A DNA stretch of 45,446 nucleotides from IMG/VR virus record IMGVR_UViG_3300048065_000509, positions 1 to 45,446 of that record; one strand, written 5' to 3'. The stretch is from a virus. The notes under the pieces are model-generated. The model saw only the letters and a program-made list of their open reading frames with translations. It was not told the origin of the DNA and searched no databases. The translations under genes were made by a program, and so were the position numbers. This document shows, in pieces, positions 1 through 45,446 of the stretch. The first letter of the stretch is position 1, and each line of letters begins with the position of its first letter.

Positions 1-121
1 AACAATTCCATCCACTTATGGATGGTTTTTTCTTTGCCCTTTGGGCTTCACAATCACCAGGGACGCAGCTCAATGCAATTAGTACTCCACACCAAGGACA
101 CAACGCGGCGCATCCTTAAGC
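1..121. repeat. Terminal direct repeat, left copy (121 bp)
   Basis: The first 121 bases are identical to the last 121 bases of the window. This could be a genuine direct terminal repeat, but it could also be the overlap left when a circular or terminally redundant genome is assembled; 121 is a plausible k-mer length. It contains a complete terminator hairpin and the start of a small ORF, so it reads as ordinary continuous sequence. Confidence 0.95.
8..31 (+). terminator. Rho-independent terminator in left repeat copy
   Basis: A 7-bp perfect stem (ccatcca / tggatgg) with loop ctta is followed directly by a run of six T. On the circular reading it lies just after the gene ending at 45308, so it would end the first early transcript or attenuate it ahead of the micro-genes. 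A second small hairpin (gccc-ttt-gggc) follows at 36-46. Confidence 0.75.
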
Positions 122-189
122 CAAAGGTGATGCGTAGTTTCTATCAACAACTCAGCCGCGGCCACGTTTACATCGACTTCATCAAATGA
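73..189 (+). CDS. Hypothetical small basic protein (38 aa)
   Basis: This short ORF starts with ATG inside the terminal repeat and runs out of it. It encodes a 38-residue basic protein of unknown function. Its last codons overlap the next ATG (186), as in translationally coupled phage operons. The right-hand repeat contains the same start codon at 45398 but the ORF is cut by the window end, which supports the circular reading. It is too short to assign and rests mainly on tight packing with its neighbours. Confidence 0.5.
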   Translation: MQLVLHTKDTTRRILKPKVMRSFYQQLSRGHVYIDFIK

Positions 190-308
190 CAATCCCAACG
201 GAAACAACAATCATCTTGGCAGTGATTGGAATGCTAGGGCTATTTGCTACGGCAACAGTTTATCAGCGTTCTAATCGCATTACATCACGTTACTACGGAA
301 AGAAATGA
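186..308 (+). CDS. Hypothetical single-pass membrane protein (40 aa)
   Basis: The product has a hydrophobic segment at about residues 8-25 (IILAVIGMLGLFATATV) followed by a basic tail (QRSNRITSRYYGKK). This predicts one membrane-spanning helix with a cytoplasmic positive tail. Start and stop overlap both neighbours by a few bases, suggesting an operon of coupled micro-genes. No function can be recognised; an early membrane effector is only a guess. Confidence 0.55.
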   Translation: MTIPTETTIILAVIGMLGLFATATVYQRSNRITSRYYGKK

Positions 309-406
309 CACCAGCATTCATTACTTACATCAAGCGTAAGTATGCAAAGGCAGAGCGTATCGTCAAACAATATGCCCATGCTCTCAAACATAAGGTATCA
401 GATTAA
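305..406 (+). CDS. Hypothetical small basic protein (33 aa)
   Basis: This is a highly basic 33-residue peptide (KRKYAKAERIVKQYAHALKH in the middle), probably a single amphipathic helix. Its ATG overlaps the stop of the preceding membrane peptide. No family is recognised. Support comes from the gapless chain of start/stop overlaps, and the next ATG follows 3 bases after its stop. Confidence 0.45.
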   Translation: MTPAFITYIKRKYAKAERIVKQYAHALKHKVSD

Positions 407-408
407 TC

Positions 409-585
409 ATGAAAGCATTATCACTTGATGATGATTACTTCATCAAGAACGCAATGGCTTGTTTTATGCATCATTATCCTGAGCATAAGTTCGTTGCTAT
501 TTATCAAGACCTAATAAAGAAGGATTTCATTGAAAAACCAGCACCAAAGCCACGACCAGCACGACGTAGAAAGCCAAAAACTTAA
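409..585 (+). CDS. Hypothetical protein with Pro/Arg/Lys-rich tail (58 aa)
   Basis: The N-terminal part is a short globular-looking segment (MKALSLDDDYFIKNAMACFM). The C-terminus is a proline and basic tail (PAPKPRPARRRKPKT) of the type often seen in nucleic-acid or ribosome-associated small proteins. The gene sits in the early micro-gene chain and overlaps the next ORF, which probably starts at TTG 530. Function is unknown. Confidence 0.55.
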   Translation: MKALSLDDDYFIKNAMACFMHHYPEHKFVAIYQDLIKKDFIEKPAPKPRPARRRKPKT

Positions 586-754
586 ATATAAACTTCCACA
601 CTCACCACTCCAAGAATACATTGTCACGCTATCAAATGCTGAATCGATTTACATCTTGGCTCGTAACTCCATGGACGCAGCATATAACGCGTTGGAACTA
701 TCAGAAGACAGACATTGCAAACTTATCGACGTACGACTCCGTGAAGAATGGTAA
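530..754 (+). CDS. Hypothetical early protein (74 aa, TTG start)
   Basis: There is no usable ATG near the beginning. A TTG at 530 has a good Shine-Dalgarno (AGAAGG) about six bases upstream, which decides the start and makes the gene overlap its predecessor by 56 bases. The product is polar, with an acidic C-terminal half (NALELSEDRHCKLIDVRLRE). No family is recognised. The stop lies inside the beginning of the next gene. Confidence 0.55.
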   Translation: MKNQHQSHDQHDVESQKLKYKLPHSPLQEYIVTLSNAESIYILARNSMDAAYNALELSEDRHCKLIDVRLREEW

Positions 755-1064
755 GAAGAAATACTTCAGGAACAACTGGAGTAAATGGAAAGCAGTCCCA
801 GATGAATTCTTTCAGCCCATAGATTTCGATGAAATTATGGAATGGAAGGTAGCAGGTTGGGAACTGCCCATGGACGTGGTTTGTCTAATCAGGGCAACAA
901 ACAAAGACACAAAGAAAGTCAAAGAGTTTGTCTACAAGCAACGCAAAGCAGCAGACAACCGAATTCAACAATTAACCCAAGATCAAAACCTTGAACTCTG
1001 TATCACCACTCATGACGCACAACACCACCTCAGCTTCGAAGACTATGACGCGGGGGACATTTAA
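741..1064 (+). CDS. Conserved cyanophage early protein (107 aa, GTG start)
   Basis: The frame is open from 621, but GTG 741 is preferred because it gives a product beginning MKNGKKKYFRNNWSKWK, like early proteins I associate with marine cyanophages, with the pattern WK..PDEFF...F.E.M.WK.AGWELP...C.IR. It overlaps the preceding gene by 14 bases. It is acidic toward the C-terminus (FEDYDAGDI). Position among the earliest genes suggests a host-takeover role, but none can be named. Confidence 0.65.
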   Translation: MKNGKKKYFRNNWSKWKAVPDEFFQPIDFDEIMEWKVAGWELPMDVVCLIRATNKDTKKVKEFVYKQRKAADNRIQQLTQDQNLELCITTHDAQHHLSFEDYDAGDI

Positions 1065-1098
1065 TTTCCTTTGTGACACATTGTTCGAGGAGATACAA

Positions 1099-1161
1099 AT
1101 GCATCCACATCGCGAAGAACTTATCAAACTCATGCAGCAACAGTGGGAAGATGATGCATAA
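1099..1161 (+). CDS. Putative 20-aa peptide
   Basis: This very short ORF encodes MHPHREELIKLMQQQWEDDA, compatible with one amphipathic helix. It is listed only because a strong Shine-Dalgarno (cGAGGAGat) sits at ideal spacing before the ATG in an otherwise gene-free gap. It could equally be a leader peptide for the RHH-like gene downstream. Function is unknown. Confidence 0.4.
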   Translation: MHPHREELIKLMQQQWEDDA

Positions 1162-1174
1162 CTTTATTGCTTTT

Positions 1175-1186
1175 GCACAATTGTGC
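1175..1186. promoter_or_regulatory. 12-bp perfect palindrome, possible operator
   Basis: GCACAATTGTGC is a perfect 12-base palindrome lying 37 bases before the start of a ribbon-helix-helix-like gene. A second inverted element (TACTT-gctt-TAAGTA type) follows at about 1202-1216. RHH proteins commonly bind such sites to autoregulate; that link is inference. Confidence 0.4.
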
Positions 1187-1222
1187 TCTTTCTGTACCAT
1201 GTACTTGCTTTAAGTATGTGCA

Positions 1223-1552
1223 GTGAAAAGAGTTCTGGTTTCGATGCCTGACAAATGTGCAGCCATGCTGAAAAGCTATGCAGCCCAATGGGGTATGACG
1301 CAAAGTGATGTTCTTTATGAATGTATGCGTAACCACATACACGCACAAGCAAAAAGCGGATGCAAAGGAACGCTCAACCTCTTAGACATTCACGGTATCA
1401 AATTAGACAGACGTGCACACAAAGAGTGCTACGGATATGCGTGTCGTATTTGTAAGCATGACAAGTCATGTCGTGTTGGATTACATGACGGAATGTGGCA
1501 GTGCGATGAACGTTACAAACATTTATTGTCTCCAACAATTGAGCCTGAGTAA
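1223..1552 (+). CDS. RHH-like DNA-binding protein with Cys-rich C-terminus
   Basis: The N-terminal ~40 residues (KRVLVSMPDKCAAMLKSYAA, then WGMTQSDVLYECMRNHI) fit the beta-helix-helix pattern of MetJ/Arc-type ribbon-helix-helix repressors. The C-terminal part has a cluster of cysteines and histidines around residues 71-93 (ECYGYACRICKHDKSC then CDER) that could bind zinc. Start is GTG 1223 or the in-frame ATG 1244; GTG retains the first beta strand. It stands alone between two noncoding gaps with palindromes upstream, consistent with an autoregulated early regulator. Target genes are unknown. Confidence 0.55.
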   Translation: MKRVLVSMPDKCAAMLKSYAAQWGMTQSDVLYECMRNHIHAQAKSGCKGTLNLLDIHGIKLDRRAHKECYGYACRICKHDKSCRVGLHDGMWQCDERYKHLLSPTIEPE

Positions 1553-1700
1553 TTCAACAAAGCTTTACGGCTTTACCTTTAGCTAGTCCACAACCATTAC
1601 TTAATGACCATTCTGTCCATCGGTAATTTCTACCTTGGCATTGATAAGCGATGCTTTTCTAATGTATCCATCCATTTGTGGAAAATTAGTCTAGAGTGGG

Positions 1701-2111
1701 GTGGTCCTGCACCACTTGATTTTGGAACCGCTTCGCGGGCTAGTCACAGATGAATCAGCCTTTGCTGTATTCAAAGCAATTGAACTCATCCGTGAACTAA
1801 CACCGGACGGGAACATGCCAATGCAAGCATTGCAGTGCTTCCTATATGTCTGCTCTCATGACAACTGCCACAAGGCAAAGATGGAGCAAGACCTAGGACT
1901 CAGCGTTGCATCAGGCAGTCGTAACACTGATTACTTATGTAGTCAGAACAGACTCAAGAAAGCAGGACTCAACCTAATTACAAAGGAGGTAGAGCCAGCA
2001 CAACATGGACGCAGATTAATTCTGCGACTGACGCCGTTAGGTGTTCGTATTAAAAACGACTTACTTAATGAATTAAATGGACTTCACAATCATACCGGCG
2101 ACGGTATATGA
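1701..2111 (+). CDS. MarR-like winged-helix protein next to integrase
   Basis: The 136-residue product contains a winged-helix-like segment: a hydrophobic helix (QALQCFLYVCSHDNCHKAKM), a recognition-helix-like stretch ending in SVASGSRNTDYL, and a basic wing (GRRLILRLTPLG). A protein of this kind commonly precedes int in marine cyanopodoviruses. The start is uncertain: GTG 1701 lies in a small hairpin (gtggt-cctgc-accac) and TTG 1719 is an alternative. It overlaps the integrase start by 35 bases. It could regulate int or the early operon; direct evidence is absent. Confidence 0.6.
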   Translation: MVLHHLILEPLRGLVTDESAFAVFKAIELIRELTPDGNMPMQALQCFLYVCSHDNCHKAKMEQDLGLSVASGSRNTDYLCSQNRLKKAGLNLITKEVEPAQHGRRLILRLTPLGVRIKNDLLNELNGLHNHTGDGI

Positions 2112-2997
2112 GAAGCCTGAGAAGATCACCAAGTTCTCTCAAGGCTTCCATCACACGCTTCAGACATTGCCAACATGGCGAGAGTCAGAGGCAGGTGGTA
2201 ACGGTAACAACATCCGTAACTTCCGAAAGCTCTCTGAAGTATGGGGAGACCCACCACTAACAGAGATCAACCACGATTTTGTGCATGAAACAATTGCAGA
2301 AATCAAGGAGATGTCGGAGAACACGAACGCAACGTTGAACCGTGCGATCTCAACAATCAAAAAGGTAATGACCTTGTGTGCCAGAAGTGGCTACATCCAA
2401 GGCGTACCTGTCATCGAGAAACTATCTGAATCAAAACGTCGTCGTCCTTGTTTCTATTCCAAGGACCAAGTTGATCGTCTTGTGCAGTTAGCCCGTGAAC
2501 GTGGTGATGATGCATTGGCGGAAGCCATCTTGCTCAGCGCCTACAGCGGCCTCAGACAAGCCGAATGCCGTCGCTTGCACGTTGATGACATCGACTGGCG
2601 AAACAACGTGCTGTTGGTCGGTGGCACCGCTGACACACGCACCAAGGGTCGTAACTACCGCGAGGTTCCAATCCATCCACGGCTTGAGTCATTGCTCAAA
2701 GCACGTACAGGATTAGACCGCGGCTACCACGACATCATCTTTGATGAGTTCCCTAACCAATGGAACTTGCACCGGAGATGGAAGCATGTGTTGAGACGCA
2801 TGAACGTGGAAGATCGCACTGTCACAGAACGTCACTACTGGAAGACTCTTCGGAACTCCTTCATTACGTGGCACCTGGACGGCGGCACTCCATCAATGAA
2901 GGTCAAGGGTTGGGCTGGTCACTCCTCTATCACCGTGACAGAGGGTTATTACAGTCACAACACTGACCACGACCACAGCCTGATGGCGCAAGTCTAG
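2077..2997 (+). CDS. int: Tyrosine recombinase / phage integrase
   Basis: The 306-residue protein has a SAM-like N-terminal core-binding domain and a C-terminal catalytic domain. Box I arginine is in SGLRQAECRRL (about residue 161), box II in KTLRNSFITWHL (about 255-266), then GWAGHSS and the nucleophile in TEGYYSH near residue 292. The usual His of HxxR is replaced by Lys, as in type IB topoisomerases. A tRNA-Leu fragment lies 84 bases downstream, the expected attP position. The gene is in the same place as int of Prochlorococcus phage P-SSP7. It implies ability, or former ability, to integrate. Confidence 0.92.
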   Translation: MDFTIIPATVYEKPEKITKFSQGFHHTLQTLPTWRESEAGGNGNNIRNFRKLSEVWGDPPLTEINHDFVHETIAEIKEMSENTNATLNRAISTIKKVMTLCARSGYIQGVPVIEKLSESKRRRPCFYSKDQVDRLVQLARERGDDALAEAILLSAYSGLRQAECRRLHVDDIDWRNNVLLVGGTADTRTKGRNYREVPIHPRLESLLKARTGLDRGYHDIIFDEFPNQWNLHRRWKHVLRRMNVEDRTVTERHYWKTLRNSFITWHLDGGTPSMKVKGWAGHSSITVTEGYYSHNTDHDHSLMAQV

Positions 2998-3080
2998 TTG
3001 CGTCTATCGGGTCAGGAATACAGGTCTACCTCGCCTGTCAACTCCTCTAAACCCAGCACTCAGTAAGCTGAGAAAGCCCT

Positions 3081-3119
3081 GGGGGCATGGCGGAATCGGT
3101 AGACGCACCAGACTTAAAA
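3081..3119 (+). other. attP: Probable attP: 5' part of tRNA-Leu(UAA)
   Basis: The sequence from gggggcatgg through the D arm (cggaatcggtagacgca) and the anticodon loop (cttaaaa, anticodon taa) reads as the 5' half of a cyanobacterial tRNA-Leu(UAA). It then diverges, so no complete tRNA is present. It lies just after int. A ~42-bp match to a host tRNA-Leu next to int is established for P-SSP7, so this is most simply the phage attachment core. An imperfect hairpin (ctcag-taag-ctgag inside cccag/ctggg) lies immediately upstream and could be an arm site or int terminator. Confidence 0.75.
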
Positions 3120-3174
3120 ACGGGTGTGTTCTACCTTCCGCTTGTGTATAAACCTTAGAGAGTTGGATCACACT

Positions 3175-3203
3175 CACTGCGCTGCAGTGTTATCCACGTG
3201 TGG
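3175..3203. promoter_or_regulatory. Two adjacent hairpins upstream of RNA polymerase
   Basis: CACTGC-gct-GCAGTG (3175-3189) is followed by TCCAC-gt-GTGGA (3193-3204) in the ~250-bp leader between int and the RNA polymerase gene. They may be recombinase arm sites or processing/regulatory structures in the RNAP leader. No clear -35/-10 pair is visible here. Confidence 0.35.
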
Positions 3204-3248
3204 AAGAGGTGAAATAACGAATCTAGTGCGTCTAGCACAACTAACTCC

Positions 3249-5588
3249 ATGCATACAGAAGCTCAAATCCAGGAGCAAATAACGCTGGAACGTGAGCAAA
3301 TCCGACAGGGATTGGAGCGTCTCAGGGACAACACGGTCAAGCTTCAAGACAAGGAGTACGCATCAGCGTCTGTGTATGGCGTCAGCTCTATTGAAGAGCT
3401 GCTACCAAAGGTCATTCAACGGATCAAAGGCACAGCAAACCGCATTCATGAAGGAAAAACCGGCGTTGCCTTCACAGAGATACGCCACTACCTAGCGGAC
3501 ATCGAGCCAGAAGCAGCAGCTGCCATCGCTTGCAAGGTGACCTTTGACAAGGTGTTCTCAAGCAAGCGAAAGGCAAACCAGCTTCAGAACGTCACAGATG
3601 CCATAGGTAGTGCTGTGGAAAATGAGTGCATGATCCGCCACTACGAACGGAACGTACCCGGACTGCTACACACCCTTAAGAAAAACTACTGGCACCGATC
3701 AATCGGGACAGAACAAAAAGTGGTTGTCATCAAGACATTGATGAAACGCTACGAGGTGGAGCATTGGAAAGCATGGGGTATTGCTAACCGAATCAAGCTT
3801 GGCGGATGGTTGCTCGACTGCATATGCGTTACCAGTCAATGGTTTGATCGGGAACTACGCAGAGAAGGCAAGAAGACATTCACCTTTGTCAATCCGACAC
3901 CTGAATTCCTGGAAATCAGGGATGAAGTGATGGCAACTGCTGAGCTGTTCAGTCCACTTGCTTGGCCGATGTTGATAGAGCCAAACGATTGGACCAACAA
4001 AAGGCAAGGCGGATACATCCTCAATGAAGTGATGAAGGGCTACAACATGGTTCGTAGAAGCGATCCCACCCTTATACAGGGAGAAACACCAATCACCTTT
4101 CTGAACCATATTCAGAAGGTTGCATACACACTTAATCCATTCATTGTTGGTGTCGCTGAGACACTGCAAGAACGTGGTATCGAGTTAGGTAAGTTTGTCC
4201 CTGTTGTTGAATTACCTCTTCCACCAAAGCCTGCAGATATTGCTGAGAACTACGATTCTCGGAAAGACTATAGGCGTAGAGCAGCAGAGGTAATGAATGT
4301 CAATGCTCAACAGTTTAAAAGGTCATGTCGTACAAGAATGACCATGAATGCAGTCAAAGTATTCAAAGATAAAGATAAGTTCTTTATTCCTTGGAGCTTT
4401 GACTATCGCGGTAGAGCTTATCCGATTCCTGCATTCTTGACACCACAAGATACAGATTTTGGTAAGTCTTTGCTGACCTTTCATGAACAAGCCTTCATGA
4501 CGCATGACGCTGAAGGTTGGATCAGATTTCAAGTAGCAACTACATATGGACTAGATAAGTCCACAATGGAAGACAGACAAGATTGGGTTCTTCACAATCA
4601 TGATCTAATTACACGAGTTGCTACAGATCCAATCGGTAACTTATCTGATTGGGAGTCTGCTGATGAACCTTGGCAGTTCTTATCTAGTGCACATGAGTAC
4701 TACCATACGTGTATATTATGTGACAAGAACTACACATCATTACCCATTGCAGTTGATGCTACATGCAGTGGATTACAAATCCTTGCAGGTCTCGCAAGGG
4801 ATAAAAGTACAGCACAATTAGTAAACGTTTGTCCTAGTGATAAACCACAAGATGCTTATGCAGTCGTTGCTAGTACTGCTACTCCTGAGTGCCCTGATTC
4901 TATTCGTAATTATATGGATAGAAAGGTAGTCAAAAGAGTAGTTATGACCGTACCTTACAATGCAAAACCATACTCAAACCGTGGGTACATACGTGATGCA
5001 TTAAAGGAAAAGGGTGTAGAACTAGAAAAAGAAGATCTAACAGCCACAGTCAAAGCAGTACGGGATGCAATGAATGTCATTGTTCCTGGTCCTATGAAAG
5101 TCATGAAATGGATTGAAAAGGAAGTATCTGCTGCTATCGATCGTGGTGAACAAGAACTTCAATGGTCAACACCTTCAGGCTTTGTAGTCACACAAAGACT
5201 AATGAAACCAGAAGTAGAAACAATTGAGTTACAACTACTAGGTAGATGTAAGGTCAAAGTAGCTACGACAGATAGCAACAAGGTAGACAAGTCACACCAC
5301 AAAAATGCAACAGCGCCGAATCTAATTCACTCGCTAGATGCAAGTCTCCTTCACCTATCTGCTATCCGATTTAATGCACCAATTGCTCTGATTCATGATT
5401 CTGTCTTGTGTCGTGCAACTGATATGACAATCTTGTCAGCATTAGTTAGAGAAACATACATGCATTTATTTGCAGAACAAGACTATCTGACATCTTGGGC
5501 AAACCAAATTGGAGCCGAAACAGAACCACCGATTATTGGCACACTCGAACCTGAGTCAGTAATTGAATCCACATACTTTTTTTGTTGA
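3249..5588 (+). CDS. rnap: Single-subunit T7-type RNA polymerase
   Basis: The 779-residue enzyme (T7: 883) transcribes middle and late phage genes. Hallmarks appear in order: SFDYRGRAYP near 380 (T7 DWRGRVY), VDATCSGLQ near 501 with the first catalytic Asp, KRVVMTVPYNAKPYS near 561 with the fingers Lys and Tyr, APNLIHSLDASL near 693, and IHDSV near 715 with the second catalytic Asp. It ends in TYFFC, where T7 has the functional FAFA end. The N-terminal specificity domain is the shortened part. A promoter-like 21-mer lies inside the gene at 4064, and base composition becomes visibly more AT-rich after that point. The stop overlaps the SSB start (TGATG). Confidence 0.97.
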   Translation: MHTEAQIQEQITLEREQIRQGLERLRDNTVKLQDKEYASASVYGVSSIEELLPKVIQRIKGTANRIHEGKTGVAFTEIRHYLADIEPEAAAAIACKVTFDKVFSSKRKANQLQNVTDAIGSAVENECMIRHYERNVPGLLHTLKKNYWHRSIGTEQKVVVIKTLMKRYEVEHWKAWGIANRIKLGGWLLDCICVTSQWFDRELRREGKKTFTFVNPTPEFLEIRDEVMATAELFSPLAWPMLIEPNDWTNKRQGGYILNEVMKGYNMVRRSDPTLIQGETPITFLNHIQKVAYTLNPFIVGVAETLQERGIELGKFVPVVELPLPPKPADIAENYDSRKDYRRRAAEVMNVNAQQFKRSCRTRMTMNAVKVFKDKDKFFIPWSFDYRGRAYPIPAFLTPQDTDFGKSLLTFHEQAFMTHDAEGWIRFQVATTYGLDKSTMEDRQDWVLHNHDLITRVATDPIGNLSDWESADEPWQFLSSAHEYYHTCILCDKNYTSLPIAVDATCSGLQILAGLARDKSTAQLVNVCPSDKPQDAYAVVASTATPECPDSIRNYMDRKVVKRVVMTVPYNAKPYSNRGYIRDALKEKGVELEKEDLTATVKAVRDAMNVIVPGPMKVMKWIEKEVSAAIDRGEQELQWSTPSGFVVTQRLMKPEVETIELQLLGRCKVKVATTDSNKVDKSHHKNATAPNLIHSLDASLLHLSAIRFNAPIALIHDSVLCRATDMTILSALVRETYMHLFAEQDYLTSWANQIGAETEPPIIGTLEPESVIESTYFFC
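4064..4084 (+). promoter_or_regulatory. Putative phage RNAP promoter inside the RNAP gene
   Basis: tcccacccttatacaggg followed by aga recurs at 43343 with only a one-base insertion after the shared 18 bases; the six bases upstream also nearly match. The right half resembles the T7 promoter core and start (TATA then GGGAGA). It codes for DPTLIQGE in the polymerase. A promoter here would drive the replication genes. The role is inference from the two copies and the T7 resemblance. Confidence 0.5.
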
Positions 5589-6163
5589 TGTCACGAAACA
5601 CATTTGTAACCGAACAACCTGTACTCCTTGATGGATATCAGGCTGTAATGTCGCCTTCTAAATTTGGTTATTCTCTCGCCGCTATTGTTGGCGAAGAGAT
5701 GATTAACAAACTAGAAGAAGATCGAGTCGATACCCTTAAGTGGGCTGAATCCAAGCTTAAGAATCCTAAGCGTTCAAGTCTAAAGCCAGAACCTTGGGAA
5801 GAATTGTCTGAAGGTAAGTACCGAGTCAAGTTCAGTTGGAATGCTGACACTCGTCCACCTGTAGTAGACACTGAAGGAACGATCATTACTGATGAACGTA
5901 CACCTATTTACAGCGGATCTAAGGTTAAGATTGCATTCTTTCAGAAACCTTACATCCTTCGTGATGGAGTAACTTACGGTACAAGTCTAAAACTTAAAGG
6001 TATTCAGATTGTCTCGTTGTCATCGTCAGCAGGTGTTGATGTAGGTGACATGAATGATGAAGATGTAGCGTCACTATTCGGCACAACTACTGGCTTCAAG
6101 GTGTCAGAACCAAATGTCATGCCTGCTGCACCTAGCTCTTTTGAAGACGAGACGGATTTTTAG
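5588..6163 (+). CDS. ssb: Single-stranded DNA-binding protein (gp2.5-like)
   Basis: The 191-residue protein lies between RNAP and endonuclease I, as gene 2.5 does in T7. It has an OB-fold-like beta-rich middle (KYRVKFSWNADTRPPVV; KVKIAFFQKPYI) and an acidic C-terminus ending FEDETDF with a terminal aromatic residue. In T7 that tail contacts polymerase and helicase. The helicase here ends similarly (DATTDF). ATG 5588 overlaps the RNAP stop; upstream in-frame TTGs are less likely. Confidence 0.88.
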   Translation: MSRNTFVTEQPVLLDGYQAVMSPSKFGYSLAAIVGEEMINKLEEDRVDTLKWAESKLKNPKRSSLKPEPWEELSEGKYRVKFSWNADTRPPVVDTEGTIITDERTPIYSGSKVKIAFFQKPYILRDGVTYGTSLKLKGIQIVSLSSSAGVDVGDMNDEDVASLFGTTTGFKVSEPNVMPAAPSSFEDETDF

Positions 6164-6202
6164 AGTATAGGGATTTTGATGAAATGTACGACCACTACAT
6201 AA

Positions 6203-6556
6203 ATGGCTTTTCGATCAGGACTTGAAGAAAAGGTTGCCGATCTAATGGTTGGATTAGGAGTGAAGTATGAATATGAATCTACTAAGATTCCATATACAAT
6301 TATGCATAATTACACTCCTGATTTTGTACTGCCTAGCGGGATACTGTTGGAGTGCAAAGGCTATTGGGACAGCGACGACAGACGGAAGATCAAAAATATT
6401 GTGCAACAAAATCCTGAATTAGATTTGCGGATGATATTCCAAGCACCATATAACACTATATCCAAGAAGTCTAAGACTACCTACGCAAAGTATTGCGAGA
6501 AACTAGGTATACCTTGGACATCATTCACAGACATACCAATCGAATGGTTCATGTAG
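6203..6556 (+). CDS. Endonuclease I (Holliday-junction resolvase, gp3-like)
   Basis: This 117-residue enzyme (T7 gp3: 149) cuts branched DNA and degrades host DNA for nucleotides. The catalytic set D40, E50 and K52 (NYTPDFVLPSG, LLECKG) has the same spacing as T7 D55, E65 and K67, with a Glu in the first helix (LEEK). It overlaps the primase-helicase start by 13 bases. Confidence 0.92.
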   Translation: MAFRSGLEEKVADLMVGLGVKYEYESTKIPYTIMHNYTPDFVLPSGILLECKGYWDSDDRRKIKNIVQQNPELDLRMIFQAPYNTISKKSKTTYAKYCEKLGIPWTSFTDIPIEWFM

Positions 6557-8124
6557 AGAATGAGTTCGTAGAACATATTCCATGCCAACAGTGTGGTTCA
6601 TCAGATGCAAATAGCTTGTACTCAGATGGCCACACCTTTTGTTTCAGATGTCATACAAGAACGTATGGCGACAATACCACTCACAATCATCACGTGTCTA
6701 ATGTTCAACTACAAGGATCAGCCAGACGGCTGCAATCAAGAGGAATTTCTGAACGAACCTGTGAACTCTTTAAAACCTACAAAGATGGAGAGATCCTACG
6801 CCACTATTATTTCGACAGTTCTGGAAAGGCTGTCGGAGCAAAAGTAAGGACAAAGGACAAGGAGTTTCGCTGTGAAGGAGAGGTAAATAGCCTCTTTGGA
6901 ATGCAAAACTTTAGGCACAAGACAGCTAAAGATCAAAAGCTAATCATTGTCGAAGGAGAGATGGACGCAATGTCCGTCTATGAATGTCAACCTTGGCCTG
7001 TTGTTTCAATACCAAATGGAGCAGCAGCAGCTAAGAAAGCTATTCAAAGAAACTACGAATGGATCAATCATTACGACAAGATTGTACTATTCTTTGACAA
7101 CGATGATGCAGGTCAGAAGGCCGCAAATGAAGCCGCTGGTGTACTACCACCTGGCAAAGTATTTATAGGCTTTCTAGACGATTACAAAGACGCCTCAGAG
7201 GCATTACAGGCTGGAGATACAGAAGCAGTACGACAAGTATTGAACTTCAATCATAAACAATACCAACCTGATGGCATTGTCGATGCCAAAACACTCCTTG
7301 ACTTAATTACAACACCAACACCACCATCAGATCATGACTACCCCTTTCAAGGATTACAAGGAAAGTTACACGGGATCCGGTATGGGGAGCTTGTCACAAT
7401 TACTGCGGGCTCTGGAATCGGAAAGAGCTCCTTCTGTCGTGCAATCGCAACTCACCTTCTTGATAAAGGAGAACGGGTCGGTTACTTGGCACTTGAAGAA
7501 TCCATGCGTCGTACATCTCTCGGGCTTATGTCCGTCGCCAGCGGTAGATCTCTACACCTCGGTGAGCAACAACGAAGCGAGCTAACAGAGATCTTTGACA
7601 AGACAATAGCTAAATGGAATCTACATCTCTTTGATGGATTTGGTAGCTATGACCCTGACCATATCTACAACCGCATTGAATACATGGCGGCTGGCTTAGA
7701 TACAAAGGTCATCTTCCTTGATCACTTATCAATCTTACTTAGTGGACTTGAAGGGGATGAGCGTCGCATGATCGACGCAACAATGACCAAGCTTCGCTCA
7801 CTTGTTGAACGAACTGGTATCGCATTATTCCTTGTATGTCATACAACAACACCCCCTAATGGACAATCACATGAAGAAGGAGGAAGAGTACAGCTGCGCT
7901 CTCTTAGAGGATCCAGAAGCGTGGGCCAATTGTCAGATAGCGTCATTGCGCTCGAGAGAGATCAGCAGAGCGGATCTGAACGAGATGCTACGACAGTGCG
8001 AGTCCTTAAAAATCGCTATTCAGGTGAGGTTGGCGAAGCATGCCTACTGAACTACGACCTTAATACTTGTAAATTTAATGAATCAGCAATCGAAAAAGAG
8101 TTCGACGCAACTACCGATTTCTAA
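6544..8124 (+). CDS. Primase-helicase (gp4-like)
   Basis: This 526-residue replicative protein primes and unwinds DNA. A four-cysteine zinc module is at the N-terminus (CQQC ... CFRC). The TOPRIM primase core has EGEMD near residue 136 and FFDNDDAG near 185. The helicase has Walker A GSGIGKSS near 289, Walker B IFLDHLS near 391, VCHTTTP, and the arginine-finger region RGSRSVGQLSD. The tail ends DATTDF, like the SSB acidic-aromatic tail. ATG 6544 was chosen because it precedes the zinc module and overlaps the upstream gene. Confidence 0.95.
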   Translation: MVHVENEFVEHIPCQQCGSSDANSLYSDGHTFCFRCHTRTYGDNTTHNHHVSNVQLQGSARRLQSRGISERTCELFKTYKDGEILRHYYFDSSGKAVGAKVRTKDKEFRCEGEVNSLFGMQNFRHKTAKDQKLIIVEGEMDAMSVYECQPWPVVSIPNGAAAAKKAIQRNYEWINHYDKIVLFFDNDDAGQKAANEAAGVLPPGKVFIGFLDDYKDASEALQAGDTEAVRQVLNFNHKQYQPDGIVDAKTLLDLITTPTPPSDHDYPFQGLQGKLHGIRYGELVTITAGSGIGKSSFCRAIATHLLDKGERVGYLALEESMRRTSLGLMSVASGRSLHLGEQQRSELTEIFDKTIAKWNLHLFDGFGSYDPDHIYNRIEYMAAGLDTKVIFLDHLSILLSGLEGDERRMIDATMTKLRSLVERTGIALFLVCHTTTPPNGQSHEEGGRVQLRSLRGSRSVGQLSDSVIALERDQQSGSERDATTVRVLKNRYSGEVGEACLLNYDLNTCKFNESAIEKEFDATTDF

Positions 8125-8233
8125 ACCTAATCCACCTACGGCTGAAGCAATTCAACGTGCACAGTTTGTAGATAAAACATACATCTGGAAAAATGCTGGT
8201 ATTCGACCTGGAGACAGACGGACTACTAAATGA
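8078..8233 (+). CDS. Putative overlapping small protein (51 aa)
   Basis: This ORF starts in the end of the helicase gene and ends within the exonuclease ORF, covering an otherwise unexplained 68-base gap. The product is basic and proline-rich at first (QLPISKPNPPTAEAIQRAQF) and ends GDRRTTK. No family is recognised, and overlap with both neighbours means it may be spurious. Confidence 0.35.
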   Translation: MNQQSKKSSTQLPISKPNPPTAEAIQRAQFVDKTYIWKNAGIRPGDRRTTK

Positions 8234-8708
8234 TCTTACCAAGATCCACTGCCTTGTTATTTATGACAGCGATACTGACACGACCATTGTGTACAACGAT
8301 CAAGGCAACGAAGAACCGATTGTTCGAGGGGTACAACGTTTAGAAGATGCTGATGTAATCGTTGGCCATAACATCATTGGCTTTGATATACCAGCAATCA
8401 GACGAATCTACCCATGGTTCATGCCAACTGCTTTTGTATTAGACACCTTATTGTTGTCACGTCTGTATCACACAGACATCCTTGAGATTGATAAGAAGAG
8501 AGGCGTATCAAACATGCCGCTTCAAACATACGGACGACACAGCCTTGAGTCATACGGCTACAGGTTAGGTGAATACAAAGGTGAGTTTGGCAAGACAACA
8601 GACTGGCAAGACTGGTCTCCAGAAATGGAAACGTATTGCTGTCAAGACGTAAAAGTAACCACCAAATTATGCGACCACTTTCAAAAATACCTGAGTGGGT
8701 ACGACTAG
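8193..8708 (+). CDS. DNA polymerase 3'-5' exonuclease part (split gp5)
   Basis: The 171 residues match only the proofreading domain of T7-type family A polymerase. Exo I is VFDLETDG (DxE), Exo II is VGHNIIGFDIP, Exo III is YCCQDVKVT (YxxxD). The ORF ends SGYD where the homologous protein would continue into the polymerase domain. The polymerase domain follows at once in the -1 frame, and an A5 run (CAAAAAT, about 8681-8687) lies in the overlap. The parts may be separate subunits, a programmed -1 frameshift fusion, or the result of a lost A. Confidence 0.9.
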   Translation: MLVFDLETDGLLNDLTKIHCLVIYDSDTDTTIVYNDQGNEEPIVRGVQRLEDADVIVGHNIIGFDIPAIRRIYPWFMPTAFVLDTLLLSRLYHTDILEIDKKRGVSNMPLQTYGRHSLESYGYRLGEYKGEFGKTTDWQDWSPEMETYCCQDVKVTTKLCDHFQKYLSGYD

Positions 8709-9949
8709 AGCACGAAGTTGCTCAATTATTAACTGAACAAGAACTACATGGATGGTACTTTGATGAACATGCTGCATGGAAACTTGCATCAACTCTCAGA
8801 AAAGAGCTTGAGCAAACTTGTCAACTACTACGTGACAGGCACCCTTTCGTTGCGGGATCAATATTTACTCCTAAGCGAAATAATCGGACCCAAGGCTATG
8901 TCGCTGGCGCTGAAAGTACCCGCTTAAAAGAAACAAATCCCACATCACGAGATCATATTTCATGGATTTTGCAAACGTTCCATGGCTGGAAGCCGACACA
9001 ACTGACAGCTACTGGGAAGCCGATTATCGACGAGATTGTACTGAAGGAGATTGTTGCGTCCGGTGGACCAGCGATTGCTTTGGATTTTCTGAAATGTCTA
9101 GATATTACGAAGAGCTTGGGGATGATCTCCGAAGGCACCAACGCATGGCTCAAGCTATGTACGACTGCTAGTCGGATACATCACCATTGTTCAGTTGCAA
9201 CAAACACGCACAGATGTGCACACCGTAAACCAAACTTAGGCCAGACAAAAAGTGACCCTGAATTTAGAAAACTATTCCAAGCATCCCCTGGTCAAATTAT
9301 GGTGGGTGCCGATCTTAGCGGGATTGAGTTACGCATGCTCGCCCATTACCTTGGACGTTGGTCTTCCGAATTTGGAGATACCCTCCTTACCGGAGACATC
9401 CATCAAGTCAATGCCGATCGAGTTGGAGTCAGTAGGCGACAAATCAAAACCATTAGCTATGCCTTCATCTATGGGGCAGGGAATGAAAAAATCGGTTATT
9501 CCTACGACCCCCTTCTAAGCAGTGCCAAAGCTAAGAAGAAAGGTAAGGAAATTAGAGAAGCATTCGTTTCTGCTATTGATGGACTTGCGGAACTATTGGA
9601 AGCAATCAAAGAGAAAAGTAAAGAGGGTTATATCCGCTCTATTGATGGACGACACATCAAAGTAGATAGTCCACACAAAGCATTGAACTACTTGCTGCAA
9701 TCAGGAGCTGGTGTCATTGCAAAACGATGGATGACCATCAATCACACTCACATTCAAGAACTAGGGTTGTGTGCATCACAACTAGCATTTATACATGACG
9801 AACTACAATTCGAGTGTCACCAAGACCACGCACAAGATTTATCAGCATCCCTGGTACTTAGCAGTGCAGAAGCTGGTGAATACTACAAACTCAGAGTCCC
9901 AATCACAGCAGAAGCCAAAATCGGAGCCAATTGGGCGGAGGTGCATTGA
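8669..9949 (+). CDS. Family A DNA polymerase, polymerase domain (split gp5)
   Basis: The product is 426 residues from ATG 8669. Motif A is GADLSGIELRMLAHYLG, motif B RRQIKTISYAFIYGAG, motif C FIHDELQF. In motif B the residue equivalent to E. coli Pol I Phe762 / T7 Tyr526 is Tyr, a form associated with virulent phages. The protein lacks its own exonuclease, which is in the overlapping upstream ORF. ATG 8669 lies 40 bases inside that ORF. The TGA overlaps the next ATG, with a GGCGGAGG ribosome site for the exonuclease gene inside the last codons. Confidence 0.93.
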   Translation: MRPLSKIPEWVRLEHEVAQLLTEQELHGWYFDEHAAWKLASTLRKELEQTCQLLRDRHPFVAGSIFTPKRNNRTQGYVAGAESTRLKETNPTSRDHISWILQTFHGWKPTQLTATGKPIIDEIVLKEIVASGGPAIALDFLKCLDITKSLGMISEGTNAWLKLCTTASRIHHHCSVATNTHRCAHRKPNLGQTKSDPEFRKLFQASPGQIMVGADLSGIELRMLAHYLGRWSSEFGDTLLTGDIHQVNADRVGVSRRQIKTISYAFIYGAGNEKIGYSYDPLLSSAKAKKKGKEIREAFVSAIDGLAELLEAIKEKSKEGYIRSIDGRHIKVDSPHKALNYLLQSGAGVIAKRWMTINHTHIQELGLCASQLAFIHDELQFECHQDHAQDLSASLVLSSAEAGEYYKLRVPITAEAKIGANWAEVH

Positions 9950-10671
9950 TGAAACTACTCATTGATGCTGATTACATTGTCTACAAGGCATGTGCTGGTG
10001 CTGAAGATGAAATTGATTGGGGTGATGACGTAATTACAGTTGTCAGCCGTTTCTCTGAAGCGATGACAAACGTTGAACGTGATCTTACAAAGATTAAAAG
10101 TGAATTCATGTGGGATACACCTGAAATGATCTTGTTCTTCAGTGACTCTAAGAATTTCAGGAAAAAAATTTACCCGGAATATAAGGGTCATCGAAACAGA
10201 AAGAAGCCCTGTGGCTATCGAAGAGTTATCACAGAATTAGGTAAACGATATGAACTTATCCGCTTACCTGAACTGGAAGCTGACGATGCAATGGGTATCT
10301 ATGCAACAGAACATCCTGGCAACATCATTGTCTCGCCTGACAAGGATATGCGCCAAATCCCTGGCAAGTTATACGACATGAAAGAGACAGTCACTATTGA
10401 ACCCGAAGAGGGTAGACAGTGGCATCTGATTCAGACGTTAGCTGGTGATCAGACTGATGGATACGGTGGCTGCCCTGGCATAGGTGTCAAGCGTGCTGTA
10501 GCTATGTTTGAAGCGGATGGTTACAACTGGGATGTTGTAGTCAAAGCATTTAAAGCCAAAGAACTTGGTGAAGAAGTAGCTCTTATGAATGCACAGCTTG
10601 CAAAGATACTTACTAACAAAGAATACGATGGACAAGTCATTCCCTGGCATCCCGCCACCACCAATAACTGA
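9949..10671 (+). CDS. 5'-3' exonuclease (gp6-like, FEN/PIN family)
   Basis: The 240-residue nuclease begins MKLLIDADYIVYKA with the first metal-binding Asp. It continues with a basic region (KKIYPEYKGHRNRKK), ELEADDAMGI with an acidic metal cluster, VSPDKDMRQIPG, and the H3TH-like GDQTDGYGGCPGIGVKRA. In T7-like phages it removes primers and degrades host DNA. ATG 9949 overlaps the polymerase stop and has a strong GGCGGAGG upstream. Its 3' end overlaps the following small gene by 44 bases. Confidence 0.93.
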   Translation: MKLLIDADYIVYKACAGAEDEIDWGDDVITVVSRFSEAMTNVERDLTKIKSEFMWDTPEMILFFSDSKNFRKKIYPEYKGHRNRKKPCGYRRVITELGKRYELIRLPELEADDAMGIYATEHPGNIIVSPDKDMRQIPGKLYDMKETVTIEPEEGRQWHLIQTLAGDQTDGYGGCPGIGVKRAVAMFEADGYNWDVVVKAFKAKELGEEVALMNAQLAKILTNKEYDGQVIPWHPATTNN

Positions 10672-10891
10672 ACTAACGATGGAGCAAGAATTTAAGCTCC
10701 GTCGAATGGATGATCTACTACCTGAAGCAGACAAGGCAGACATCATTACTTTACTGATGGCATTACAACATCAAAACTTCTGCCTTTGCAATACCGTAAG
10801 CAACTTAGTACAACAATGGCCCACTTCTCACCCGCCTACTACACAAGAGGTTCCATGGAAACGTGGGACTTTATACGAGACCAAGGATTAA
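10628..10891 (+). CDS. Small protein resembling NblA (phycobilisome-degradation adaptor)
   Basis: The 87-residue product has a middle segment LTMEQEFKLRRMDDLL followed, after a short linker, by a helix DKADIITLLMALQHQNFCL. This is the two-helix layout of cyanobacterial NblA, whose first helix typically reads L(S/T)LEQEFKLR. NblA brings phycobilisomes to Clp protease, and nblA is known in several marine cyanophage groups. Here the N-terminus (proline-rich PGIPPPP) and C-terminus extend beyond the usual ~60 residues. ATG 10628 lies inside the exonuclease gene. The call rests on visual pattern only; otherwise it is a conserved hypothetical. Confidence 0.45.
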   Translation: MDKSFPGIPPPPITELTMEQEFKLRRMDDLLPEADKADIITLLMALQHQNFCLCNTVSNLVQQWPTSHPPTTQEVPWKRGTLYETKD

Positions 10892-11097
10892 ACTACCACC
10901 TTGGTTGTGCTCTTAAATATATTGTCCGTGCTGGTCATAAAGACAGCAAAGAGCAGGACTTAAAGAAAGCTATCCACTACCTAGAAAATGAACTCTTACA
11001 TTCACACCAGTCTCCTAGATCAAGCGGAGGAATTTCGTCAAGCTTACTCTTTGGAGACGGGGAGGAATCAGAAGTCAATACAGAAGGCATTGATTGA
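10816..11097 (+). CDS. DUF3310-type protein (putative nucleotide kinase-like)
   Basis: The core METWDFIRDQGLNYHLGCAL followed by KYIVRAGHK...DLKKAIHYLENEL is the signature of the DUF3310/SaV family, small phage proteins predicted to bind nucleotides. The 93-residue product overlaps the previous gene by 76 bases and the next by 110. The overlapped tail (SPRSSGGISSSLLF) looks non-conserved. ATG 10816 is chosen; ATG 10855, directly before the core, is also possible. Confidence 0.7.
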   Translation: MAHFSPAYYTRGSMETWDFIRDQGLNYHLGCALKYIVRAGHKDSKEQDLKKAIHYLENELLHSHQSPRSSGGISSSLLFGDGEESEVNTEGID

Positions 11098-11353
11098 TGA
11101 GGAGTGGAGTGAATTCCACGAGGCATATCACTTTAAGGAAGCAGACGAACAACTAAAAGAACTAGCTGATCTTGTATATGTCTGCTATCAGATGGCAGCT
11201 AGTCAGGAATGGGATCTCGATGAAGCAATGCATCGTGTCCACAAATCAAACATGTCGAAGCTCGGAGAAGACGGTAAGCCCATCTACAGAGCGGACGGGA
11301 AGGTTCTCAAAGGACCTAATTATAAAACACCAACACTTACTGATCTTATTTAA
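10988..11353 (+). CDS. MazG/HisE-like all-alpha NTP pyrophosphohydrolase
   Basis: The 121-residue protein has the acidic helix pairs of this superfamily: ALIDEEWSEFHEA then LKELADLVYVCYQMA, followed by HRVHKSNMSKL and GKVLKGPNYKTP, the usual ending of the phage version. It would hydrolyse nucleoside triphosphates, in cyanophages possibly (p)ppGpp-like or dNTP species. Position just before ribonucleotide reductase fits nucleotide-pool control. Its start overlaps the DUF3310 gene. Confidence 0.8.
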   Translation: MNSYIHTSLLDQAEEFRQAYSLETGRNQKSIQKALIDEEWSEFHEAYHFKEADEQLKELADLVYVCYQMAASQEWDLDEAMHRVHKSNMSKLGEDGKPIYRADGKVLKGPNYKTPTLTDLI

Positions 11354-11356
11354 TCA

Positions 11357-12727
11357 ATGACCACCTCACTTATCTCACGTACTGGACGTGTACAATCTTG
11401 GCTCGACAACCCTGAGTCAAGGCTTCCAGTTAGCTGCACAGTATTTGTAGTACAAGACTCAATGGAGGGTCCTGATGGATTGGAAAAATCGTGGCGCTAT
11501 GTATCATTTGGCCTACGTCATGGAGCAGGAGTTGCGGTCCACTTGTCGGAACTGCGACCCCGCGGTCAAGAAAATGGAAAAGGATTGGTTGCATCTGGAC
11601 CAGTATCTTTCGCGAGAATCTACTCAACGTTAAATGAAGTATTAAGGAGGGGTGGTGTATACAAAAACGGTGCTGTGGTGTGTCACCTGGATCTCAACCA
11701 CGCTGATGCTCTTGAGTTCATTACTACACCACGCTCAGAGTTGCCATGGATCAAACGATGCATCAACATCACAGATGAATGGTGGCAGGATTGTACGTTT
11801 AAGGAACAAGTCTTATTCGGAATCAAGTCAGGTGACATCTGGTTAAACAAATTAAGGTATGACAAAAATGGAGAAAGAATCAGAGGGAACGTATGCCTTG
11901 AGGTGTACTTGCCAAGCCGAGGCACCTGTCTCTTGCAGCATGTCAATCTCGGTGCCTGTGAATTTGACGACATTCCAAGAGCTTTCTCTGAAGGGATGTC
12001 AGAATTGTGCGAACTCCATGGTCGAACTGGCGTTGGCAATTCAGGAGAATATCTCCCAAGTGAAACAGACAGACAAGTCGGACTGGGAGTACTCGGCCTC
12101 GCAAATCTCTTACGGCGGTACGGTGTAACGTATGAACAGTTTGGTGAAGGGCTTCGCTGCTTAAATAGCGGTGAAGTAATCCGTACACCAGCATATGAAC
12201 TAGCAGTACAGCTGAAGCTAGGCATCAGCCTTGCAGCACGTATTGCTAAGACGAACAAGATGGATAGGGCGTTTGCAATTGCCCCTACTGCATCGTGTAG
12301 CTACAGATCAAAAGATCTCGATGGCTTCACATCTACCCCTGAAATTGCACCACCTATCAGCCGTACTGTTGACCGTGATAGCGGTACGTTCGGCGTACAA
12401 ACATATAATTACGGTGATGTTGAGATTGCATCAGAAGTTGGTTGGGATGCCTACAAGGCAGTCGCTGATGGACTGATGACATTGCTCAATAACACAGGGC
12501 TTCTTCATGGATATAGCTTTAACTCTTGGAGTGACGTTGTAACCTACGACAATGAATTCGTGGAAGAGTGGCTACGGTCCCCGCAAACTAGCCTCTATTA
12601 CTCGCTCCAAGTCATGAGCGATACACAAGATAAAACTAATGCATATGCTGCATTGGATGAGTCAGAAGTGGACAGCTATTTAGAGGACATTTTAAATGAA
12701 GAACTTCAATGTGATTGTCAAGAATGA
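11357..12727 (+). CDS. nrdA: Ribonucleotide reductase class I alpha subunit, minimal (NrdA-like)
   Basis: The 456-residue catalytic subunit reduces ribonucleotides to deoxyribonucleotides. C27 (LPVSCTV) and C191 (GTCLLQ) fit the active-site thiol pair. N178-x-C180-x-E182 (NVCLE) is the catalytic loop, PTASCSYRS the phosphate-binding loop, and C452-x-C454 the C-terminal redox pair. There is no N-terminal ATP-cone and the protein is far shorter than E. coli NrdA (761), matching the cyanopodovirus type long mislabelled class II. The beta gene overlaps its stop (ATGA), which supports class I. Confidence 0.9.
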   Translation: MTTSLISRTGRVQSWLDNPESRLPVSCTVFVVQDSMEGPDGLEKSWRYVSFGLRHGAGVAVHLSELRPRGQENGKGLVASGPVSFARIYSTLNEVLRRGGVYKNGAVVCHLDLNHADALEFITTPRSELPWIKRCINITDEWWQDCTFKEQVLFGIKSGDIWLNKLRYDKNGERIRGNVCLEVYLPSRGTCLLQHVNLGACEFDDIPRAFSEGMSELCELHGRTGVGNSGEYLPSETDRQVGLGVLGLANLLRRYGVTYEQFGEGLRCLNSGEVIRTPAYELAVQLKLGISLAARIAKTNKMDRAFAIAPTASCSYRSKDLDGFTSTPEIAPPISRTVDRDSGTFGVQTYNYGDVEIASEVGWDAYKAVADGLMTLLNNTGLLHGYSFNSWSDVVTYDNEFVEEWLRSPQTSLYYSLQVMSDTQDKTNAYAALDESEVDSYLEDILNEELQCDCQE

Positions 12728-13437
12728 ATCCTTATCAGAAACTACTAAACCGGAAACGGAAATGGACGCCAGTACAAACAACTGCTGGTACATGCAAGGA
12801 GGGTGCTCACGAAACATTGCTCCGTGCCCTTGCCTTAAGACATATGGAACTGCCTGTGGGAGATTTTATCCGTGATGCATTGGTTACCGACGTACCAGAA
12901 TCATCGCGGGAAATTTTACAGTCAAACATCAAAGACGAAGAGAACCACGACCTGGCACTTGGTTACATTGCCAATGCTTACGGGGTTGATCAAAAGGCTG
13001 AAGCTGAAGCGTTACGGTTACGTGATGCTTGGACAGCGCATCCGGATCATACGATCCTCAAAGCGATGGTTGCCGAGCGTGCAATTTTCTTCGTTCTTTT
13101 ACCATTGCTTCGCGCTAATGGTGACAGTGGAATGCGTACCGTGAGTGCTGACATCAGCCGTGATGAGCAGATCCACGTTGCAACTAACTCAATTGTATGT
13201 AGAGAACTAGGACTAGAGGTTTCTCCAAGCCTGGACAAACTACGTAAAGCCACAATCAACTGGGTTATGCAACCACTCGGTAGTAATACCGATAAATATT
13301 TAGACAAAAAATTTTGGCTGGATTCTAGTGACAATTTGATGTATCAAGGCAAAGCTCCTGAGCTTTCCTTTACTAAGTCTGCACGGATGCCAGCATTCTT
13401 TGAACATAGTAATGTCAACCTCCCTCAGTATGCTTGA
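12724..13437 (+). CDS. nrdB: Ribonucleotide reductase class I beta subunit (NrdB-like)
   Basis: The 237-residue ferritin-like protein has the carboxylate/His set of class I beta subunits: a first acidic ligand near E30, E72-x-x-H75 (DEENHD), E118 (VAERAIFF) and E148-x-x-H151 (DEQIH). The residue four after H75, where E. coli carries the radical Tyr122, is Leu79. The radical or metal-oxidant chemistry must therefore differ. Reannotation of the P-SSP7 homologue established this gene type as a divergent class I beta subunit. ATG 12724 overlaps the alpha stop; coupled expression is expected. Confidence 0.82.
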   Translation: MNPYQKLLNRKRKWTPVQTTAGTCKEGAHETLLRALALRHMELPVGDFIRDALVTDVPESSREILQSNIKDEENHDLALGYIANAYGVDQKAEAEALRLRDAWTAHPDHTILKAMVAERAIFFVLLPLLRANGDSGMRTVSADISRDEQIHVATNSIVCRELGLEVSPSLDKLRKATINWVMQPLGSNTDKYLDKKFWLDSSDNLMYQGKAPELSFTKSARMPAFFEHSNVNLPQYA

Positions 13438-13594
13438 GACCGTGGGCATGCAAGCCCGTGGTCTTACACATCAATTAGAAGAAACTTTCCCACCCATTAC
13501 ACCTACACCTGATGATTCAATGGAGAAAATTATGTATCGATCTGGTCAACGTAGTGTCGTTGAGTGGATCATCCGTTATATGGAGGAGAACTGA
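13430..13594 (+). CDS. Conserved hypothetical small protein (54 aa)
   Basis: The 54-residue protein begins MLETVGMQARGLTHQLEETF and has an acidic, proline-containing middle and a helical end (RSVVEWIIRYMEEN). It overlaps nrdB by 8 bases and the next gene by 3, so it is clearly packed into the operon. It sits at the junction between nucleotide metabolism and virion genes. No function is recognised. Confidence 0.65.
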   Translation: MLETVGMQARGLTHQLEETFPPITPTPDDSMEKIMYRSGQRSVVEWIIRYMEEN

Positions 13595-14346
13595 TGGCAA
13601 AAAAAAGTATTAGAAAAATACGGAGACAGCGTGCTTCAAAGAGAGCAGCAGTAGCAAATCAAAGAGAACAAAATAAAAGATATAGTGTTCCACGATCTGC
13701 ATCAATGTCTAAAAATGACAGAAAGGCATTTATTTCTGGAATTTCTAGGGATGGCAAGATTGATAAAAAAGAGGGACAACAAGCTGCGAGTTATGGCATC
13801 GGTCTGCACAAGATTCGCAACCATAACATCAACAATTTTCACAATGCTACCAGAGATTTCAATAGTAATTTGATGGTTCGAAACCGTAATCCTGGTGCAG
13901 ACCCTCCAACATTTTCACCACTCAAATATAAACGTGGTGCTATTGAAGCACAGATGTATGGAGGCGTCCCCAACCGTGACCCCAGAAATACAGATAGAAG
14001 TAATCGGAGAAATAGACGACGGCGCAGGAACAGAAAGAACGGACAAGTGGTAGAGGAAGTGGCACCAACTGTGGAAGAACCAACTGTGGAAGAACCACCA
14101 ATCACTGAGCCAACACCAGAATATGAAATGCAGATGCCTGACGTTAGTGGCGTTGCTGATCAGCTTCAAGATCTAAGAGATGAATTAGCACAGGGTATGC
14201 AAATGCCAGAAGACCCCCGTAACCGTCGTTATGTACTAGGTATTCGTACAAAACGTGGCAAGCGTAATCGGCAGGGGGCACGTGGAACATTCGGTAGAAG
14301 CAGTAAGCGAGTAAAAGGCTTACAAAGTACATCCATAAATCTATAA
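13594..14346 (+). CDS. Basic virion/tail-assembly protein, gp7.3-like
   Basis: The 250-residue protein has Lys/Arg-rich ends and a Pro/Glu-rich middle with a tandem PTVEE repeat (two 15-base copies at 14065-14094). The C-terminus (FGRSSKRVKGLQSTSINL) resembles the KSL.V.RSS..INI ending of T7 gp7.3, and the gene lies directly upstream of the portal gene, as in T7. T7 gp7.3 is only 99 aa, so this version would be expanded. A tail or host-range virion role is inference from position and the C-terminal similarity. Confidence 0.55.
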   Translation: MAKKSIRKIRRQRASKRAAVANQREQNKRYSVPRSASMSKNDRKAFISGISRDGKIDKKEGQQAASYGIGLHKIRNHNINNFHNATRDFNSNLMVRNRNPGADPPTFSPLKYKRGAIEAQMYGGVPNRDPRNTDRSNRRNRRRRRNRKNGQVVEEVAPTVEEPTVEEPPITEPTPEYEMQMPDVSGVADQLQDLRDELAQGMQMPEDPRNRRYVLGIRTKRGKRNRQGARGTFGRSSKRVKGLQSTSINL

Positions 14347-14349
14347 AAA

Positions 14350-15924
14350 ATGAACGCACGTACTAGGTATGATTATTTAGCAAGCGATCGTTCCCAATTC
14401 TTAGAAGAAGCTAGGCAAGCATCAGAGCTTACCCTTCCATATTTAATTCGTGGTCATGAGGAATACATGACAGGTATGAAACAACTTAAAACTCCTTACC
14501 AATCGGTCGGAGCTAAAGGCTGTGTAACATTAGCGAGTAAGTTAATGCTTGCATTACTACCTGTTCAAACAAGTTTCTTCAAACTACAACTAGACGAAAG
14601 CCAACTCGGCAATGACTTCAGGCCAGAAATGAAGTCAGCACTTGATTTATCATTTGCAAAGGTAGAGAGAATCATTCTTGAATCTATCTCTGCATCCGAT
14701 GACCGGGTTGCTGTACACCAAGCTTTATTGCATTTGGTAGTAGCAGGAAACGCTCTTGTCTTTATGAGTAAGCATGGACTTAAGGTATATCCTCTGAACC
14801 GCTACGTAGTGGATCGGGATGGCAACGGTCAAGTGATTGAAATAGTCACAAAGGAAAGGATCTCCAAAGATCTTATTGAAACACAAGTACCGAAAGAAGT
14901 ACTACAACCTAACCGAGTCGATGATGATGGAGGTTATGGCGATGATGTAGATGTATTCACACACATCAAACGTGACAACAATAGGTTTATCTGGTACCAA
15001 GAGGTTAACGACAAACTTGTCAAAGGGTCACAAGGTAAAGCACCCATCGATTTAAATCCTTGGATTCCACTGAGGTTTAATACTGTGGATGGTGAAGCCT
15101 ACGGTCGTGGCAGAGCAGGACAGTTCATTGGAGATTTAAAGTCTCTCGAAGGATTGTCTCAGGCATTAGTAGAAGGCTCTGCAGCAGCCGCTAAAGTTGT
15201 CTTTACTGTTAGCCCTTCAAGTACAACTAAGCCCTCCACACTGGCAGCAGCAGGCAATGGAGCAATCATTCAAGGAAGGCCTGACGATATTGGTGTAGTT
15301 CAAGTTGGTAAGACAGCAGACTTTAGTACTGCCTTACAGATGATCAATACATTATCTCAACGTATCAGTGATGCGTTCTTGGTAATGAACATCAGACAAA
15401 GCGAACGTACTACTGCCGAAGAAGTACGGATGACACAGATGGAACTAGAGCAACAGCTTGGTGGATTATTTAGTCTGCTGACTGTTGACTTCCTTGTTCC
15501 ATACTTGAATAAAAAACTGAGTGATGCTCAGCGCAAGGGAGAAATCCCAAAGATCCCAAAGGATATTGTCAAGCCTACAATTGTTGCAGGCATCAATGCA
15601 TTAGGACGTGGACAAGATCGTGAAAGTCTTGGTCAATTCCTAACGATACTTGCACAAACATTAGGACCTGAATCGATTGCTGAATACATCAACACTGAAG
15701 AGGTGATCAAACGTCTAGCTGCTGCACAAGGTATTGATGTACTTAATCTTGTACGTTCAATGCAAGAAGTACAGCAAGAACAAGCTGCGGCTGAGCAACA
15801 ACAGATGGCAATGCAACAACAACAGCTTGAGGTTGATGCAATGAAGACACCAATGATGGATCCATCAAAGAATCCACAGTTAGCACAAGAACAAGCGCAA
15901 CCACCACAACCACCTATTGAATAA
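14350..15924 (+). CDS. Portal protein / head-tail connector (gp8-like)
   Basis: The 524-residue protein begins MNARTRYDYLASDRSQFLEE and contains segments typical of T7-type connectors (RQASELTLPYLI; NIRQSERTTAEEVRMTQMEL). The C-terminus is a long Gln-rich tail (QEQAAAEQQQMAMQQQQLEV). It forms the dodecameric ring for DNA packaging and tail attachment. It is followed directly by the scaffold gene. Confidence 0.94.
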   Translation: MNARTRYDYLASDRSQFLEEARQASELTLPYLIRGHEEYMTGMKQLKTPYQSVGAKGCVTLASKLMLALLPVQTSFFKLQLDESQLGNDFRPEMKSALDLSFAKVERIILESISASDDRVAVHQALLHLVVAGNALVFMSKHGLKVYPLNRYVVDRDGNGQVIEIVTKERISKDLIETQVPKEVLQPNRVDDDGGYGDDVDVFTHIKRDNNRFIWYQEVNDKLVKGSQGKAPIDLNPWIPLRFNTVDGEAYGRGRAGQFIGDLKSLEGLSQALVEGSAAAAKVVFTVSPSSTTKPSTLAAAGNGAIIQGRPDDIGVVQVGKTADFSTALQMINTLSQRISDAFLVMNIRQSERTTAEEVRMTQMELEQQLGGLFSLLTVDFLVPYLNKKLSDAQRKGEIPKIPKDIVKPTIVAGINALGRGQDRESLGQFLTILAQTLGPESIAEYINTEEVIKRLAAAQGIDVLNLVRSMQEVQQEQAAAEQQQMAMQQQQLEVDAMKTPMMDPSKNPQLAQEQAQPPQPPIE

Positions 15925-15926
15925 AC

Positions 15927-16679
15927 ATGGCAGAAGTAATGTCAATGCTCTCTGACGAGAATCCTCAAGGAGAACTTAATTCAGACGAGCAAGAATCTCT
16001 TCAGATTGGTGAAGAGATGGCGAAAGAGCAAGAGACAAAACTTGCTGGTAAGTATAAGAATGCAGAAGAACTAGAGGCTGCATATATTGAACTACAAAAA
16101 AAGCTAGGTGAAACTACAAGTGAAGATGAGCAAACATCATCTGAGCCTGAAGAGACACAAGAGAAGGAAAGCACAGACTCATCTTTATTCGATAGGCTTT
16201 GGGAAGAATCGAAAGATGAATTCTCTGAAGAAACATTGAAAGAATTATCTGAGGCTGATCCGAAAGATCTAGCTAATATGTATCTTGACTATAGGAATTC
16301 AGAAAAGCCAGAAGTAATTACTGAAGAGGATGCTAAAGCCCTGAAGGATTCTGTTGGCGGTGACGAGAACTATGGTCAAATGATGCGATGGGCAAATGAC
16401 AATCTTGAAGATTCAGTCATTGATATGTATGACGCTGTGATGGAAACAGGTGATCGCAATGCAGCTTATTTTGCAATGCAAGCACTTGCTTATCGTTACG
16501 GTGACTCGGTTGGAGTAGAAGGCAAGCTTGTTCAAGGTAAGGCTCCAGCCGAAACATCTAAAGGATTCAAAAGTCAAGCGGAAGTTGTTGCAGCGATGCA
16601 AGACCCAAGGTATGACCGTGACCCTGCTTACCGCCAAGAGATCATGGCCAAGCTTGAAAGTTCAAACGTAAATTTCTAA
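15927..16679 (+). CDS. Capsid assembly scaffold (gp9-like)
   Basis: The 250-residue protein is very acidic, with long Glu/Ser/Thr-rich low-complexity stretches and predicted helices (EEMAKEQETKLAGKYKNAEE). Residues ~195-250 contain YAMQALAYRYGD-like helices and a short C-terminal core-binding end. Location between portal and capsid and composition match T7 gp9, which guides prohead assembly and leaves before maturation. The usual capsid gene does not follow at once: the photosynthesis cassette is inserted between them. Confidence 0.85.
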   Translation: MAEVMSMLSDENPQGELNSDEQESLQIGEEMAKEQETKLAGKYKNAEELEAAYIELQKKLGETTSEDEQTSSEPEETQEKESTDSSLFDRLWEESKDEFSEETLKELSEADPKDLANMYLDYRNSEKPEVITEEDAKALKDSVGGDENYGQMMRWANDNLEDSVIDMYDAVMETGDRNAAYFAMQALAYRYGDSVGVEGKLVQGKAPAETSKGFKSQAEVVAAMQDPRYDRDPAYRQEIMAKLESSNVNF

Positions 16680-16701
16680 ATTATTAACCTTAACTATTAC
16701 A

Positions 16702-17043
16702 ATGAAAAAAATTATTGCACTCCTCCCTGCCACTTTGCTGGCTGCAAATCCAGTATTGGCTGGACCTTACGCCAACGTGGAAGTCAACTCCGGATTTTCA
16801 GGATCTAATTACACCGGCTCCGCGACTGATGTACACGTTGGTTATGAAGGTGCTAACTGGTATGTGCAGGGAGGGCCTGCCCTACTGGCTCCTGATGATG
16901 CTGATGGTGACATCGAACTGTCTGGTAAAGCAGGTGGTTCTTATGGCATCAATGATGCACTGTCAGTATATGGAGAGTTCTCTTTTCTCACTGGAGATAC
17001 TAATGGTTATGGGACAAAGGCAGGTCTTAAGTATAGCTTCTGA
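16702..17043 (+). CDS. Secreted outer-membrane beta-barrel-like protein
   Basis: The 113-residue protein has a clear signal peptide (MKKIIALLPATLLAANPVLA, cleavage after ALA). It is followed by alternating strands (YANVEVNSGFSG; VHVGYEGANWYVQGGPAL; YGINDALSVYGEFSFL) and a C-terminal aromatic ending (TKAGLKYSF), the typical outer-membrane beta-signal. It is about half the size of an eight-stranded barrel, so it may multimerise or be a reduced OmpA-like protein. It starts the cassette that includes hli and psbA. The role is unknown; surface remodelling of the infected cell is a guess. Confidence 0.65.
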   Translation: MKKIIALLPATLLAANPVLAGPYANVEVNSGFSGSNYTGSATDVHVGYEGANWYVQGGPALLAPDDADGDIELSGKAGGSYGINDALSVYGEFSFLTGDTNGYGTKAGLKYSF

Positions 17044-17213
17044 TGAACGATACACAGATCTGGCCAACTGAACCGCAAATGTACATTCAAGAAAACGCTG
17101 TGAACCACAACGAAAATGCAGAGAAGCTGAACGGCCGCCTGGCAATGCTGGGTGTCATCGCAGCACTAGGTGCTTATGCACTGACTGGTCAAATCATTCC
17201 CGGAGTCTGGTAA
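17043..17213 (+). CDS. hli: High-light-inducible protein (HLIP)
   Basis: The 56-residue protein carries the chlorophyll-binding helix signature AEKLNGRLAMLGVIAALGAY (ExxNGRxAMxG) followed by ALTGQIIPG. HLIPs bind chlorophyll and carotenoid and protect the photosystem or assembling D1 from excess light. The ATG overlaps the stop of the preceding secreted protein and the TAA overlaps the next ATG, so the cassette is translationally coupled. A cyanobacterial origin is established for phage hli genes. Confidence 0.93.
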   Translation: MNDTQIWPTEPQMYIQENAVNHNENAEKLNGRLAMLGVIAALGAYALTGQIIPGVW

Positions 17214-17278
17214 TGCCACAAGGTAAAGGAACATACGGTACAAAGAAAGGTCGTCCACCTAAGAAAGGAACTAAGTAG
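17213..17278 (+). CDS. Tiny basic peptide (21 aa)
   Basis: This Gly/Lys-rich peptide (MPQGKGTYGTKKGRPPKKG plus TK) starts in the stop codon of hli. Very similar short peptides occur in cyanophage genomes as far as I recall. The sequence has an AT-hook-like GRPPKK core, so DNA binding is possible. No function is known. Confidence 0.55.
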   Translation: MPQGKGTYGTKKGRPPKKGTK

Positions 17279-17280
17279 TA

Positions 17281-17430
17281 ATGGCTAAACCTGGTCTCTA
17301 TGCAAACATCCATGCCAAGCGCAAACGTATTGCAGGTGGTAGTGGAGAAAAGATGAGGAAGCCTGGATCTGCAGGTGCTCCAACTAAAGCTAACTTCAAA
17401 CGTTCAGCTAAAACCGCCAAGAAAAAATAG
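17281..17430 (+). CDS. Small basic conserved cyanophage protein (49 aa)
   Basis: The product begins MAKPGLYANIHAKRKRIAGG and continues EKMRKPGSKGAP-type sequence (here EKMRKPGSAGAP) with a Lys-rich end. I recognise it as a recurrent short cyanophage protein without assigned function. It is 2 bases after the 21-aa peptide and precedes the psbA leader. Strong basicity suggests nucleic-acid contact or a virion accessory role. Confidence 0.65.
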   Translation: MAKPGLYANIHAKRKRIAGGSGEKMRKPGSAGAPTKANFKRSAKTAKKK

Positions 17431-17443
17431 CTAAATAGAATAA

Positions 17444-17462
17444 GGGAGGTGCAATTCCTCCC
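17444..17462 (+). promoter_or_regulatory. Stable hairpin in psbA leader
   Basis: A 6-bp GC-rich stem (gggagg / cctccc) with a 7-base loop lies 74 bases before psbA. There is no T run, so it is not a typical terminator. Structured RNAs (PhotoRC motifs) are known upstream of psbA in marine cyanobacteria and phages; whether this is one cannot be judged by eye. It may also act as an RNA processing or stability element. Confidence 0.45.
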
Positions 17463-17519
17463 CTAGCTTTAGCCAGCCAAGGCTTAAAACTGGTCTTACT
17501 TAACACTACATACCCAACC

Positions 17520-17573
17520 ATGAACTATTACTTAAATGACCGCTGTACTTACAAGACCACAAAAACTAAATAA
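17520..17573 (+). CDS. Possible upstream ORF overlapping psbA start (17 aa)
   Basis: ATG 17520 opens a 17-codon ORF ([17 protein letters not shown]) that overlaps the psbA start at 17536 in another frame. psbA has no visible Shine-Dalgarno, so a uORF could influence its translation. It may be chance. Confidence 0.2.
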
Positions 17574-18615
17574 CTGGGAAGCCTTTTGTAACTGGGTTAC
17601 CTCAACTAACAACCGACTGTATGTTGGTTGGTTCGGAATCCTAATGATTCCTACGCTGCTTGCAGCTACTACCTGTTTCATTATCGCCTTCGTTGGCGCA
17701 CCACCTGTTGATATTGATGGCATTCGTGAACCTGTTGCTGGATCGCTCCTCTATGGAAATAACATTATATCGGGAGCAGTTGTCCCGTCTTCAAATGCAA
17801 TCGGACTGCACTTCTATCCCATCTGGGAAGCAGCCAGTCTCGATGAATGGCTATACAACGGAGGACCATTCCAACTCGTTGTCTTCCACTTCCTTATCGG
17901 TATCTACTCTTACATGGGACGAGAATGGGAACTTAGCTACCGGCTAGGTATGCGCCCATGGATCTTCGTTGCTTACTCAGCACCTGTAGCTGCGGCTAGT
18001 GCTGTCTTCTTGGTATATCCCTTTGGACAAGGTTCTTTCTCAGATGCGATGCCTCTTGGCATTTCCGGCACCTTCAACTACATGTTTGTCTTCCAAGCTG
18101 AACACAATATTCTTATGCATCCTTTTCATATGCTTGGTGTTGCCGGCGTATTTGGTGGGTCTTTGTTCAGTGCTATGCATGGCAGTCTTGTCACCAGTTC
18201 CCTGGTTAGGGAGACGACCGAAACGGTATCTCAGAACTATGGGTATAAGTTTGGGCAAGAAGAAGAAACGTACAACATCGTAGCCGCACATGGTTACTTC
18301 GGACGATTGATCTTTCAATATGCTTCATTTAATAACTCGCGTAGTCTCCACTTTTTCTTGGCTGCATGGCCTGTGCTTGGCATTTGGTTTACAAGCCTGG
18401 GTGTTAGCACTATGGCTTTCAATCTTAACGGATTCAACTTTAATCAATCCATTGTCGATACTGGGAACCACGTTGTCCCTACTTGGGCTGACATACTTAA
18501 CCGTGCGGGACTTGGAATGGAAGTGATGCATGAACGTAATGCACATAACTTCCCACTTGATCTGGCAGCAGCGTCTACCACACAGGTAGCACTGACTGCT
18601 CCTACTATTGGATAA
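17536..18615 (+). CDS. psbA: Photosystem II D1 protein, high-light (Glu130) form
   Basis: The full-length 359-residue D1 maintains photosystem II during infection. All key residues are present: Tyr161 (YZ), Asp170, Glu189, His190, His198, His215, Ser264, His272, His332, Glu333, His337, Asp342 and Ala344. A 15-residue C-terminal extension after Ala344 would be removed by CtpA. Residue 130 is Glu ([10 protein letters not shown]), the high-light D1:2 state, rather than Gln. The gene lies between scaffold and capsid, typical for podoviruses of this group. No frameshift or intron is visible. Confidence 0.99.
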
Positions 18616-18621
18616 TAAATT

Positions 18622-18747
18622 ATGCCTAACAAAAAAGCTAAGCCAACACAAATGCCTAACCATGTTGGATTGCTTCAGAAATTAAGGGATCGTAAAAAGA
18701 AAACCAATGAAGCTATTAACTTCATGCGTGGTTACAACAATAAATAA
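18622..18747 (+). CDS. Small basic protein downstream of psbA (41 aa)
   Basis: This is a Lys/Asn-rich 41-residue protein (MPNKKAKPTQMPNHVGLLQK, then LRDRKKKTNEAINFMRG). It starts 6 bases after the psbA stop and is likely co-transcribed. No family is recognised. Confidence 0.5.
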   Translation: MPNKKAKPTQMPNHVGLLQKLRDRKKKTNEAINFMRGYNNK

Positions 18748-18751
18748 AGTA

Positions 18752-18815
18752 CTTACGTTCATCCTTTAGGACGCATGCCGCCTAGTCATGGAACGGGGGC
18801 TAGGTAATTGGAATT
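18752..18815 (+). ncRNA. Putative structured RNA downstream of psbA
   Basis: The stretch has a small hairpin (tcc-ttta-gga region near 18762), a GC-rich core (gacgcatgccg) and a second stem CCTAG ... CTAGG (18781-18803 region) enclosing catggaacgggg. The 286-base gap between the small gene and the capsid contains no long ORF. In kind it resembles the structured RNAs reported beside hli/psbA genes of marine phages (wcaG, PhotoRC), but I cannot assign it. Confidence 0.35.
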
Positions 18816-18819
18816 AACA

Positions 18820-18879
18820 ATGACTGTTACTCTCACTTATCGCGGCAACAAGTACAACAAAACTGTGAATAAGAAATAG
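18820..18879 (+). CDS. Possible 19-aa peptide
   Basis: ATG 18820 encodes MTVTLTYRGNKYNKTVNKK. The start resembles the LTYRG motif of small DUF4278-type cyanobacterial proteins. It has no good ribosome site and lies between structured RNA elements, so it may be spurious. Confidence 0.3.
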   Translation: MTVTLTYRGNKYNKTVNKK

Positions 18880-18886
18880 GCTTACT

Positions 18887-18905
18887 GCCGGGTTCAAGTC
18901 CCGGC
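18887..18905 (+). other. tRNA T-arm-like hairpin (incomplete tRNA)
   Basis: gccgggttcaagtcccggc folds as a 6-bp stem with the loop ttcaagt, the exact shape of a tRNA T arm (GG-TTCAA-T-CC). The seven bases after it (ttcacta) have no matching acceptor strand upstream, and no anticodon arm is visible. It is a tRNA remnant, a tRNA mimic or an independent hairpin. Confidence 0.5.
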
Positions 18906-18945
18906 TTCACTATTGGCTTTAGCCCTCTACGGAGGATACCTTTAG

Positions 18946-18957
18946 CCGTCTAGACGG
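18946..18957. promoter_or_regulatory. 12-bp palindrome upstream of capsid gene
   Basis: CCGTCTAGACGG is a perfect palindrome, preceded by a small hairpin CCTC-tacg-GAGG (18924-18935). Together with the next element these form a chain of hairpins in the capsid leader. Confidence 0.4.
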
Positions 18958-18988
18958 TGGGATAGACCACACATATACAATTAAATAA

Positions 18989-19026
18989 CTCAAAGATCTT
19001 TGAGAGTCGAATATACATTAACTCTC
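18989..19026 (+). promoter_or_regulatory. Alternative hairpins in major capsid leader
   Basis: CTCAAAGATCTTTGAG (18989-19004) is a perfect 16-base palindrome. Its right arm overlaps GAGAGT (19002-19007), which can instead pair with ACTCTC (19021-19026), eight bases before the capsid ATG. The two structures exclude each other, so they could switch translation or serve as RNase processing/stability elements for the most abundant late mRNA. Confidence 0.45.
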
Positions 19027-19033
19027 TAAAACA

Positions 19034-20158
19034 ATGGCACATCAGTCTACAGACCTGACAACCAATCTGGTTAATCTAGGTCAATCAAATCTCTCCGGAG
19101 ATAAGCGAGCTCTCTATCTGAAGTTGTTCAGTGGAGAGATGTTCAAAGGCTTCCAGCATAACGCAATCGCACGCGATATGGTGATGAAGCGTACACTTAA
19201 GAACGGCAAGTCTTTGCAGTTCATCTATACCGGTCGTACCACGGCTGAGTATCACACCCCTGGTAACGCAATCCTCGGCAACTCCGATGGTGCGCCCCCA
19301 GTGGCAGAGAAGACCATCACGGTTGACGACCTGCTGATCAGCTCAGCGTTCGTCTACGACCTTGATGAGACTCTTTCTCATTACGACCTGCGTTCGGAGA
19401 TCAGCCGCAAGATCGGCTATGCCCTCGCAGAAAAGTATGACCGTTTGATCTTCCGTGCTATTGCACGTGGTGCACGTTCTGCCTCTCCTGTTAGTGCAAC
19501 TAACTTCGTAGAGCCAGGCGGTACTCAGATCCGCGTCGGTTCTACTACTAACGAATCTGATGCATTCTCCTCTGCTGCATTGATCGCTGCTTTCTATGAC
19601 GCAGCTGCTGCAATGGATGAGAAGGGTGTCTCTGGCGATGGCCGTGTTGCCGTCCTGAACCCCCGTCAGTACTACGAATTGATCCAAGCTGTTGGTTCCA
19701 ATGGTCTTGTAAACCGTGACGCTCAGGGCTCTGCTCTGCAAGGCGGCAACGGCATCATCGAGATCGCTGGCATCAAGATCTACAAGTCAATGAACATTCC
19801 GTTCCTTGGCAAGTACGGCACTAAGTACGGTGGTACTTCTGGTCAAACCTCTCCTGGTAACACCGGAGATTTCATCGGTCCTAGCTTGGAAGATGCTTCC
19901 ACTGCTCAGACTGGTATCAACAATGACTACGGTACTGCTTCCGAATTCGGTGCAGTGTCTGCTGGTCTTATCTTCCAGCGTGAAGCTGCTGGTTGCGTAG
20001 AAGCAATCGGACCTCAAGTACAAGTCACCAGTGGTGATGTCTCCGTGATCTATCAGGGCGACGTTATCCTTGGCCGCTTGGCTATGGGTGCTGATTACCT
20101 GAACCCTGCTGCAGCCGTTGAGCTGTATGTCGGTGCTTCTGCTCCTTCTACATTCTGA
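19034..20158 (+). CDS. Major capsid protein (gp10-like)
   Basis: The 374-residue HK97-fold capsid protein begins MAHQSTDLTTNLVNLGQSNL. It contains LYLKLFSGEMFKGFQ, LIFRAIARGARS and a late motif QREAAGCVEAIGPQVQ typical of T7-type capsids. It forms the icosahedral shell. The codon use is GC-richer than in adjacent tail genes, as expected for a highly expressed gene. A rho-independent terminator follows 17 bases after the stop, as in T7. No obvious 10B-type frameshift extension is visible. Confidence 0.95.
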   Translation: MAHQSTDLTTNLVNLGQSNLSGDKRALYLKLFSGEMFKGFQHNAIARDMVMKRTLKNGKSLQFIYTGRTTAEYHTPGNAILGNSDGAPPVAEKTITVDDLLISSAFVYDLDETLSHYDLRSEISRKIGYALAEKYDRLIFRAIARGARSASPVSATNFVEPGGTQIRVGSTTNESDAFSSAALIAAFYDAAAAMDEKGVSGDGRVAVLNPRQYYELIQAVGSNGLVNRDAQGSALQGGNGIIEIAGIKIYKSMNIPFLGKYGTKYGGTSGQTSPGNTGDFIGPSLEDASTAQTGINNDYGTASEFGAVSAGLIFQREAAGCVEAIGPQVQVTSGDVSVIYQGDVILGRLAMGADYLNPAAAVELYVGASAPSTF

Positions 20159-20175
20159 TTTTTATACACTTTATG

Positions 20176-20201
20176 GGGATCCTTCGGGGTCCCTTTTTTT
20201 T
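20176..20201 (+). terminator. Rho-independent terminator after capsid gene
   Basis: A perfect 7-bp stem (gggatcc / gggtccc, one G-T pair) with a TTCG tetraloop is followed by eight T. It is the same position as T-phi of T7, after gene 10, and would lower tail gene transcription relative to capsid. The next ATG lies only 6 bases beyond the T run. Confidence 0.9.
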
Positions 20202-20207
20202 ACTTAT

Positions 20208-20822
20208 ATGGCTTTTCCTACCACTAATGCTCAGCAAGAGCTACCTGCTGTAAATACAATCCTGCAGTCATGTGGTCAAGCGCCTGTGACTACCCTTGAT
20301 CAAACCAACCCGGACGTTGCGATTGCTTACCAGACTTTGTTAGAAGTCTCACGGGAAGTACAGGCTGAGGGATGGACCTTTAATAAAGAGAGTCACTATC
20401 CAATGACTCCTGACACAAACAATGAAATTGTTATTCCTAATAACATTCTACAAATTGATCCAACTAAAAATTCATCTAATGTAGAACTAGATGTTGTGAG
20501 GCGTAGCGGCAAACTATACGACAAAGCACATCACAGCTTTACATTCACAAAACAAATTGAATGTGACATCACATGGTTGTTTGATTGGGTAGACATTCCT
20601 ACACCAATTGCTGATTTTATAGTAAGCAGAGCAGCTGCAACAGTAAGCAGCAGGATTGTTGGTGATAGCAATCAATACCAAATGCTCCAACAAAAAGAAG
20701 CATTCACTCGAGCAATGGCGATGGAGTATGAATGTAATCAAGGAGACTATACATACTTTGGTCATCCAGGTAATACAAATACCTACAACAGCTACAAACC
20801 ATACAACGCACTTTATCGATAA
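20208..20822 (+). CDS. Tail tubular protein A (gp11-like)
   Basis: The 204-residue protein contains AVNTILQSCGQAPVTTLDQT, the typical start of T7-type gp11, then EVQAEGWTFN and RAAATVSSRIVGD. It forms the adaptor ring between connector and nozzle. The frame is open upstream to 20118 inside the capsid gene, but ATG 20208 gives the homologous N-terminus. No Shine-Dalgarno is visible because the terminator T run sits directly upstream. Confidence 0.92.
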   Translation: MAFPTTNAQQELPAVNTILQSCGQAPVTTLDQTNPDVAIAYQTLLEVSREVQAEGWTFNKESHYPMTPDTNNEIVIPNNILQIDPTKNSSNVELDVVRRSGKLYDKAHHSFTFTKQIECDITWLFDWVDIPTPIADFIVSRAAATVSSRIVGDSNQYQMLQQKEAFTRAMAMEYECNQGDYTYFGHPGNTNTYNSYKPYNALYR

Positions 20823-23453
20823 ATGGCAGCAGTAACTCAACGGATCTCTAACTATCTTGGTGGAGTATCAAAACAATCAGATGACAAAATGCTCCCCGGT
20901 CAGGTCCGTGAGTGCTACAACGGCTTTCCTGATGCCACCTACGGGCTAACAAAAAGACCTGGCTTTAAGCATATAGCAAACCTAGGAACAGGTACAACAT
21001 ATGATGATGCTAAATGGTTTTATATCAACAGGGATAATGCTGAAGAATACATAGGATGTATTAAAGGCAATGCATTTTATATTTGGAATGCAGCTGACGG
21101 TACAGCCTGCACAGTTACGTATCAGCTGGATTCTGGCTACAACCCTAATAGCTACCTGAACGGAACTAAAGATAACTACAAGTTATTGACAGTACAGGAT
21201 ACAACTATTGTTATTAATAACTTAACGACAGTTACAGAAAGAGCTGCTCCTAGCTTTACACCATTAGCACAAGGAACAGTTGTGATTTCTCAAGTAGCAG
21301 TAGCTGAAGAATACACTGTCACCTTACAAGGTATTGATACCACAATTACCTCAAGCTCGACAGATACAACTTTTGATACTTTACAGACACAACTCAAGTC
21401 AGCAATTGAAGCTACAATTACTGCACAAAAATCTGCAAGCAATGCAGACTTTACCCACACTTGGGCAGTAACCGTAAATGGCAGAAGTAGTCTAAGAATT
21501 ACAAGAACAAATGGATCAACACCTGAGGCATTCACGTTAAGTGCAAAAGGTGGTAGACAGAATTTAAGCCTCAGTGCATTCCAAGATGAAGTTATTGGAA
21601 TATCATTTCTACCGAACGAAAGTTATCACGGACAAACAATTAAAATTGTTAATAATATCTCAGCATTAGATGATTATTTTGCTGAGTTCATAGCTGACAA
21701 TGGAGCCAGTGGACGTGGTTACTGGGAGGAGACGAGGGCACCCAATGTATCTCCAGGCATCAATAACGAAACGATGCCTCATGAATTAGTAAACACTGGA
21801 GTCAACGCATTTACATTTAAGAAAATTGAATTCACTGATAGAAAAACCGGTGATGAAGAGACTAATAGTAATCCTAGTTTTGTAGGGAATAAAATATCAG
21901 GGGGTTTCTTTCACAACAATAGACTAGGCTTTTTATCTGGCGATAATGTTGTCATGAGTGAGTCAGGAAAGTATTTCAATTACTTTTTTAAAACAGCTCA
22001 AACTATATTGGATTCAGATCCAATTGACATTAACTGCTCATCTATCAAGCCAACAACATTACATGCAGTGCTGCCGACAGCACAAGGTGTAATTCTATTC
22101 TCTGAACAACAGCAATTTATTTTGTACTCTGATACTGGAGTATTGACACCAGCATTGGCAACAATACGTACACTATCAAGCTACGAGATGGACAGTAAGA
22201 TAGATCCAGTTGATGTTGGAACACACCTAAACTTCTTAAGTAAGACACCTGGCTATACGAGGTGCTTCAGTATGGTCACTCGTGGTCAACAAGAGAATCC
22301 ACAGGTACTTGATTTATCTAGAATAGTCAAAGAATGGATTGCACCAGATATTGATCAGATAGTAGCTAGTCCACAAAATTCAATGATTGTACTTACCAGC
22401 CAAGCTAGTAAGACAGCCTACATCTTTCGGTATTACACCGATGGAAAGGAGAACTTAATGCAAGCCTGGGCAAGTTGGACAATGCCTGGAAACGTACAGT
22501 TCACTACAATACATTCAGATGATATGTATGCAGTAACTAAACAAGGAAACCAATTTGTACTTACTAAAGCAGCACTAAGTCAAAGTCCAGAGCAAGCAAT
22601 TATTGTCAACAATAAAGGACAGAAGGTCAACCCATCAGTAGATCTATATGCAACGGCATCAAGTGTTGTGTATGACAGTACAAATAATCTATCTAAGTGC
22701 TATCTACCGTACAACGATGTGAGTGAATTGACTCCAGTACTAATTATCAAAGGTAATACAAGTACAGGTAGTTTTGTAGAGTCTGGTTTTACAGTTACAC
22801 CTGAACGGAGTAGCGATGGAACAGGTCCACATTTTATTGTAAAAGGAAAAGATCTTACTAGCATTGCTAGCGATGTAGTGGTTGGATTTAAATACAACTT
22901 TGATGTTCATTTGCCTACTACGTATTTGCGACCAGAAACAGCGTCAGCAGATTTCACAGCAAACCTTACGATTGCACGGATGAAGTTTTCTGTTGGCCTA
23001 TCAGGAGCAATGAATTTTAAAGTAAAACAAAAAGGTAGAGAACCGTATCGACTTACATTTACAGGAGATGGTTCAACTACAACGTATACATTTAACAAGA
23101 AAGACTTAGATTATGAAGATAGAAGTGATGTAAAGGTATCAGTAAATGGTATTTCTACTACAGCATTTAGCTTCACTAACGATACTACTATTGTCTTTAC
23201 AAGTGCTCCTGCTGCTGATGCAAGCATTATCTTTGCTATAGACGAGTGGTTCTCTACTGCTCCTGTAATTGAAGCTAATACATACTTGGCTAATGATGTA
23301 CCACTAGATAACGAAACTGTATTTACAGTACCTATTCATCAACGTACAGAGAATTTCAAATTGAGAATGTTTAACAACACACCCTTTCCAGTTGCTGTCA
23401 ACGCAATGATGTGGGAAGGAAATTACACACCACGTTTCTATAGGAGGGCTTAG
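20823..23453 (+). CDS. Tail tubular protein B (gp12-like nozzle)
   Basis: The 876-residue protein begins MAAVTQRISNYLGGVSKQSD and LPGQVRECYNGFPDATYGL, hallmarks of gp12. It ends FPVAVNAMMWEGNYTPRFYR. It forms the tail nozzle. Residues ~745-800 (RLTFTGDGSTTTYTFNKKDL, DVKVSVNG, FTNDTTIVFTSAPAADASI) look like the N-terminal fibre module seen again in the fibre gene at 31419, an apparent shared domain. Confidence 0.95.
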   Translation: MAAVTQRISNYLGGVSKQSDDKMLPGQVRECYNGFPDATYGLTKRPGFKHIANLGTGTTYDDAKWFYINRDNAEEYIGCIKGNAFYIWNAADGTACTVTYQLDSGYNPNSYLNGTKDNYKLLTVQDTTIVINNLTTVTERAAPSFTPLAQGTVVISQVAVAEEYTVTLQGIDTTITSSSTDTTFDTLQTQLKSAIEATITAQKSASNADFTHTWAVTVNGRSSLRITRTNGSTPEAFTLSAKGGRQNLSLSAFQDEVIGISFLPNESYHGQTIKIVNNISALDDYFAEFIADNGASGRGYWEETRAPNVSPGINNETMPHELVNTGVNAFTFKKIEFTDRKTGDEETNSNPSFVGNKISGGFFHNNRLGFLSGDNVVMSESGKYFNYFFKTAQTILDSDPIDINCSSIKPTTLHAVLPTAQGVILFSEQQQFILYSDTGVLTPALATIRTLSSYEMDSKIDPVDVGTHLNFLSKTPGYTRCFSMVTRGQQENPQVLDLSRIVKEWIAPDIDQIVASPQNSMIVLTSQASKTAYIFRYYTDGKENLMQAWASWTMPGNVQFTTIHSDDMYAVTKQGNQFVLTKAALSQSPEQAIIVNNKGQKVNPSVDLYATASSVVYDSTNNLSKCYLPYNDVSELTPVLIIKGNTSTGSFVESGFTVTPERSSDGTGPHFIVKGKDLTSIASDVVVGFKYNFDVHLPTTYLRPETASADFTANLTIARMKFSVGLSGAMNFKVKQKGREPYRLTFTGDGSTTTYTFNKKDLDYEDRSDVKVSVNGISTTAFSFTNDTTIVFTSAPAADASIIFAIDEWFSTAPVIEANTYLANDVPLDNETVFTVPIHQRTENFKLRMFNNTPFPVAVNAMMWEGNYTPRFYRRA

Positions 23454-23455
23454 AT

Positions 23456-24793
23456 ATGTCATTCAGCGGTGCAGTTGGTGGTGCTACAACTGGTTTTAAA
23501 ATAGGTGCAGCTACAGGTATACCACATCTAGCAGGTATTGGAGCAGCTGCAGGAGGTTTATTTGGAGCGTTCGGCGGTGGCGGCGGTGATAAAAAAGACC
23601 ACGCAGCAGTACGTGCAGCAAAGCAAAACAAATACAACAAGAAATTACACGATTACAATTGGAGCGAAACACAAAGAGGCTACGATTACCAAGTTGAAGC
23701 ACAGGAAATTCAGAAAAGAAATACAAATAAAAATATAAGATATCAAGAAAGGACGAATAAGAGAAATTATGACCATAATATGTCTATTCGTTCGTATGAA
23801 TTTAAACAGGCTAACCGTGCTTATGATCAATCGGTAGCCACTGCAAACGAACAATTAAGCTTCAATGATCAAGCTGCAGCATTTGGAAAGATGCAACAGC
23901 ACAGGGCTCACGGTGAGCAGTTGATTGATTTGCTGTTTAGTGAAAATAATTCGCTAATGCAATACAGCATCCAAACTGCAGGACTAGCAAATCAAAAGAG
24001 ACAGCTTGGTTTACAAGAACGAAGCATGATGGGTAAAGCACAGAATGCAACCCAGCGTTCATTTGTAGAGGAGTTAGAAGCTGAGGGTGCAGCGCAGGCA
24101 AGTGGATCTGGTAGATCTAATGCAAAGGCAATGCAAGCTGCTATTGCTAAAGCAGGAGCAAATCAAGCTGCTATTGCAGATGAACTTATGTTTGGCCTGC
24201 AGGGATTAGATATTTCAACAGATGATATCAACGTAAGAGCAGCTGCAATGAGAACACAATTGTCTATAGATCAGCTGATGTTAGAAGCAACTAGAGATAA
24301 TTTAGAAGCTAAAACTGCTAACATTCTTCGTAAGATAGATATGGATAAAGCGCAAGCTGATGCCGTAGCTAGGGCAAGGATTCATCTTAAACCTGAGATG
24401 AGCCCTGCAATGCCGAAACCATTGGCATTACCACGTCCTAAATACCAAGATGTCTACAAACCAAAAGAACCACCTAACCCTAAAAAACATACAGCTTACC
24501 AGCAATCATCTGGTGGTTTTGGACAAGCAATGAGTTCATTAGCAGCAGCAACACCAAGCATTGTTAATGCATTCCGCGGTGGCGGTTATCAACCTAATAT
24601 GAATGTCGGTGGTCTAAATTTGGGCAATGGTTTCTTTAACTCAAACTATAATGACTTTGGATCTTCTTCATTTGATAACAGCCTACTAAACGTTGCTAAC
24701 TTTGGTACGGGTGGTATTGGTGCATTTGGTAGTAATTTTGATGTCGCTGGTGGTTTAAGTAGTTTTAACAATAACTATACATCAATATTCTAA
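23456..24793 (+). CDS. Internal core protein, gp14-like
   Basis: The 445-residue protein has a Gly-rich hydrophobic N-terminus (GAATGIPHLAGIGAAAGGLF), which could enter the host membrane during ejection. A long Gln/Ala/Arg-rich helical middle and a Gly/Asn/Phe-rich C-terminus follow. T7 gp14 forms the outer-membrane part of the DNA ejection channel. AGGAGG eight bases upstream supports ATG 23456. The order B-tube, gp14, gp15, gp16 matches T7. Confidence 0.75.
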   Translation: MSFSGAVGGATTGFKIGAATGIPHLAGIGAAAGGLFGAFGGGGGDKKDHAAVRAAKQNKYNKKLHDYNWSETQRGYDYQVEAQEIQKRNTNKNIRYQERTNKRNYDHNMSIRSYEFKQANRAYDQSVATANEQLSFNDQAAAFGKMQQHRAHGEQLIDLLFSENNSLMQYSIQTAGLANQKRQLGLQERSMMGKAQNATQRSFVEELEAEGAAQASGSGRSNAKAMQAAIAKAGANQAAIADELMFGLQGLDISTDDINVRAAAMRTQLSIDQLMLEATRDNLEAKTANILRKIDMDKAQADAVARARIHLKPEMSPAMPKPLALPRPKYQDVYKPKEPPNPKKHTAYQQSSGGFGQAMSSLAAATPSIVNAFRGGGYQPNMNVGGLNLGNGFFNSNYNDFGSSSFDNSLLNVANFGTGGIGAFGSNFDVAGGLSSFNNNYTSIF

Positions 24794-24797
24794 GATA

Positions 24798-27464
24798 ATG
24801 ACTAAATACAGAGTAATGGCATCAGAGGGGAGCTTTGGTGCCAATCAAAGACAAGCTCCTGATAAGGCTCAAAAGATTCTTGATGCAGCAAATAAAAAAA
24901 TCAGAGGTATGGAGAAAGCCCATAACCTTGAAATGCAGCAAAGAGAGATTTATCTGCGAGCACAAAAGTTTGCTCAGAGTCAAGAGCAACAATCAAGCCA
25001 ATCAAACTACGAGCTAGAAACAAAAAACAGACAGCAACACATCGATGTAGTAAAGCAGGACTATCAAAACGCTATCACTGCTTCACGTCAGATGGAGCAA
25101 GCACAGATTCAACAAGCTGAAAAGATGAAAGGCTTGTTCGATCTTGTTCCACAGTTCGCTGATATGTATGCTCAAGGTGTAGAAAAACGAGATCAAGAGA
25201 ATAGGCAGGCAGCATCAGTTGCCGCCTATGAGCATGGCTTCACAATGGATACATTGGAGAATGTCTTAGCACTTAATGATCAGCTCACGTTAGCTCAATT
25301 CCAAGCAACAGATTACATCCAAAGCCTACGGGAAGAAAATGGATGGTCAGAAGATCGTATTAATGCACTCTATGAGTATCAATACAAAACACGTGGCTCA
25401 AAAGCATGGGTAGATAACGTTGCCTTAGCAGAAAATAGTATTGGTGAATTCAAGTATGGGCTTAGTACACAGCTTGTACAGAATGGGAATCTCACACCTG
25501 ACCAGCAAATTGATGCTGTAAGAAATTACACACAAGACTTTATTGGTAATATCTCAATCAATGGGAGACCAATAAGTGCAGAGGTAATGTCAACAATCAT
25601 TGCTCCTAAAGTCAGGGCTGCTGAGACACGAGCATTAAATGGATTACAAAAGCAACGCATTGATACAAGAAATCAAGAACTTATTCAAGAAAAGAATAAG
25701 GTGTATGGCAATGCTTTCAGCCTTAATGGTGCAGCTGGTCTACATGATCTGAATGCTATCAATCCTTCTAAGAACAAACGAGATGAAATAATTAATTTCA
25801 TTATTAATGGACATAGAAGTGGTGCTATCACAACTGATGAATTGAATGACTTTTATGATTCAAAGTTTGAAATTGCAGCAACTGGCAAGGTAGATACCTT
25901 AGCAAATCACTTTATTGGCGACGACAAAGTTGCTGAGCTTGGTGCGTATATGCAACGTGCTGAGAAAGAAAGTAACGACATGTATCTCAATAAAGAGAGA
26001 GAACTTCTAAGGGCAACTCGATCTGAAGTAACTGACAGGCTAATTGCAATGCAACAAAGTGGTCAACCCATTACAGAGGATATGCTTGATGAGCTTGAAG
26101 ATTTTGGTAGGGGTAAAGTTGGAGTTAAATTCCAATCTGAAGAGATCGATTATGCCAGGGAGTACATGACTCCTAAGGCACAGATCAGAGAAGCAACCTA
26201 CGAAGAAGGTGTCAAGCTAGTAGAAGCAGGTAAATCATTACAAGACTTGAGAGAGTTTGGATTAACACAGTCCCAACTAAATCAAGAAGTAAATGGTGAG
26301 CCAAGCTTGCTGCAACGAGCGCAGACTAATGAAGCTGCTATGCAGAATCCTTTCTACAAGGAAATCAAGAAAAGCATCAGTGAGCACATTGGCGGTCACA
26401 AAAATGTAAAAAATAATGCATTTCTTCAAGGAGACAAGCGTGGATTAAACCACGAGATTAATTATTGGAACAAAGCTTACAGGGATAAGTTTTGGAGAAC
26501 AATGAAGTTAAATAGTCAGGACGCCGAGAATGCACACGAAATAGCATTAGCTGCAACCTATAAAGGTATCGATGACTATTTAAATGTAATGGAGAATGCA
26601 AGTTCGGAAGAAGGCTTGACAAGATGGAAAAGAGATATGCAAGCCGCTCAAAATGAAGAAGTACAGCTAGTTGAGAAAAACAAACAGCTAACTGAGCTTC
26701 GTCTTTCAGGAGCCAATAAAGGAGTTTTAGCACAGGAGTTAGGAAAAGAATTATTTATGGATGCAACAGAAGCTATTGAGTCATCAACAACAGAAATCCC
26801 AGCAATGTTTAGACGTGCTGCAGAAATCTATAAGATGACTCCATTTGAATTTCAACAATATATTGCACCAGCTTTTGGTGAGGATGAGGTGGAGTTCGAT
26901 GCGACATCTGCACAGTCAATGCTGGATACTTTCAAGCCAGAACGTATGCCTTTGATTAGGAATCCATACGGAACGTCAGCACGTATCCAAAGGTTCAAGG
27001 CTGATGCAGGAATACTTGCTAGTCGTGTACGTGGTCAGTCAATTGACTATGACGGAACACCTACGGAATCTTTACGTAGAACTGGTGATCAATATATGTC
27101 ATACATGACAAATGAATTAGGACTTTCTAGAACTCATGCATTAGGACTACTAGCTAATATGTACCGTGAATCAACATTGAATCCAAACTCACCTAGTGGT
27201 GATGATGGCGGTGCAGGCGGTTTGTTTCAGTGGTATGCAGACAGGCAAACTCCTGAAGTACAGAAAATGGTTAGAGGTGGTGATTGGAAAGCTCAAATTA
27301 GATATGCATTAAATGAAGTAGGTGAGCCCGGACAAGAGTTCTTGCAAGAGAACTTTGCTAACGCTCAACAAGCGGCTGATTGGTGGATGCAAAAATGGGA
27401 ACGATCCAGACATCAAGACAAAGACAGCCTGAAACATACAGAGATCCTCAGACACTGGAACTAA
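24798..27464 (+). CDS. Internal core protein gp15-like with C-terminal tail lysozyme domain
   Basis: The 888-residue protein is mostly helical and Gln/Glu-rich. Residues about 770-888 form a phage tail lysozyme-like domain: YMTNELGLSRTHALGLLANM, YRESTLNPNSPSGDDGGAGG with a catalytic-type Glu, LFQWYADRQ, and ADWWMQKWERS. In T7 the wall-degrading activity is on gp16, so the activity sits on another core protein here. It would open peptidoglycan for DNA ejection. ATG 24798 or 24816 are both possible starts. Confidence 0.82.
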   Translation: MTKYRVMASEGSFGANQRQAPDKAQKILDAANKKIRGMEKAHNLEMQQREIYLRAQKFAQSQEQQSSQSNYELETKNRQQHIDVVKQDYQNAITASRQMEQAQIQQAEKMKGLFDLVPQFADMYAQGVEKRDQENRQAASVAAYEHGFTMDTLENVLALNDQLTLAQFQATDYIQSLREENGWSEDRINALYEYQYKTRGSKAWVDNVALAENSIGEFKYGLSTQLVQNGNLTPDQQIDAVRNYTQDFIGNISINGRPISAEVMSTIIAPKVRAAETRALNGLQKQRIDTRNQELIQEKNKVYGNAFSLNGAAGLHDLNAINPSKNKRDEIINFIINGHRSGAITTDELNDFYDSKFEIAATGKVDTLANHFIGDDKVAELGAYMQRAEKESNDMYLNKERELLRATRSEVTDRLIAMQQSGQPITEDMLDELEDFGRGKVGVKFQSEEIDYAREYMTPKAQIREATYEEGVKLVEAGKSLQDLREFGLTQSQLNQEVNGEPSLLQRAQTNEAAMQNPFYKEIKKSISEHIGGHKNVKNNAFLQGDKRGLNHEINYWNKAYRDKFWRTMKLNSQDAENAHEIALAATYKGIDDYLNVMENASSEEGLTRWKRDMQAAQNEEVQLVEKNKQLTELRLSGANKGVLAQELGKELFMDATEAIESSTTEIPAMFRRAAEIYKMTPFEFQQYIAPAFGEDEVEFDATSAQSMLDTFKPERMPLIRNPYGTSARIQRFKADAGILASRVRGQSIDYDGTPTESLRRTGDQYMSYMTNELGLSRTHALGLLANMYRESTLNPNSPSGDDGGAGGLFQWYADRQTPEVQKMVRGGDWKAQIRYALNEVGEPGQEFLQENFANAQQAADWWMQKWERSRHQDKDSLKHTEILRHWN

Positions 27465-27470
27465 CAGTAA

Positions 27471-30400
27471 ATGAATGACTACGATGAACAGCTAAGTGGA
27501 GGTACGCTTCCAGAACTAAGCGAAGAAGAACGCCTTCAGCTTCAATCTGAAATTGACGGCTATGACAATCGTTTAGATGAACTAGCTGGACCTGAAGAGG
27601 TAACACAACCAGAAGCTGAAGCTACGGCTCCAGTACAACAAGAGCAGACTCAGCCTGTACAACAAGAAGTTCAACCAACAGAAGAACCACAACAGGCTGA
27701 AGCATTGCTAGACAATATGACCGGCAACAAGGTGCTTGATGAAAATCTACCTGAAGTAACTAAAGCCGGTCTAACAATGGCTACAGGTATTGCAGACTTT
27801 GCTGTAGATGCTTTTAATCTAATTACCAGACAGGAAGCAAGGAAAGTACCTAAGTTTGAAAATGAAGTAGCGCAGAGCATGCGGGAGATGTCTTCTATTG
27901 TCTTGCCTACACTTGCTTTAAGTGGCACAGGGTCAGCAGCACTTGCGAGTAGAACAAAGAACATCAAGTTCTTAGCTGATCCATTTGTTAAGTGGTTAGG
28001 CAATACAGCATTCGGTGGTGGTGTAGGCGCTGCTGTGGATTACACAGTAGAGATAAACCAAACAGATGATAATGCCACTGGAATGCTTAAGAAGTCATTT
28101 CCTAGGACATGGGGCTGGATACCTGACAACATCGCTACGATGGACACTGATAGTCCAGAAGTAAAGCGAATAAAGAATGTAGTGGAAGGTGTCTACCTAG
28201 GTGGTAGTAGTGACATGTTCTTAGGTGCCTTAAAGTTTGTATCAAACCTAAGGGGTGCTCACAGAGCAGCTAGTCATATTCCCGAAAGTGAAAAAGCAGT
28301 CAAGTGGTTTACTGAAAACGTAGAGATTAAAAACACACCTGAGGAAGTAGTAGAAGCATCCGCTGCTAAACGTTCAGGAGATTTAGATGAAGTTGGCGGT
28401 TACAACTTTGAAAAGTCGATCAATGCTGATGATCCAGTCTTTGGATACCATGATATGTATGACTATACCGAACAAGGTATTAGGTCAGTAGATGATCTAG
28501 GTATTGTCGGTGCTTCGATTGATGTTGTACGTATCGAAAAAAATATCGATAGTGTTTATGGACGTGTAGGTAGCGTTATCTCAGAAGGTGCTCTGAAGTT
28601 TGGTCTTGAGAGCAGTGGTAATCAAGAGATGATTATCAAGGGGCTAGCTGAAGGCTTAAAAGATGCCGGTGAGTATGGCTACAAAACAGCTACAGGTAAA
28701 TACATCAGCCCTGCTGAGGTGATGGAAACCGGTGCAAAGTTAGCTGATGACTTTTACCAAATGGATCTACAGGAGCTACAGAGGACCATTTACCCAGGCT
28801 CTGTATATCAAGGTAGAAATGTAGATACAAAGACACCAGAGCTGACAAGCGAAGCTTATGCAGGGGTCATGGGAGCTATTAAAAGCTACATGGATGACTT
28901 CATCAATATGGATCTAGCCAAAGCACAGGCATACGTAGGCACGTCTCTAGCAGGTCAAGTGTCAGATATGGCACAGGGTATGCGTCTTACTGAAGGAACC
29001 GCTGCTATTGACCGAGCACAAGAACAGATCTTAGATCGTGTTGAGTTTTTGATGGCTCAAAAAGGCATGACATCTTATGCAAGAGGTAAGGCATTAAACC
29101 AGCTAAATCTTTGGAATAGGATGACTGCAAAAGGATCTAAGGCATATGATCTTGCTGAAACTAAACGTCTTGAGAACCTAATCAAAGACGAAAAAAACGG
29201 TACTCTTCAAGCAATGGAGAGGATCAAGCAAGAGTCAAAGGAGACCATTAATAACCTAAGAGAAATCAGTAAAGAGCAACCTGAGATGCTTGCTCCAATA
29301 ATGATGGGTTATGAGCTTACAGATGGAAACATCAAAACTATTCATGCATTGAATGAATATGTCAAAGAGTCTACAGGTGTATTAAGGAAGGCGTTCTATG
29401 ATGGCAATCCAGAAATCCCTTCTGTGATACTTAAAGGCTTCTATGCAAACCTGTACAACTCCACACTGAGTGCATTCGCAACACCAATTAAAGCTGGTAT
29501 TTCAGCAACACACTTGTTAGTTGAACGCCCCGTAAGAATTTTAGGTGGCGGTCTTACAGGTGATGGAATGGAAACGGTACGACGTGGGATGTATCAATAC
29601 AAGAACATGAGAGCAGCAGTTGATAAGTCAACTGAATACATGAATCAAGTCTTTCAAAGATCTGCTCTGGATCCTGATGTTGTACAAACCCGTGATGATC
29701 TTGGACTTAAGAACCAAGCACAAATGGATTTATTAAATGCATTTGCAGATGCTAAAGCACAACAAGGTGAGTATGGTCCCCAGGCACTGATGCAACAAGT
29801 CAGTGATATGAATGATTTAGCTAATCATCCTTGGCTTAGGTTTGGCACTCGTTCGATGCAAGCAACTGATGGCTTTACAAAGTCAATGATTGCAGTAGCT
29901 GAAGCGAGAGCTGACGCATACGACATTGTGACGAATGGAGGAAAACTACCTTTAGACGAAGCAAAAGCAGATGCACTAGCTGAAGAGTTCTACCAAAAAA
30001 TGTTTAATGAGAAGGGAATCTTAAACAATAAAGCTGTAGACAATATTGCTGGTGAAATCTCAATGAACTTGGATAACAAGGGAACGCGGATGATGTCAGA
30101 TGTCATTAATAGACTACCTCTTCTTAAACCATTCATGTTGTTTACTAAAACACCTTTGAATGAACTAGCACTATCACTTAGTTACCGCCCAAGTAATCCT
30201 GTAAAAGTATTTCTAGGGGACTCTGCTGCATTTAAAGCACCGTTTGAAGAAGTAAGTGGTGCAGAAGTAGAGAAGCTTTTAGCAGCTAGAGGTGTTGAAG
30301 TTGGACCACATAACGCAAGAGCTAAATACAATGAGATTAGAGCTGACCTTAAAGGTAGGAGAGCACTAGGAAACATTGCAGTTGGCGGTGCAGTGGCTTT

Positions 30401-31412
30401 ATTTATGGACGATCGCATTACAGGCAATGGTCTTTACAACAGGCAAAAGCAAAAATTGCGTGATAAGACACAACGTCCACGTCGTTCTATCAAAGGACTG
30501 GACGATAAATGGTATAGCTACGAAGGTCTTGGTCCTTTAACTAATTGGTTAGCACTGACAACAGATGTAATGGACAACATGGAAACGTTGTCTGCTCATG
30601 AACAAGGCACCACCTTGAAGAAGATGGCATTTGTATTAGCAGCATCAGTCACAGATAAAACTATGTTGGCAGGTATCCAACCGTTGCTTGATGTAGTACG
30701 TGGTGATGTAGGTGCAATCAACCGATGGACATCTAGTTTCCTTAGTTCAGCAACGCTGAGAGGGTCTAGTCAGATGGCGGAGTTAGGACGATTACTTGAT
30801 CCAGGTCGCAAGCAGGTTGAAAACGAATTCACTGCGATGGTTCAAAACCGTTTACCACTATTAAAGAGTGCGTTACCAAGTGAGTACGATTGGATTGATG
30901 GTGGTGAAGTAGGTGTACCAGATAGTTTTATGGCACGGGTATGGAATACATACACACCTTGGAAGATCACTGGTGAAATCAGCCCTGAAAAAGAATACCT
31001 ACACGAAGTAGAGTTTGATGCAACACCTTCATTACGTTCAGATGGTAAGGGCAACCCCTTGACAGCAGATATGCAATCTGAAGTCTTGAATAAAATGGGT
31101 GAGATGAAATTATTTCAACAAGGCATCCAACGTGTAATGAAGAGATATCCAGCTAAAAAATTTCGAGAAATGTACAGAGAAGCAGAAAAAGAAGGACTAA
31201 AACCTGATGCAGGTGAGTTTGCTAGTGTACATAGAGAACTTAAAAAAGAACTACGAAAGGCAATGCGTAAGGCGATGGATTCATCTGCCAGCCTGACAGA
31301 AATGCAACGTAAATCCAGGGTACAAGAAACTGTTGGTAATTACCTGAAGTCAGGTGACATAGAAAGTGCTACAGAATATATGGAATACATGGAAGAAAAC
31401 TTTTCTTACTAA
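27471..31412 (+). CDS. Internal core protein gp16-like
   Basis: The 1313-residue protein is the largest product in the window and occupies the gene 16 position. The N-terminus is acidic and Gln/Pro-rich (residues 40-75, QPEAEATAPVQQEQTQPVQQ). Hydrophobic segments occur near 140-180 and 1010-1030 (LGNIAVGGAVALFMD). No transglycosylase motif is seen; wall cleavage is on the preceding protein. T7 gp16 helps pull DNA into the cell. The C-terminus is strongly basic/helical. Confidence 0.8.
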   Translation: MNDYDEQLSGGTLPELSEEERLQLQSEIDGYDNRLDELAGPEEVTQPEAEATAPVQQEQTQPVQQEVQPTEEPQQAEALLDNMTGNKVLDENLPEVTKAGLTMATGIADFAVDAFNLITRQEARKVPKFENEVAQSMREMSSIVLPTLALSGTGSAALASRTKNIKFLADPFVKWLGNTAFGGGVGAAVDYTVEINQTDDNATGMLKKSFPRTWGWIPDNIATMDTDSPEVKRIKNVVEGVYLGGSSDMFLGALKFVSNLRGAHRAASHIPESEKAVKWFTENVEIKNTPEEVVEASAAKRSGDLDEVGGYNFEKSINADDPVFGYHDMYDYTEQGIRSVDDLGIVGASIDVVRIEKNIDSVYGRVGSVISEGALKFGLESSGNQEMIIKGLAEGLKDAGEYGYKTATGKYISPAEVMETGAKLADDFYQMDLQELQRTIYPGSVYQGRNVDTKTPELTSEAYAGVMGAIKSYMDDFINMDLAKAQAYVGTSLAGQVSDMAQGMRLTEGTAAIDRAQEQILDRVEFLMAQKGMTSYARGKALNQLNLWNRMTAKGSKAYDLAETKRLENLIKDEKNGTLQAMERIKQESKETINNLREISKEQPEMLAPIMMGYELTDGNIKTIHALNEYVKESTGVLRKAFYDGNPEIPSVILKGFYANLYNSTLSAFATPIKAGISATHLLVERPVRILGGGLTGDGMETVRRGMYQYKNMRAAVDKSTEYMNQVFQRSALDPDVVQTRDDLGLKNQAQMDLLNAFADAKAQQGEYGPQALMQQVSDMNDLANHPWLRFGTRSMQATDGFTKSMIAVAEARADAYDIVTNGGKLPLDEAKADALAEEFYQKMFNEKGILNNKAVDNIAGEISMNLDNKGTRMMSDVINRLPLLKPFMLFTKTPLNELALSLSYRPSNPVKVFLGDSAAFKAPFEEVSGAEVEKLLAARGVEVGPHNARAKYNEIRADLKGRRALGNIAVGGAVALFMDDRITGNGLYNRQKQKLRDKTQRPRRSIKGLDDKWYSYEGLGPLTNWLALTTDVMDNMETLSAHEQGTTLKKMAFVLAASVTDKTMLAGIQPLLDVVRGDVGAINRWTSSFLSSATLRGSSQMAELGRLLDPGRKQVENEFTAMVQNRLPLLKSALPSEYDWIDGGEVGVPDSFMARVWNTYTPWKITGEISPEKEYLHEVEFDATPSLRSDGKGNPLTADMQSEVLNKMGEMKLFQQGIQRVMKRYPAKKFREMYREAEKEGLKPDAGEFASVHRELKKELRKAMRKAMDSSASLTEMQRKSRVQETVGNYLKSGDIESATEYMEYMEENFSY

Positions 31413-31418
31413 TGGGCA

Positions 31419-33035
31419 ATGGCAACTACACAAACTACATACACAGGGAATGGTTCTACAACGAACTATTCATTTACATTTGAATATATCAAGCAAGCTG
31501 ATGTTAAGGTAACACTTGACACGGTTGCTACAACTGCATTTACATTTGCTAACGCTACAACGTTGGCATTCACTACAGCACCAGCAAATGGTGCAGCTAT
31601 CCGTATCTTCCGTGATACAGATATTAATACATTGAATGCAACGTTCTTTCCAGGCTCCGCCATCAAAGCCGAGGATTTAAATACTAACTTCACTCAATCA
31701 CATTTTGCTGTACAAGAAGCTGACTTTGATGTTGTCACAGCAAACACTACGGCTGAATCTGCAGTTACGACTGCTAACTCTGCTGTAACGACTGCTAACG
31801 GAGCAGTGACTACTGCTAACTCAGCCAATACTAAATCTGATGCTGCGGTTGCTACTGCAAACACTGCTGATACGAACGCTAGTGCTGCTGTAGCTACTGC
31901 TAATACAGCATCTACTAACGCTACAAATGCTGTTAATACGGCTAACACTGCAAGTACGAACGCTACTACAGCAGTTAATACAGCAAATACTGCTACCACT
32001 ACAGCAAACGGAGCAGTAACGACTGCTAACTCAGCTGCTACAGATGCTGCTACAGCAATTACAACTGCTAACTCTGCAACCACAACTGCTAATACGGCAC
32101 TAGCTAATGCTGCTACTGCTACTACAACAGCTAATGGTGCAGTTACTACAGCTAATACGGCAGACACAAATGCTACTGCTGCGGTAACTACAGCTAATAC
32201 AGCTGATACCAATGCTACGGCTGCTGTGGCAACGGCTAACGCAGCTCAGAGTGCTGTGTCTGGTGCTGCTTTCTATTCACCTGTTGCAAACATAGCAGGC
32301 ATTCCAGGATCACCTAGTGATGCTGATCGTGTTGAAGTAGCTGATTCAACGGGTATCCAAAGCTTTACACCGTTGACTGGTTATCCAGTTGGCTTTACTG
32401 GTAGCTCTGGTCTTACAGCACGTATTCAATATAGTTCTTCAGGTTCTACCTGGAACTGGGTTGATTACTTTGCTAATGATCCAGAGGATAGGTACTTTAC
32501 TAAAGCAAATGGTAATACTAATACTACTAATATTGCTACTAACGTTACTAATATTGCAGCAAACATAACTACACTTGCTACCAAGATGCCACTAGCTGGC
32601 GGTACTTTTACTGGTGCTGTTAGCTTTGATGATAATGTTATTGTCAAAGGTGATGGTACAAATGGTAGTGGTGAACTAACTCTTAACTGTGAGAATAACT
32701 CTCACGGTATTAAGATTAAAGGACCACCACATAGTGCCGGTGCTAACTATACGCTGACACTACCTAATACTACTGGTACTAACGGTCAGTTCTTATCTAC
32801 TAATGGTAGTGGTGCATTGTCTTGGGGTACAGCAGATGTATCTTCCAGACTTGCTCTTACTGGTGGCACTATGACAGGTTTTATTACCTTACATGCTGCA
32901 CCTACAGCGACCTTACATGCTGCTACTAAACAATACGTTGACGATAACAAAGTAATTGCAATTGATGCAGGAAACTTTGATAACGGAACATCTACTATCT
33001 CATCTACTTTGACTATTGACGGAGGATCATTCTAA
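31419..33035 (+). CDS. Tail fibre (gp17-like N-terminus) with heptad-repeat stalk
   Basis: The 538-residue protein starts with the conserved T7-type fibre attachment module (YTGNGSTTNYSFTFEYIKQA, IRIFRDTDINTLNATFFPGS, IKAEDLNTNFTQ). Residues ~107-281 are about 25 seven-residue repeats of the type TTANTAV, a coiled-coil stalk. A C-terminal region has fibre-type repeats (LTLPNTTGTNGQFLSTNGSG; KMPLAGGTFTG; LTGGTMTGFITL) and LHAATKQYVDDNK. It lacks a clear host-binding tip, which may be supplied by the next two proteins. ATG 31419 has GGGCA upstream only. Confidence 0.9.
   Translation: MATTQTTYTGNGSTTNYSFTFEYIKQADVKVTLDTVATTAFTFANATTLAFTTAPANGAAIRIFRDTDINTLNATFFPGSAIKAEDLNTNFTQSHFAVQEADFDVVTANTTAESAVTTANSAVTTANGAVTTANSANTKSDAAVATANTADTNASAAVATANTASTNATNAVNTANTASTNATTAVNTANTATTTANGAVTTANSAATDAATAITTANSATTTANTALANAATATTTANGAVTTANTADTNATAAVTTANTADTNATAAVATANAAQSAVSGAAFYSPVANIAGIPGSPSDADRVEVADSTGIQSFTPLTGYPVGFTGSSGLTARIQYSSSGSTWNWVDYFANDPEDRYFTKANGNTNTTNIATNVTNIAANITTLATKMPLAGGTFTGAVSFDDNVIVKGDGTNGSGELTLNCENNSHGIKIKGPPHSAGANYTLTLPNTTGTNGQFLSTNGSGALSWGTADVSSRLALTGGTMTGFITLHAAPTATLHAATKQYVDDNKVIAIDAGNFDNGTSTISSTLTIDGGSF
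31737..32261 (+). repeat. 21-bp imperfect tandem repeats coding heptads
   Basis: About 25 consecutive imperfect 21-base units (type act-gct-aac-aca-gct) encode Ala/Thr/Asn heptads in the fibre gene. The regular 21-base period makes unequal recombination likely. It also creates a long open frame on the opposite strand that is only a shadow. Confidence 0.85.
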
Positions 33036-33568
33036 TGCCTACACCTGCTTCTAGGACTCCAGTGCGTGTTGCACGGGGTACTTATTCAAATCTTAATTCC
33101 TCCGTATCCGATATTCAGGAAGGAGAAATTGTATATGCAACAGACCAAGACAAACTGTACGTTAAAGAGGGTTCAGCCCTTGTAAGTACACAAGCTGCTC
33201 TACCAGCTACTAATGCTGTGACAGATGCAGCTCAAACCTTTACTGCTGCTCAACGTGCAACGATTACTACGTTGACATCTGGTGCAACTGTAACGCCTGA
33301 CTTTGCAGCATCTAATAACTACACGCTAACGCTTGATCAAAACCTAACGATTGCTAACCCAACTAACCTAACTGCAGGTCAATCTGGTTCTATCTTTCTT
33401 GTCCAGGATGGAACAGGTTCACGTACTGCAGCGTGGGGATCTTATTGGGACTTTGTAGGTGGTACTGCACCAACACTATCGACTGCAGCTGGTGCTGTAG
33501 ATCGTATTGATTACATCGTGCGTAGTGCTACTTCAATCCATACTGTCTTTACTGCATTGTATTCATGA
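33035..33568 (+). CDS. Fibre-associated structural protein (177 aa)
   Basis: The protein begins MPTPASRTPVRVARGTYSNL and has SVSDIQEGEIVYATDQDKLY, a phage fibre/tail motif seen where subunits trimerise. The C-terminal half (NYTLTLDQNLTIANPTNL, GSIFLVQDGTGSRTAAWG, DRIDYIVRSATSI) is a beta-rich module known from fibre-type proteins. ATG overlaps the fibre stop; GGAGG is 10 bases upstream. It probably sits distal to the heptad fibre. Confidence 0.75.
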   Translation: MPTPASRTPVRVARGTYSNLNSSVSDIQEGEIVYATDQDKLYVKEGSALVSTQAALPATNAVTDAAQTFTAAQRATITTLTSGATVTPDFAASNNYTLTLDQNLTIANPTNLTAGQSGSIFLVQDGTGSRTAAWGSYWDFVGGTAPTLSTAAGAVDRIDYIVRSATSIHTVFTALYS

Positions 33569-36500
33569 GTGTAGTATCTAATAATATTCTAGCTGGTGCC
33601 TCTGGACAAGGAGGTGCTGGCTACGAGATCGAACGTAGTCTTAGGTTTAACTCAGCAGATTCTGCGTATTTAAATAGAACCCCAAGTGCTGCAGGTAACC
33701 AAAAAACGTGGACTTGGAGTGGTTGGGTTAAATTAACAGATATTACAAATCAGACTTTTATTTTTGCTGCAGGCTCAAGTCCATACGTTCAGATTTACAC
33801 AGACTCTTCTAAACTTTACATACAAACTAACCAAGGATATTTACTCACAACACAGGTTTTTCGTGATCCATCTGCATGGCAACATTGGGTTTTTGCATTT
33901 GATACCACCCAAGCCACAGCAGCTAATAGAGTAAAATTTTATATTAATGGCACGGAAGTTACGACGTGGGATGTTGATCAACGTAGCTCAATAACTCAGA
34001 ACGTTGACACAGGTGTTAATGCCGCAGTAAGCCATGCAATTGGCAAACAAGTTACAGGTAGCGGTTTTTCTAATACCTACCTAGCCGACGTACATTTCAT
34101 CGATGGTCAAGCATTAGCACCAACAAATTTTGGTGAGACTGATGACAACGGTGTGTGGCAGCCGAAGGAGTTTGATGGGACGTATGGTCCGTTAGTGGAC
34201 CAAAGTCAGACGTGGAGTTCACTAGGTACAGGAACACCAGATTCTGCTTCAACTAATTGGAACAACTCGTTTGATGGCACAATCTCAACCAGTGCTAGTG
34301 GATTAACTTATGGTGCATCGGGCGCAACCATGACCTGGACAGTAAGCCCCATTACAGTGACATCAAGTGTTGTTATCTATGCTTATTTAGCAACAGGCAA
34401 TGAATCAAGTTTAAGGCTCAACGGCTCTGTTAACCCAACTAACGCTACTAATGCTTACGGTGCCCCAATTACATTTACAGCAGCACAACTTGGAGGCAGT
34501 TTATCTAAAATTGAACTAATTCCCCCAAGCTCTGGTGCTGGTTGTGCTACTTCAGCAATTGAAGTTGACGGCAAGCTACTTGTTGACTCCGGCGTAACCG
34601 TTACCGACAACTCCTTCCACCTCCCCTTCAGTGACAACAGTTCAAACGCTGCTCTTGGTACGGACACAAGTGGCAACAGCAATACGTGGACTGTTAATAA
34701 CATGGCAGCTGCGAGTGCAACTATACCAGCATTTACTGCATATTCAGCTTCTAACTGGGGTGATGAAGCTTATCTCTGGGATGGAAGTTTATCCACTTAT
34801 GCTTATCCCTCTGCAAATACCACATCTACGCTTACTTTCACTCCAGCGTTAACTGGATCATCAATTCGTATCTACGTCGGATCAAGTCTTGCTACAACTG
34901 GATTTAATATTAATGGATCTTCTTTAAGTGGTTTTAGTGGTGGTACTGCTTCGGCATGGCGAGATATAACATCCCATACTGGTGGAACCTTATCGTATAT
35001 TCAATGTGCTTATGTTCCTGGTCAGTACAGTCAGTATATTTATGCAATTGAAATAGATGGTGATATTTTGCGATCAACCACACAGACTGTTGAAACCGAC
35101 TGCCTAGTTGACTCCCCAACCAACGGCAATCAGACAGACACTGGAGCGGGCGGTGAGATAACGGGTTGCTACTGCACCATGAACCCTATTCATCCACAAA
35201 GCACGCTGACATTATCAAACGGAAATCTGGATGTTACTGGCAACTCCGGCGCTGCTTTCTCTACTTTTTTGCTAACTTCTGGAAAGTGGTATGTTGAATC
35301 TACTGCAGTAAGCCCATATTACAACCTTGTTTTTTCTCAACCAGACCATCCGCCTGGAGTGACAAGTGAGTCAAATTCAAAGTCAATTGGTTGGTATCAA
35401 AACGGAACTCTTTATTACGGAGCTGGCACTACTAGCGGGGCTGGCAGTTATACCGCTGGAGATGTTTTAGGCGCTGCTATAGACATGGATAACTCTACTA
35501 TAAAATTATATAAAAACGGAACTCTTACTATCACGGTTGATTTTTCCACTGGAAGTTATCATAGATTTGCGGAAGGCATGTATATAAATACTTGGGGCGG
35601 GTCAGGCAGTCACAGTAGATTTAACTTCGGCCAACGTGCCTTTGCGTATACCGCACCAAGCGGCTACAAGTCATTAAACACCGCAAACTTACCTGAGCCA
35701 ACGATTGCGGACGGCAGCCAGTATTTTGATACGAAGCTGTATACGGGTAATTCTGGAACGCAACAAATCACGGGCTACAATTTTTCTCCTGACTTTTTGT
35801 GGATCAAGTCCCGTACCAACCCAGTTAGTGGTTATTTTCACCATTTACATGATTCTGTTCGAGGGTTATCTAGCGGTTTTTACAAAAATCTTTACTCAAA
35901 CACTGCTGAGGCAGAGAATGTATACCCTGGATCTACCCATGGAGGCGTTAATTCACTAAATAGCGATGGTTTTAGTCTGGCAAATGCCGGATCAAGTTAT
36001 CACTTAAACAACAACACTACTCCGTATGTAGCCTGGGCGTGGGACGCCGGATCTTCCAACACAACGATTCCTGCTGGTAGTTTAAATAGCTCGGTGTATG
36101 ACCAGAGCGAGGTTTGGAGCACTACAGGAACAGTCACAGGCGGTACAAGCGGTAGCATCGCAAACGCTTTTAATGGCAATACAAGCGCCGCCAATGGTTG
36201 GTCTGCTTACGCCGGTGGTACTGGTACATCCACATATACTTTTGCAAGTGCAGTTACTGGTACTAAGTTTGAAATTGAACTATATTGCAGCTTGGCGTTT
36301 ACAGGATTCCTTGTAAATGGCGTTGATTTCTCTAATTCAAATCAAAGTTTATCTGGTAATTTTAAAATAGATGTTACTTCGGCTTGCTCGAGCGGGCTGA
36401 GTTCGATTTTACAGAGTTGGGAGTTTAATGTTCACGCAACATATGTAGTAGGTATTTATGTTGACGGCAAACTCTTAGTGGACTCAGGCATTACTCTTGC

Positions 36501-37170
36501 CAACGTCCCAAGCATCGCATCAACAGTCAGAGCCAACCCAAGTGCTGGGTTCTCGATTGCTAGTTATACAATTTCCACCGGAGTAAATAGTACGATAGGA
36601 CATGGACTCAATACTGCACCTGCTGTGTCAATATGTAAACTAAGAAACGGTTCAGGTGACTGGTATGCGCGATTTAAGGGCGGGTCATTTGACGGTTATT
36701 TACTATTAAATTCTACAAGTGCCGGATCATCTCAAGCCAATACCTTTACCTCTACTACATTGATTCCCGCATATCTGGGTGGATCCAATGAAGAATGGAT
36801 CTCATATAATTTCGCACCTGTCGAAGGCTATAGCGCAATGGGCTCATACGTCGGCAATGGATCTGCAGATGGTCCGTTTGTGTTTACCGGGTTTAGACCT
36901 AGGTGGATTCTTGGGAAAGCTACCACAACAACATTTGCCACCGGAGACTGGTTTATATATGACACAGAACGTGAGACCTTTAACTCCCAAAGTAAGCCCA
37001 TAGGTGCAAACACATCCAATGTTGAAGATTCTGGCGGATATTATTACATTGATGTGTTATCAAATGGATTTAAAATAAGAGGTCAATATGACATGACAAA
37101 CAAATCCGCTGAAACGTACATCTGGGTCGCCCTGGCTGAAAACCCCTTCAAAACTGCACGCGCACGCTAA
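33565..37170 (+). CDS. Large adhesin-like distal tail fibre protein (1201 aa)
   Basis: A concanavalin/LamG-like domain occupies residues ~20-200 (LRFNSADSAYLNRTPSAAGN, WTWSGWVKL, WQHWVFAFDTT, VKFYINGTEV). Three divergent discoidin-like modules end in IEVDGKLLVDSG or a variant (residues ~210-345, 388-500, 845-978). A SPRY-like domain is at ~565-690 (GKWYVES, SIGWYQNGTL, VLGAAIDMDNSTIKLYKNG). Phage surface-protein modules around ~725-830 and 985-1201 repeat a NFSPDFLWIKSR / RPRWILGKAT pattern. This is a multi-lectin host-receptor protein. The ATG overlaps the previous stop. Confidence 0.82.
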   Translation: MSVVSNNILAGASGQGGAGYEIERSLRFNSADSAYLNRTPSAAGNQKTWTWSGWVKLTDITNQTFIFAAGSSPYVQIYTDSSKLYIQTNQGYLLTTQVFRDPSAWQHWVFAFDTTQATAANRVKFYINGTEVTTWDVDQRSSITQNVDTGVNAAVSHAIGKQVTGSGFSNTYLADVHFIDGQALAPTNFGETDDNGVWQPKEFDGTYGPLVDQSQTWSSLGTGTPDSASTNWNNSFDGTISTSASGLTYGASGATMTWTVSPITVTSSVVIYAYLATGNESSLRLNGSVNPTNATNAYGAPITFTAAQLGGSLSKIELIPPSSGAGCATSAIEVDGKLLVDSGVTVTDNSFHLPFSDNSSNAALGTDTSGNSNTWTVNNMAAASATIPAFTAYSASNWGDEAYLWDGSLSTYAYPSANTTSTLTFTPALTGSSIRIYVGSSLATTGFNINGSSLSGFSGGTASAWRDITSHTGGTLSYIQCAYVPGQYSQYIYAIEIDGDILRSTTQTVETDCLVDSPTNGNQTDTGAGGEITGCYCTMNPIHPQSTLTLSNGNLDVTGNSGAAFSTFLLTSGKWYVESTAVSPYYNLVFSQPDHPPGVTSESNSKSIGWYQNGTLYYGAGTTSGAGSYTAGDVLGAAIDMDNSTIKLYKNGTLTITVDFSTGSYHRFAEGMYINTWGGSGSHSRFNFGQRAFAYTAPSGYKSLNTANLPEPTIADGSQYFDTKLYTGNSGTQQITGYNFSPDFLWIKSRTNPVSGYFHHLHDSVRGLSSGFYKNLYSNTAEAENVYPGSTHGGVNSLNSDGFSLANAGSSYHLNNNTTPYVAWAWDAGSSNTTIPAGSLNSSVYDQSEVWSTTGTVTGGTSGSIANAFNGNTSAANGWSAYAGGTGTSTYTFASAVTGTKFEIELYCSLAFTGFLVNGVDFSNSNQSLSGNFKIDVTSACSSGLSSILQSWEFNVHATYVVGIYVDGKLLVDSGITLANVPSIASTVRANPSAGFSIASYTISTGVNSTIGHGLNTAPAVSICKLRNGSGDWYARFKGGSFDGYLLLNSTSAGSSQANTFTSTTLIPAYLGGSNEEWISYNFAPVEGYSAMGSYVGNGSADGPFVFTGFRPRWILGKATTTTFATGDWFIYDTERETFNSQSKPIGANTSNVEDSGGYYYIDVLSNGFKIRGQYDMTNKSAETYIWVALAENPFKTARAR

Positions 37171-37180
37171 CTAATTAATT

Positions 37181-37801
37181 ATGCTTATTTTAAATGAAAA
37201 GCCCCTATCTTATGATCGGGCATTTACTCATGCTGGAATTCAATATCCAGCAAATTGGCTGCGCCTGTCCAGTTTGGAAGAGCGTAACGCCCTAGGTATT
37301 ACTGAAGTTGCTAATGACCCCACGTATGACCAACGGTTCTACTGGGGTGTAGATAACCCTAAGCAACTTAACGACAAGACTGAAACTGTTGATGGCGAAG
37401 AAGTCAAGACTACTGGCTTGAAGACACTGTGGTCAGCCACTCAAGGAGAGATTGCAGCTTCACTGCTAGCTCCTAGTGACTGGCGCATCATCAAAGCTAA
37501 GGAGACTGGAACTAATATCCCTTCTACTTGGAAGACATACCGTGCTGCTGTCCGTACTGCGTGTAATACACGTCAGACAGAGATTGGCAATGCCGCTGAT
37601 GTACCAGCTTTGATTGAGCTTCTATTCGGTGCAGCCACCATTACCCAACAGAAGAAAGATTCTGAAGGGGTAGGTGTGGTTGAACCTGACACCATTACTA
37701 ACGAAGCTGGAGAGACAGTTGCTAACCCAGTTGCTGGTGATCCAGTCATGGAAACCGTCGCTAACCCTGCCATTGCTACGGCATGGCCTACACCTATTTA
37801 A
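37181..37801 (+). CDS. Tail-fibre-associated protein (206 aa)
   Basis: The protein begins MLILNEKPLSYDRAFTHAGI and QYPANWLRLSSLEERNALGI, a pattern common to small proteins after cyanophage fibre genes. A helical middle follows (SDWRIIKAKETGTNIPSTW, KTYRAAVRTACNTRQ), which resembles DUF4376-like fibre-assembly proteins. The C-terminus is Pro/Ala/Val-rich. It probably assists fibre assembly or is a small virion component. Confidence 0.65.
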   Translation: MLILNEKPLSYDRAFTHAGIQYPANWLRLSSLEERNALGITEVANDPTYDQRFYWGVDNPKQLNDKTETVDGEEVKTTGLKTLWSATQGEIAASLLAPSDWRIIKAKETGTNIPSTWKTYRAAVRTACNTRQTEIGNAADVPALIELLFGAATITQQKKDSEGVGVVEPDTITNEAGETVANPVAGDPVMETVANPAIATAWPTPI

Positions 37802-37803
37802 TT

Positions 37804-37965
37804 ATGATTACCCTTATCCGTCCAGTTCTGTTCTCTTTTATCCAATCTCCAAAGGTCAAACGATTGATTGTTGACCTGCTGCGGAAGTTGGCTTCTACAA
37901 CAGACAATACAGTTGATGATCAAGCTGTAGATTTTATTGAACGTGGTTTGTTTGGTGCTGAGTAA
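37804..37965 (+). CDS. Hypothetical small protein (53 aa)
   Basis: The 53-residue protein begins MITLIRPVLFSFIQSPKVKR with an amphipathic/hydrophobic N-terminus and has a more acidic C-terminus (TTDNTVDDQAVDFIERGLFG). It is wedged between fibre and lysis-region genes; its stop overlaps the next ATG. A membrane-associated role is possible but unproven. Confidence 0.55.
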   Translation: MITLIRPVLFSFIQSPKVKRLIVDLLRKLASTTDNTVDDQAVDFIERGLFGAE

Positions 37966-38444
37966 TGGAGTGGGTAGAGCCACCTAAACTACCCTCTCTA
38001 TTGCTCCCTAACGCGCCTAATTTACCTATACCTATACTAGAGGTACCAAGAGCAGATGTTCCGTCTTACAGGCCGCTTGTGGTACCTCCTAACACGCTTA
38101 GGCCACCTCCAGGGATAGAGGGTATTAACTCTGATCCTGAATCAGAAGAAGAAGACTCTAATACTAATACTTCTTCTACAGCTACTAAACCAAATATCCC
38201 ACCTGAAGCTCAGATCATACAAGTCCCATTTACGGACATTGAAGTCCCAATGCCGACTACTACGATTATGACTACAGCAGCTACTACAGCATTTATTTCT
38301 GTAGGTGCCACCCTTGCTGCTACATCACTATTTAAATACTTAGTGATGCTTATGAAACCCATATTTAAGCAAGCATGGAACAAGATGACAAAAAAGGCGG
38401 GATCATCAAGTTCATCGTCCTCGTCTGGTCAGCCGGACTCCTAA
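37965..38444 (+). CDS. Proline-rich single-pass membrane protein (159 aa)
   Basis: The N-terminal ~65 residues are very rich in Pro and Leu (PPKLPSLLLPNAPNLPIPIL). An acidic Ser/Thr linker follows, then one hydrophobic segment (residues ~103-128, TTAATTAFISVGATLAATSL), a basic patch and a Ser-rich end. Similar Pro-rich membrane proteins precede the holin in cyanophages as I recall. The 3' end overlaps the holin by 70 bases in another frame. It may be a lysis accessory protein; this is inference. Confidence 0.6.
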   Translation: MEWVEPPKLPSLLLPNAPNLPIPILEVPRADVPSYRPLVVPPNTLRPPPGIEGINSDPESEEEDSNTNTSSTATKPNIPPEAQIIQVPFTDIEVPMPTTTIMTTAATTAFISVGATLAATSLFKYLVMLMKPIFKQAWNKMTKKAGSSSSSSSSGQPDS

Positions 38445-38551
38445 CTGCAAGTTATGCAGGATGGATGGAAAAGATGGATCCTACATATGTCGCTTCTATT
38501 CTTAGCGGAACTCTAGCAACCTTTTCTATATCAAGAGAAAAAAACAAATGA
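38375..38551 (+). CDS. Putative holin (58 aa)
   Basis: The charged N-terminus (MEQDDKKGG) is followed by a hydrophobic helix (IIKFIVLVWSAGLLTASYAG), a short loop (WMEKMDPT), a second weaker hydrophobic segment (YVASILSGTLATFSIS) and a basic tail (REKNK). This is the layout of small phage holins, and a very similar protein type occurs in marine cyanophages. It overlaps the upstream gene by 70 bases and the next by 4 (ATGA). No separate endolysin gene is recognised nearby. Confidence 0.65.
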   Translation: MEQDDKKGGIIKFIVLVWSAGLLTASYAGWMEKMDPTYVASILSGTLATFSISREKNK

Positions 38552-38895
38552 AGAAACTACTTCTACTTCTTTTTATTGCGGCTCCAGTATCTGCTCAAGT
38601 AACCCCTAACTTCACGCAAGGTTCAATGCAGTCAACAACAACTACCACCATTGATATTGACCGAACCATTGCTACAAACGTCTACGGTGGTGATTATTCA
38701 TCATGGTCTGGAACAAACGTAACACCGAGCGCAGATATAGCTGGAAGCTCAACAACATTTTCAGTACACACAGCTGGGGACGCTTTCCAACTAGAAATCG
38801 TAACCAGAGAAGCTGGAAAGATTCAAGACAGCCTAGTAACAGAAACAATCGAACAATCTACTGTTACTACATCCTTATCGGTCTTCTCTCAATAG
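38548..38895 (+). CDS. Secreted protein of unknown function (115 aa)
   Basis: A signal peptide (MKKLLLLLFIAAPVSA, cleavage after VSA) leads a 99-residue Thr/Ser-rich beta-type mature part (QVTPNFTQGSMQSTTTTTID). It is coupled to the holin start (ATGA) and its 3' end overlaps the next ORF. No catalytic motif is seen. The context (holin, two secreted proteins, a membrane-anchored coiled coil) suggests cell-envelope disruption during lysis, but a virion role cannot be excluded. Confidence 0.65.
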   Translation: MKKLLLLLFIAAPVSAQVTPNFTQGSMQSTTTTTIDIDRTIATNVYGGDYSSWSGTNVTPSADIAGSSTTFSVHTAGDAFQLEIVTREAGKIQDSLVTETIEQSTVTTSLSVFSQ

Positions 38896-39344
38896 CACCT
38901 GCTTACGCAGAAGATCCAAAGGTACAAAACACATCAAGCCCTGTAGCTGCTGCAACAGGCAATGTAACCAATCAGGCAGTGCAATTCCAAAATACTGGAG
39001 CACCGTCTCGGCAATACTTTGCAGCTAACAATAGTTGTAATGGAACAACCATGCAATTCTCGCCCTTTTATATGGGCAACGATACTATTCCTTTCGATAA
39101 CGAAGGGTATGTACGAAGCAATAACTACGGCGTACAGCTGAACTTTTCTGTCCCACTAGATGGTGGCATGATCGAAACCTGTAAAGCTATCGCTCGTAAA
39201 CACGAACAAAAGATGCGTCTTGACTACGAACTTGTTCGTGCTCTTAAGTGTACAGAGATTATGAAATCTGGGTTTACCTTTAGACCTGGTAGTCGTGTCG
39301 AAGTTTTATGTCATGACGTGGTACCAATTGTATCTCTTAAATAA
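38703..39344 (+). CDS. Conserved cyanophage secreted protein; start uncertain
   Basis: The C-terminal ~145 residues (from AEDPKVQNTSSPVAAATGNV, then TNQAVQFQNTGAPSRQY, and LDYELVRALKC with two late Cys) match a protein I recall as common in marine cyanophages. They are preceded by a signal-like hydrophobic stretch IGLLSIAPAYA. No ATG, GTG or TTG begins that stretch. The only ATG (38703) adds ~50 unlikely basic residues overlapping the upstream gene. Initiation at a rare ATC/ATA codon, a -1 frameshift from the upstream gene, or a lost start are the options. Confidence 0.7.
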   Translation: MVWNKRNTERRYSWKLNNIFSTHSWGRFPTRNRNQRSWKDSRQPSNRNNRTIYCYYILIGLLSIAPAYAEDPKVQNTSSPVAAATGNVTNQAVQFQNTGAPSRQYFAANNSCNGTTMQFSPFYMGNDTIPFDNEGYVRSNNYGVQLNFSVPLDGGMIETCKAIARKHEQKMRLDYELVRALKCTEIMKSGFTFRPGSRVEVLCHDVVPIVSLK

Positions 39345-39595
39345 TGGAAGCAATAGTCGCTGCTGTCATTGCAATAGTTGCTGGCGGCGCAACCTTGAAT
39401 AACAGATTACACAACAGAATAAATAATGTACACGATCGCATTAGTGGTCTTGACAGACGTATCGACGCTATTGAACTTAGCGTGGCTCAGGACTATGTAT
39501 CTAAAGCTGATTTATCAGTCATGGTTCAGCGTATGGAAGATCATATGGTGCGTATTGAAAACAAACTAGACCAAATTGTCCTTAGGAATAACTAA
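39344..39595 (+). CDS. Membrane-anchored coiled-coil protein (spanin-like?)
   Basis: The product has an N-terminal hydrophobic anchor (EAIVAAVIAIVAGGATL). A heptad-rich helix to the C-terminus follows (LHNRINNVHDRISGLDRRID ... MVQRMEDHMVRIENKLDQIV). This N-in, C-out coiled-coil design is that of inner-membrane spanins, and two secreted proteins lie just upstream. The ATG overlaps the previous TAA. The spanin role is inference. Confidence 0.6.
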   Translation: MEAIVAAVIAIVAGGATLNNRLHNRINNVHDRISGLDRRIDAIELSVAQDYVSKADLSVMVQRMEDHMVRIENKLDQIVLRNN

Positions 39596-39597
39596 CA

Positions 39598-39747
39598 ATG
39601 AGAGAGCCTACATTTAATCCCCGCACAATGGATATTTTCACCAAAAAGGGTAGGGAAAAATTTGACCAGTACATTAAAGAAAAAAAGCTATACGAAAAAG
39701 GGCTGCCTAAGGCAAAGGCACGCACACGTAAACCCAAAAAGGCTTAA
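39598..39747 (+). CDS. Small basic protein (49 aa)
   Basis: This short Lys-rich protein (MREPTFNPRTMDIFTKKGRE ... KARTRKPKKA) starts 3 bases after the previous stop in a row of small packaging-proximal genes. Its basic tail suggests nucleic-acid contact. No family is recognised. Confidence 0.6.
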   Translation: MREPTFNPRTMDIFTKKGREKFDQYIKEKKLYEKGLPKAKARTRKPKKA

Positions 39748-39751
39748 CTAA

Positions 39752-39937
39752 ATGACTTACAAACTGGTAGACCTATACACCGAAAAGGTATTGGGCACAT
39801 ACGAAACTGCAGAACAGGCAGTAAAAGCTGAATCACATCTTGATCACCAGCAAGGTGAGACACGCTATGCAATTGAAACACCCGTAGTTACTAAACCGAA
39901 GGCAAAGAAAGCACGTGTCAAAAAAGAAAGCGAGTGA
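39752..39937 (+). CDS. Small hypothetical protein with basic tail (61 aa)
   Basis: The N-terminal part (TYKLVDLYTEKVLGTYETAE) suggests a small alpha/beta fold; the C-terminus is a Lys-rich tail (TKPKAKKARVKKESE). It overlaps the small terminase gene by 23 bases. Function is unknown. Confidence 0.6.
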   Translation: MTYKLVDLYTEKVLGTYETAEQAVKAESHLDHQQGETRYAIETPVVTKPKAKKARVKKESE

Positions 39938-40160
39938 AGATCAGTTTAACGAACTGCATAATCTAGTAACAAAAGAGTTTTTAAACCGAGTTAAATCCGG
40001 TGAAGCAAGCACTCAAGACTTGAAAGCAGCTTGTGATTGGCTAGCAAAGAATGACATCAGTGGTGTTGCTGTTGAAGGTAATCCGCTATCAAAGCTAGCT
40101 GGAATTATGCCTCAAGTGGATCCCGAACTTGTACAGAGCAGACTTTATGGCCGGAAGTAG
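39915..40160 (+). CDS. Terminase small subunit (gp18-like), GTG start
   Basis: The 81-residue protein begins at GTG 39915 (MSKKKASEDQFNELHNLVTK). It has the helical pattern FLNRVKSGEASTQDLKAACD and WLAKNDISGV typical of small phage DNA maturase A proteins. It would select phage DNA and recruit the large subunit. It is separated from the large subunit by two small genes, one HNH gene and a second HNH-like gene. Confidence 0.8.
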   Translation: MSKKKASEDQFNELHNLVTKEFLNRVKSGEASTQDLKAACDWLAKNDISGVAVEGNPLSKLAGIMPQVDPELVQSRLYGRK

Positions 40161-40404
40161 TTCTACATACTATAAAAATAATCCGAAAGCAAAGGCTAAA
40201 CGGAATAAGCAACAAGCACGCTACAACAAGACAACTAAGGGTTTAAAAATCCGTACCGCTGCCAACAAGTTAAACCGAAAACTCGGTACTTATGGCAATG
40301 GTGACGGTAAAGATGCTTCTCATACTGGTCCTAATAAAGGCAAATTAGAAAGTCCTTCTAAAAATCGCCGTAGACCACGTTTGAAATCATCTAGATACGC
40401 ATGA
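40147..40404 (+). CDS. Basic protein before HNH gene (85 aa)
   Basis: The protein is very basic (MAGSSSTYYKNNPKAKAKRN ... KNRRRPRLKSSRYA) with many Lys, Arg and Asn. This Gly-Ser-Ser-Thr-Tyr-Tyr start is common in cyanophage packaging regions as I recall. It overlaps the small terminase gene by 14 bases and the HNH start (ATGA). It probably contacts DNA. Confidence 0.7.
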   Translation: MAGSSSTYYKNNPKAKAKRNKQQARYNKTTKGLKIRTAANKLNRKLGTYGNGDGKDASHTGPNKGKLESPSKNRRRPRLKSSRYA

Positions 40405-40730
40405 CTCCCTTACTTCCAACTCCTGAACATTACCTTTACAACCTAATAACCATGACATCCTCTGAAGCCAAGCGCCTTTGGAGGCGCAGTATCAAAGAAC
40501 ACTTTGGCTGCACATGTGTTTATTGCGGAAAAACTTATGAACTATCTCAACTTACTCTGGACCATGTACATCCTCGCACTCTTGGTGGTGAAGATGTCAA
40601 TACGAATGTCGTACCAGCCTGTACCAGATGCAATCAGGATAAAGGAAGTAAACACTGGGTTAAGTGGATGAGGGCAACCTTTGGACATAACCCACTCCGA
40701 GAACAATTAATTTCGGACTACATCAAATAA
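40401..40730 (+). CDS. HNH endonuclease
   Basis: The 109-residue enzyme has C39-x-x-C42 and C74-x-x-C77 as a zinc knot. The catalytic D54-H55 is in LTLDHVHPRTLGGEDV, followed by NTNVVPACTRCNQDKGSKHW. HNH proteins beside terminases often help cut DNA during packaging in phages with cos-type or related ends; a free-standing homing nuclease is the alternative. ATG 40401 is chosen, with ATG 40452 possible. Confidence 0.93.
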   Translation: MTPLLPTPEHYLYNLITMTSSEAKRLWRRSIKEHFGCTCVYCGKTYELSQLTLDHVHPRTLGGEDVNTNVVPACTRCNQDKGSKHWVKWMRATFGHNPLREQLISDYIK

Positions 40731-40752
40731 CAAACATTTAAATAATTAATAC

Positions 40753-40775
40753 GCCCCCGGAAGGGGGCTTTTTTT
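40753..40775 (+). terminator. Rho-independent terminator after HNH gene
   Basis: A 6-bp GC stem (gccccc / gggggc) with a GGAA (GNRA) loop is followed by seven T. The next ATG (40776) starts immediately after the T run. Confidence 0.88.
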
Positions 40776-41609
40776 ATGCCTAATAGTTATCTTAACGGAG
40801 AAATACCGGAAGAAATTGCGATGCAATGGAGGGATGAGTTTTTTCAAGAACGATTAGACAATCCTGAAGCTAAACGTAGATCAGTTCAAAAATCATATAA
40901 AGACAAAAACTATACTATTGAGCTTGATAATAGAAAATCACTTGGTGTAAGATTTAGACATTCTTCAGAGCGTACTGCTAAGACAAATCGGCGTCGCAAG
41001 AAACTGTCTAAACCAAAACTTAGCTCAATAGAAAATATGATGATTGACAACCTCTATGAAGAAGGTTCTAGGCGTGGCCTAGATGTTGATCATAAAATTT
41101 CTGCAAAAGATAGAGGCTTTCATCACCCATCTAATATGGGTTTAATGCAGAAAAAAGAAAATGGACGAAAAGGTGGCCGTAGTGATTATCATAATTTTAA
41201 ATATGAGTCGTTAGAAGAACCTAAAAAAAATGGGAACGGTCATAGCAACGGTAACGGTCACAGTAATGGGAACGGGAACGGAAACGGTCACTCCAACGGC
41301 GACAAAACAACCGTCAATGTTGTAGGTGGTGTTGCTAAATTACGAATACTAAGAGCACTAGCACCTGGACCTTTAAGTCTTGGTTTAGCTGCAGCAACAT
41401 TCGGGCAAAGTGCTCAGGCTGCTGTTAAAAATCCAACAGCCGCAACAATTGAAGATGCCTCTTGGGATACAGCTAATTTAGCTGCAGACTTAATTGGTTT
41501 AATACCTACACCATTCACTGTAGGTGCCTCTGAGGCTCTACAAAAAGGTCTAAGTATTGGTCATACAGCACGTTTGGCACAACGTAATTTTCATAATTTT
41601 AATAAATGA
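40776..41609 (+). CDS. HNH-like protein with NGNGHSN repeats
   Basis: The 277-residue protein has a basic N-terminal half with an HNH/EndoVII-like motif (GLDVDHKISAKDRGFHHPSN, then MGLMQKKENGRKGG: D-H ... H ... N ... N). A tandem low-complexity linker NGNGHSNGNGHSNGNGNGNG (residues ~152-172) follows. The C-terminal half is hydrophobic/helical (LRILRALAPGPLSLGLAAAT; LAADLIGLIPTPFTVGASEA). The start is ATG 40776, with no room for a ribosome site, or ATG 40821, which has GGAAG upstream. It overlaps the terminase start. A packaging nuclease partner or virion protein is possible. Confidence 0.7.
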   Translation: MPNSYLNGEIPEEIAMQWRDEFFQERLDNPEAKRRSVQKSYKDKNYTIELDNRKSLGVRFRHSSERTAKTNRRRKKLSKPKLSSIENMMIDNLYEEGSRRGLDVDHKISAKDRGFHHPSNMGLMQKKENGRKGGRSDYHNFKYESLEEPKKNGNGHSNGNGHSNGNGNGNGHSNGDKTTVNVVGGVAKLRILRALAPGPLSLGLAAATFGQSAQAAVKNPTAATIEDASWDTANLAADLIGLIPTPFTVGASEALQKGLSIGHTARLAQRNFHNFNK

Positions 41610-43336
41610 CAAACGTCCTAGAGGCGTTACAAGATGACTTCAAGTTGTTCCTACAAGCTCTGTGGGGACAACTCGATCTTCCTACGCCGACTCGCGCTCA
41701 ATACGCTATCGCTGACTACCTACAACACGGTCCTAAACGCCTACAAATTCAAGCTTTCCGAGGAATCGGTAAATCGTGGATTACTGGTGCCTTCGTGTTG
41801 TGGACATTATTTAAAGACCCAGAAAAGAAGATCATGATTATCTCCGCTTCTAAAGAGCGTGCAGACAACATGTCTATCTTCTTACAAAAACTAATTATAG
41901 AAACACCTTGGTTAAAACACTTACAACCCAAATCAGACGACTCACGCTGGTCTCGTATCAGCTTCGATGTCAACTGTTCTCCCCACCAAGCACCTTCCGT
42001 CAAGTCTGTCGGGATTACTGGCCAACTAACCGGCTCTCGCGCTGACTTAATGATCCTTGACGACATTGAAGTTCCTGGTAACTCAATGACTGAAATGATG
42101 CGTGAAAAACTACTTCAGTTATGTACTGAAGCTGAATCAATCCTTACTCCTAAAGATGACTCCCGCATCATGTACTTAGGTACTCCTCAGACCGTCTTTA
42201 CGGTCTATAGGAAGCTTGCAGAACGTAACTATAGACCATTCGTATGGCCAGCACGTTTCCCGCGCTCTCTGTCTAATTACGAAGGGCTCATAGCTCCTCA
42301 ATTACAAGAAGATATTGATCAAGGTGCTGATAAATGGAATGTAACTGACCCTGACAGATTTAATGATGAAGACCTTATTGAACGTGAAGCAGCAATGGGC
42401 AGAAGCAACTTCATGCTTCAGTTCATGCTTGATACCTCCCTTAGTGACGCTGAAAAGTTCCCACTTAAAATGGCAGACCTTATCGTTACTTCCGTTAATC
42501 CCGATACTGCTCCTGACTCCATCGTCTGGTGCTCAGACCCAAGGAACTGCATCAAGGATCTCCCAACAGTTGGTCTTCCTGGAGATTATTTCTACTCTCC
42601 AATGCAACTCCAAGGAGAATGGCTTCCTTACCAAGAAACAATCTGCTCGGTTGACCCATCGGGCCGTGGCACGGATGAAACAGCAGCAGCTTTTATTTCC
42701 CAACGGAACGGTTTCTTGTACTTGCACGAAATGCGTGCTTACAGAGATGGATACAGTGACAACACACTCTTGGATATTCTAAGAGGTTGTAAAAAGTTTA
42801 ACGTTACTAAACTTGTAATCGAAACTAACTTCGGTGACGGTATCGTCGCTGAACTATTTAAAAAACACTTACTACAAACTAAACAAGGTATTGATGTCGA
42901 AGAAGTCCGAGCCACCGTACGGAAAGAACAAAGAATCATTGACACCATGGAACCCGTTCTTAACCAGCACCGCCTTGTTGTGGATCGCTCTGTTATTGAT
43001 TGGGACTACAACTCCAACAAAGACGCAGCCCCAGAATCAAGACTCCTCTACATGCTCTTCTATCAAATGAGTCGCATGTGCCGTGAAAAAGGTGCTGTTA
43101 AACACGATGACAGACTTGATTGCCTCTCTCAAGGTATCCAATACTTCACAGATGCAATGTCTATCTCCGCTCAAGAACAAGTCAATATGCGTAAACGTGA
43201 TGACTGGAATGACATGCTCCGTGCCTCAATAGATGACCCTCAAGGCTCCGCTAATCACCTCGTTTTAGGTCTCGATAAAGACCAAAGACAACTAGCTAGA
43301 CGTAATTCCCAAACCTCAGTCCCTAACTGGGTTTAA
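41606..43336 (+). CDS. terL: Terminase large subunit (gp19-like)
   Basis: The 576-residue motor has Walker A FRGIGKSW near residue 51, Walker B with LMILDDIEVP near 151, and coupling motif YLGTPQT. The RNase H-type nuclease carries SVDPSGRGTDET near 350, VIETNFGDGIV near 400 and HDDRLDCLSQ near 500. It packages concatemeric DNA into proheads. It is followed at once by a promoter-like element and two hairpins. Confidence 0.96.
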   Translation: MTNVLEALQDDFKLFLQALWGQLDLPTPTRAQYAIADYLQHGPKRLQIQAFRGIGKSWITGAFVLWTLFKDPEKKIMIISASKERADNMSIFLQKLIIETPWLKHLQPKSDDSRWSRISFDVNCSPHQAPSVKSVGITGQLTGSRADLMILDDIEVPGNSMTEMMREKLLQLCTEAESILTPKDDSRIMYLGTPQTVFTVYRKLAERNYRPFVWPARFPRSLSNYEGLIAPQLQEDIDQGADKWNVTDPDRFNDEDLIEREAAMGRSNFMLQFMLDTSLSDAEKFPLKMADLIVTSVNPDTAPDSIVWCSDPRNCIKDLPTVGLPGDYFYSPMQLQGEWLPYQETICSVDPSGRGTDETAAAFISQRNGFLYLHEMRAYRDGYSDNTLLDILRGCKKFNVTKLVIETNFGDGIVAELFKKHLLQTKQGIDVEEVRATVRKEQRIIDTMEPVLNQHRLVVDRSVIDWDYNSNKDAAPESRLLYMLFYQMSRMCREKGAVKHDDRLDCLSQGIQYFTDAMSISAQEQVNMRKRDDWNDMLRASIDDPQGSANHLVLGLDKDQRQLARRNSQTSVPNWV

Positions 43337-43342
43337 GAGCGG

Positions 43343-43364
43343 TCCCACCCTTATACAGGGGAGA
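43343..43364 (+). promoter_or_regulatory. Second putative phage RNAP promoter
   Basis: tcccacccttatacaggg then gaga matches the element at 4064. Counting the upstream six bases, 24 positions carry only about two differences. Seven bases after the terminase stop, it is placed like T7 phi-OR, near the genome end. Alternatively its ccaccct arm can pair with agggtgg downstream, so it may be part of a hairpin. Confidence 0.5.
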
Positions 43365-43386
43365 TAGAGGGTGGACTATCTCTTTT
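43361..43386 (+). terminator. Terminator-like hairpin 1 after terminase
   Basis: A 7-bp stem (gagatag / ctatctc) with loop agggtgga is followed by four T. It overlaps the end of the promoter-like element, so the two may work together (promoter followed by processing hairpin, or terminator only). Confidence 0.6.
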
Positions 43387-43392
43387 GTACTA

Positions 43393-43419
43393 GAGGAGGG
43401 AGACAATCCTTCCTCTTTT
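43393..43419 (+). terminator. Terminator-like hairpin 2 after terminase
   Basis: An 8-bp stem (gaggaggg / ccttcctc, one G-T pair) with loop agacaat is followed by four T, seven bases after hairpin 1. The tandem pair probably ends the late transcript. Confidence 0.65.
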
Positions 43420-43592
43420 CTAATATCCGCTGAATGGATATTCCGTAAAACACCGCAACTAACACTGACACATTAACTTGTACTTGTTCTAAATAACATC
43501 TATCTCATCTTATTACCATGTATGTAATTACTGTTTGAGATCCGTGTTATAGGGTACAGCTGCGTTAGTTAATTAATTACATATGTTATTTA

Positions 43593-43904
43593 ATGAAAGA
43601 ACTACAGTTTGAAGGTAATGAACAAGACTGTTCCTTTACTTATCATCGTGCACGTGAAGGCCCTAACTTCTTTATATCTCATTATAAAGGCTCTACACGG
43701 GGTCACAATGACCCTAAAGAATGTTGGCGTACTCTCGGTGTAGCTAAGTTCACTGATTCCGGTAAGGCACTTAAACAATGGTGCCTAGATATGGACGAAC
43801 AATACGGTGATACTCAGCTTGAACCTCGTGTTGATACTTCTTTCGCTTCTGAAGTACAGGATGAAGAAGTCTCTCCTACTGATAATACTAAAATGGTTAT
43901 GTGA
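43593..43904 (+). CDS. Hypothetical right-end protein (103 aa)
   Basis: The product is polar, beginning MKELQFEGNEQDCSFTYHRA and ending in an acidic segment (ASEVQDEEVSPTDNTKMVM). The middle (ECWRTLGVAKFTDSGKALKQ, WCLDMDEQYGD) is suggestive of a small globular fold. It lies 256 bases after the terminase, like gene 19.5 in T7, though no similarity is recognised. It overlaps the next ORF (ATG in its stop). Confidence 0.6.
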   Translation: MKELQFEGNEQDCSFTYHRAREGPNFFISHYKGSTRGHNDPKECWRTLGVAKFTDSGKALKQWCLDMDEQYGDTQLEPRVDTSFASEVQDEEVSPTDNTKMVM

Positions 43905-44089
43905 TGCTTACTTATATCTCTTATGTTAAGGGGTTCTTTTCTGTTGTCGTATTTAATTGTATTCAACCTGTTAATTGGGCGTCTTGTGGTCCTGTACATG
44001 TCTGGTTGCCGCCGTATATTAATGATGCTTACGTGTTTCTAAGTCAGAAACCGTACCAACAGGAGTTAGATTACCTCGATAAATTTTGA
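43904..44089 (+). CDS. Hypothetical small protein (61 aa)
   Basis: The N-terminus is hydrophobic (MLTYISYVKGFFSVVVFNCI) and the rest is aromatic-rich (PVHVWLPPYINDAYVFLSQK). It may be membrane associated. ATG overlaps the preceding stop (GTGATG). The end of the gene overlaps the -35 box of the early promoter candidate. Function is unknown. Confidence 0.5.
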   Translation: MLTYISYVKGFFSVVVFNCIQPVNWASCGPVHVWLPPYINDAYVFLSQKPYQQELDYLDKF

Positions 44090-44113
44090 CATAATTTTGC
44101 TAACCCATATACG
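44086..44113 (+). promoter_or_regulatory. Host sigma70-type early promoter
   Basis: A consensus TTGACA (44086-44091) is followed, 16 bases on, by TATACG (44108-44113). This is the best host-type promoter seen in the window. It points toward the KTSC gene and the early region, which on the circular reading continues into the left end. Confidence 0.65.
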
Positions 44114-44577
44114 TAGGAGCAGGGACACAATTTACCCCCAGTGGGGGGTGTTTAGTGCCGCATTAGACTGCTAGTGGCGTGCAAAACACTGCTAAGTAAC
44201 ACGAATACGTTACTAATACGTGCCACTATCGCTCACTCAATCTAAACCAATCTGTCGCGCCAACATTATTTATTCTGTTACAATTACCACGCTTATATTA
44301 CATTAACTAATCAATGACTATATGTTATTGATCAGCACATCTCAATACTAAGTGATACCAACTTATGCAGGACGTAAGCAATACATAACAACAGAACAGT
44401 TAGTATCATCCATCAATGGACAGTCAACGAAGAGACACAGTACAGCGTCAAGTCATTGGTAATGCGTGCATAATATAAGGAGAGGAGCAGCAAGCCCTCG
44501 AGAGCTTCCACAAGTGGACAGTCAACAAAGCGTCCACTAAACCGACCAAAGACCGCCAGCGGTGTTATGGTTACGTC
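44090..44577. other. 488-bp noncoding region, possible genome-end/packaging/early leader
   Basis: No ORF is supported here. Contents in order are the -10 box; a C5/G5 hairpin (acccccagtgggggg, 44136-44150 area); a nested inverted repeat (AGTGGC 44173-44178 with GCCACT 44222-44227, enclosing GTAAC / GTTAC); AT-rich sequence; and two copies of tggacagtcaacRaag (44418 and 44515). The position between late and early genes is where the ends of a T7-type genome are expected. Confidence 0.6.
44418..44530 (+). repeat. Two 16-bp direct repeats in noncoding region
   Basis: tggacagtcaacgaag (44418-44433) and tggacagtcaacaaag (44515-44530) differ at one base and lie 97 bases apart. They may be binding sites for a regulator or packaging protein. 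Confidence 0.6.
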
Positions 44578-44880
44578 ATGGCCAACTCGGTCCTACTTCA
44601 CAACTATCCACTTATGTACAACCTTTTCGGCTTCCCTGTCGTGTCTCGCACGTCATCAGCCGTCAATCACATTGTTACCGACTTGATCGGTGGTGAGGTA
44701 CTCGTCGAGTTCAAGAACGGCGAGGCTTATGCCTACACCAACGTGTCACGTCGTGCGATCTTGAATCTATTGCTTCAGCCCAATCTATCTCTTGGCTTCT
44801 GGGTCAATGAGAATCTGCTGTACTGCGACGCTAAGTGTGCCACGTACGGTAGCTGCGAGCATCTCAAGTTCTCCGTCTAA
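44578..44880 (+). CDS. KTSC-domain protein (100 aa)
   Basis: The middle reads SSAVNHIVTDLIGGEVLVEF, NGEAYAYTNVSRRAILNLLL, SLGFWVNENLL. This matches the KTSC domain (SSxI...L.V.F.NG..Y.Y.NV.......S.G..fN), a small beta-rich domain in phages and bacteria of uncertain function, sometimes linked to RNA processing enzymes. Two late cysteines (CDAKCATYGSC) are an added feature. It is the first gene after the early promoter. Confidence 0.75.
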   Translation: MANSVLLHNYPLMYNLFGFPVVSRTSSAVNHIVTDLIGGEVLVEFKNGEAYAYTNVSRRAILNLLLQPNLSLGFWVNENLLYCDAKCATYGSCEHLKFSV

Positions 44881-44912
44881 TTTCTTTCCTTTTATTTCAC
44901 AATCATCCACCA

Positions 44913-45308
44913 ATGGACAACATGATTTCAATGCCTAATCCAAACACGTACAACGGCTGGACTAATTATGAAACCTGGCTGTGCAACATGTGGTTTGAGA
45001 ACTTTGAGTTTACTGACATTCTCGACATCTTCGATGGTTGCGAGGATAACGATGACATCCTCAATGTAATCGAAGACTACATCAAAGACTTTGTTAATGA
45101 GTTTGTTGAACAATCCTTTGCGCCTGGTGACAGTCATGGTTTCATCTACGATATGCTCAACTCAGCTATTCAAACTATTGACTTTCGCGACATTGCTGAG
45201 CATTACGTCGATGACGTTGTTGATGAATTAGCCGCCTTAAATGATGAGGATGACACACCAGAAGATTCAACAGGACAGACATTGCGTGACATGTGTGGAG
45301 CTGTTTGA
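44913..45308 (+). CDS. Acidic NGWTNYETW-family early protein (131 aa)
   Basis: It begins with MDNMISMPNPNTYNGWTNYE, TWLCNMWFEN. The YNGWTNYETW motif defines a small family (DUF7249-like) found in cyanobacteria, plasmids and phages. The remainder is very acidic (DGCEDNDDILNVIEDYIKDF; AALNDEDDTPEDS), reminiscent of DNA-mimic proteins that neutralise host DNA-binding factors. It ends 25 bases before a terminator. The DNA-mimic role is inference. Confidence 0.65.
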   Translation: MDNMISMPNPNTYNGWTNYETWLCNMWFENFEFTDILDIFDGCEDNDDILNVIEDYIKDFVNEFVEQSFAPGDSHGFIYDMLNSAIQTIDFRDIAEHYVDDVVDELAALNDEDDTPEDSTGQTLRDMCGAV

Positions 45309-45325
45309 ACTAATCAGTTTCTAAC

Positions 45326-45446
45326 AACAATTCCATCCACTTATGGATGGTTTTTTCTTTGCCCTTTGGGCTTCACAATCACCAGGGACGCAGCTCAATG
45401 CAATTAGTACTCCACACCAAGGACACAACGCGGCGCATCCTTAAGC
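45326..45446. repeat. Terminal direct repeat, right copy (121 bp)
   Basis: The sequence is identical to bases 1-121. Here it directly follows the early gene ending at 45308, whose terminator it contains. The copy of ATG 73 is at 45398, but its ORF is cut by the window end. Confidence 0.95.
45333..45356 (+). terminator. Rho-independent terminator after early gene (right copy)
   Basis: The same 7-bp hairpin and T run as at 8-31 lie 25 bases after the stop of the acidic early gene, the natural position for a terminator or attenuator between the first two early genes and the micro-gene chain. Confidence 0.8.

Follow-up and report, generated by a model that had tools for sequence, protein, structure and literature searches.

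Why does a short sequence inside the RNA polymerase (RNAP) gene of a T7-like phage recur just past its terminase gene, and could the two copies be the promoters that this polymerase reads? The window analyzed here, that is, the whole 45,446-nt stretch of IMG/VR record IMGVR_UViG_3300048065_000509, represents the genome of a T7-like cyanopodovirus, complete or nearly so, both ends of which carry a 121-bp direct repeat. Its genes include those for integrase, T7-like RNAP, replication, psbA, and large terminase, and among named phages it is closest to S-RIP2, KBS-P-1A, and S-SBP1. Positions 1–121 equal 45326–45446 exactly, which points to a complete genome that is either terminally redundant or was assembled with an overlap. 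Based on sequence comparisons, we consider it very probable (roughly 95%) that the two motifs, here termed P1 and P2, are the two promoters of this ocean cyanophage's own T7-like RNAP, a reading drawn from the presence of two copies only, from positions homologous to those in phage Syn5, and from covariation with polymerase contact regions. The features concerned are as follows.

3249..5588, + strand: T7-like single-subunit RNAP gene, 779 aa, containing P1 (from the gene list and homology)
4063..4081, + strand: P1, predicted intragenic phage-RNAP promoter, −13 to +6, predicted +1 at A4076; identity with P2 runs from 4059 (from the repeat, Syn5 homology, and codon bias at I276/Q277)
41606..43336, + strand: large terminase gene, with P2 beginning just past its stop
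43342..43360, + strand: P2, predicted right-end phage-RNAP promoter, −13 to +6, predicted +1 at A43355, 19 nt past the terminase stop
2077–2997: integrase gene

Two motif copies at Syn5-like positions

An earlier note on this DNA had pointed to two near-identical motifs at 4064 and 43343, inside the RNAP gene and after terminase, and exact searching and the gene coordinates bear this out. The sequence TCCCACCCTTATACAGGG is found exactly at 4064–4081 and 43343–43360 only, with no other site in the genome at up to three mismatches; the first copy lies in frame within the RNAP gene (codons D272–G278), and the second starts 7 nt past the large terminase stop. The near-identity had been put at 24 bases including a trailing (g)aga, of which a repeat of 23 nt at 96% identity stands (4059–4081 versus 43338–43360), while past the GGG the copies are unlike (AGAAAC versus GAGATAG). 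That such a pair is unlikely to arise by chance was likewise upheld, as CCCACCCTTATACAGGG is exact at 4065–4081 and 43344–43360 and nowhere else with up to three mismatches, against a chance expectation of 0.04 in the window. Apart from one weak 20-mer, the only other long-range repeats of at least 20 nt in the window belong to the tail genes or to the 121-bp terminal repeat. A tandem repeat array with 42-nt spacing occupies 31710–32287 within the ORF at 31419–33035, which is probably a tail gene by position. No sigma-70 −35/−10 hexamers with 16–18 nt spacing were found in 43300–43600, so P2 fails as a host promoter.

The Syn5 promoter ATTGGGCACCCGTAA has been experimentally defined, and Syn5 has two promoters only, one of them within the RNAP gene (PMC3950665). 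We found ATTGGGCACCCGTAA exactly twice in the Syn5 genome: one copy (nt 4929) falls within the RNAP gene, the other (44797) lies 6 nt past the terminase stop, and both sites are homologous in position to the two motifs in the window. The second Syn5 promoter reportedly lies near the right genome end, in agreement with the post-terminase copy found. The window has the makeup of a Syn5-type system throughout: one copy inside the RNAP gene at about codon 271–280, one just 3′ of the large terminase near the right end, two copies only per genome, and a single-subunit RNAP of the T7 type whose contact residues match. Window and Syn5 thus share two promoter sites per genome, one within the RNAP gene and one directly past terminase, as well as the TA before +1, the CACCC core, and a hairpin after the right-end copy, but differ in sequence, with GTCCCACCCTTAT followed by ACAGGG in the window versus TGGGCACCCGTAA followed by GCAAGG in Syn5 (+1 being A and G, respectively), and in the loop of the hairpin after P2 (AGGGUGGA in the window versus AGUGGUGC in Syn5). 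According to the Syn5 literature, its polymerase initiates at this promoter in vitro.

Private motif pairs and covarying polymerase residues

An exact search of IMG/VR for the motif returned 31 contigs, in which it sits, judging by flanks, in RNAP-coding or directly post-terminase-stop settings, and one contig has both. Most of the relatives compared carry their own versions of the motif in both places. Among named cyanopodoviruses, the motif sequence varies and the two-place arrangement is constant: P-SSP7 has AACCCCTACGTATACAGGGG at both places, S-TIP37 has GGGAGAsAGGACATGTATACAGG (s = G or C), P60 has AATTGGTGACAGTAAGCAGGG, SS120-1 has ATTACAGGGATGTAAACAGrGAGA (r = A or G), S-TIP28 has CAAAGGGGGCCCACTACGCTGGG, and S-CBP42 has CATCTGGCCCATGTAAGCAGGGAGA. 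Sampling covered marine cyanopodoviruses and freshwater relatives; the pairs of S-CBP42 (split terminase) and S-B28 (weak match) were read by hand and then recomputed. KC465899, considered as a T7-like pelagiphage, was dropped, the record being HTVC008M (myovirus-like).

Across the 36 genomes or contigs with both copies, 12.0 of the 13 positions from −13 to −1 are identical between the two copies of one genome, versus 7.95 of 13 for copies from different genomes, a value reached in 0 of 20,000 permutations, and no such own-copy effect was present in flanking control stretches up- and downstream of the copies in the same set. When each genome was searched with its own 12-mer (n = 25), exactly two sites were found in most, including most complete or near-complete genomes, and the remainder had one extra weak match, one diverged copy, or a displaced copy. 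Agreement was imperfect in S45-C4, S-B28, NATL1A-7, and L124 (10/13 each) and in L092 (7/13). The latter is the sole contig with strongly discordant copies and may be recombinant or misassembled; it is a possible natural promoter mismatch. In S-B28, an additional promoter-like copy (ATGACACCCGTAAACAGGGGGAGAA) lies on the minus strand at about 42352, in the early region, and the post-terminase copy is weaker.

The resemblance could also be ascribed to coding conservation plus chance, given that IQGE, the peptide encoded at the RNAP copy, is partly conserved, but the probability of this is practically nil: the chance expectation in the window is low, the pairing recurs in 36 genomes with different sequences, and I276 and Q277 are locked in their synonymous codons. 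Specifically, Ile276 is always ATA (28% elsewhere in the RNAP gene), Gln277 is CAG in 97% (39% elsewhere in the gene), and Gly278 is GGA or GGG only (35% elsewhere in the gene). Codon choice at 276–278 is overridden by the promoter.

Covariation was assessed for 281 RNAP genes with 115 distinct promoter versions, by pairing every promoter base with 608 RNAP columns, promoter-encoded columns excluded, and computing mutual information with average-product correction; the Syn5 polymerase query had two IMG/VR relatives only, which leaves the Syn5 clade with few representatives in this set. The strongest pairs were −8/668, −5/210, −10 and −11/660, −4/178, and −9/666, and seven pairs had z > 10 for the real promoters versus a mean of 0.03 for 59 equal-length pseudo-promoters from the same gene. 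Position −7 had no clear partner residue among the 281 RNAPs. When close RNAPs with different bases at one promoter position are compared, they also differ at the matching residue in 84%–97% of cases (mean column, 13%–17%); for −13, −12, −11, −10, −9, −8, −5, and −4, this residue is the top-ranked of 674 columns. The signal comes mostly from the RNAP-gene copy, so linkage could contribute; terminase-side copies alone (n about 30) show the same base-residue associations. The covarying codons in the window, each placed by covariation, are listed here.

3456..3461, + strand: K70–T71, region of the T7 AT-rich recognition loop (K95/R96); covary with −12/−13
3780..3782, + strand: I178; covaries with base −4
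3861..3878, + strand: R205–T210, region of the T7 intercalating hairpin; covary with −5/−6
5226..5252, + strand: E660, R666, and K668 of the specificity loop; covary with −10/−11, −9, and −8

In the alignment to T7, residue 660 corresponds to N748, 205–210 lie at N233–D240, and 70–71 at K95–R96; we take N233–D240 to be the extent of the T7 intercalating hairpin and K95–R96 that of its AT-rich recognition loop. Enzymes of this kind read promoters through an AT-rich loop, an intercalating hairpin, and a specificity loop (PMC7939475), and in T7, N748 contacts −10/−11, R756 contacts −9, and Q758 contacts −8 (PMC5937735). As aligned, the covarying residues match the promoter-contact regions of T7. 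Plain alignment pairs R666 with T7 Q754 and K668 with T7 R756, in each case two residues short of R756 and Q758, respectively; based on −9 C going with Arg and −8 T with Gln, as in T7, we infer that 666 and 668 take the roles of R756 and Q758, with a shorter turn in the specificity loop as the presumed cause of the offset. The base-residue code is chemically sensible, with A at −8 going with Lys, C with Arg, G with Glu, and T with Gln or Asn; C at −10/−11 with Glu or Asp, and G with Lys; C at −9 with Arg; and G at −4 with Arg. In the window phage, E660 would read C at −11/−10, R666 C at −9, K668 A at −8, T210 C at −5, and I178 T at −4. As in T3, D or E at the position of T7 748 goes with CC at −11/−10.

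The presence of an integrase gene, together with the nature of the motif as a short repeat, raises the alternative that this integrase uses the pair as an att site for recombination or integration. This is exceedingly improbable, however, with 0 motif matches among the species genomes of bacteria and archaea searched (84,980), retention of the pair in S-SBP1 and S-RIP2, which have no annotated integrase, and covariation partners that are RNAP contact residues. A better and likely attP candidate is the partial tRNA-Leu-like GGGGGCATGGCGGAATCGGTAGACGCACCAGACTTAAAAAC at 3081–3124, beside and downstream of the integrase gene, as reported for P-SSP7. The earlier proposal that the pair defines the promoter of the phage polymerase is supported by the Syn5 positions, the concerted divergence, and the base-residue covariation.

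Predicted start site, hairpins, and transcripts

Gapless alignment of CACCCGTAA followed by GCAAGGAGA with CACCCTTAT followed by ACAGGGAGA places +1 at A4076 and A43355, and transcription is predicted to start at this A (the first of ACAGGG, after TAT) to within about 1 nt. Shifting +1 to the GGG would lose the contact register, which independently supports A4076 within about 1 nt. A start at the GGG, as first suggested, is therefore probably wrong, and +1 is put 3 nt upstream. Two predicted RNA hairpins follow P2.

43355..43388, + strand: first RNA hairpin, 13 bp with three G-U pairs, starting at the predicted +1; clade-conserved loop AGGGUGGA and covarying stem
43392..43424, + strand: second hairpin, 10 bp, followed by a U-rich run, terminator-like

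Folded from 43355, the RNA with both hairpins has −31.4 kcal/mol (z −4.25), and the three G-U pairs in the first stem favor an RNA rather than a DNA structure. The loop GGGTGGA (AGTGGTG in the Syn5 group) lies 3′ of the promoter in 114 of the 116 contigs with enough sequence. Among 75 distinct versions, the first three stem pairs are kept at 97%–99% with several base-pair types, and the five inner pairs are paired in 80% versus 61% in shuffled arms. A 3′ TGT tends to accompany promoter ACA at +1 to +3 (Fisher p 7e-5, relatedness not corrected). Rfam families matched none of the post-terminase hairpins up to E = 1. In five Syn5-group contigs (L036, L048, L049, L051, and L053), TGTGTGGATTTGCGGTGA or variants of it are conserved directly past the first post-terminase hairpin.

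That the terminase copy runs into a conserved hairpin, whose loop GGGTGG could pair with CCACCC in the window, suggests another reading, in which the copies are a shared binding site or structure in both transcripts and the DNA is not a promoter. Nonetheless, the loop GGGTGGA is constant while the upstream sequence varies freely (CCCCTAC in P-SSP7, AGGACAT in S-TIP37), so pairing is not kept, and a CCACCC/GGGTGG pseudoknot was rejected on these grounds. With no hairpin seen at the RNAP copy and covarying residues that are RNAP DNA contacts, an RNA-level element is very improbable.

With P1 and P2 read as promoters, early genes including the polymerase gene would be transcribed by the host RNAP, after which the phage RNAP would fire from P1 within its own gene to give one late transcript of about 39 kb, reaching the terminase gene. 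It would also fire from P2, yielding a short structured transcript or read-through into the genome end; the hairpins suggest that the P2 transcript is probably a short structured RNA. The hairpin may serve as such a short RNA, stabilize a 5′ end, or act as a transcription brake. More specifically, P2 may make a discrete 65–70 nt RNA with a 5′ hairpin from +1 and a 3′ terminator hairpin, whose loop AGGGUGGA (AGUGGUGC in the Syn5 group) binds a factor, a proposal to which we give somewhat less than even odds; if true, a host or phage factor would be bound, for example in concatemer processing or late transcription control. Syn5 RNAP aborts when an elongating enzyme meets an initiating enzyme at a promoter (Syn5 literature), and P2 may accordingly help to end the 39-kb late transcript.

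In T7, the promoters close to gene 1 and to the right end have further roles, as origin and in concatemer processing, and P2 is about 2 kb from the terminal repeat. Use of the copies as replication origins or packaging signals, instead of or besides promoter use, is nevertheless unlikely, albeit credible: it does not exclude promoter use, the T7 roles running through phage RNAP transcription, and the covariation indicates that it is RNAP that reads the copies.

Comparison with T7 promoters and published predictions

Like the promoters of T7 and T3, those predicted here go with a single-subunit RNAP and share a TATA-like melting region, a GGGAGA-like start, and the contact regions, but they differ in having two copies (T7 has about 17), a predicted start at an A upstream of the GGG, and no match to the T7 core. 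The window falls outside the T7 class sensu stricto, with its T7 core and many spread copies, having two copies and the core CCCACCCTTAT. T7 phiOR and phi1.1, which lie near the right genome end and near the polymerase gene, occupy places comparable to P2 and P1, although P1 is inside the polymerase gene and P2 is followed by a terminator-like hairpin.

The promoter had been called poorly known for this clade, which holds in part: the two-promoter arrangement is already published for Syn5, whereas in the openly readable literature, where absence is not proof, we found no description of promoters of the P-SSP7-like clade, of private co-evolving pairs, or of a readable base-residue code. In the accessible parts of a 2024 screen (PMC11475235), the promoters predicted for P-SSP7 (AAAATTCTTCAAGTTTACAA) and S-CBP42 (CACTTCCACTCAACCAACCG) bear no resemblance to the pairs AACCCCTACGTATACAGGGG and CATCTGGCCCATGTAAGCAGGGAGA, prediction failed for 18 of 44 polymerase families, and 8 of 26 enzymes were active, with the P-SSP7 and S-CBP42 RNAPs not named among them. 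Promoters of most cyanopodovirus polymerases have so far been unavailable, and taking the sequence common to the RNAP gene and the post-terminase stretch gives a specific promoter prediction per phage. With more than 100 polymerase-promoter pairs, the set is in effect a naturally occurring library with a readable base-residue code. The evolution of promoter switches becomes testable too, because only two sites and a handful of residues must shift jointly for specificity to change.

Elsewhere in the window, a glutamine-II riboswitch aptamer (Rfam RF01704) lies at 18753–18805, between psbA and the capsid gene, and the DNA polymerase at 8193–9949 consists of two overlapping ORFs (exonuclease and polymerase parts), annotated likewise in P-SSP7 and S-TIP37.

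Follow-up and report, generated by a model that had tools for sequence, protein, structure and literature searches.

The window analyzed here, an uncultured virus record of 45,446 bases, contains between its exonuclease and DUF3310 genes an ORF that is very probably a phage nblA gene, whose product would be a two-helix adaptor that delivers the antenna of the host to the Clp protease. In cyanobacteria, NblA brings ClpC to the phycobilisome (PMC7966870, PMC4103541). An earlier note on this DNA had proposed an NblA-like ORF on the forward strand, overlapping the exonuclease gene and carrying the sequence LTMEQEFKLR followed by a second helix, in a genome that also bears psbA and hli. Exactly the same span was recovered by us; the motif is read in the ORF, the second helix is predicted, the exonuclease ORF runs 44 nt into nblA, and psbA and an hli-like gene were both located (Table 1). 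The stop-to-stop frame of nblA also offers an upstream ATG at position 10589. A second overlap, at the 3' end with the DUF3310 gene, was absent from the earlier note.

The genes of the window are arranged in the order integrase, RNA polymerase, primase/helicase, DNA polymerase, exonuclease, nblA, DUF3310, MazG and ribonucleotide reductase, followed by the portal, the hli-like gene, psbA, the capsid, the tail genes and the terminase. By this gene order, the integrase and a putative tRNA-Leu attP, the window is assigned to the T7-like marine cyanophages (Autographiviridae), probably to clade B. Its nearest records are S-SBP1, the uncultured phage S45C4 and S-TIP37; S-TIP37 and S-RIP2 are clade B T7-like cyanophages (PMC9381782). 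The DUF3310 gene is labelled 'nucleotide kinase' in related phages, and the PsbA of the window shares 83-91% identity with cyanobacterial PsbA over nearly its full length. A scan for promoters around nblA gave fewer sites than were found in shuffled sequences, so that no promoter of its own is claimed for this gene. Two other features were observed in the same genome: the DNA polymerase is encoded by two overlapping ORFs in different frames (8193-8708 and 8636-9949), a split gene or a programmed frameshift that is noted for S-TIP37 and P-SSP7 too, and a cyanophage outer-membrane-like beta barrel protein with a signal-like start (16702-17043; PF24653, E 4.7e-40) is encoded immediately before hli.

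The putative attP follows the integrase gene (2077-2997), and its identity was found in one of 201 picocyanobacterial genomes, which has a size of 2.3 Mb and 55% G+C around the site. Sites of this type have been described for P-SSP7 as well as S-TIP37, and they group according to the genus of the host (PMC8776855). Given that the attP-matching genome is of 2.3 Mb, the site suggests as host a Synechococcus, a bacterium that has phycobilisomes, the target of NblA. A comparison of psbA with bacterial genomes picked out no single host.

Table 1. Features of the window discussed in the text (all on the + strand).
Feature	Position	Strand	Basis or remark
Putative attP, 39 bp, after the integrase	3081..3119	+	perfect match to the 5' half of a tRNA-Leu(TAA) gene
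T7-like 5'-3' exonuclease, upstream neighbour	9949..10671	+	PF02739 E 6.7e-12; PHROG 107 E 2.8e-63
nblA (probable)	10628..10891	+	ORF of 87 codons, ATG start, TAA stop; Pfam NblA 25.0-25.5 bits
Exonuclease/nblA overlap, 44 nt	10628..10671	+	ORF coordinates
PPPP, residues 9-12, in conserved GxPPxP before helix 1	10652..10663	+	alignment; HMM alignment to 3CS5
Predicted helix 1, residues 18-33, with EQEFKLR signature	10679..10726	+	AlphaFold2 models
Predicted helix 2, residues 36-63, stops before invariant W64	10733..10816	+	AlphaFold2 models
ATGG, DUF3310 ATG overlapping TGG of NblA W64	10816..10819	+	82 relatives
nblA/DUF3310 overlap, 76 nt	10816..10891	+	nblA frame unselected (ratio 1.1); DUF3310 frame conserved (0.19)
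DUF3310 gene, downstream neighbour	10816..11097	+	PF11753 E 3.6e-13; PHROG 236
MazG-like nucleotide pyrophosphohydrolase	10988..11353	+	PF01503 E 1.8e-10; PHROG 671 E 3e-34
Ribonucleotide reductase	11357..12727	+	PF02867 E 6.2e-18
hli-like gene	17043..17213	+	ENAEKLNGRLAMLG motif; PF00504 E 3.5e-4, slightly below cut-off
psbA (photosystem II D1)	17536..18615	+	matches to phage psbA

In the protein search, residues 15-62 matched the Pfam family NblA (PF04485) with 25.0 bits and an E-value of 2.7e-5, and the DNA-level Pfam search gave 25.5 bits, above the cut-off. The curated cut-off of PF04485 is 25 bits and the single-sequence score sits exactly on it; doubt was therefore warranted, and four further tests were carried out. 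PF04485 was matched by 48 of 49 sequences (the window and environmental contigs, with E-values up to 0.1), the best E-value being 2.6e-9. A profile of the relatives, compared with all PDB chains, recovered all four NblA entries, 3CS5 (E 9.5e-5), 1OJH, 2Q8V and 2QDO; among the nine PDB sequences listed, these four include the top three. When profile was aligned against profile by hhalign, with 15 cyanobacterial NblA sequences on the other side, a probability of 95.9 and an E-value of 6.1e-9 were obtained over 50 columns without gaps, at approximately 22% identity. Lastly, a model restricted to cyanobacterial NblA gave the window protein 18.2 bits, against at most 4.7 bits for its 2,000 shuffles, and all 82 distinct phage relatives reached at least 11.8 bits (median 21.1). 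Because the relatives, the PDB profile, hhalign and the shuffles agree, membership in the NblA family is well supported by these sequence comparisons, as the earlier note had proposed. The protein also matched PHROG 27006 over the whole profile (E 5.2e-23), and an NCBIfam search gave no family for the nblA product.

The likeness to cyanobacterial NblA (Anabaena PCC 7120, 1OJH; S. elongatus PCC 7942, 3CS5) extends to the LSxEQxF start and to the two helices. The signature L[ST]xEQxF is present in the window as ELTMEQEFKLR, aligned to the cyanobacterial ELSLEQQFSIR; among the 82 relatives E19 and Q20 are invariant and F22 is conserved in 90%. In the C-terminal region, NLVQQW aligns to LLKHQW with an invariant W, and the terminal QW is common to Anabaena NblA and the window, whereas helix 2 has diverged and its side chains differ; within the region of helix 2, L46, Q47, Q49, N55, L60 and W64 are invariant in the phage relatives. 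In NblA, a ClpC-binding motif is located near the N terminus and the phycobiliprotein-binding region at the C terminus (PMC4103541).

AlphaFold2, run with a 49-row alignment, predicts two helices, with disorder in the tail beginning at residue 74 (pLDDT under 50); when the core was modelled by itself (residues 9-66), the hairpin was unchanged and had a mean pLDDT of 91.5. This helix-turn-helix hairpin is as expected for NblA, which in cyanobacteria has a helix-loop-helix structure and forms four-helix dimers (PMC7966870). Searches of the PDB with Foldseek and VIA-align, using the full protein and the 58-residue core, returned chance helical matches and no NblA chain; two-helix chains are poor queries. 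The missing Foldseek match, the short sequence and the low identity to cyanobacterial NblA are what could be expected of an unrelated two-helix protein, e.g. an anti-host inhibitor, that had converged on the EQxF pattern. Nevertheless, the profile match is gapless over 50 columns, NblA heads the PDB sequences listed, and the alignment also takes in the PPxP near the N terminus and the final W, so that we consider convergence very unlikely.

The core of nblA is under purifying selection in its own frame. Residues 15-66 show a dN/dS of 0.14 (176 pairs of relatives that are not too distant), the other two frames of the same DNA give pN/pS values of 1.1 and 2.4, and the differences among relatives at codon positions 3, 1 and 2 number 2530, 1130 and 642. 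These values bear on the idea that the ORF is only overprinted between exonuclease and DUF3310, resembling NblA by accident and yielding no protein, as the overlaps on both sides and the lack of annotation in S-TIP37, S-RIP2, S-SBP1 and other phages might lead one to think. However, the core has a segment of about 144 nt (10672-10815) that is free of both neighbours, selection on the core is seen in the nblA frame and the other frames give ratios above 1, the nblA frame is kept in all the full-length relatives examined, and the score with the NblA model is far above that of the shuffles. As an account of the whole ORF it is hardly credible: it is refuted for the core and holds for residues 65-87, a tail that is unselected in the nblA frame.

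The earlier note had stated that the sequence extends beyond ordinary NblA at both ends. The ORF is indeed longer, but neither end adds a new domain. At the N terminus, the motif GxPPxP is conserved (G7 in 98%, P10 in 100% and P12 in 99% of the 82 relatives) and aligns in the HMM alignment to LPPLP of S. elongatus NblA (3CS5); this PPxP, of which PPLP is the S. elongatus counterpart, is thus no departure from the variation already known in NblA. Residues 1-6, inside the exonuclease overlap, are poorly conserved. At the C terminus, the extension is overprinted by DUF3310. In the nblA frame from residue 65 on, dN/dS is 1.1 in the linker and 0.87 in the tail, and a fixed tail stretch of about 39 nt has a pN/pS of 1.1, in contrast with a ratio of 0.19 when this DNA is read in the DUF3310 frame. 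The nblA stop varies within DUF3310: in 38 of 97 sequences it lies 33 nt before that of the window, and in another 38, the window included, at exactly the window's position. The tblastn identity in the tail, which continues even past stop codons, derives from DUF3310. Since the nblA frame is unselected, the DUF3310 frame is conserved and the stop position shifts, the 23 C-terminal residues (65-87) are a by-product of the overlap, and only residues 7-64 or so appear to matter. Cyanobacterial NblA proteins have about 55-65 residues, and the selected core of the 87-residue ORF is near the size of an NblA of about 60 residues. We know of no overlapping gene for cyanobacterial nblA.

The start of DUF3310 coincides with the last residue of this core: the codon of W64, in the C-terminal aligned region, doubles as supplier of the DUF3310 start codon. 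Among the 82 relatives this site reads ATGG in 70, TTGG in 10 and GTGG in 2, and all three variants keep both a possible start codon and a Trp codon. The Trp codon and the DUF3310 start constrain each other at this site, where translation of nblA and DUF3310 is possibly coupled.

In 37 cyanophage records, and likewise in 114 IMG/VR stretches, a homologue of nblA is found at this position, and the overlap with the exonuclease, of 41-146 nt, is present in nearly all relatives; a match in an Achromobacter phage (E 8) was discarded as chance. In the clade B phages S-TIP37, S-RIP2/KBS-P-1A, S-SBP1 and the uncultured S45C4, nblA is likewise placed between exonuclease and DUF3310/MazG, with the same core and overlaps and 66-75% identity to the window in the aligned part; the C terminus of the window protein is longer, given that its stop inside DUF3310 comes 33 nt further on. 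In many records (S-TIP37, S-RIP2, S-SBP1 and others) the ORF is called 'hypothetical' or has no annotation. For instance, no CDS is given over nblA in S-TIP37, yet the family search places NblA at 12521-12661. PHROG 27006, the phage family to which the window gene belongs, is listed as of 'unknown function', and the sequence evidence supports giving it the NblA label. In S-RIP1 (stretch positions 895-1011) only NblA residues 36-67 are matched, in a frame without ATG; the gene looks truncated beside an annotated HNH endonuclease, which suggests disruption by a homing element.

A diverged homologue, below the Pfam threshold, was found in P-SSP7 (PSSP7_019A; stretch 1537-1848), P-SSP2 and NATL1A-7, phages that bear the name of Prochlorococcus or were isolated on it, with 15.7-16.3 bits against the cyanobacterial NblA model; the P-SSP2 record lists Synechococcus WH8017 as host. 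Prochlorococcus lacks nblA and has other antennae instead of phycobilisomes, and the nblA of Synechococcus WH8102 is divergent (PMC7439483). These homologues, in phages whose hosts have no phycobilisomes, show that nblA can persist without its usual target. Removal of the antenna is no explanation for them; infection of Synechococcus as well, or another target of ClpC, are possibilities. Together with the borderline Pfam score, the identity of about 22% and the Foldseek searches, they make up the points against reading the window ORF as a phage nblA.

In accordance with these homologues, the protein could be a descendant of NblA in which the hairpin still feeds ClpC, with a new substrate in place of the phycobilisome, such as a defence protein, free phycoerythrin or a factor of photosystem assembly. 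The divergence of helix 2, where the cyanobacterial QMMxRExxY is replaced by LQxQNFxLxNTVSNL, would agree with such retargeting. On the other hand, the window protein falls in the branch of Synechococcus phages, which has kept its match to NblA, its attP points to Synechococcus as the likely host, and according to the account in PMC9602691 phycobilisomes were lost in S. elongatus through the action of a related NblA from a marine phage; we regard retargeting in this phage as improbable. A broader proposal, in which the podovirus NblA line is a phage-adapted ClpC adaptor with targets beyond the phycobilisome, antenna removal being one use among others, seems to us a speculative and rather doubtful one.

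On the host side, NblA was detected in 27 of 27 other cyanobacterial genomes and in 5 of 300 genomes of the picocyanobacterial family at an E-value of 0.001, two of them above the cut-off; marine hosts therefore carry at most a divergent NblA, and the counts agree with PMC7439483. The donor of the phage nblA was not identified among these 300 genomes. One of the two matches above the cut-off comes from an assembly with a phage-type exonuclease-nblA-DUF3310-MazG cluster (reverse strand, ORFs 1453-1677 and neighbours), which represents either an integrated phage or a contaminating phage contig. At least one weak picocyanobacterial match resembles a divergent host gene, SLSLESNFELERI. Small ORFs with SLSLESNFELERIKRSIDAMDDLELLKHLAKQM were also seen in two picocyanobacterial genomes, in one of them right after a nucleotide-reductase-like gene, and are likely to be divergent host NblA.

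Phage-borne NblA has been described before. The freshwater cyanophages Ma-LMM01, MaMV-DC and PaV-LD, which belong to other phage families, carry it as the window does; the freshwater gene is expressed during infection with loss of phycobilin (PMC9602691, PMC4103541), and in a published tree its branch is separate from the marine podovirus cluster (PMC9602691). As reported in PMC9602691, Nadel et al. 2019 (doi 10.1111/1758-2229.12798) predicted nblA in S-TIM5 and in 14 isolates of cyanopodoviruses, and found a marine phage NblA to be active in S. elongatus PCC 7942; by that account the gene tested came from an uncultured phage, one not known to be the window record. Cyanophage NblA is said to degrade host light-harvesting complexes, and one estimate has phage NblA reducing light capture for photosynthesis in the ocean by as much as 5% (PMC12892361, which for the estimate cites the 2025 study of phage NblA by Nadel et al., Nature 648:434, doi 10.1038/s41586-025-09656-x). 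The nblA of the window is in this sense an expected find that joins the nblA genes already reported in T7-like cyanophages. What seems new is the DUF3310 overlap at the Trp codon, the unselected tail and the equation of PHROG 27006 with NblA, which we found stated in none of the sources compared, a set that does not include the full text of Nadel 2019 and 2025.

Considering the family membership, the predicted hairpin, the selection at protein level and the conserved placement of the gene, we infer by homology with cyanobacterial NblA that the phage protein would dimerize and would bind both the phycobiliproteins of the host phycobilisome and the chaperone ClpC. The antenna would thereby be handed to the Clp protease, with its loss in infected cells; amino acids would be freed and excess light input cut, and in the meantime the phage PsbA and Hli would protect photosystem II. 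The earlier note had drawn this same picture of antenna dismantling beside psbA and hli, and it fits the published work on phage NblA (PMC9602691, PMC12892361). Since nblA sits in the DNA-metabolism block, NblA is probably made at the switch to nucleotide and DNA synthesis.

For experimental work, the overlap analysis indicates that the part of the protein worth testing is approximately residues 7-64, and a deletion of nblA must leave the internal DUF3310 start codon intact. For annotation, PHROG 27006 and many of the unannotated or 'hypothetical' cyanopodovirus ORFs between exonuclease and MazG may be given the name NblA. With the window, a near-complete-looking environmental phage would be added to those able to dismantle the antenna of marine Synechococcus.
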